Source of the DNA: Candidatus Sulfotelmatobacter sp.
GTDB taxonomy: Bacteria > Acidobacteriota > Terriglobia > Terriglobales > Acidobacteriaceae
Length of the DNA: 35,597 bases
Direction of reading: 5' to 3'
Assembly: GCA_017883425.1 (NCBI GenBank)
Contig: JADGNP010000006.1
Span: forward strand, 1-35,597
A program made the position numbers and the translations under genes. Numbering within the stretch: position 1 is the first letter of the stretch; each line of letters opens with the position of its first letter. The notes under the pieces were generated by a model. It worked only from the letters and a program-made list of their open reading frames with translations. It did not search any database and was not told where the DNA came from. Below are positions 1 through 35,597 of this stretch, one piece after another.

Positions 1-94
1 CCGTGCCGGGCTTTCCCATAACGCCCCTGCGGGGCTGGAGTGTGCTGGCTCTGTCTCGTTGCTTCGTTGGGAGATTCAATTTGGCTGCATTCTT

Positions 95-141
95 CGCCGG
101 GCTTCGCCCGGCGGACAGCCGAGGGCGGCTGTCCCCACATG
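95..141. repeat. Twin-hairpin dispersed repeat, copy 1
   Basis: CGCCGGG-CTTCG-CCCGGCG hairpin followed by GGACAGCCGAGGGCGGCTGTCC hairpin and CCACATG. Related copies lie at 2761-2808 and about 32758-32805. Confidence 0.8.
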
Positions 142-155
142 AACACAACTTTCCA

Positions 156-250
156 ACATGAGTCCAAACACAACCATCCCACATGAGGCCTAATACAACT
201 GCGCCCACATTTGTCCAAATGCGACTCTCCCGACATGGTTCAAATACAAA
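156..250. repeat. Degenerate tandem repeat with about 26-bp period (about 4 units)
   Basis: ACAT(G) recurs at 156, 181, 207 and 233. Units read ACATGAGTCCAAACACAACCATCCC / ACATGAGGCCTAATACAACTGCGCCC / ACATTTGTCCAAATGCGACTCTCCCG / ACATGGTTCAAATACAAAG. Confidence 0.65.
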
Positions 251-277
251 GGGCCGCTCCTCTTAAGGAGCGACCCT
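250..277 (-). terminator. Rho-independent terminator for the 300-527 gene
   Basis: GGGCCGCTCCT-ctta-AGGAGCGACCCT hairpin just past the stop codon. The minus-strand continuation is T-rich (CTTTGTATTT). Confidence 0.7.
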
Positions 278-299
278 GAAAACGCTGTCACTGCTGTGG

Positions 300-527
300 T
301 TACAGCGTGGACTCGATCTCGAAGCCCCAAGCTTCCAGAAGAGGCTCGGGGATGTACTTGGAATTCTTGTTGCGGCGGGCCCACTCGCGCAGCCGGGTCG
401 ACCGCAGGTACTGGTCGGGGGAGAGCTTGTACTCACGCACAACCTGCTCAAATTCGGTGATGGTTGGGGTGATCGGCCCGATCGGCTCAGGCTTGCCCCA
501 GTTCGGATTTCCGCGTCGCTTGGCCAT
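300..527 (-). CDS. Small conserved hypothetical protein (75 aa, MAKRRGNPNWGKP...)
   Basis: Intact ORF with a basic N-terminus, followed by a terminator hairpin. No recognised domain. Confidence 0.7.
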   Translation of the reverse strand: MAKRRGNPNWGKPEPIGPITPTITEFEQVVREYKLSPDQYLRSTRLREWARRNKNSKYIPEPLLEAWGFEIESTL

Positions 528-1103
528 GAAAAATGCCTTTCCACGTAAGGGGATGAAACTGCAAACTCGTCCAATCTAAACTTGTCTAAGTATATGATTC
601 TCCGAGTGGTCTTCAGGATTCAGCTTCAGGATTCCCTGGCACACAGGCTCACTGTAGACAAAGCTAGGACCTAAGACAGATCCGCACCTAAAGCTAATCG
701 GAGACGCCACATCTTACAGCCAATTTCGCTTGAAAGTCAATGAAAATTTCCCCCCGAAACCGTGAGCGAATCTGATTCAAACGTATGTAAATAGGGTAGT
801 TATTCCTGCTCGTTGAGCATTTTCCGGTCTCCTGACGCCGGGAAGTTTGTCCCAACTGAGGAATGCGGAGTGCTTCGGGTTCTGGCGCGATTCCTGCGGG
901 CCAGTCTGCCCGATGGGCCGGCAAGGACTTGCAGATTACGGCCGTAACCCGCTGCGGCAGGAGAGTCGTTGAACACCGCGGTCGATGGACATAGAGTGTC
1001 AGACAGGGAGTTCCGTAGTGCGTTTCCAGGCTGCTCTTAGCGCAGCGGGAGAACATTTGCCCGGCAATCGGATCCTTGAGTTCTGCTTAGGAATGGGCCC
1101 GCC

Positions 1104-2243
1104 ATGAGTCTGAAATCGTTGGTGCTGTGTTCGGACGAAAAGATCGTACGGGTATTGCGCCGTGTGCTGGGCGATCTGGATATCGCGGTCGAGTTATGCG
1201 CGGACGCCGATAGCGCGTTGCGCAAGCTGACCCGCGAGCGGTTCGAGGCGATCATCGTCGACATTACTGACGACGGCGCCTCCGACGTGCTGCGCAGCGC
1301 CCGCGTTGCTCCCTGCAACAAGCACGCGGTCGCGGTCGCCATTGTCGAGCCCATCATTGGTCTGAAGGCGGTGTTCGAGATTGGCGCCCACTTCGTGCTG
1401 TATAAGCCGGTATCGAGTGAGCGCGCCAAGTCGAGTTTCCGGGCTGCCCGGGCCCTGATGAAGAGCGAGCGCCGCCGCAACGCGCGGGTCGCGGTGCAGA
1501 TTCCCGTGGTCATGCGAAGCCCTGAGGCGGGCGCCAACATGAAGGTGACAACCATCGACCTGAGCGAAGGTGGCATGGCGGTCGGCATGCCGAAGCGGCG
1601 CCGTCCCACCGGGCGCTGGCAGATCGCCTTTAGCTTGCCGGGAACCGAGAACTCGCTGGAACTTCCCGCGGAGTTTGCCTGGGAAGGGACGGGGGAACAG
1701 GCGGGGCTGCGCTTCCAGCAGATCTCGCCGGAAGCGACGCGCCAGTTGCGGGAATGGCTCAAACAGAATTCTCCGGACGCCGAGCAGGACGATCCGCCGA
1801 TCCGTTGCCAGCTTACCGATCTGAGCCTGGGGGGATGCTATCTGGAGATGGCATCGCCATTTCCTGCGTCGAGTCGGGTGACGCTGTCGATGCGGGCCGG
1901 CGCGGTGGAAGTGCGCGCCCAGGGTGTGGTGCGGATCATGCATCCGGACAAAGGTATGGGAGTGGAATTCACGCAAGCGACTCCGGAACATCGCACGGCC
2001 GTGGAAAAATTTCTGGGTGTGCTCAACGACAACCGCACGCTGATGCCCGAGTTGCTGGTCGAACCGGAGGGACTGGAATCGGAATCCAGCGCGCGTAAAC
2101 CGCCCGCAGATACGGACGACCCGTTACTGCAGCTCTTCTATGGCGAGTCGCTCACGGCAGAACAGTTCCACATGGCGATGCACAAGCAGCGAGCCACCCC
2201 GCCCGCAGTCACGGGCAGGGCATCGGCTGCCGCTCACGCCTAG
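1104..2243 (+). CDS. Receiver-like domain plus two PilZ domains
   Basis: N-terminal receiver-like fold (IIVDITDDG, LYKPVS). PilZ 1 has RRNAR and DLSEGGM; PilZ 2 has DLSLGGCYLE without a clear RxxxR. Confidence 0.85.
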   Translation: MSLKSLVLCSDEKIVRVLRRVLGDLDIAVELCADADSALRKLTRERFEAIIVDITDDGASDVLRSARVAPCNKHAVAVAIVEPIIGLKAVFEIGAHFVLYKPVSSERAKSSFRAARALMKSERRRNARVAVQIPVVMRSPEAGANMKVTTIDLSEGGMAVGMPKRRRPTGRWQIAFSLPGTENSLELPAEFAWEGTGEQAGLRFQQISPEATRQLREWLKQNSPDAEQDDPPIRCQLTDLSLGGCYLEMASPFPASSRVTLSMRAGAVEVRAQGVVRIMHPDKGMGVEFTQATPEHRTAVEKFLGVLNDNRTLMPELLVEPEGLESESSARKPPADTDDPLLQLFYGESLTAEQFHMAMHKQRATPPAVTGRASAAAHA

Positions 2244-2304
2244 GCCCGCGTTTCCTCCATCAAGTCCATCGCCCGGCAACATCCCTAAGCTAGAATGAAC
2301 GCGA

Positions 2305-2393
2305 GCCGGGATGGCGAAATTGGCAGACGCAGCGGACTTAAAATCCGCAGGTCCGAAAGGACTGTGGGGGTTCGATTCCCCCTCCCGGCACCA
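2305..2393 (+). tRNA. tRNA-Leu (anticodon TAA), CCA encoded
   Basis: Acceptor GCCGGGA/TCCCGGC, anticodon stem GCGGA-CTTAAAA-TCCGC with TAA at 2339-2341, T-arm GGGGGTTCGATTCCCCC, terminal ACCA. Confidence 0.97.
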
Positions 2394-2760
2394 GTTCGAC
2401 TGTGGGATCGTTTCTGGGAGAAGCGGAACAAGGAAAATGGAACATTTGCTTCCGAACCCGCAGAGGGATTCCGGTTACACATTGCTGCTGCACCTGAAGG
2501 CGCTGGGGATTGTAAACGTGTTGCCAGAGAAGAGTGATTCCTCTGCACTGGCTGGGTTGCGGCGGAGGGGATGCGAACGCCGACGGAACCATAGTCAGAA
2601 CCGTCGCCAGAATTGCAGGAATACCCGCAAGACCCGCTGATGAAACTGTCGTCCTGGCAGCGCACCTCCGCGTCGAGCGAGTGGAGCCTCAAGACCTGCC
2701 GAAATCAAACATCCAAGGCGGTGGGTAGTGTCTCAGTTTGCCAGTCCTGACCGACAAGAC

Positions 2761-2808
2761 GGTCGAGCTTCGCTCGACCGGACAGCCGAGGGCGGCTGTC
2801 CCCACATG
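2761..2808. repeat. Twin-hairpin dispersed repeat, copy 2
   Basis: GGTCGAG-CTTCG-CTCGACC hairpin followed by GGACAGCCGAGGGCGGCTGTCCCCACATG, the latter identical to 113-141. Confidence 0.8.
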
Positions 2809-2994
2809 GGTGTTTCCGCGAACTGAGAGACCACGAGGCAATGTAGTTTGACCAACGACGCTGTGCGAGAACTGCCGTCCGTGCGCACGATGGGGATTCA
2901 GTGGTTTGCCGGAAGCGTCGCCGTATCGCATGCCTACGCTCACATTTTCGCCGTTGGCGCTGCCGTCAAGGTGGCATCCGCGGGCCGAAAGAAA

Positions 2995-3032
2995 AAGGGT
3001 GGCCTGCGCGGCTTGCGCCGCCTGCCACCCTT
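2995..3032 (-). terminator. Terminator downstream of the 3060-3788 gene
   Basis: AAGGGTGGC...GCCACCCTT inverted repeat. The minus-strand continuation is CCCTTTTTCTTTC. Confidence 0.65.
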
Positions 3033-3059
3033 TCCTTGAATCAAGTCGAGCCGGACCGC

Positions 3060-3788
3060 TTACGCTCCTGCCCCCGCTGCTTTGACCAGAGTCTCGGGGC
3101 GCAGAGTTTCCGCCATCCGTCCAAAGTACAACTGGTAGGAGCGGTGGATTCCGTACATGATCGGGAAGACCGCGAGCGCCAGTCCCCAGCCCAGGTGAGA
3201 GCTGACCGCCTGGACCATGGTGGTGACTCCCGCGCTGACCACGTAGTACGGGAACGAGAGATGCGCCAGGCTCCACCAGATCTGTCCTGCCGCCTTGCCC
3301 TCGCTCACCGCTACGATCGCAGCTACTGGAGCGGTCTGTCCCAGGAACAAGGTCGCTGTCGCCAGCGTTAGTCCCCAGGTGCTGGAACTCCACTGCATGC
3401 CACGCAGCCGGTCGGCATGGAACATCAGGTTGGCCAGGCAACTGGCAAACGCCATCATGCTGACGTTGAACGCCATTTGCTGCGGGTTGAACTTCGCGTT
3501 CTTCCTCGGCCAGCATTGCACCACGGTTGAAACGCAGGTGACCACCACTGCTTCGGCAGCGCTTAGATTCACGACCGCCGTGAGCAGGAATGGCAGATTG
3601 ACCGACATGTTGCCGTTAATTCCCGGCAACTTCACTTTCATCCGCGACGTAACCGCCGCCAGTACCAGAACTGCCAGGGCAAAGTAGGTGTGCAACGCGT
3701 GGCTCACGAATCCCGCATATCCCGCGGTGATGACCGAGGCCAGCATCATTGCGCCGATGAAGGTCTGAATTCGCCGTGTGTTGTTCAT
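3060..3788 (-). CDS. Multi-TM membrane protein, stand-alone sensor-like domain
   Basis: MNNTRRIQTF... start preceded by GGAGAGGAG. Homologous to the N-terminus of the 10248-12722 product (LPGI-G-MSVN, SFPYYVV, RSYxLYxGR). Confidence 0.8.
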   Translation of the reverse strand: MNNTRRIQTFIGAMMLASVITAGYAGFVSHALHTYFALAVLVLAAVTSRMKVKLPGINGNMSVNLPFLLTAVVNLSAAEAVVVTCVSTVVQCWPRKNAKFNPQQMAFNVSMMAFASCLANLMFHADRLRGMQWSSSTWGLTLATATLFLGQTAPVAAIVAVSEGKAAGQIWWSLAHLSFPYYVVSAGVTTMVQAVSSHLGWGLALAVFPIMYGIHRSYQLYFGRMAETLRPETLVKAAGAGA

Positions 3789-3823
3789 GATCTTGTCTCC
3801 TCTCCTTGGATTCACACGGCTAA

Positions 3824-5659
3824 CTATTGCTCATCGTCTCCCGCATCGGAGAACGCACTGTTGGCACTCGAGACCGACGAACCCCAGACCACGCTGGAGG
3901 CCGAGGTGCTCGCGCCCGTGCTCGATCCCCACACCACGCTGAAAGCACTCAGCGTGTTGTCGTTCCAGGGAAGCGAACTGCCCCAGACAACGGAGGTACC
4001 GTTTACGATCGAACTTCCCCAAACCACTGAGGTTCCCCAGACCACCGAAGTACCCCAAACCACGGAGGTTGGGGCAACGGTCGAGTTTCCATATAGCAGC
4101 GAAACCGTGTGGGTCAGAGGGTTATAGACTGCGGTCGGCGAAAGGGCCGATCCGACCGTGGCTGGCGCCAGGTCAGTATTGGCAACCGCGGCCTGTACGT
4201 TCAGCAATCCCGACCCTACCGAGAACAGATCGTAGAAATCGGTGAACGTCCTCGAAAGATGCGGCACAAAAGACGACGTAAAGACCATGCCCGCCATCTT
4301 GTACGCTGTTTTCATCAGCCGCGCCTTCACTTGATCCGGAGTGAGGGTGTCTTGTTCCTGCAGCAACAAAGCTACCGCGCCCGCCACGGCGGGGGTCGCC
4401 ATGCTGGTGCCGCTCAAGCTGAAGTAGTCATTCTTGCCGTCGGTTCCGGTGATCAGTGCCTTCGGATAAGATGCCTCGAGTGACGCCCCCGGGGCCGCCA
4501 GAGAAACGACGGCATTGCCGGGCGCCATGATGTCAGGCTTCACCACGTGATCGTAGGTCGTGGGGCCCTTCGAGCTGTAGCTGGCTTTGGTCTCGGCTGC
4601 GGCGGAGGTTGATCCGTTGCTCTTGGTCGCGCCCACCGTCAGCACGTAAGGATCGTTCCCAGGTGCAGTGACGGTTCCGAAGCCGTTGCTTCCATTTACG
4701 GTCAAGCGGCCATAGTTGCCGGCGGCCACAACCACCACAATTCCGCTCTTCCATGCCGCTTCCACAGCCTGGCACAGAGGATCCTGGGCGTAGCCGACAG
4801 GGATTCCGCGGCCCAGCGACAGGTTGATGACTCGGATGTTATAGGTGTTCTTCAACGCAATGGCCTGCTGAATGGCCGCGATTACGGTACTGTCCGTGCC
4901 CGCGCCGTTCGCGTCCAAGGCCCGAAGATCGACCAGATTGACCCCGGGGGCCACGCCGGCATATTCCCCACCGGAGAGGGAGCCGTTGCCGGCAATGATT
5001 CCGGCCACGTGCGTGCCGTGACCGTACAGGTCGTACTGCGCTCCGCCGGCGTTGCTCGTCGCGGTTCCAGTGAAATCCTGGCGATAGACCACGCGCGAGG
5101 CGCCAGCTGAATCCCACAGATCGGGGTGACTGTCGTTGATGCCGCTATCAATCACGGCTACTCCGACGCCCGCTCCCGTGTATCCGGCGTTCCAGGCTGC
5201 GTCCACGCCCGTAACACCATTCGTCAGATCGTCCATCACGTTGATCGGATGGTCGATGGTGACGGACGCGATTTCTGGATCAGACTCCAAGGCAGCCAGG
5301 GCGCTGACTGGAATCGTGAATGCCGCACCCTGAATCATGTGCAGTCTCGTATGCAGGCGTCCACCCCTGCCTTGCATGGTGGCGTAGCGCGCCGCCGACG
5401 GCATCTGTTTGTATTGCACAATGACCTTCACGGTCTGGCCTTGTGCGGATCCCCGATGAGCTTTCGCCAGAAGTCCCGAGAGTTCGGGAGCGATGCGGAA
5501 GAACCGGCCGCTCGTTTCGCCGGCCGTGGGGTTGGTCCAGCGCTGTCCGAATGCCATCCCCGTTGCCAGGAGTAGCATCAGGCTCAAGCGCTTACCCCAG
5601 GCGGCGCTGTGTCGTTCTCCGCGTCCCGTAGGTTTCGGTGATCTGTTTAGGTGCTCCAT
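3824..5659 (-). CDS. S8 subtilisin-family serine protease with inhibitor-I9-like propeptide and VVWG repeats
   Basis: Catalytic motifs VIDSGIN (Asp), GHGTHVAGI (His) and GTSMATPAVAG (Ser). N-terminal signal-like segment. Confidence 0.95.
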   Translation of the reverse strand: MEHLNRSPKPTGRGERHSAAWGKRLSLMLLLATGMAFGQRWTNPTAGETSGRFFRIAPELSGLLAKAHRGSAQGQTVKVIVQYKQMPSAARYATMQGRGGRLHTRLHMIQGAAFTIPVSALAALESDPEIASVTIDHPINVMDDLTNGVTGVDAAWNAGYTGAGVGVAVIDSGINDSHPDLWDSAGASRVVYRQDFTGTATSNAGGAQYDLYGHGTHVAGIIAGNGSLSGGEYAGVAPGVNLVDLRALDANGAGTDSTVIAAIQQAIALKNTYNIRVINLSLGRGIPVGYAQDPLCQAVEAAWKSGIVVVVAAGNYGRLTVNGSNGFGTVTAPGNDPYVLTVGATKSNGSTSAAAETKASYSSKGPTTYDHVVKPDIMAPGNAVVSLAAPGASLEASYPKALITGTDGKNDYFSLSGTSMATPAVAGAVALLLQEQDTLTPDQVKARLMKTAYKMAGMVFTSSFVPHLSRTFTDFYDLFSVGSGLLNVQAAVANTDLAPATVGSALSPTAVYNPLTHTVSLLYGNSTVAPTSVVWGTSVVWGTSVVWGSSIVNGTSVVWGSSLPWNDNTLSAFSVVWGSSTGASTSASSVVWGSSVSSANSAFSDAGDDEQ

Positions 5660-5947
5660 AGAATCTCACTCTACTTTCTTGATGGGGGAAAGATCGAGCT
5701 TCGTACCCAGTCCTCCTGTTGCACGGGAGCAGCCAATGGGACCCTTGTAAATGATTGTTTCTATTGGAGATCGTCGAGCCTTGGCTAGGGCTGGTTGGGC
5801 CAGTCTGTCCCGCCAGAGCGGGCGTGGGACACTCTGTCTCACATTCCCAGGTTGACGTGAATGTGACCTCAGTCCTGTGGAGGTTGGTGACTGGAGTGGA
5901 TTTGAGAATGAAGACTGGAGGAAATGCGACCTGAACTCTTGCGTCTT

Positions 5948-6775
5948 CTAGATCGCTGCAGCTTTGCCCGCGGCCAGCCGCTGCGGCATCTTGGGCATCG
6001 CCGCCATGAGGCGCTGCGTGTATTCATGGCGAGGACTGGTCAAGACCTGCTCGGTGGGGCCGCTCTCTACGATCTGCCCTTGGTGCAGGATCGCAATGCG
6101 GTCGCAAATCCCGGCTACCGACGCGAGATCGTGCGAGATGTAGAGAATCGCCATTCCTGAGCTGCGGTTGAGTTCGCGAAACAGCGCCAGAATCTCGGAC
6201 TGCGTAATTACATCGAGGGCGCTCGTAGCCTCATCGGCGATCAACAACGCGGGACGGTGCATCACCGCCATTGCAATCAGCACGCGTTGCGCTTGTCCTA
6301 CGCTCATCTGGGACGGATATTTTTGCAGGAACTCCTCGCTCGAGGGCAAACTCACGCTCTCCAGAGCGGCCCGGATCGCGCTATCGCAATCGGCCCTCGG
6401 TCCTGAAGCATGTGCCCGCCACGCTTCCTTTAACTGGGTGCGGATCTTCAGGGCCGGATTCAGCGACGACAGCGGACTCTGCAGCACGAGCGCGACTTTT
6501 CGTCCGCGCAGCCCGCGCAGCTCGCGCTCGCGCAGGGTCAACAGATCACAACCGTCGAATTCGATCGCGCCCTCGGCCTTCGCCTGCTTGCGATCGAGCA
6601 GGCCCAGAATTGCCATCGCCAGCGTGCTCTTGCCAGATCCACTTTGTCCGACCAGCCCGAGCACCTCGCCCCGCCGGATTTCGAATTTCACGTCGCGCAA
6701 CACAGCCGGCTTCTCCCCATACCACACGGAAACGCGCGCAGCGAGGAGAACGTCGGGTTGCGTGCTGTAGTCCAT
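5948..6775 (-). CDS. Peptide/dipeptide ABC transporter ATP-binding protein (DppD/OppD type)
   Basis: Walker A GQSGSGKST, signature MSVGQAQRV, Walker B LLIADEATSALD, and H-loop. Confidence 0.93.
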   Translation of the reverse strand: MDYSTQPDVLLAARVSVWYGEKPAVLRDVKFEIRRGEVLGLVGQSGSGKSTLAMAILGLLDRKQAKAEGAIEFDGCDLLTLRERELRGLRGRKVALVLQSPLSSLNPALKIRTQLKEAWRAHASGPRADCDSAIRAALESVSLPSSEEFLQKYPSQMSVGQAQRVLIAMAVMHRPALLIADEATSALDVITQSEILALFRELNRSSGMAILYISHDLASVAGICDRIAILHQGQIVESGPTEQVLTSPRHEYTQRLMAAMPKMPQRLAAGKAAAI

Positions 6776-6831
6776 CCTCGGTGTGAATCTCCTCTGTGTA
6801 CCTCAGTGCCCTCTGTGGTTAAAGATTTGAT

Positions 6832-8565
6832 CTACTTCACGGAAAGCCGGTCCACGTTCCAGTAGGTCTGCGGCACCAGAATCACCGGGCTCGCGCCCTG
6901 CACAGTGGCGGCAACCGCCGACAGGGCATTCCGATTCACCAGATAAATAAACGGCGCCTGCTCCACGGCGATTTCCTGCACGCGGTCGAAACTTTCCTTC
7001 CGCTTCTTCGGATCTGCCGACGAAGCCTGGGCCCGCATCAAGCGGTCAATCTCACCTTCCCACGCGGTCTCCGGGGACTTTTCCTGCGGGTTCCACTGGT
7101 GATTCTCCGACGAACTGAGCCACACGTTCATCTGTTCGTTCGGGTCGAGTCCTACATTGGTCAGGCCCAGCAGGATCGCCTCGTAGTCGAATGTCTGGGT
7201 CATGCGCTCGATCAAAGAAGGGAAGTCGAGCGTCACCACGTTCACTTGAATCCCGATCTTCTGCAGATCTTCTTGAATCATGGTGGCCATGCGTTCGCGA
7301 TATTTATTCCCCGAGTTGGTGATGATCGAAAACACCACCGCATTTCCGTCCTTGTCCTTCAGCGCCCCGTGCTCCAGCCGGAAGCCTTCGCCCTGCAGCG
7401 CCTTCAGCGCGGCGTCCGGCGAACAGGCCTCAGCCTTCAGCCGGGCATTGAACCAGAACTTGTTCGCGGGAGACACCGGACCGACCGCGGGCTGAGCATG
7501 CCCGCGAAACACAACCCGGGCCAGGTCCTGGCGATTGATCGCCCCGGAAATCGCCCGCCGGAAATTCGCCGACCGGAACCAGTTCTTCTTGTATCCCGGC
7601 AGTGGAGCTTTGCCCACTTCGTTGAACCACATCTGCTCGCTGTCGAGCGACGGACCCGCATCATGCACGAGTTGCGGAGAAGTTCCCGCCAGTTTGTCGA
7701 AGTACTCACTGTCCAGCGAATTGATTAAGTCGATTTCCCCGCGTTTGAAGCGCAGCATTTCCACATCACGATTCGGCTGGATATCCAGCTTGATCGAATC
7801 CAGATGCGGCAGCTTCCGTCCCTGCGCGTCCGTCTTCCAGTAATTCGGATTGCGCTTCAGCAGCACCGTCGCCCCGGGCTTGTAATCCGCCACCATGAAC
7901 GGCCCCAGCACCGCCATTTCCTTCTTGGCGGAGTGTGCCGAAAGAATTGCTACCTGGTCGAATTGCCGGTCGAGTCCCGCCACGGGCGCCGGAAACGTAA
8001 TCGAAATCTGAGTCGGCGAAAGAACTTTGGTCTCCACATTGCCCGGCCCCGAGCGGAACGCATCTCCGGTTGGCGAATGCAATGCCGGATCCATCAACTG
8101 CTGCACCGTGTACGCCACATCCTCCGCGGAAAACGGGGTGCCATCGGAGAACGAAACTCCGCTGCGCAGTTTGAACGTGATCTGCTTCCCGTCCTTCGAA
8201 ACCTTCCACGACTGCGCCAGTTCCGGCTCCAAAGCCTGTGTCTGGCGGTTCATGCGCAGCAGCACGCCCCCTGTCAAATACCGGATCGCCACCGACGCAT
8301 CGTCTGCCACCTTCAGGGGATCAAATGTCTTCGGTTCCGAGCGCAGGCAAAACCGCAGTTCGCCCCCACTCTGTGCCGCCGCCGAACTCAGAAACATGCA
8401 AATGCAAACGAAGATTGACGCCGCAAAATGCAACCGCTCTCCAGCCGCGAAGCGGCGGAACGGGAAAGCCCGGCACGGCAGTGCCGGGGAAGAGTGGAGA
8501 GACGGCGCGAGTCCCGCAGGGACGGCACTGGCTGAACGCTTGTTGTGAAACCGGCGGCGCATCAT
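6832..8565 (-). CDS. ABC transporter substrate-binding protein, family 5 (peptide/nickel)
   Basis: GGELRFCLRSEPKTFDPL and AYTVQQLMDP motifs. The ATG at 8563-8565 overlaps the upstream stop (ATGA). Confidence 0.9.
   Translation of the reverse strand: MMRRRFHNKRSASAVPAGLAPSLHSSPALPCRAFPFRRFAAGERLHFAASIFVCICMFLSSAAAQSGGELRFCLRSEPKTFDPLKVADDASVAIRYLTGGVLLRMNRQTQALEPELAQSWKVSKDGKQITFKLRSGVSFSDGTPFSAEDVAYTVQQLMDPALHSPTGDAFRSGPGNVETKVLSPTQISITFPAPVAGLDRQFDQVAILSAHSAKKEMAVLGPFMVADYKPGATVLLKRNPNYWKTDAQGRKLPHLDSIKLDIQPNRDVEMLRFKRGEIDLINSLDSEYFDKLAGTSPQLVHDAGPSLDSEQMWFNEVGKAPLPGYKKNWFRSANFRRAISGAINRQDLARVVFRGHAQPAVGPVSPANKFWFNARLKAEACSPDAALKALQGEGFRLEHGALKDKDGNAVVFSIITNSGNKYRERMATMIQEDLQKIGIQVNVVTLDFPSLIERMTQTFDYEAILLGLTNVGLDPNEQMNVWLSSSENHQWNPQEKSPETAWEGEIDRLMRAQASSADPKKRKESFDRVQEIAVEQAPFIYLVNRNALSAVAATVQGASPVILVPQTYWNVDRLSVK
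8461..8523. repeat. Palindromic dispersed repeat inside the 5' part of the substrate-binding-protein gene
   Basis: CCCGGCAC-ggca-GTGCCGGG (8469-8488) and GTCCC-gca-GGGAC (8511-8523). The 17 bp at 8462-8478 is the exact reverse complement of 1-17. Confidence 0.7.
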
Positions 8566-9371
8566 GCGGCCACCTCCTCTTGCTTCGAAAGCACAAGTTG
8601 AAACGAAGTCACCACTACCACCAGCAACACCAGCGGCACGAACTTCCAGGGCTCTTCGCCCACCGATACCAGCCCTTCCAATTCCTTCAACAGGCTTCCC
8701 CACGAAGGCATCGGCTCGGCCACACCCAGCCCCAGGATCCCCAGGTTCGCCTCGCTCAGGATGAACGCCGGAATCGAAATCCAGAACTGCGCGTACAGCA
8801 CCGGCTTCAGATTCGGCAGCACATGCACCCAGAACAAGCGCACGCCGCGAATGCCGGAAGCTCTCGCCTGTCGTACAAAGTCCGAATCCCGCAGCGATCC
8901 CGCGGTGGCGCACAAAACCCGCGCCGCGCTTGTCCAACCCAACAGCCCCAACAGCGAAAACGTCACCAGCACCGAAACCAATGGCGACACGTTCAAAGGC
9001 ATCACCGCCCGAACCGTGATCAGCAAAAACAGCCACGGCAGCGACAGAAACAGATCCGTCACCGCCATCGCGCCCCGCGCCCACGCGCCGCCCAGATATC
9101 CGGCCAGCCCGCCCACCAGCGCTGCCATCAGCGTGGACAGCAGAGCCGCAGCCGGCGCCAGCAGCAACGAGATCCGCGTCCCATACAGCACGCGCGCAAA
9201 CCGATCCCGCCCAATGTCGTCGGTCCCCAGCCAGTGCTGCCGCGACGGAGCCGCGCCTGCCGCCTCGCGATACTGCTTCGCATAACCCGCCGGAGCCAGC
9301 CAGTTCGCCGCCAGCGACACGCTGACCACGAGCAGCAAGACCGCACACGCCACCCTGCGCCAGATCGTCAT
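8562..9371 (-). CDS. Peptide ABC transporter permease (DppC type)
   Basis: MTIWRRVACAVLL... with LGTDDIGRDRFARVLYGTRISL, a classic DppC/OppC signature. ATGA overlap with the upstream permease gene. Confidence 0.92.
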   Translation of the reverse strand: MTIWRRVACAVLLLVVSVSLAANWLAPAGYAKQYREAAGAAPSRQHWLGTDDIGRDRFARVLYGTRISLLLAPAAALLSTLMAALVGGLAGYLGGAWARGAMAVTDLFLSLPWLFLLITVRAVMPLNVSPLVSVLVTFSLLGLLGWTSAARVLCATAGSLRDSDFVRQARASGIRGVRLFWVHVLPNLKPVLYAQFWISIPAFILSEANLGILGLGVAEPMPSWGSLLKELEGLVSVGEEPWKFVPLVLLVVVVTSFQLVLSKQEEVAA

Positions 9372-10234
9372 GCTTCCTGGCCTCGAAGCATATGTCCGAT
9401 TACATCGGCCCCGGAATTGGCCAGCAAGGTTACGATCGTCACCAGGATGGTCAAATTCGTCAGCAAGGGCAGATCGCGTGCCAGCGCCGCCTGCCACGCC
9501 AACTGCCCAACTCCCGCCAGCCCGCACAGCGCTTCCACCGGGATGGCTGCTCCCACCGCGATGCTCACCGACACTCCCGCCACCGCCAGCAACTGCGGCC
9601 CGGCAACCGGAACCACGTGCCAGAACAGAATCCGCAACTCACTCAGCCCCTTGGCCCGCGCCGTAATGATGTGGGGCAGGGAATACGCTTTCGCCAGCAG
9701 ATTGCGCGCATAGCGATACACGCGGGGAAATACGATCAGCCCGATCGCCAGCGCTCCCGGCACATTCCACAGCACCGACAACAGAGCCAGCACCGCCGCC
9801 GGAATACAAAGGAACGTTCCGCTAATCGCCGTCGTCAGCGCGTCGTAAGCCGATACCCGCAGCCAGGCCGCGCTGAGCGCCAACGCCATGGCCACGGCCC
9901 AACTCAGCAACAGTCCGATTCCTACCAGCCGCAGCGTCAGCGGAGCCCGCTCCCGCAACAGCACGCTCACCGGTTGACCCAGAGAAATCGACGTTCCCAG
10001 GTCCCCATGGGCCGCACGTTGTAAGGAATGAAAATAGAAACGGAAGATGTTGTGCTGTTCCAGCCGCGCCTGGCGCAAGGCCTGAACACTGGCTGAATTC
10101 AGATGAGGATCCAGCTGCGCTTCATCCACATCAAAGCCGGGCGCCAGCCGCACCAGCGTGGCCGAGAGCAGTCCTCCCAGCAAGACTGTTGCGACGATGG
10201 CGAGTCCATGCCGCGCAATTTTCCGCCCCAGCAT
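9368..10234 (-). CDS. Peptide ABC transporter permease (DppB type)
   Basis: DppB-like N-terminus (GDLGTSISLGQPV), several TM helices, EALCGLAGVGQL near the C-terminus. Confidence 0.9.
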   Translation of the reverse strand: MLGRKIARHGLAIVATVLLGGLLSATLVRLAPGFDVDEAQLDPHLNSASVQALRQARLEQHNIFRFYFHSLQRAAHGDLGTSISLGQPVSVLLRERAPLTLRLVGIGLLLSWAVAMALALSAAWLRVSAYDALTTAISGTFLCIPAAVLALLSVLWNVPGALAIGLIVFPRVYRYARNLLAKAYSLPHIITARAKGLSELRILFWHVVPVAGPQLLAVAGVSVSIAVGAAIPVEALCGLAGVGQLAWQAALARDLPLLTNLTILVTIVTLLANSGADVIGHMLRGQEA

Positions 10235-10247
10235 GGTCCAAGACCTC

Positions 10248-12722
10248 CTATTTCGCGGTGGCTCCGCTGCTCTTCGGGTCCTGCTGGCGCGTGGCAGCGG
10301 CCGCGTGATGGATCTGTTTCATGGAGTACATGCGGCGGTCCGCCTCGGCTAGCAGTCGTTCCACATCGGACCCGTCGTCCGGACAGAATGCCATGCCTAC
10401 GCTCAGCGTGATCACATCCCGTCCGCACACGTGCCGGCCCGATTCGATGGCCGCCTGGTTCAGCCGCTCGGCCTTTTCCTTCGCCGCCTCTGCGGTCATC
10501 CCGGGAGCGGTAATCACAAATTCGTCTCCACCCATGCGCGCCACATAGTCGTATCCGCGGCACACGTCTTTCAAACGAACCGTAAACTCGCGCAGCAGTT
10601 TGTCGCCTTCCAGGTGCCCGAAGGAATCATTGATCGCCTTGAAGCCGTCGATGTCGCACACCAGTACCGCCAGCGACGTTTTCATGCGCCGGCAGCGCGC
10701 CACTTCCTGCGCCAGATGCACAAACAGCGACCGCGCATTCGGCAGGCCGGTCAGATAGTCCGTAGTCGCCGAACTCTCGGCCTGCTGATACTTCAAAGCG
10801 TTTTCCACCGACATGGCGACCTTCGAAGCCACGGCCAGCAAGATTCTCAAATGATCGGGCGTGAAGGCGTCGCGATTCGCCTGATACATAGCCAGCACGC
10901 CAACCACGCCGTTCAGTCCTTCGAGAGGCACGACCAGCGCCGATTGCAGCGTCGTATGCTTTCCGGGGTCGACCACATAGCCCGCTTCCACCTGCGGATT
11001 CCCGTTCACGATGGGCTTGCAGTTCGCCGCCACCCATCCGCACAGTCCTTCGCCTACTCTGATCTTCAACGACGACAGCATGCGGAAGTTCTCGCCGCTG
11101 ATCAGTTCCGGCAGCAGCCAGCCATTCCGGTTCACGAACACGGCAATCGAATCGTAGGGAATCATGCGCCGCAGCCGCATCGACAGCACCGACAATGTCT
11201 CGCTCAAACTCAGAGACACACCCAGATCCTGGCTCAGCTCAAACATCGTCTGCGCCTCTTGCCGTGCGGACGCGATCGATGTCAGGAAGTCCGCGCTATC
11301 GACCGGCCCGTGGGTGGGATCGGTTGGTTCGAATCCCGTTGCCGGCGCCAGCCCTCGCTCCACCTTCACTGTCTTGGAAAGCCCATGGAGACAGGCTGTT
11401 TCCTCCGACATCTGCGCCATCCGCTCCAACTCCACATAACGACTTGCAAGAATCGCGACGACTTGTGGATCGAACCACGTCCCGGCCTTCTCCTGCACTT
11501 TCGCCATCGCCTCGCCCAGGGGCAGCGCGGGCCGGTACTGGCGGTGAGAAGCCAGTGCGTCCAGACAATCCGCTGCGGCCAGGATTCGCGCTCCCATCGG
11601 AATCTCTTGCCCGCTCAATCCCTCCGGATATCCCGTTCCATCCCAGCGCTCGTGATGTGACCGGACAATCGGCGCCACGGGATAGGGAAACGCCACCCGC
11701 TCCAGAATTTCCGCCCCCACCAGTGGATGCACCTTCATCTTCTCGAACTCTTCCGGCGTGAGCTTGCCCGGCTTGTTGATGATTTGTTCCGGCACCGCCA
11801 GTTTCCCGATGTCATGCAACAGGGCTGCCGCCCGCAGCGCCTCGATCTCGCCTTGCGGCAGATTCAACTCGGTGGCCACTGCTACCGCATACGTTCGCAC
11901 GCGCTGCAGATGGGTGTGCGTGGTATGATCCTTGGCCTCGATCGCCAGCGCCAGCGCCTCGATTGTGCGCATGTTGAGCGACGCGATTTGTTCCACGTGC
12001 CGCTTTTCTACCTCGACCCGCTCTTTTTCAGCCTCCAGCCTGCCCAGATACAGCCGGTACGACCGATACACCCAATAGATCAGAGGCAGTACCAGCAGCG
12101 ACGTTTCCCATCCCGCCGACCGGTTCACAATCCCGACGAGTCCTACCGCAGCCGCTCCAACGAGATAATACGGGAACGACCAGAAGTAGCACTCCGACCA
12201 CACCTTGCGGCTCGATTTCCCCTCGGTCAACGCAATTACAACTGAGATCGGCAAAGTGTTGGCGAAGAAGAACACCAGCGCCGCGACCATCAGGAGAATG
12301 GGCTTGTTCGCTCCGAACCTCCCCACCAGCCAGTGATAGCTGAGGTAGGTAAGCGCGCCGGCATTGGCCATCATGCCCACGACGTTGAACAGTACTTTGA
12401 CCGGATCGAGCCGGTTGCGGGCCTGCCACACGCTCTGCACCAGACTCGCCAGGCAGCCAATGAGCAGCGTTTCGGGAAGGCTCAGTTCCAGCACGCCCAG
12501 CAGGATGAACAGGAAATTCACCGACATCGTGCCGTCGATCCCGGGCAGTTGCACCTTCAATCCCGATGCCAGCAGCGCCACCGCCAGATAGCACGCGAAT
12601 CGCATCAGGTCCTGCGACTGCCAATGCAACAAGGCATACCCCAGCACCACCATGCCAAACGACACGGTGATGCCGACGAATGCCTTCGTCTGAATCGACA
12701 ATCCGTCCGTCTCTGCTTTCAT
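10248..12722 (-). CDS. Membrane sensor - HD-GYP - GAF - GGDEF c-di-GMP turnover protein
   Basis: HDIGK and HHERWDGTGYPEGLSG (HD-GYP); GAF region; RGYDYVARMGGDEF (I-site RxxD plus intact GGDEF). Confidence 0.93.
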   Translation of the reverse strand: MKAETDGLSIQTKAFVGITVSFGMVVLGYALLHWQSQDLMRFACYLAVALLASGLKVQLPGIDGTMSVNFLFILLGVLELSLPETLLIGCLASLVQSVWQARNRLDPVKVLFNVVGMMANAGALTYLSYHWLVGRFGANKPILLMVAALVFFFANTLPISVVIALTEGKSSRKVWSECYFWSFPYYLVGAAAVGLVGIVNRSAGWETSLLVLPLIYWVYRSYRLYLGRLEAEKERVEVEKRHVEQIASLNMRTIEALALAIEAKDHTTHTHLQRVRTYAVAVATELNLPQGEIEALRAAALLHDIGKLAVPEQIINKPGKLTPEEFEKMKVHPLVGAEILERVAFPYPVAPIVRSHHERWDGTGYPEGLSGQEIPMGARILAAADCLDALASHRQYRPALPLGEAMAKVQEKAGTWFDPQVVAILASRYVELERMAQMSEETACLHGLSKTVKVERGLAPATGFEPTDPTHGPVDSADFLTSIASARQEAQTMFELSQDLGVSLSLSETLSVLSMRLRRMIPYDSIAVFVNRNGWLLPELISGENFRMLSSLKIRVGEGLCGWVAANCKPIVNGNPQVEAGYVVDPGKHTTLQSALVVPLEGLNGVVGVLAMYQANRDAFTPDHLRILLAVASKVAMSVENALKYQQAESSATTDYLTGLPNARSLFVHLAQEVARCRRMKTSLAVLVCDIDGFKAINDSFGHLEGDKLLREFTVRLKDVCRGYDYVARMGGDEFVITAPGMTAEAAKEKAERLNQAAIESGRHVCGRDVITLSVGMAFCPDDGSDVERLLAEADRRMYSMKQIHHAAAATRQQDPKSSGATAK

Positions 12723-13043
12723 CCACGCCCTGACAACTGCGGCCCTACCTTCGAAGCGCGGTTGTCCCCGATGACGCCCTCGTCATCCTCCCGTGAAGAC
12801 ACAAAGATTTACTGCGCGGGCTCCCTCAGCCCGCGCTCGGCCCTTGTGGAAGACATCTCTCCCAGTTCGAGCCTGTTCGAATCGTATTGCAGGGATTGGG
12901 GGTTCTGAAGCTTACTGAAGTAACCATCCGGAGGTGCCTCTCCCGCAGGAGTGACTTAGGGCGGGTTTGTTTGAGGCGAGCCGTGAGCCGGTAATCTATT
13001 TTGCCGCGGTTCTTCTTTAGAGAGCTTATAATCCGCGCTATCC

Positions 13044-15659
13044 ATGGCGCTAACCAATGGCTTCAAACTGGGTCCTTACGAGATCCTTGCGCCCATTGGG
13101 GCAGGCGGGATGGGCGAAGTGTATCGGGCGCGGGACACGCGCCTCGACCGCACCGTCGCCATCAAGATTCTTCCGCACCATCTCTCCGACGATGTCATGC
13201 GGCGCCAGCGCTTTGAGCGCGAGGCCAAAGTTATTTCCAGCCTCAATCATCCCCACATCTGCACCCTGCACGACGTAGGCCGGCAAGACGGCGTTGATTT
13301 CATTGTCATGGAATACCTGGAAGGCGACTCCCTGGCGGAGCGGTTGGAAAAAGGCCCGCTGCCCGTGGCGCAGGTGCTGCAATACGGAACCCAGATCGCC
13401 AGCGCCCTCGACAAGGCACACCGCAGTGGCGTAACCCATCGGGACCTGAAGCCCGGCAACATCATGCTGACGAAGTCCGGCGCTAAGCTGCTCGATTTCG
13501 GCCTGGCGAAAGCTACGCCGCTGCCCGCCGGCGCGACTCTGACCGATATGACCCCACGAGCCGCGCCGATGACGCAGCAGGGCGCGATTCTCGGAACCGT
13601 CCCCTACATGTCGCCCGAGCAGGTGGACGGGAACGAAGTCGACGGCCGCAGCGACATCTTCTCGTTGGGCGCCGTGTTGTACGAAATGGTCACCGGGGGC
13701 CGCGCGTTTCAGGGCAAGAGCGAGTTCAGTGTGGCCTCGGCCATTCTGCAAAAGGACCCGGAGCCGATCAGCAAGCTGCAACCTCTCACGCCGCCGGCGC
13801 TGGAACGCACCATCGGAGTCTGTCTGGCGAAAGACCCAGACGACCGCTGGCAGTCGGCGGGCGATCTCTGGAAAGAGCTGCGGTGGATTTCGGAAGGCGG
13901 CTCCCAGTCCGGAGCGCAGTCCGGAGTGACGACTGGAGCGCCCGCCGGAGTGCCGATGGTGCGCCCCGCTCGGCGAGCGGTCCGCCCGCGCATCGCATGG
14001 ATCCTCGCCACGGTGTTCGCCGCCGTTGCCGTAGCCGCGCTGCTGTTCGCGTTCCGCGCTGGGCGCGATCCCGCAGCGCTTGCCTTCCGCCAGCTGAACT
14101 TCCGGCGCGAGGCGGTCTTCCAAGCGGCCTTCGCGGCGGACAAACAGACCGTCGTGTACAGCGCCGCGACCTGGGGCAACACGCCCCAGATCTTCACGGT
14201 GCGCCCCGACTATCCCGAGCCCCAACCGCTGGGCCCGCGCGGCATGCACCTGCTCGCCGTCTCTTCACAGGGTGAGCTCGCCGTTCTTGTTGGTGCCCGC
14301 TACGTGTGGTACCGGCTGTTCACCGGCACGCTGGCGCGCATGCCTCTGGGGGGTGGCGCACCGCGCGAGGTTCAGGAGGGCGTGCGGCAGGCCGACTTTT
14401 CGCCGGACGGATCGCAGCTTGCCATCATCCGCGAGGTCGCGGGCAAGGATCGCCTCGAGTACCCCATTGGCCATGTGCTCCGCGAGGTCAGCGGCTACAT
14501 GAGCGATCTGCGTTTTTCCCCTCGCGGAGATCGCATCGCGTACTTCGAACATCCCCGCAAGTGGGATGACCGCGGCGCCGTGAACGTGGTTGACCTCGCC
14601 GGAAACAACAGCCTGCTTTCGGACGGCTACTGGAGCGCGCGTGGGCTCGCCTGGTCGCCTGACGGGGAGGAGATTCTTTTTTCTGCCAGCCTCAGCGGCG
14701 GCAGCTACACGGTCTACGGCGTGACCCTGAGTGGCAAGCGGCGCATCGCCTACCAGGCGCCCGGCGGCCTCACCATCCAGGACGTGGCTCGCGACGGACG
14801 CTGGCTCGCGAACCGCGTCGACTATCGCTATGTGGCGATGATTCATTCTCCCGGCGACACCGACGATCGAGACCTCTCGTGGCTCAATACGTCCCATGTC
14901 CGCGCGCTCTCGCAGGACGGTCAGACGCTTCTGTTCGCCGAGACCGGCCTTGGAACCAACTACGCCGTATGCCTGCGCAAGACCGGCGGCTCGCCCGGGG
15001 GGTCTCCTGTTGTCCGCCTCGGCGAGGGATGGCCCGCCGACCTCTCCGCCGATGGCAAGTGGGCTCTCGCCGTGGTCCAATCCCGTCCGCCCCAGCTCGT
15101 CATCTATCCCACCGGGGCCGGCCAGACCCAGCAGCTCCAACGGGGCGAGATCGAGAATTACGTCAGCGCCCAGTGGTCCCGGGACGGTAAGAGCGTCCTT
15201 ATCTGCGGCAACGAGCCCGGCAAGGGTACGCGCTTCTATGTACAGGAAATCGCTGGAGGCGCCGCGCGCCCGGTGACTCCGGAAGGCACCCGCGATGGTT
15301 GGCTCTCTTCCGACGGGAAGCTCGTTTTGGCGCGCGGAGCGGACGGGAAATACTCCATCTATCCGATCGATGGCGGTGAGCCGCGGCCCGTGCCCGGCCT
15401 CACCGAGGCCGACGTGCTCGCGCAGTGGAGCGCGGACGGCCGGTCCGTGCTGGTCTATCGCCGAGCCGAGATTCCTTGCCGCCTCGAGCGCGTCGATCTG
15501 GCGACCGGACACCGCACACTCTTCAAGGAGTTCGCGCCCGCCGACCGCGCCGGACTCCTGTCCCTGCGAGAGATTTTCGTCACCGATGACCTGCGCTCCT
15601 ACGCCTACACCGGCTACTACCAGGTGTCGAGCCTGTTCGTATCGGAAGGCGGGCACTAG
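13044..15659 (+). CDS. Ser/Thr protein kinase with one TM helix and C-terminal TolB/PD40-like beta-propeller
   Basis: GAGGMGEVYRARD, HRDLKPGNIML, DFGLAKA, then TM segment WILATVFAAVAVAALLFAF and repeated WSPDG/FSPDG/SADGK blades. Confidence 0.94.
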   Translation: MALTNGFKLGPYEILAPIGAGGMGEVYRARDTRLDRTVAIKILPHHLSDDVMRRQRFEREAKVISSLNHPHICTLHDVGRQDGVDFIVMEYLEGDSLAERLEKGPLPVAQVLQYGTQIASALDKAHRSGVTHRDLKPGNIMLTKSGAKLLDFGLAKATPLPAGATLTDMTPRAAPMTQQGAILGTVPYMSPEQVDGNEVDGRSDIFSLGAVLYEMVTGGRAFQGKSEFSVASAILQKDPEPISKLQPLTPPALERTIGVCLAKDPDDRWQSAGDLWKELRWISEGGSQSGAQSGVTTGAPAGVPMVRPARRAVRPRIAWILATVFAAVAVAALLFAFRAGRDPAALAFRQLNFRREAVFQAAFAADKQTVVYSAATWGNTPQIFTVRPDYPEPQPLGPRGMHLLAVSSQGELAVLVGARYVWYRLFTGTLARMPLGGGAPREVQEGVRQADFSPDGSQLAIIREVAGKDRLEYPIGHVLREVSGYMSDLRFSPRGDRIAYFEHPRKWDDRGAVNVVDLAGNNSLLSDGYWSARGLAWSPDGEEILFSASLSGGSYTVYGVTLSGKRRIAYQAPGGLTIQDVARDGRWLANRVDYRYVAMIHSPGDTDDRDLSWLNTSHVRALSQDGQTLLFAETGLGTNYAVCLRKTGGSPGGSPVVRLGEGWPADLSADGKWALAVVQSRPPQLVIYPTGAGQTQQLQRGEIENYVSAQWSRDGKSVLICGNEPGKGTRFYVQEIAGGAARPVTPEGTRDGWLSSDGKLVLARGADGKYSIYPIDGGEPRPVPGLTEADVLAQWSADGRSVLVYRRAEIPCRLERVDLATGHRTLFKEFAPADRAGLLSLREIFVTDDLRSYAYTGYYQVSSLFVSEGGH

Positions 15660-15793
15660 CCACACACCCGGCATCTGTCCAGCCTGCGGTTTGCCCAGAG
15701 CGAAGATTCCAGCAAGCCAGTGTCCCAGACGGAGAAGCCCATTACCTTCGTTACTCCCTTCGTAACACGCTTCTCGGTCGAACCGCCCTGCCT

Positions 15794-17611
15794 GTGTCAC
15801 CATCATCCCAAACGCCCATGCCGACTCCGCACCGCAGTTCGGACCAGCAAGAGCCGCTTACCAGCGCGCGGACCGACGGCGGCGAGAATGCCGCGTCGAC
15901 GCAATCTCCGATGGCCGTTTTCTCCGCCGATCTGCAGGGAGAATTCATCGCCTGTAACTCCGCCTTTACTGCGCTGTTCGGTTATTCGCCCGCGGACGTG
16001 CTCGGCCGCGACTTCTCGGCGCTCTTTGCTCAGAGGGAAGAAACCGACGGCGCGAACCACGATCCTTTGCGTAAAACGATTCTTGCCGCCGCCTCCCTGC
16101 ATGGGGACTATCGCGGCAATTTGTTCGCCCGACCGAAGACCGGCGGCAGTTTTCCGGTACAGTTCTGCGCCACGCTCCTGCGCGAGTCCTCCGGCAGATC
16201 CGTGGCGCTGATCGCTGTCGTCGTGCCGCTGGAGGAAACGAATTCCGCTCCCGCCAAGGCCACGTCCCCAGCGCAGGCGTCAGCCGCGCCCGGCGTGATT
16301 TCCCGAAAGATCGATGACACGCTATTTATCCTTGCCAGCCCCGTCATGCACAAGTTCATGGCCCTGGTCGACCGCGTAGCCGACCACACCGAGACGGTCC
16401 TGATCACCGGCGAGACCGGTACTGGCAAGGAACTTATCGCCCGCACGATTCACCAGTCTTCGCAGCGCCGCAGCCGTCCCTGGGTCGACATCAACTGCGC
16501 CGCGCTTCCCGAGAACCTCGTGGAAAGCGAGCTCTTCGGATACGAGAAAGGGGCCTTCAGCGGCGCCGACACCTCCAAGCCAGGTCTGTTCGAAATGGCC
16601 GACAAGGGCACTCTTTTCCTCGACGAAATTGGCGACCTGCAACTGCAGACTCAAGTGAAACTGCTGCGCGTGCTCGATGGCCAGCCCTTTTACCGTCTCG
16701 GCGGCCACCGCAAGATCAAAGTCGACGTCCGCATTGTTGCCGCCACCAACCAGGATCTGGAAGCCGCAGTCAAGGACGGCCGTTTCCGCCAGGATCTTTT
16801 TCACCGCCTCGGGCAATTCCAGCTCCGCGTTCCTCCTTTGCGGGAGCGCCCCGAGGACATTGTTGCCCTCGCGGAACATTTCCTGCGCCTGAAAGCCCCC
16901 AGCAAGGATTTTTCCTCGCAGGCGATTTCCGCGCTTCTGTCGCATGCCTGGCCGGGCAATATTCGCGAACTGCGCAACCTGGTCGCCAAAATGGCGATGG
17001 AATCTTCCGGCTCCGACATCGACTTCTCCCGGCTCAGCGCCGCGCTCACCGGAGAGCCGGCCGCGCTCCGTCAAACCGCCTCCATGCCCGTCAGCAATCT
17101 CGACAGCATGGAGGAGCAGATGATCATCAAGGCCCTTGAGCGTACTGGCGGACAGCGCACGCTCGCCGCCGAACAACTCGGCATTTCCCGCCGCACCTTG
17201 AGCCGCAAGCTCAAGGAATACAACATCAGCTTCGCTCCCGGGGAAAGCACCGCGTCCCTGGGCTTCATCAGCAACGAGCAGCAGAAATTCTTCCGCGCCC
17301 GGGTGCAGATTGCGGTCACGATCAGGACTTCTCAAGGCGAAGAAATTCGCGTGCAGGGAGTCAACCTGAGCACCGGCGGCATGGGCCTGGACGGCCTGAA
17401 CGAGCCGCTGCGCTTCGCGGGATTGCTCGACGTCAGCTTCGTCCTGCCCGAGAGCGAAATCCTCTTCCAGGCCAAAGCCCGTCTCATGTGGATCGGCGAC
17501 GAAGGCCGGGTCGGCATCCGCTTTGCCGTCATCGAACCCGCCCTCTTCGAGCAGCTCCAGCATTGGACCAACCACAAGATGAAGGAAGAAGGTTGGGAGT
17601 TTCCCGCCTAA
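15794..17611 (+). CDS. Sigma-54-type activator: PAS - AAA+ - Fis HTH - PilZ
   Basis: Walker A GETGTGKE, GAFSGAD, LFLDEIGDLQ, Fis-type HTH LAAEQLGISRRTLSRKLKEY, C-terminal PilZ-like domain with NLSTGGM. GTG start at 15794 or ATG at 15818. Confidence 0.92.
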   Translation: MSPSSQTPMPTPHRSSDQQEPLTSARTDGGENAASTQSPMAVFSADLQGEFIACNSAFTALFGYSPADVLGRDFSALFAQREETDGANHDPLRKTILAAASLHGDYRGNLFARPKTGGSFPVQFCATLLRESSGRSVALIAVVVPLEETNSAPAKATSPAQASAAPGVISRKIDDTLFILASPVMHKFMALVDRVADHTETVLITGETGTGKELIARTIHQSSQRRSRPWVDINCAALPENLVESELFGYEKGAFSGADTSKPGLFEMADKGTLFLDEIGDLQLQTQVKLLRVLDGQPFYRLGGHRKIKVDVRIVAATNQDLEAAVKDGRFRQDLFHRLGQFQLRVPPLRERPEDIVALAEHFLRLKAPSKDFSSQAISALLSHAWPGNIRELRNLVAKMAMESSGSDIDFSRLSAALTGEPAALRQTASMPVSNLDSMEEQMIIKALERTGGQRTLAAEQLGISRRTLSRKLKEYNISFAPGESTASLGFISNEQQKFFRARVQIAVTIRTSQGEEIRVQGVNLSTGGMGLDGLNEPLRFAGLLDVSFVLPESEILFQAKARLMWIGDEGRVGIRFAVIEPALFEQLQHWTNHKMKEEGWEFPA

Positions 17612-17897
17612 CCGGGCCATTCTCGGTTCTCTTCTAGCAAGCCGCCTGGAGTGTGCAAGAATTTTCATCCTTGACGGCGCAAACGCCGGAATCCAGAATG
17701 GTTACAACTCCCCAGTCGTGTTTCCCGGGCTCTGCCTGTGAGACACGAGGAACGATTTCCCCAAAGATCTTGATTGCCGATCGGCGTTGGCGATGACGCT
17801 GTCCGGGAGGTTCAACCAGCCGCTTTCGCATCAGCCACCGACCCCTATCGGCGTCTCGATACGAACACACTTACGTTTTCCATCGCCGAGAGGATTT

Positions 17898-20800
17898 ATG
17901 AAAGCACAGACGTGCCGTCTCCTGACCCTAACTGCCGTTTGCAGTATGCTGAGTTTGGCCGCGACGATTTCGGCCTTCGCGCAGGACCTCTCTTCTTCTC
18001 CAACTTCTCTGAACTTTGGAAACGTCTACATCGGCAAGCCTTCGGGAAGCAAGGCGCTGACCATCACCAACATCTCGGGCGGTGGCATTACTATTACCAA
18101 CATCGGTTTTGACTGCGCCGGCTACGGAATCTCCGCGGGAGTGGCGCCATTTTCCTTCGGCGCGACCCAGACTATTACGCATTATTCGATCTTCCTGAAT
18201 CCCACCGCCGCGCAGACCTATAGCTGCAACTTCGTCATGACCATGAATGACGGCACCTTCGTGGATGTGCCAATCACCGGTGTCGGAATCGTGAGCACAG
18301 GGCTGGCCAGCGTGAATGTGTCATCGATGAGCTTTCCGAACCAGAAGGTCGGAACCACGAGCGCCGGGCAAACGGTTACGATCACCAACAGTGGCTCGAG
18401 CAGCGTAGCGTTAACCGGCATCACGCTGTCGCCACCCAGTTTCACGACGAGTGCCGTGACGCTTCCATACACCCTCCATGCGGGTTCCACCCTGCCGATT
18501 TCGGTGTTCTATACCCCAAGTGAAGTGACGTCAGAAACCGGAGCGCTGGATCTGACCTACACGCAAGTTGTCGATAACGGTGTGACGCTCACGGGCAATG
18601 GAATTGCGCCTACTTCGTTGGTAATCTCGACTTCGTCAACGCTGCCGCAGGCCACACAGAGTGCCGTCTACCAAACCACTCTCGCCGCCAGCGGCGGTAC
18701 AGGCGGGTATACCTGGGCCTTGGCATCGGGTTCGACGTTGCCTTTGGGATTGACTCTGTCGAGTTCCGGTGTAATCAGCGGCACGGTCGCGTCTACCGTC
18801 GCCACAGGAAATTACACTTTCACCGTGAAAGCGACGGATACAAGCTCTGGTTCCACCGCCAGTTCCGCGATGTCTATCGGCGTGTTTGCCAACCTCGCGG
18901 ACAACTGCGCCGACATTTCCTTCGACGTCCCCAACACCACGACGCCGATGACTGCGTTAACCGATCTTGGCACGGGAACCTATCAGGGGTCGGAAGGCGG
19001 GTTGTATCCCAATGGCAGCAACGTGCGGCCGACGTCTCATGACGCGGACGGCGTCGGCTTCGCGCGAGGGATTGTGCCTCTCGATGCCAACGGCAACTAT
19101 AGTCCGACCGGAAAGTACGTCATGATGGCCATCGGCGAATCGACGGCGCAGAACGAGTTCGGCCGGTTCCTGCCCATCGCCAACGCCGATCCGGCGAAGA
19201 ATCCCTATTTGGTGATAGTCAATGGCGCGCAAGGTGGCGCCACACCTTTCAACTTCACCAGCCCCAGTTCGGTGTATTGGTCCACGGTGATGAACAATTA
19301 CCTGCCACAGAATGGCGTGACCGCGAACCAGGTCGTCGTCATCTGGATGGAAGACACCGATGGAATCGCGTCCGGAACTTTTCCGAGCGACATCACCGTG
19401 CTTCAGTCTCAGTACGAGACCATGATGCAGACCATGCACACGCTGTTCCCGAACCTGAAGATGGTTTACTTCTCGTCGCGAGTGTACGGCGGATATTCCA
19501 ATGGCGTCGGGAATCCTGACAATCCTGAACCGTACGCCTATGAAGTTGGGTTCGCCGTGAAGTGGGCGATTCAGGACCAGATCAACGGCAATGCCAATTT
19601 GAATTACAACCCGGCCTTGGGAGCGGTAGTAGCGCCCTGGATGTCGTGGGGACCGTACTACTGGTCGAACGGCATGCTGGGCCGGAACGATGGATTGGAA
19701 TGGGACTGCGCGGACTTCTCCGCCGACGGAACGCATCCCTCCACCCAGTACGGGCAGTTGAAGGTCGCAACTTCGTTGCTCCAATTCCTCAAGACGGACG
19801 ATACGACGACACCGTGGTATCTGGCGCAGGGGGCCGTTCTTTCCCCGACCGGCGGTAACAATCAGACTGGCATTACCGGCACCACTCTGCCCACTGCCTT
19901 AACTGTACTGGCCTCGAATGGCGGGACTGCTGTTTCTGGCGTGAGTGTGAGCTTCAGCGACGGCGGCGCGAACGGGACGTTTACTCCAAACCCAGCCGTC
20001 ACCAACAGCAGCGGTATTGCGTCGACCAGTTACAAGCTCGGCGCCCCCGGAACCATCACAGTCACCGCCAGCAGTTCTGGTTATAATTCCGCGACCTTCA
20101 CAGAGACGTCTACGGCCGCGGTCAAGACTCTCGCCGTGAACGGCGGTAATAATCAGACTGGCGCTACGGGCAGCACGCTTCCGACCGCTCTGACTGTATT
20201 GGCCACGAACAACGGGACCGCCGTCTCCGGCGTGAGCGTATCGTTCACCGACGGCTCGACCGGGACTTTCACTCCCAATCCGGCAATCACGAACAGCAGC
20301 GGTATCGCATCGACCAGTTACAAATTGCCCACCGCGCCGGGGACTTATACCGTCACCGCCAGTAGTTCGGGCTATACGTCAACAACCTTCACTGAGACCG
20401 CCACTGCCACAACGGGGAAGCTTCTCACCGTGACCGGCGGCAACAACCAGACGGGTCCAGCGGGTACCACGCTGCCGACGGCATTGACCGTGGAGGCCAC
20501 GAATAACGGAAGCGCCGTCTCTGGCGTTAGCGTGACCTTCAAAGACAACAAAGCGGGCGGTACTTTCAATCCGGGCACCGCGGTTACGAACAGTAGCGGT
20601 ATCGCGTCGACCATCTACACGTTGCCGAAGTCGGCCAAGTCGATCACCGTCACCGCTGGCGCTGTCGGCTACACCTCGACAACCTTTAAAGAGACTTCCA
20701 CCGTAACCAAGACTCTTGCAGTAAACGGCGGCAACAATCAGACAGGCGTGGCCGGCACAACGCTGCCCACGGCGTTGACTGTATTGGCCACCAACAACGG

Positions 20801-21590
20801 CACCGCCGTTTTCGGTGTGAGCGTGTCGTTCACTGATGGCGCAGGCGGGACTTTCAGTCCAAACCCGGCCGTCAGCAACAGCAGCGGTATCGCGTCGACG
20901 AGCTACACTTTGCCGGCTACAGCCGGGACCTACACCGTCACTGCCAGCAGTACTGGCTACTCGTCGGCCACTTTCACAGAGACTGCAACCACTTCTGTGG
21001 CTGTTACTCAGCTGCAACTTGTTTCGGGCGGGAAACAGACCGGAACGGTTGGGACGACTCTGCCGAACCCGATTGTGATCAAGGCCAAGAACTCTTCCGG
21101 CGGGATCGTGGTGGGCGCTTCCATCAACTTCAGCGATGGTGTGGGTGGCACGTTCTCGCCGAATCCGGCACTCACTGGTTCGAACGGGGAAGCCAGCACT
21201 TCCTACACGCTTCCCACCAAGGCTCAGAGCCTTGTGGTGACCGCATCCGATGGGAGCGTGAAAACCACTGCTAGCGAGGCATCCGTTGCCGCTGCAGCCT
21301 CCGCGATTGCGATTGTGTCGGGGAATAACCAGTCGGCCAATCCCAATACCTTGCTTCCCAGCATGCTCATCGTGTCCGTGACCGATAAATACGGCAATGC
21401 CGTTTCGGGTTATACGGTGACGTTTACCGACAACGGCGCGGGAGGTACGTTCTCCACGACCACGCCCATAACCAATTCCTTCGGCCAGGCGTCGGTGAGC
21501 TACACCACCGGTTCGACCGCAGGAACAGTGACGATCACGGCGGGGTCGACGCAGACTGGCAGTGTCAATTTCACCGAGACGGTCATTTGA
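17898..21590 (+). CDS. Secreted multi-domain protein: HYDIN/ASPM-like domains, putative-Ig, probable SGNH-hydrolase core, six Big-1-like repeats
   Basis: Signal peptide MKAQTCRLLTLTAVCSMLSLAATISAFAQ with RBS-like GAGAGG. GES and DGTHPS motifs. Repeated GGNNQTG...TALTVLATNNGTAVSGVSVSFTDG...NSSGIASTSY. Confidence 0.9.
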   Translation: MKAQTCRLLTLTAVCSMLSLAATISAFAQDLSSSPTSLNFGNVYIGKPSGSKALTITNISGGGITITNIGFDCAGYGISAGVAPFSFGATQTITHYSIFLNPTAAQTYSCNFVMTMNDGTFVDVPITGVGIVSTGLASVNVSSMSFPNQKVGTTSAGQTVTITNSGSSSVALTGITLSPPSFTTSAVTLPYTLHAGSTLPISVFYTPSEVTSETGALDLTYTQVVDNGVTLTGNGIAPTSLVISTSSTLPQATQSAVYQTTLAASGGTGGYTWALASGSTLPLGLTLSSSGVISGTVASTVATGNYTFTVKATDTSSGSTASSAMSIGVFANLADNCADISFDVPNTTTPMTALTDLGTGTYQGSEGGLYPNGSNVRPTSHDADGVGFARGIVPLDANGNYSPTGKYVMMAIGESTAQNEFGRFLPIANADPAKNPYLVIVNGAQGGATPFNFTSPSSVYWSTVMNNYLPQNGVTANQVVVIWMEDTDGIASGTFPSDITVLQSQYETMMQTMHTLFPNLKMVYFSSRVYGGYSNGVGNPDNPEPYAYEVGFAVKWAIQDQINGNANLNYNPALGAVVAPWMSWGPYYWSNGMLGRNDGLEWDCADFSADGTHPSTQYGQLKVATSLLQFLKTDDTTTPWYLAQGAVLSPTGGNNQTGITGTTLPTALTVLASNGGTAVSGVSVSFSDGGANGTFTPNPAVTNSSGIASTSYKLGAPGTITVTASSSGYNSATFTETSTAAVKTLAVNGGNNQTGATGSTLPTALTVLATNNGTAVSGVSVSFTDGSTGTFTPNPAITNSSGIASTSYKLPTAPGTYTVTASSSGYTSTTFTETATATTGKLLTVTGGNNQTGPAGTTLPTALTVEATNNGSAVSGVSVTFKDNKAGGTFNPGTAVTNSSGIASTIYTLPKSAKSITVTAGAVGYTSTTFKETSTVTKTLAVNGGNNQTGVAGTTLPTALTVLATNNGTAVFGVSVSFTDGAGGTFSPNPAVSNSSGIASTSYTLPATAGTYTVTASSTGYSSATFTETATTSVAVTQLQLVSGGKQTGTVGTTLPNPIVIKAKNSSGGIVVGASINFSDGVGGTFSPNPALTGSNGEASTSYTLPTKAQSLVVTASDGSVKTTASEASVAAAASAIAIVSGNNQSANPNTLLPSMLIVSVTDKYGNAVSGYTVTFTDNGAGGTFSTTTPITNSFGQASVSYTTGSTAGTVTITAGSTQTGSVNFTETVI
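19851..21590 (+). repeat. Six tandem in-frame repeats, about 290-300 bp each (Ig-like domains)
   Basis: Repeat starts near 19851, 20142, 20436, 20727, 21027 and 21319. The first four are most alike and the last two diverge. Confidence 0.9.
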
Positions 21591-21602
21591 TGCGGCTTCG
21601 CC

Positions 21603-21637
21603 CGGGACGTTAGTCTTTCTCTACGTCCCGGTCTTTC
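21603..21637 (+). terminator. Terminator-like hairpin after the repeat-protein gene
   Basis: CGGGACGT-N12-ACGTCCCG followed by GTCTTTCC, 13 bp past the stop codon. Confidence 0.55.
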
Positions 21638-22016
21638 CACTGCGCTATTCTGTGACATCTAACCTTGCCTTCACCGGCGAATAAGCAGATTATTGCCAAG
21701 GCGCTAGCGGTCGGCGCAGCCGCCCTCAAGAGACGCGCAAGTCCTTTGTTATCAAGATTTTGACCTCTAACCCCTGGCGGCTCAAGATTTTGCAGACACT
21801 TTTTGCAAAACCCGCGCCAGTCGCGCCTTTCAAACGGGGTGGGGGAGGGGGTACTTCTCGCAATCCCAAGCTTCCCAAAACGAAACCAGCTAAAAAAGCA
21901 CTTCTCCAGTTAGTCAGCGAGAATCTTTTTCGAAGAATGCGCGACCACGAGGACAGGCGTGCGATGTACGTCGAGAGGGAGTTTTTGGCGGTAGTGGTTC
22001 AATTTGAAAGACCTTT

Positions 22017-22093
22017 ACCACCAAGGGCACGAAGTCACACGAAGGAAATGCATACACATGAAGTCCTTCGTGATACTTCGTGTCCTTTGTGGT
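22017..22093. repeat. Imperfect 30-bp inverted repeat of the ACCACnAAGGnCACGAAG type
   Basis: ACCACCAAGGGCACGAAGTCACACGAAGGA (22017-22046) against TCCTTCGTGATACTTCGTGTCCTTTGTGGT (22064-22093); 26/30 complementary. Confidence 0.85.
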
Positions 22094-22141
22094 TCATGGT
22101 TTTTGTCTTCCAGCAGCGAATTGATCCACTACTTGTTTGGC

Positions 22142-23710
22142 TTATGGCAACTGCCAGACCGTGTCGAGCACCGTGCCATCGACCCACTTCACGATGGCCA
22201 CTGGACGATCGCGGTGGACCGGTCGCTGGGGTTTTCCTCCGCAGATGCGTTCGACTTCTTCTTTGATTTCTCGCAGCGGCCGGATCGGAAGCTTCGAGCC
22301 TTTGACCGCATCCAGAAGATCCTGACGCCGCGGGTTGATGGCGATGCCGCGCTCGGTCACCACCACATCGATCAACTCGCCTGGCCCACACAGCGTCGTC
22401 ACCTCGTCGACGATCACCGGAATGCGATCACGGAAGGAAGGCACAGCCAGGATCGTGCATCGTGCCGAGAGGCAGTTTTGCCACCCGCCAATGCCGTGGA
22501 GAAGCCGTCCGTCGGAGTGCGTGACCACGTTCGCGTTGAAGTTCGCGTCTACTTCGGTGGCGCCGAGCACAACCGCGTCCACCATCGACGCGAAGTTCCC
22601 TTTGCCGTGATAGTTGTACGAAGTGAACGGGGAAGTCGCAACATGACGCGGGTTCGTTGCCATGGAGCGCACTCCGTCGAGATCGAAGGTTTGACCATCG
22701 AGGATATAGTCGGTGAGTCCTTCTTCCAGCAATTCGACCAGGTACTTGGTTGAACCCCCGCGCACGAAACGGGCCTTCACGCCAGCCTGCTTCATCATCG
22801 GCTTGAGGTAGCTGACGAAGGCCAGCGCGATTCCGCCCGCGCCGGCCTGGAAGGAAAAGCCGTTGCGCATGATTCCCGCGTCGCGCAGGAATCGGGCCAC
22901 AAATTCGGCGATGCGCAGACGGTCCGGCGAGCGCGTGATCTGGGTTGTACCCGAAACCATCCGAGCGGGATCGCCGATGGAGTCGACTTCGACGACGTAA
23001 TCCACGTTGTTGCCCTGGATCTGCCAGGGGACGCAAGGGAAGGGAACCAGGTTGTCGGTGACGACAATGACGTGGTCGGCGTACATCGAATCCGCCAGCG
23101 CGAAGCCCAGAGAGCCGCAAGCGGATTTTCCGTGCGAGGCATCGCAGTTGCCGAACGCATCGGCTGTGGGCGCGGCGATCACCGCGATATCGATGTGTAC
23201 TTCGCCGTCTTGAATAGCCTGCCAGCGCCCGCCATGCGAGCGCAGAACGCCCATGCCGCGCATTTTGCCTTGCGTGCAGTAATCGCCCAGAGGCCCGTTC
23301 ATGCTGCCCTCGATGTGGTCGATGGCTCCCGACTCCATCAACGCAATGGCATTTTTTTGCGAAGGGAAGGATGCGCTGGGGAACCACATCAGGTGCTTCA
23401 CCCCGGTCTGGGCCGCGGCTTCCAGCGCCATGAGCGCGACCCGGTCGCCGTCGCGAAGATGATGATGGGAGGACACGACCATGCCGTCGCGCAGGCCGCA
23501 TTTCCGCAGCGCGCTTTGCAGATCAGGGATGCGCTTGTCGCCATTTGTGGGATAGTCCGCCGCGGTGCGTACCGCAGGCGAGGCTTTGCCATCGAGCGGC
23601 CGGTATTTCCCGACGCCCATGAAGGGGGCTTGAGGACGGCCGTTGACCGTTTCCGGGACGATGCGTCCCGCCGAATTTGCGACCAGTTCAATTTTCTCGA
23701 GGATTGCCAT
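22142..23710 (-). CDS. citF: Citrate lyase alpha subunit-like (CitF family)
   Basis: MGVGKYRPLDGKASPAVRTAADYPTNGDKR N-terminus and CGPGELIDVVVTERGIAINPRRQDL C-terminus. Start MAILEKIELV at 23710. Confidence 0.88.
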   Translation of the reverse strand: MAILEKIELVANSAGRIVPETVNGRPQAPFMGVGKYRPLDGKASPAVRTAADYPTNGDKRIPDLQSALRKCGLRDGMVVSSHHHLRDGDRVALMALEAAAQTGVKHLMWFPSASFPSQKNAIALMESGAIDHIEGSMNGPLGDYCTQGKMRGMGVLRSHGGRWQAIQDGEVHIDIAVIAAPTADAFGNCDASHGKSACGSLGFALADSMYADHVIVVTDNLVPFPCVPWQIQGNNVDYVVEVDSIGDPARMVSGTTQITRSPDRLRIAEFVARFLRDAGIMRNGFSFQAGAGGIALAFVSYLKPMMKQAGVKARFVRGGSTKYLVELLEEGLTDYILDGQTFDLDGVRSMATNPRHVATSPFTSYNYHGKGNFASMVDAVVLGATEVDANFNANVVTHSDGRLLHGIGGWQNCLSARCTILAVPSFRDRIPVIVDEVTTLCGPGELIDVVVTERGIAINPRRQDLLDAVKGSKLPIRPLREIKEEVERICGGKPQRPVHRDRPVAIVKWVDGTVLDTVWQLP

Positions 23711-23771
23711 CAGACCCCCAATGCAACGAAAGACCCGGAACCGCGATGAATCAGCGGCGATGCTCGACCTT

Positions 23772-24977
23772 TTACGCGGCCAATCCCATGGCCTGCGCAC
23801 GCGCCATCAGCTTCAGGGCGCGCTGCACGACCGGAGGATCGATCATCTTCGAGCCCAGGCTCACGACTCCCAGACCCTTCTGCTGCGCCTCGTTGTAAGC
23901 CGCGACGATCTTCCGCGCCCGCTCGATTTCCGCCGTCGTGGGCGCGAATGCGTCGTGAATCACCGCAATCTGCAGCGGGTGAACGCAGCCCATGCCTTCA
24001 AATCCGAGCGCGCGGGAGTTTAGACCCCAGGCGCGCAGGCCTTCCAGGTCGCCGACGTCACCAAAGACCGAATCGATGGCCTGCACACCGGCGGCGTGCG
24101 CGGCGTTCACGATACGTTGCCGCGCATAGAGTGATTCCGCGCCCGTAGAAGTCTTCGCCACGCCAAGGTCGGCGGTGTAATCTTCCAGTCCGATCGTCAG
24201 TGCGACAATCTGTTCGCTCGCTTTGACGATCGCGAACGCGTTCTCGATCCCCAGCGCGGACTCAAGAATCGGCATAAGCCAGATCGGCCTCGTGATGCCG
24301 TAGTTGGCTTTGATCTCCGCCATGCGAGCGCTGGCCTCGGTGATCTGGCTCGGGCTCTCGACCTTGGGGATCAGAATCAGGTCCGGAGACTCGGGGACGA
24401 TCTCGTCGAGGTCCTCGAGTCCAAGCGGGAGTTGGTTGATGCGCACCATGCGTTCGCAGTGCAGAAAGTCGACGGCCCGCAGCGCATTGCGCACCAGCAA
24501 GCGCGCAGCATCCTTCTCGCTGGCGTGGACCGAGTCTTCCAGGTCGAGGATGACGCCGTCGGCCCCGTGCAGCGCCGCGTTGACGAAATACTTGGGCTCG
24601 CTGCCGGGAACGTAGAGCCGCGAGCGCCGCAGACGATCGCGCGCAGAAGGCTCCGGGAGCGCGATCCGGTCGGGGAGCACGCGCGTGCCCTGGCCCAGTC
24701 CGGCGCGCCGGACCGCGGCTTCGATGCGCGCGGCAATCACGAAGGGCAGCGCGCCCTCATCGTGGATCTGAACCTGGGCGTGCCGCACGCCGAGTGCCTC
24801 AAGCACCTCTTCGGCCTGCCGGTGGATCGAGTCGCCGTAATACGGTTTGACCCGCGACTCAAGTTCCACGGTAATGCCGCCGCGATCGCGGGGCTCAATC
24901 CGCACGTGAAGGTCAGACCGGACTTCCGCGCCGGAGTGGCCGGCTTCGCCGGTGCGAGTTTCCGTTGCGACTGTCAT
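23772..24977 (-). CDS. Fused citrate lyase ACP (CitD-like) and beta subunit (CitE/HpcH-HpaI family)
   Basis: N-terminal VRIEPRDRGGITVELESRVKPYYGDSIHRQAEEVLEALGVRHAQVQIHDEGALPFVIAARIEAAVRRA matches CitD; then RRSRLYVPGSEPKYF...GADGVILDLEDSV (CitE). Confidence 0.88.
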   Translation of the reverse strand: MTVATETRTGEAGHSGAEVRSDLHVRIEPRDRGGITVELESRVKPYYGDSIHRQAEEVLEALGVRHAQVQIHDEGALPFVIAARIEAAVRRAGLGQGTRVLPDRIALPEPSARDRLRRSRLYVPGSEPKYFVNAALHGADGVILDLEDSVHASEKDAARLLVRNALRAVDFLHCERMVRINQLPLGLEDLDEIVPESPDLILIPKVESPSQITEASARMAEIKANYGITRPIWLMPILESALGIENAFAIVKASEQIVALTIGLEDYTADLGVAKTSTGAESLYARQRIVNAAHAAGVQAIDSVFGDVGDLEGLRAWGLNSRALGFEGMGCVHPLQIAVIHDAFAPTTAEIERARKIVAAYNEAQQKGLGVVSLGSKMIDPPVVQRALKLMARAQAMGLAA

Positions 24978-24990
24978 GAGATCACCGTTT

Positions 24991-26235
24991 CTATTCGTGG
25001 ACTTCTGCGAGTTCAGCGTGGTTCGACGCATCCGCCGATTTCGACTGCTCAGCCAGCTTGGCCAAAACTGCGTCTGTCATTTGCACCGTGGTCGCCGCGC
25101 CCTGACTGATGGCTTTGGCGCTGCCGGGAATGCGCATCATGTCGTAGGTGCGAACTTTGCCTGCCTTCACGACGGCGGCGATGGCGTCGCGGATGCGGCG
25201 GGCTTTCTCCACCTCGCCGACGTGCTCGAGCATCATGACGGCGGAAAGGAACATCGCGATCGGGTTCACGATGGGCGGGTCGAGTTCCGCATACTTCGGA
25301 GCGGAGCCATGCGTCGGTTCGAAGACCGCGACTTCATCCCCGATGTTGCCGGATGCCGCGAAGCCCAGGCCGCCGATCAGGCCGGCGAAGGCGTCGGAGA
25401 TCACGTCGCCGAACAGGTTCGACGCGACCACCACTCCGTAGTCTTCCGGATTCTTGGTCAGCCACATGGTCTGGGCATCAATGTTGGTCGACCGCAACGC
25501 AATTCCCGGATATTCCTTGGCTACGGCCTTGGCTTCATCTTCCATCATGCCGGAAGTTTCGCGCAGCACGTTAGGCTTTTCGCAGATGGTGACAGACTTG
25601 TAGCTGTACTTTTTCGCCCATTCGAAGGCAGCCTGGCAAATCTTGCGTGCGGCGTGGCGAGTAATGATGCGCACCGAGATGGCAAGGTCAGGACCCGCAA
25701 TGGCGGTGAATGGTTTGAACTTGGAATGCGTCGCGAGCGCGGCTCGAACCTGCTCCGGCGGATTGGTCCACTCGACGCCGGCGTAAAGGCCTTCGGTATT
25801 CTGGCGGAAGACGACTACGTTGACAAGCGGTTCCTCAAAACCTCCGGCGGTCTTTTTGCGGATGAAGTTCAGCGGATTGCCGGGGAAGGAAATGCACGGG
25901 CGAATGCAAGTGTCGAGATGGAAGCGCTGCCGCATGGTGACAATGGGGCTGAAATACGAGTAGCCCTTGCCTCGGAGCTCCGGCCTGAGTTCGCCTTCCG
26001 CCTGTTTCTTGGGCTTGGAGGTGATGGCGCCAAACAGGCCCAGCTTGTGCTTGGCCAGCAGATCGACGGTGCGTTGGGGCAGGGCATTGCCCTCTCGGCA
26101 CCAGTACTCCCAGCCGATATCGGCGTGGATGTAGTCGGCGTCGAAGCCGACTGCTTTCAGAATCCGCAAGGCCTCGGGGAGAACCTGATTGCCAATTCCA
26201 TCTCCGGGCATGGTGACGACGGTATGTTTTGCCAT
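24991..26235 (-). CDS. Isocitrate/isopropylmalate-family decarboxylating dehydrogenase
   Basis: VVTMPGDGIGNQVLPEAL, VVFRQNTEGLYAGVEW, NLFGDVISDAFAGLIGGLGFAASGNIGDEVAVFEPTHGSAPKY. Confidence 0.92.
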   Translation of the reverse strand: MAKHTVVTMPGDGIGNQVLPEALRILKAVGFDADYIHADIGWEYWCREGNALPQRTVDLLAKHKLGLFGAITSKPKKQAEGELRPELRGKGYSYFSPIVTMRQRFHLDTCIRPCISFPGNPLNFIRKKTAGGFEEPLVNVVVFRQNTEGLYAGVEWTNPPEQVRAALATHSKFKPFTAIAGPDLAISVRIITRHAARKICQAAFEWAKKYSYKSVTICEKPNVLRETSGMMEDEAKAVAKEYPGIALRSTNIDAQTMWLTKNPEDYGVVVASNLFGDVISDAFAGLIGGLGFAASGNIGDEVAVFEPTHGSAPKYAELDPPIVNPIAMFLSAVMMLEHVGEVEKARRIRDAIAAVVKAGKVRTYDMMRIPGSAKAISQGAATTVQMTDAVLAKLAEQSKSADASNHAELAEVHE

Positions 26236-26241
26236 GATTGC

Positions 26242-28230
26242 TTAGTCTCCTGAAACGACGACAGCCTCTTCACGCGGGTGCTTCTGATCCAGCCCCAGTC
26301 TCTTCGCGACCATGTTCTCCGCACCGCCCGCGATGACCAGGGACTGCGGCACACTGCCAAGCGGCGGGAAAGCGAAGCTCGCCCCACGCCATGCAACTGT
26401 TCCGGAAGTGAAGTCGATCTCCACCTGCTCGCCCGGGATAATGGTCTTTTCTTTTCCGGCGATGTCGCTGGCGAACTGTTCGCGCAGCCGCTTTACCAAC
26501 TCCGGAACCTCGATGCACAAGAAGCCGTTGTTATAGGCGTTGCGCAGGTAGGTTTGCGAAAAGCTGCCCGCGATGACCAGCGGGATGCCTTTGGCCTTCA
26601 GACAAGTGACCGCCTGTTCGCGACTCGATCCGGTACCGAAATTGAATCCGCCGACGATGACGTCGCCGGCGCGAGTGCGAAGGGCAAACGTCGGGTCATA
26701 GTTCTCCATGACCACGCGGGCCATCATCGCGGGCGTCATGTCATCGCGATAAGTGTAATCCTTGCCGTAGATGGCGTCGGTGTTAACGTTGTCCGGCGGC
26801 ATGAACACCAGCCGGCCTTGCACGCGCTCGGGAAATCCGGGGAGGATCTCCACGCGCTCGGCGGAGTGCGAATTGGACGCGAACTCTTCGTAATTGCGCA
26901 CGAGAGTGCGGTCTGCAAACTGACGCGGCCCGGTGATGTAGCCGGCGATGGCCGAGGCCGCGACGACTTCGGGACTGGCGAGATAGCACTGAGCCTCGCG
27001 CGATCCCATGCGGCCTTTGAAATTGCGGTTAGTGGCCGAGATGCCGACCTCACCCTTTTCCAGAAGTCCGGTTCCCAGACCGATGCAGGGGCCGCAACTG
27101 GATGGTAACGGAATCGCTCCGGCATCGAGCAGCGCTTGCCAGACGCCGCGTTTCTCCGCCTCCTGCTGCGTCCATGCGCTGGCCGCGCCCACGTAGAGCT
27201 TTACGCCAGGGGCAACCTTCTTGCCGCACAACACCCAAGCAGCCGCTTCGAGGTCCTCGACGCGGGAGTTTACGCAGGAAACCAGGTATGCCTTGTGGAC
27301 TGCGACTCTTTTCTTTTCAATCTCGGAGAGAGATTGCATCGCCTGCACAGTGTCGGGGCCGGAGACATGCGGCGTGACCTGACCGAGATCGAGGACAATG
27401 CGCGCGGCATAGGTCGCATCGGGATCGGGACGCGACGGCGTTTGGATCCATCTGTCGATGTCTTTTTCTGTGAAGCGCTCAACGCCTTGTTCCTGCAGGA
27501 GCTGGTGCATACCGCGCAGGTAACGGATGGTGACGTCGTCCACCGGGAACCAGGCTACGAGCGGTCCCCACTCGGTGCTCATGTTGGAGATGGAGAAGCG
27601 GGCATCCATCGACAGGCTGGCTACGCCCGAGCCGGAGAATTCGACGGCTGCGTTCAGAACCTCGTCGTGGTTGTAGAGGCCGCAAAGAGTGATGATGACG
27701 TCTTTACCGCTGACGCCTTCGGGCAGTTTGCCTTCGAGCACCACCTGGATGGTCCGCGGAATCTGCCACCAGAATTCGCCCGTGGCCCAAACCGCAGCGG
27801 CGTCGGTGCGGACAATGGGCGTACCAATAGCGCCGAGCGCGCCGTACATGTTGGAGTGCGAATCTGACGCAACTACGAAAGATCCCGGGAGAACATACCC
27901 GCGCTCGACCATGATCTGGTGGCCGATGCCCGATCCGGCGGGATAGAAATCGACTCCGTGTTGCGTGGCGAAGGCTTCGATGGACCCATATTTCTTCAGG
28001 TTAGCCTCGTCGCGATTCTGGATGTCGTGATCGAGGGCAAAGACGAGTTGTTTCGGGTCGGATATCTTCTTGGCGCCGATGGCTTTGAATTTACTCATCA
28101 CCGCCGACGTGTTGTCGTGGGTCATGGTGTGAAACGGCCGGATGGAAACGAAGTCGCCGGTGCGCAGCGGGCGCTGCGGGCCATCGGCGAGGTGGGCTTG
28201 GGCGATCTTCTCAACAATTGTCTGAGGCAT
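26242..28230 (-). CDS. Aconitase superfamily, homoaconitase (LYS4)-like, catalytic and swivel domains fused
   Basis: DSHSNMYGALGAIGTPIVRTD, SCVNSRVEDLEAAA, SCGPCIGLG, SATNRNFKGRMGS, swivel FGTGSSREQAVTCLKAKGIPLVIAGSF. Confidence 0.9.
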   Translation of the reverse strand: MPQTIVEKIAQAHLADGPQRPLRTGDFVSIRPFHTMTHDNTSAVMSKFKAIGAKKISDPKQLVFALDHDIQNRDEANLKKYGSIEAFATQHGVDFYPAGSGIGHQIMVERGYVLPGSFVVASDSHSNMYGALGAIGTPIVRTDAAAVWATGEFWWQIPRTIQVVLEGKLPEGVSGKDVIITLCGLYNHDEVLNAAVEFSGSGVASLSMDARFSISNMSTEWGPLVAWFPVDDVTIRYLRGMHQLLQEQGVERFTEKDIDRWIQTPSRPDPDATYAARIVLDLGQVTPHVSGPDTVQAMQSLSEIEKKRVAVHKAYLVSCVNSRVEDLEAAAWVLCGKKVAPGVKLYVGAASAWTQQEAEKRGVWQALLDAGAIPLPSSCGPCIGLGTGLLEKGEVGISATNRNFKGRMGSREAQCYLASPEVVAASAIAGYITGPRQFADRTLVRNYEEFASNSHSAERVEILPGFPERVQGRLVFMPPDNVNTDAIYGKDYTYRDDMTPAMMARVVMENYDPTFALRTRAGDVIVGGFNFGTGSSREQAVTCLKAKGIPLVIAGSFSQTYLRNAYNNGFLCIEVPELVKRLREQFASDIAGKEKTIIPGEQVEIDFTSGTVAWRGASFAFPPLGSVPQSLVIAGGAENMVAKRLGLDQKHPREEAVVVSGD

Positions 28231-28308
28231 AAGAGGACTCCAGTCGTTTCGCGGAGCACGTGTTGCCAGCCGCGCGACGGTGTTATGCGATCACGATTGC
28301 TAGCACGG

Positions 28309-29793
28309 TTATGCGAGCACGGGCTTGTGGCTCTTCTGGCCTTTGGCGCGCTGCTTCGTCCCGCCCTTGGTCTTCACGGACTCTGTCTTGCGAACATCGG
28401 CTTCCAGCAGAGCCATCAGTTCGCTTACAGAACCGACTCGCTCCAAATTCCAGATCGCATCTTTGACTCGCTTCTGCGCGCCGATGGATAGTACGCCATC
28501 GGCGAGCGCAGAAAACTTTTCTTCCAATTCCTGATCCGTCAACGGATTGCGCGGATCACCTTTGGGATAATCAAGCTGTTTATTGAAGGAGCGTCCGTCG
28601 GTTGTGCTGATGTTCACGATCACCCGCTGCAGTGCGGGAAATACTTTTTCGATCTCGGGATCCGCGACTACCTCGACCTTCTGCAGTTGCGCCCGGATTG
28701 CCGGGTCCATGATCTTTTCCATGGTAAACTGCGCCGGCGTCACCTGACGGTCGACCAGCGCTGCGGCGATCACATAGGGCAACGAGTGATCGGCAGTCTC
28801 CCTGGTGCGGGGATCGTATTTGCTGGGATCGGAAAGAATGTCGGCGGCGCGGGCCAGCGAGCGGATCTGGATCTTCTCCACCTGGTCGGGATGCAGATCA
28901 TTGCTCTTCACCAGATCGAGCACTGCCGAGATGGGCGTGTGGGTCAAGGCTTCAGTGGGAAAGGCTTTCATGCCGCATTGCGTGATGCGCCAGGATTCGC
29001 CCAAGCCATCCGTCAGGAGATTGAGCTTCCACTCCGGTTTGAAGACATGGGTCAGCCCTTCCTTGCCATCGACCACGTGCTCCGGGCCGGTATAGCCTTT
29101 TTCCGCCAGCAGTGCGGCAAACACGCCGCTCTGGGTCGCCATGGGATCGACGGTATTCTTCATCATGGTCAGCTTGCCTGCCGTGACCGCGCCCAGCGTG
29201 CAGTGACGACTGGCGGAGATGCCGATGGCGTGCTGGATTTGCTTCCAGGGAAGGTGCAGAGCGCGCCCAGCCACCATGGGCGAAACGAAGGCGGTGAGCG
29301 TGGCGTGATGCCAGCCGCGCTCACGGATGCCCGGGAACGCCGCTTCGCAATAGCGCATTTCGAATTCGTGGCCGAGCACGAGTCCGACGATGAGTTCCTT
29401 GCCGCCACTGTAGGCGCGTTCGCAGCAGGCGATCGCTGCGGGAAAAATGTCGGAGGGATGCGAAGGGTCCTGTTTCCAGTAGATGTCGTTGTAATCCATA
29501 CAGCGGATCATGAGCGCGTTGGCCAGCGACGCGGAGACGGGATCGATGCGCCGGCCGGTGCCAATCACGGTGGCGAGTCCTCGGCCGGCAACTTCGTCGA
29601 GAACTGCGAGAGCAATCTTTACGTCGTGCTGCTGGTAGCCGCCCAACGCGCAGCCCAGCGAGTCGAGCAGGAAACGCTTGGCCTGGTAGACGGCGTCCGG
29701 AGAGAGGTTCTTGAACTGGAGAGCGGACGCCCAGCGGGACATCTTCGCGGTCACAGTTTCTTTGGCAGGGGGATTCGGGTTGGACGCAGACAC
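28309..29793 (-). CDS. MmgE/PrpD family protein
   Basis: KRFLLDSLGCALGGYQQHDVK, MIRCMDYNDIYWKQDPSHPSDIFPAAIA, MPTEALTHTPISAVLDL-like region (KAFPTEALTH). Confidence 0.9.
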   Translation of the reverse strand: MSASNPNPPAKETVTAKMSRWASALQFKNLSPDAVYQAKRFLLDSLGCALGGYQQHDVKIALAVLDEVAGRGLATVIGTGRRIDPVSASLANALMIRCMDYNDIYWKQDPSHPSDIFPAAIACCERAYSGGKELIVGLVLGHEFEMRYCEAAFPGIRERGWHHATLTAFVSPMVAGRALHLPWKQIQHAIGISASRHCTLGAVTAGKLTMMKNTVDPMATQSGVFAALLAEKGYTGPEHVVDGKEGLTHVFKPEWKLNLLTDGLGESWRITQCGMKAFPTEALTHTPISAVLDLVKSNDLHPDQVEKIQIRSLARAADILSDPSKYDPRTRETADHSLPYVIAAALVDRQVTPAQFTMEKIMDPAIRAQLQKVEVVADPEIEKVFPALQRVIVNISTTDGRSFNKQLDYPKGDPRNPLTDQELEEKFSALADGVLSIGAQKRVKDAIWNLERVGSVSELMALLEADVRKTESVKTKGGTKQRAKGQKSHKPVLA

Positions 29794-29811
29794 GGGTTCT
29801 CTCCTTATATC

Positions 29812-30378
29812 TTAACCTGATGTTTTGAGCTTGATGTTCTTCGGATTCTTGAACGGCAGGAAGGCCATGAAGTCGGCGTGATGCACGATGAAGGCTTCCG
29901 TGGTGCGCTTGACCAGATCGCCCTCGGCCGCGTGGGCGGCGATGATGTGGCAAACCGCGTCGGGCACGCCGCATTCGAGCGCCAGTGCGACCCCGGTGAA
30001 GGGATGGCGCAGAGCCTCGCCGCGTTCGCTCTGGCGGCTCTTGCCGTCGGGGCCGATTTCGTATTCCAGCAGCTTGCCCACGTCGGCCAGAATTGCGCCC
30101 GCAATCACGGTGTCGAGGTCGATGGGCAACGCCCGTCCCATGAAACTGTGCATGGCCCGGGCGCTGTCGCGAGCGATGTGCACGACGCAGCGTTTGTGCT
30201 CCATAAAGGTGATGGGGCAATTCGGAACCAGCAGGGTGAAGGGGATCCGGTTCAGGTCTTCGGCCTGGAGGGAGCTGCGCTCGAGCGCTTTGATCCAGGT
30301 GTCGGTAACTTGTTCACGCAATTGGAGATCTTCAATCCAGTCGATCTCCGGCCAAAGGCGCTTGATAGTCTCCCGCAT
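29812..30378 (-). CDS. HD-domain phosphohydrolase-like protein (degenerate HD motif)
   Basis: HIARDSARAM...LADVGKLLEYE...RHPFTGVALAL...HIIAAHAAEGD pattern; 18 bp upstream of the MmgE/PrpD gene. Confidence 0.8.
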   Translation of the reverse strand: MRETIKRLWPEIDWIEDLQLREQVTDTWIKALERSSLQAEDLNRIPFTLLVPNCPITFMEHKRCVVHIARDSARAMHSFMGRALPIDLDTVIAGAILADVGKLLEYEIGPDGKSRQSERGEALRHPFTGVALALECGVPDAVCHIIAAHAAEGDLVKRTTEAFIVHHADFMAFLPFKNPKNIKLKTSG

Positions 30379-30524
30379 ACGCGTCCCGATGCAAACAGTT
30401 CAGGCTAGCTCGGGGCGGAGGCGGAGACGACGATTCAGATCACAAGGGGGTGTGATTTGAACACGGCGGAGACGGCCGGCCTCAGACCGGGGAGGGGTTG
30501 GATGGGGATGAGGTTGGGTTGCCC

Positions 30525-31046
30525 TTACGGGGTCTGCAAGAGGCTCTTGATCTCTCTCTCGAAGACGGCGGGGTCCGTGGCGCCTATGTGTTTGGCGTAG
30601 ATGTGCCCATCGCGGGTGATCAGAAACGCGATTGGGAGTCCCAGAACTCCGCCGTATAGCTCGCCGGTCTTCGCAGTCCCCATCACGACGGGATAATTCA
30701 TGTGGAATTGCTGATAGAAGGCGCGGACGGGCTCGGGACTGTCGTCCATGGAGACACCGATAATCTGCAGGCCGCGATCGCCGTACTTTTGCTGCAGTTC
30801 AACGAAATGAGGGGTCTCCTCGCGGCAGGGATCGCACCAGGTCGCCCAGAAATCGAGCAGAACGACCTTGCCGCGATAGGAGGACAGGCGAAGGGCTTGT
30901 CCGTCCAGTTGTGGAAGAGTGAAGTCGGGTGCGAGCACGTGCTGCTTTGTGCCGGGTGACGTGGCGTGTGGAACACTGGTGCGCCGCAGGTGCAGCGCAA
31001 CCAGCGCGGCAAGCGCCAGGGCACCCGCGACAAGCAGCCGTCTCAT
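30525..31046 (-). CDS. TlpA/ResA-like thioredoxin-fold protein
   Basis: N-terminal TM/signal segment; APDFTLPQLDGQ; LLDFWATWCDPCREETPHF. Confidence 0.93.
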   Translation of the reverse strand: MRRLLVAGALALAALVALHLRRTSVPHATSPGTKQHVLAPDFTLPQLDGQALRLSSYRGKVVLLDFWATWCDPCREETPHFVELQQKYGDRGLQIIGVSMDDSPEPVRAFYQQFHMNYPVVMGTAKTGELYGGVLGLPIAFLITRDGHIYAKHIGATDPAVFEREIKSLLQTP

Positions 31047-31061
31047 GGCCGGACGCAGAAC

Positions 31062-31532
31062 CTATTCTCCCTTCGCGACGGGATAGCCCTTGTCCACCCA
31101 ATTCGCGCCGAAATTGTCGGAGATGTACAGCACCTTCACGTTGGTAAAGCCCATGGCGTGCAGGGCGTCGTCGGCGGGCTTGACGTTGGGACAGTGGCTC
31201 CAGGGGCAACAGCCGCAGTACAGAACGATGAGCTTGGTTCGCGGCAAGGACTCCACGCGCTTGCGGAGCTGCTGTAATCCGCTCTCGCTCGAGGCGGGAC
31301 CAATGTATTCCGACCCGGGGATGTGCGCCTGCGCGAACAGAACGTGGGAGCCTACCTGGATCATGAGCGGCTTTTCTTTGCCGGAGGTCTGGAGGAGTTT
31401 CACCAAATCTTCGGGGTTGATCAGGCGGGTGGTGGGAATGGAGGTTGCCTGACCGGCTGCCTGAGCTAGGGAGAGGACGGCAATTGCCACGAAAATGAGG
31501 GCGGACTTTGAATATCTACTGGCGATTCTCAT
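31062..31532 (-). CDS. Secreted rhodanese-like domain protein with Cys-rich active-site loop
   Basis: Signal peptide MRIASRYSKSALIFVAIAVLSLAQAAGQA; rhodanese layout; VLYCGCCPWSHCPNVKPA. GGAG upstream of the ATG. Confidence 0.82.
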   Translation of the reverse strand: MRIASRYSKSALIFVAIAVLSLAQAAGQATSIPTTRLINPEDLVKLLQTSGKEKPLMIQVGSHVLFAQAHIPGSEYIGPASSESGLQQLRKRVESLPRTKLIVLYCGCCPWSHCPNVKPADDALHAMGFTNVKVLYISDNFGANWVDKGYPVAKGE

Positions 31533-31613
31533 AGGAGTTCTCCCTGAGGAATTCGTGTGATCGGAGTACCTGCAAGAATACACCGCCTGGTCGCTGAAAG
31601 GCGTCCCGCGTAA

Positions 31614-32660
31614 TTATGCGCCCGCAAGCTCGCGCAGGCGCTGGGCCGCACTCTCTGGCGTGATATCGCGTTGCGGGGTTCCCAGCATCTCGAAGCCGAC
31701 CATGAACTTGCGGATGGTCGCCGAGCGCAGGAGCGGGGGATAGAAATGCGCGTGGAAATGCCATTCCGGATGGTCGGCGCCATCGGTCGGAGACTGATGG
31801 AAGCCCATCGAGTAGGGGAAGGGAACGCCGAAAACTTTGTCGTAGGTGGAAGTGACGCGCTGAAGAATCTGGCTCAGGGAACGCGCTTCGTCGGTCGCGA
31901 ACTCATTCATGCTTCCTAAATGGCGGCGGCTGCAGACCAGAATCTCGAAGGGCCAGACCGCCCAGAAGGGCACGAGCGCAACGAAACCGTCGTTCTGACA
32001 AACTACGCGCACCTGCTGACGTGCTTCCAATGCGGCATAGTCACACAGCAGACAGCGATGGTGCGACTTCCCGTATATCCGTTGAGTTGCCAGTTCTTTG
32101 GAAGGCGCTTCCGGAATCGAGGAGGTAGCCCAGATCTGGCAGTGGGGATGCGGATTGCTGGCGCCCATCATGGCGCCGCGGTTTTCGAAGATCTGGACGT
32201 GGTTGATGTCTGCGAGACCGCCCAACTCGCGGAATTGCCCCACCCAGGTGTGGACTACCAGTTCGATTTCGTCCAAAGGCATGGTAGCGAGCGTGAGATC
32301 GTGCCGCGGAGAGAAGCAAATCACGCGGCAAATCCCGGGCTCGGCCTCGGCGACCAGCAGGCCCATGCTGTCGACATCGAGACGAGCGGCGGAGGTTTGC
32401 GGTTTCAGAGCGGCGAAGTCATTCTCAAAAACGAAGGTCGTGGAGTATGCAGGATTTTGAATTCCGCCGGCCCGGGTGTTGCCGGGGCAAAGGTAGCAAT
32501 TCGGATCGTAGGCGGGCTCGGACGCAGTTTGAAGCGGCGCCACTTCTCCTTGCCAGGGACGCGTCGCGCGATGGGGAGAGACCAGCACCCATTCGTTGGT
32601 CAGGGCATTCAGGCGGCGATGAGGATCTTCCGTGAGTTTCAAATTTTGGCCTCGCAGCAT
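31614..32660 (-). CDS. galT: Galactose-1-phosphate uridylyltransferase
   Basis: [52 protein letters not shown]. Start MLRGQNLKL at 32660. Confidence 0.93.
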
Positions 32661-32757
32661 TTTACGACGAGTGGAGGCAAGGTGCAGACCGTCATCATCG
32701 TGATGCCGCGGAACGGGCAACGAAAGAGAACCAGCCCACGCGGCAACCGTGAAGGTC

Positions 32758-32805
32758 CGCCGGGCTTCGCCCTGGCGGGACAGCCGAGGCGGCTGTCACC
32801 ACATG
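32758..32805. repeat. Twin-hairpin dispersed repeat, copy 3
   Basis: CGCCGGGCTTCGCCCTGGCGGGACAGCCGAGGCGGCTGTCACCACATG, the same module as 95-141 with small changes. Confidence 0.78.
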
Positions 32806-32821
32806 CGCAGAGTGTGTTGGC

Positions 32822-33757
32822 TCACGGCTTCAGGGAGTTGCCCATCATCAGGGCGAATAACAGAGGCAGGTAGATCACGGTTGCCTGCAGCACGTGACGG
32901 GCGCGCATCTTCGAGGGCGCGCTGGACAGCGGCAGGTTCAGGAACGCCAGACGGATGCCGAAATAGAGGAGCGCGAAGCCGAGGACTACCGCACCCACCA
33001 GGTAGGTTTTGCCGGCCATGCCCATGAAGCTGGGCAGAAGGCTGATGGGAATCAGAGCCACCGAGTAAATCAGAATGCGGCGGGCGGTCGAGCGGCCGTC
33101 TTGTTCCACTACGGGCAGCATTTTGACTCCGCCCTTGGCGTAATCGTCGCGGTACAGCCAGGCGATGGAGAAGAAGTGGGGGAACTGCCAGACGAAGAGG
33201 ATGGCGAACAACACCAGGGTGCCCCATTCGAGTTGACCGCGAGCGGCGGTCCAACCGAGAACTCCGGGCATAGCTCCGGGAAAAGCTCCAACGAACGTGC
33301 AAATGGGCGAGATGCGCTTCAGGGGGGTGTAGGCAGCGAGGTAGACAACGGACGTCAGGAAGGTCAGCAGTCCGGTCAGGGGATTGGTGAATACGGCGAG
33401 GTAGATCGAGCCGCCAACCGCTGCCAGCAGGCCAACTGCGGTGGCGTGAAACAGGCTCATGCGGCCGGCGGGAAGCGGGCGGAAGGCGGTGCGGCGCATG
33501 TGCGCGTCGACATCGTGCTCCATTACTTCATTCAGCGCCGCGGTCCCGCTCGAGACCATTCCAATCCCCAGCAAGGAATGGAATAGCCCCCAGCTAATCC
33601 AGGAAGTGCCCGCCTGGTGGGCGCCGAAGAAGTATCCGCACCATGCGGTCACGACGATCAGGCTCGTGACCCGGAGCTTGGTCAGTTCGGCATAATCGCG
33701 CAGAAGGGACGTCGCCCGGGTGCGGAAAGCAGAGAAAGGCAGTGTCATCGAGCTCAT
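32822..33757 (-). CDS. ctaB: Protoheme IX farnesyltransferase (heme O synthase)
   Basis: ELTKLRVTSLIVVTAWCGYF, NEVMEHDVDAHMRRTAFRPLPAGRM, YTPLKRISPICTFVGAFPGAMPGVLGW. Confidence 0.96.
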   Translation of the reverse strand: MSSMTLPFSAFRTRATSLLRDYAELTKLRVTSLIVVTAWCGYFFGAHQAGTSWISWGLFHSLLGIGMVSSGTAALNEVMEHDVDAHMRRTAFRPLPAGRMSLFHATAVGLLAAVGGSIYLAVFTNPLTGLLTFLTSVVYLAAYTPLKRISPICTFVGAFPGAMPGVLGWTAARGQLEWGTLVLFAILFVWQFPHFFSIAWLYRDDYAKGGVKMLPVVEQDGRSTARRILIYSVALIPISLLPSFMGMAGKTYLVGAVVLGFALLYFGIRLAFLNLPLSSAPSKMRARHVLQATVIYLPLLFALMMGNSLKP

Positions 33758-34012
33758 TGTTTGGCCGTGTAAAGCGTTCCGGAAAACCGTTCCTGGCTGT
33801 TACGGAAAAACCACGTACGGACCCCACTCCGTTACGTGCTCAAGGATTGCATAGGTACTCTGATCATTTTCGAAAGTCAAGCGAAAATGGAAAACCCCAG
33901 TTCTGAATCAGGGTAACACATCGGGCCACGCCAGCGGACGAACGACAAGAAGGAATCGGACAAGTCGGACAGCGGCTGGTAAGGCGTACTCGGCTTAATA
34001 AGGTTTGCGGAG

Positions 34013-34083
34013 TATTGTGACCCACCACAGAATCTGTCATTCCGAGCTGCGCTCGAAACGACATAGGGGGAAGTGTCACAATA
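34013..34083. repeat. MITE-like inverted repeat with nested stem
   Basis: TATTGTGAC (34013-34021) and GTCACAATA (34075-34083) are perfect 9-bp arms. Nested inside is GTCATTCCGAG-ctgcg-CTCGAAACGAC. Confidence 0.75.
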
Positions 34084-34195
34084 TTGGGCAATCCTCAATA
34101 ATTACTCTTCCGCCTCCTTGGGAAAACAACCCTGACGGATTCCCGCGCCGCGTGGCATAATCTTCGGCAACATCTCCCGAATCAGGTGCCAACCG

Positions 34196-35230
34196 ATGCG
34201 TCCAGTCTTGATTGCCGTTCTCAGTCTGTACCTTTGTGTGTTAAGTGCGAGTTCGCCTTGCGCGGCTGCGGCTGCGAGCCCGAAGTCGCTGCAGATCTAC
34301 TTCATCGATGTGGAAGGCGGGCAGGCGACCTTGGTCGTGAGCCCGTCAGGAGAGTCGCTGCTGATCGACACCGGCTGGCCGGGATATGAAGGCCGCGACG
34401 CGGACCGGATTCTGGCTGCCGCCCACCAGGCCGGCATCAAGCAGCTCGATTACGTCCTGATTACCCACTATCACCGCGACCACGTTGGCGGCGTCCCGCA
34501 GCTGGTGGACGGGATTAAGGTGGGCACGTTTGTCGACCACGGGCCGAATCTGGAAGACTCCCAAGTGACGCGCACCGATTATGCCGCCTATGAGAAGGCG
34601 ATCGGAGGCCATGCCCACGTCGTCGTCAAGCCGGGATGGGGGCTTCCCATCAAAGGCATCGAAGTTCGCGTGCTGGCCGCAGCCGGAGATCACATCACGA
34701 GTCCATTGCCGGGAGCCGGGGAGGCGAATTCGCTTTGTGGCTCCGAGCCTGCCGCCGCGGTGGACAACACGGAGAATGCCCGTTCCGTGGGTGTTCTGAT
34801 CACCTACGGGCATTTTCGCTTTCTCGATCTCGGCGATCTCACCAAGAAGAAGGAGATTGAAATAGCCTGCCCGAACAACTTGCTCGGCACGGTCGATCTT
34901 TTTCTAGTGACGCATCACGGGGCGGACCTTTCGAATTCGAAGGCCCTGGTGTGGGCCCTGCATCCTCGTGTGGCCGTGATCGACAATGGTCCCCGCAAGG
35001 GATCGAGTCCCGCGGCGTGGCAGATCGTCCACGATTCTCCGGGGCTGGAAGATTTGTGGCAGGTGCACTACGCCGCCGAATCGGACCGAGAGCACAACAT
35101 AGCCGACGAGCGCATTGCGAACGTAAAAGAAAACTGCGAAGGGAAGTACATCAAGGTCGCAGCGGAAACCGACGGCACGTTCACGGTTAGCAACGGCCGG
35201 ACAGGTGCTCAGAAGACGTACAAGAAATAG
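34196..35230 (+). CDS. Secreted metallo-beta-lactamase-fold hydrolase (ComEC-like MBL domain)
   Basis: Signal peptide; IYFIDVEGGQATLVVSPSGES; THYHRDHVGGVPQL; LVTHHGADLSNSK. Confidence 0.92.
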   Translation: MRPVLIAVLSLYLCVLSASSPCAAAAASPKSLQIYFIDVEGGQATLVVSPSGESLLIDTGWPGYEGRDADRILAAAHQAGIKQLDYVLITHYHRDHVGGVPQLVDGIKVGTFVDHGPNLEDSQVTRTDYAAYEKAIGGHAHVVVKPGWGLPIKGIEVRVLAAAGDHITSPLPGAGEANSLCGSEPAAAVDNTENARSVGVLITYGHFRFLDLGDLTKKKEIEIACPNNLLGTVDLFLVTHHGADLSNSKALVWALHPRVAVIDNGPRKGSSPAAWQIVHDSPGLEDLWQVHYAAESDREHNIADERIANVKENCEGKYIKVAAETDGTFTVSNGRTGAQKTYKK

Positions 35231-35245
35231 GCCGGCGCGGAATTT

Positions 35246-35341
35246 GTAGCGCCGCCGTCTCGGCGGCTGTCGCGGGGGCGTCTCGCCCCCGCATACGTGG
35301 GCAAGGTGCCCCCGCGACAGCCGGCAAGATGCCGGCGCTAC
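35246..35341. repeat. Large compound palindromic repeat
   Basis: GTAGCGCCG...CGGCGCTAC outer arms, GGCTGTCGCGGGGGC...GCCCCCGCGACAGCC inner arms, small internal GGGGGCGTCTCGCCCCC hairpin. Confidence 0.85.
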
Positions 35342-35358
35342 GACTAGAATCCTCACCC

Positions 35359-35597
35359 ATGATCGTGATCGTGATGGGAGTCGTCGGCGCGGGCAAGACG
35401 ACCGTGGGGCGTCTGCTGGCCGAGTCGCCCGGTTGGGAATTCGCCGACGCGGACGACTTTCATCCACCCGCGAATGTAGAGAAGATTCGGCGTGGCATCG
35501 CGCTTAACGACGACGACCGGACGCCTTGGCTGGAGCGCCTTCGAGCGGCGATCAACCATTGGATCGCTGAGAAACGCAATGTTGTGCTGGCCTGCTC
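35359..35597 (+). CDS. gntK: Gluconokinase, 5' part, truncated by window end
   Basis: Translates to MIVIVMGVVGAGKTTVGRLLAESPGWEFADADDFHPPANVEKIRRGIALNDDDRTPWLERL, characteristic of GntK. Confidence 0.9.
   Translation, partial: MIVIVMGVVGAGKTTVGRLLAESPGWEFADADDFHPPANVEKIRRGIALNDDDRTPWLERLRAAINHWIAEKRNVVLAC

Follow-up and report, generated by a model that had tools for sequence, protein, structure and literature searches.

The 35,597-nucleotide stretch of Candidatus Sulfotelmatobacter sp. DNA analysed here (contig JADGNP010000006.1, referred to as the window) encodes a genuine CitD-CitE fusion in which the serine that carries the prosthetic group in citrate lyase is replaced by an arginine. 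Citrate lyase, which splits citrate into acetate and oxaloacetate, is the textbook example of dependence on a costly prosthetic group of its own, served by three accessory proteins, and Ser14 is established as the modified residue of Klebsiella citrate lyase CitD. The fused protein is likely to do without phosphoribosyl-dephospho-CoA, with CitF and CitDE acting on free CoA thioesters within a tricarboxylate pathway. The sequences show the fusion itself, the loss of Ser14, the loss of citX and citG and the conservation of the surrounding gene module; the use of free CoA, the substrate and the direction of the reaction are what the explanation proposes.

The fused protein (P0001, 401 aa; 23772-24977, minus strand) is read in an unbroken frame from the ATG at 24977 to the stop at 23772. 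The original prediction saw a CitD pattern at its N-terminus running into a CitE barrel, to be given up if no CitD profile matched there, and both profile searches and structure prediction bear it out. Residues 15-92 (24702-24935, minus strand) match the Pfam ACP family (CitD/MdcD; 73.9 bits, cut-off 25.1, E 1.3e-20), and the protein scores over the cut-offs of the citD model TIGR01608 (65.3 bits, cut-off 63.5), as expected of a member of the CitD profile, and of the citrate lyase gamma model PRK13253 (72.0, cut-off 65). Residues 118-334 (23976-24626, minus strand) form a CitE-type HpcH/HpaI barrel with the catalytic residues kept (HpcH_HpaI E 1.2e-52), scoring 267.9 with TIGR01588 citE, under the equivalog cut-off of 443.4. 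The AlphaFold2 model, built from a 51-sequence alignment (mean pLDDT 93, pTM 0.89), places a CitD-sized alpha/beta domain ahead of a barrel and lid. The CitD domain is modelled as well packed (pLDDT 92-97), and the best Foldseek matches of the barrel are malyl-CoA lyases and human CLYBL.

Whether the modified serine survives in the fusion had been left as an open question, which alignment with E. coli CitD answers. The motif GTLESGD of E. coli lies without gaps against GAEVRSD of P0001, with Ser14 corresponding to Arg20 and Gly15 to Ser21; the Arg20-Ser21-Asp22 codons occupy 24912-24920 (minus strand), with Arg20 at the place of the canonical Ser14. Ser14 of the phosphoribosyl-dephospho-CoA motif (E/Q)S(S/G)D is absent from all 80 fusion homologues, which have Arg20 (80/80) and Asp22 (80/80). 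Stand-alone CitD proteins in three genomes of Acidobacteriota keep the serine, as QSSD or ESSD, and so does an acidobacterial MdcC (L135), with the motif GSGD.

The genes for making the prosthetic group are missing as well. CitX and CitG make and attach this group, and CitC acetylates it (PMC10798043). A genome search for citX and citG had been suggested as a check; once run, it found neither in about 58 distinct fusion genomes, a figure that allows for at least one genome sampled twice (the L108 contig). The search came back empty for both in 20 same-genus genomes (13 of them fusion-bearing), in 17 fusion genomes of other groups, seven of them under the record label chromosome, and in 29 additional fusion genomes of Acidobacteriota. 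Both are present in all three genomes of Acidobacteriota whose CitD stands alone and is of the Ser14 type, and the MdcC-bearing genome has a CitG-family gene. By simple counting, a split of 3/3 (stand-alone CitD) to 0/29 (fusion) would arise by chance once in 4,960. Single absences of CitX or CitG may reflect bin incompleteness, but a pattern over so many bins is hard to explain in this way. As for citC, no ligase was found: the weak citrate-lyase-ligase matches have CoaD-like length and position, and the CitC-type match of about 24 bits in the window's genome reads as CoaD by sequence. Together, the loss of Ser14 and of citX and citG suggests that the enzyme probably works with free CoA.

The residues of the two catalytic partners are consistent with free CoA. 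The catalytic residues of CitE-like enzymes have been listed by Zarzycki and Kerfeld (PMC3832036), and the Mg-binding Glu/Asp, catalytic Arg and lid Asp of this superfamily are present in the fusions, with E147 in 79/80 and D148, R179, E239, D266 and the lid D380 in 80/80. Two further CitE positions differ from the canonical enzyme: position 202 is Leu in 80/80 fusions versus Arg in four canonical CitE proteins, and position 333 is His in 80/80 versus Asn in the same four. A hydrophobic residue at 202 and His at 333 also occur in seven CitD-less CitE-like homologues and in solved malyl-CoA lyases, CLYBL, RipC and a Deinococcus CitE-like protein. Apart from true citrate lyase, the CitE-like enzymes that have been characterised act on free CoA esters (PMC3832036); these CoA-type residues could also fit ancestry rather than function. 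The neighbouring gene (22142-23710, minus strand; start judged by eye as the ATG at 23710) encodes a CitF-type alpha subunit of the citrate:acetyl-ACP/CoA transferase family (PF04223 E 3e-125; PDB 2hj0/1xr4), scoring 473 bits with TIGR01584 citF, under the cut-off of 501.45. CitF carries GGWQNCL in 71/71 fusion loci versus GGHCD(T/V)A in 4/4 canonical CitF proteins, in a region similar to the glycine-rich loop found in CoA transferases. Since CitE and CitF both score under their equivalog cut-offs, citrate itself is unproven as the substrate. The original prediction that serine loss would imply another carrier, such as free CoA, thus gains support from the CitX/CitG absence, from Ala or Gly at position 21 in some fusions and from the CoA-lyase-type residues of CitE. 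Its suggestion that fusion would bring in the acyl arm in cis finds no support, given the replacement of the attachment serine by an invariant Arg and the missing citX and citG, and it mentioned neither the wide spread of the fusion nor the six-gene module.

In most loci that are long enough, this module keeps the gene order HD protein, MmgE/PrpD, homoaconitase-type hydratase, IDH-type dehydrogenase, CitDE and CitF, and no other neighbour is conserved beside it beyond a few close relatives. All its genes lie on the minus strand of the window. Next to the fusion, a beta-decarboxylating dehydrogenase of the isocitrate/isopropylmalate/homoisocitrate type (24991-26235; PF00180) has T. thermophilus homoisocitrate dehydrogenase and NAD-IDH as its best PDB matches and reaches no equivalog cut-off. 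Its loop SPIVTMR aligns a Val with Arg85 of the T. thermophilus enzyme, the residue that reads homoisocitrate, and so does not prove homoisocitrate as its substrate. Then comes a homoaconitase-type hydro-lyase (26242-28230), related to fungal Lys4, whose large and small domains share a single chain. It scores 757 bits with TIGR00139 against a cut-off of 529.9 (734-746 bits in other phyla), as expected of a Lys4-type homoaconitase, and two other aconitase-family proteins from relatives' genomes gave no TIGR00139 match at E 1e-60. An MmgE/PrpD-family dehydratase (28309-29793; PF03972/PF19305) matches IRG1-like, IDS-epimerase and 2-methylcitrate dehydratase structures. The first module gene encodes an HD-domain metalloprotein (29812-30378; TIGR00277 30.3 bits, cut-off 27.6) for which no Pfam match was found. 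It is modelled at pLDDT 90 by AlphaFold2, with weak similarity to HD folds in a fold search, and has 29 homologues across phyla at 69-94% identity to the window copy; it may be a pathway enzyme of the module.

The most likely reaction sequence is the following. CitF, as a CoA transferase, would move CoA from acetyl-CoA to a 3-hydroxy-3-carboxy tricarboxylate of the citrate or homocitrate type, and CitDE would reversibly split the resulting free CoA thioester into acetyl-CoA and a 2-oxoacid, its CitD domain, with the carrier serine lost, being kept for structure, docking or CoA binding. The tricarboxylate would be dehydrated by MmgE/PrpD and rehydrated by the Lys4-like homoaconitase, and oxidative decarboxylation by the IDH/HICDH-type enzyme would give CO2 and a 2-oxoacid one carbon longer. 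The net effect would be an interconversion, in one direction or the other, of two 2-oxoacids with chain lengths one carbon apart. Homocitrate is tentatively put forward as the substrate of the module, with odds somewhat short of even; citrate is possible but on balance doubtful, and the same holds for a substrate other than these two. A bolder version, in which the invariant Arg20 holds free CoA non-covalently for CitE and CitF within an undescribed homocitrate 2-oxoacid pathway with a prosthetic-group-free homocitrate lyase, is rather unlikely as a whole.

Could the module handle ordinary citrate, converting oxaloacetate and acetate to citrate, isocitrate and 2-oxoglutarate, and back, as an extra half-circle of the TCA cycle? 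Every enzyme family involved has citrate-type members, and CitF and CitE are nearest to citrate lyase models. However, separate genes for citrate synthases and for a full-length aconitase of AcnA size exist in these genomes, the hydratase of the cluster scores over the homoaconitase cut-off in several phyla, where the two other aconitase-family proteins of relatives gave no match, and the dehydrogenase is nearest to homoisocitrate-type enzymes, leaving the citrate route a possible but doubtful alternative. For the main TCA route, the separate citrate synthase and the AcnA-size aconitase make such a role unlikely. A citrate fermentation operon was rejected, as citC, citX and citG were not found and no conserved transporter lies nearby.

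Carrier function might instead have been kept at the neighbouring Ser21, through a different arm, namely phosphopantetheine from a general AcpS-type enzyme, or through a transferase unlike CitX. Ser21 is present in 77 of the 80 fusions and is directly followed by the invariant Asp. Nevertheless, position 21 is Ala in L101 and L115 and Gly in L107, where the clusters are otherwise complete or nearly so, and by alignment no carrier serine is universally retained in the fusions. With CitX and CitG also absent from the fusion genomes tested, a carrier at Ser21 appears improbable, and free CoA is retained as the probable acyl carrier.

If the CitD domain carries nothing, it might be thought a decaying remnant without a role, its attachment site being gone. 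Yet purifying selection acts on it to nearly the same degree as on the catalytic domain, with dN/dS of 0.08-0.11 compared with 0.06-0.08 for the CitE barrel (three close pairs). Many of its positions are invariant in the 80-sequence alignment (R20, D22, G48, D73, G75, R84, E86), it is kept across phyla and it is modelled as compactly folded, all of which makes decay very unlikely. Such selection implies that the domain has been kept for a different function, probably a structural one or the binding of CoA. Of these, a structural or docking role can safely be suggested from the sequences, and CoA binding by Arg20 would be the bolder suggestion.

Lysine biosynthesis through the aminoadipate route is very hard to credit as the purpose of the module, despite homoaconitase- and homoisocitrate-dehydrogenase-like genes standing together. 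DapB, which points to the diaminopimelate route, was found in 7/7 same-genus genomes and 4/7 others, and the module has no other conserved neighbour beyond those few close relatives; with DapB in most genomes, the aminoadipate lysine route is considered unlikely. Taken together, the separate citrate synthases, the AcnA-size aconitases and the frequent DapB mean that the main TCA cycle or lysine supply poorly explains the module.

The fusion was also traced beyond the window. It is uninterrupted in 13 genomes of the Candidatus Sulfotelmatobacter genus (71-100% identity), and a genome-wide scan found carriers in this genus, other Acidobacteriota, Gemmatimonadota, Latescibacterota, Deltaproteobacteria, Krumholzibacteriia and one Bacteroidetes bin. 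When a tree was built on the CitE portion, with a small comparison set that had been chosen for its similarity to the query, all 80 fusions grouped as a single clade (support 0.985) with no unfused member inside. Nearly all fusion-bearing genomes are metagenome bins, and windows from such bins can be misassembled, but a frameshift or assembly join of two genes, named at the outset as what could undo the prediction, is rejected as practically inconceivable given uninterrupted fusions in same-genus genomes and in 80 independently assembled sequences of several phyla within a single clade.

Compared with the ATP-independent citrate lyase CitDEF of E. coli and Klebsiella (citCDEFXG), the window system shares the adjacent CitD, CitE and CitF families and the CitE catalytic residues. 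It differs in the fusion of CitD to CitE, the change of Ser14 to Arg, the failure to find citC, citX or citG, the change of GGHCD to GGWQN in CitF and citE and citF scores under the equivalog cut-offs. On the features tested (Ser14, citX/citG, citC and the citE/citF cut-offs), the name citrate lyase fails, and the best explanation would be an enzyme that works like citrate lyase but with free CoA. Malyl-CoA lyase, CLYBL (a citramalyl-CoA lyase) and RipC have the closest folds and share the hydrophobic residue 202 and His 333; their substrates are free CoA esters, a likeness proposed to extend to the fusion, and their barrel differs in having no fused CitD domain. Malonate decarboxylase MdcC shares the Pfam domain, with a Ser-bearing GSGD in L135, and differs as a separate subunit in which the serine is retained and whose genome has a CitG-family gene. 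Fungal homoaconitase Lys4 and the aminoadipate pathway offer a hydratase over the TIGR00139 cut-off and a homoisocitrate-dehydrogenase-like enzyme as common points, whereas here an MmgE/PrpD dehydratase and the citrate-lyase-like pair adjoin and DapB is present in most genomes. No description of a CitDE fusion, a homocitrate lyase or this gene set was found in the literature searched, which covered few subscription papers. The six-gene module, conserved across phyla, appears to be an uncharacterised central-carbon pathway, here reduced to testable reactions. If the cofactor and its maturation system have been dropped, the fusion would show an acyl-carrier enzyme working with free CoA, and a lineage that keeps all three domains of the catalytic complex would show the worth of a carrier domain that carries nothing. 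Automatic labelling as plain citrate lyase would misdirect attempts to predict which soil bacteria ferment citrate or run a reverse TCA cycle.

Variant loci were also observed. In L108 (1-9283), the place of MmgE/PrpD is taken by an additional aconitase-family protein of 652 aa, beside which the homoaconitase is split into a HacA/HacB-like pair, and L113 (2905-9173) gives the same tblastn match pattern. By their gene content, these clusters fit separate dehydration and hydration steps. A second citDE-citF pair lies at 960-3732 of L036 (G004 contig 81), a contig that starts just upstream; the full cluster is present in that genome as well. Elsewhere in the window, a protein with HD-type, GAF and GGDEF domains (10248-12722, minus strand) is a probable cyclic-di-GMP enzyme, and a 1267-aa protein with Ig-like (Big_1) domain matches (17787-21590, plus strand) is probably secreted.
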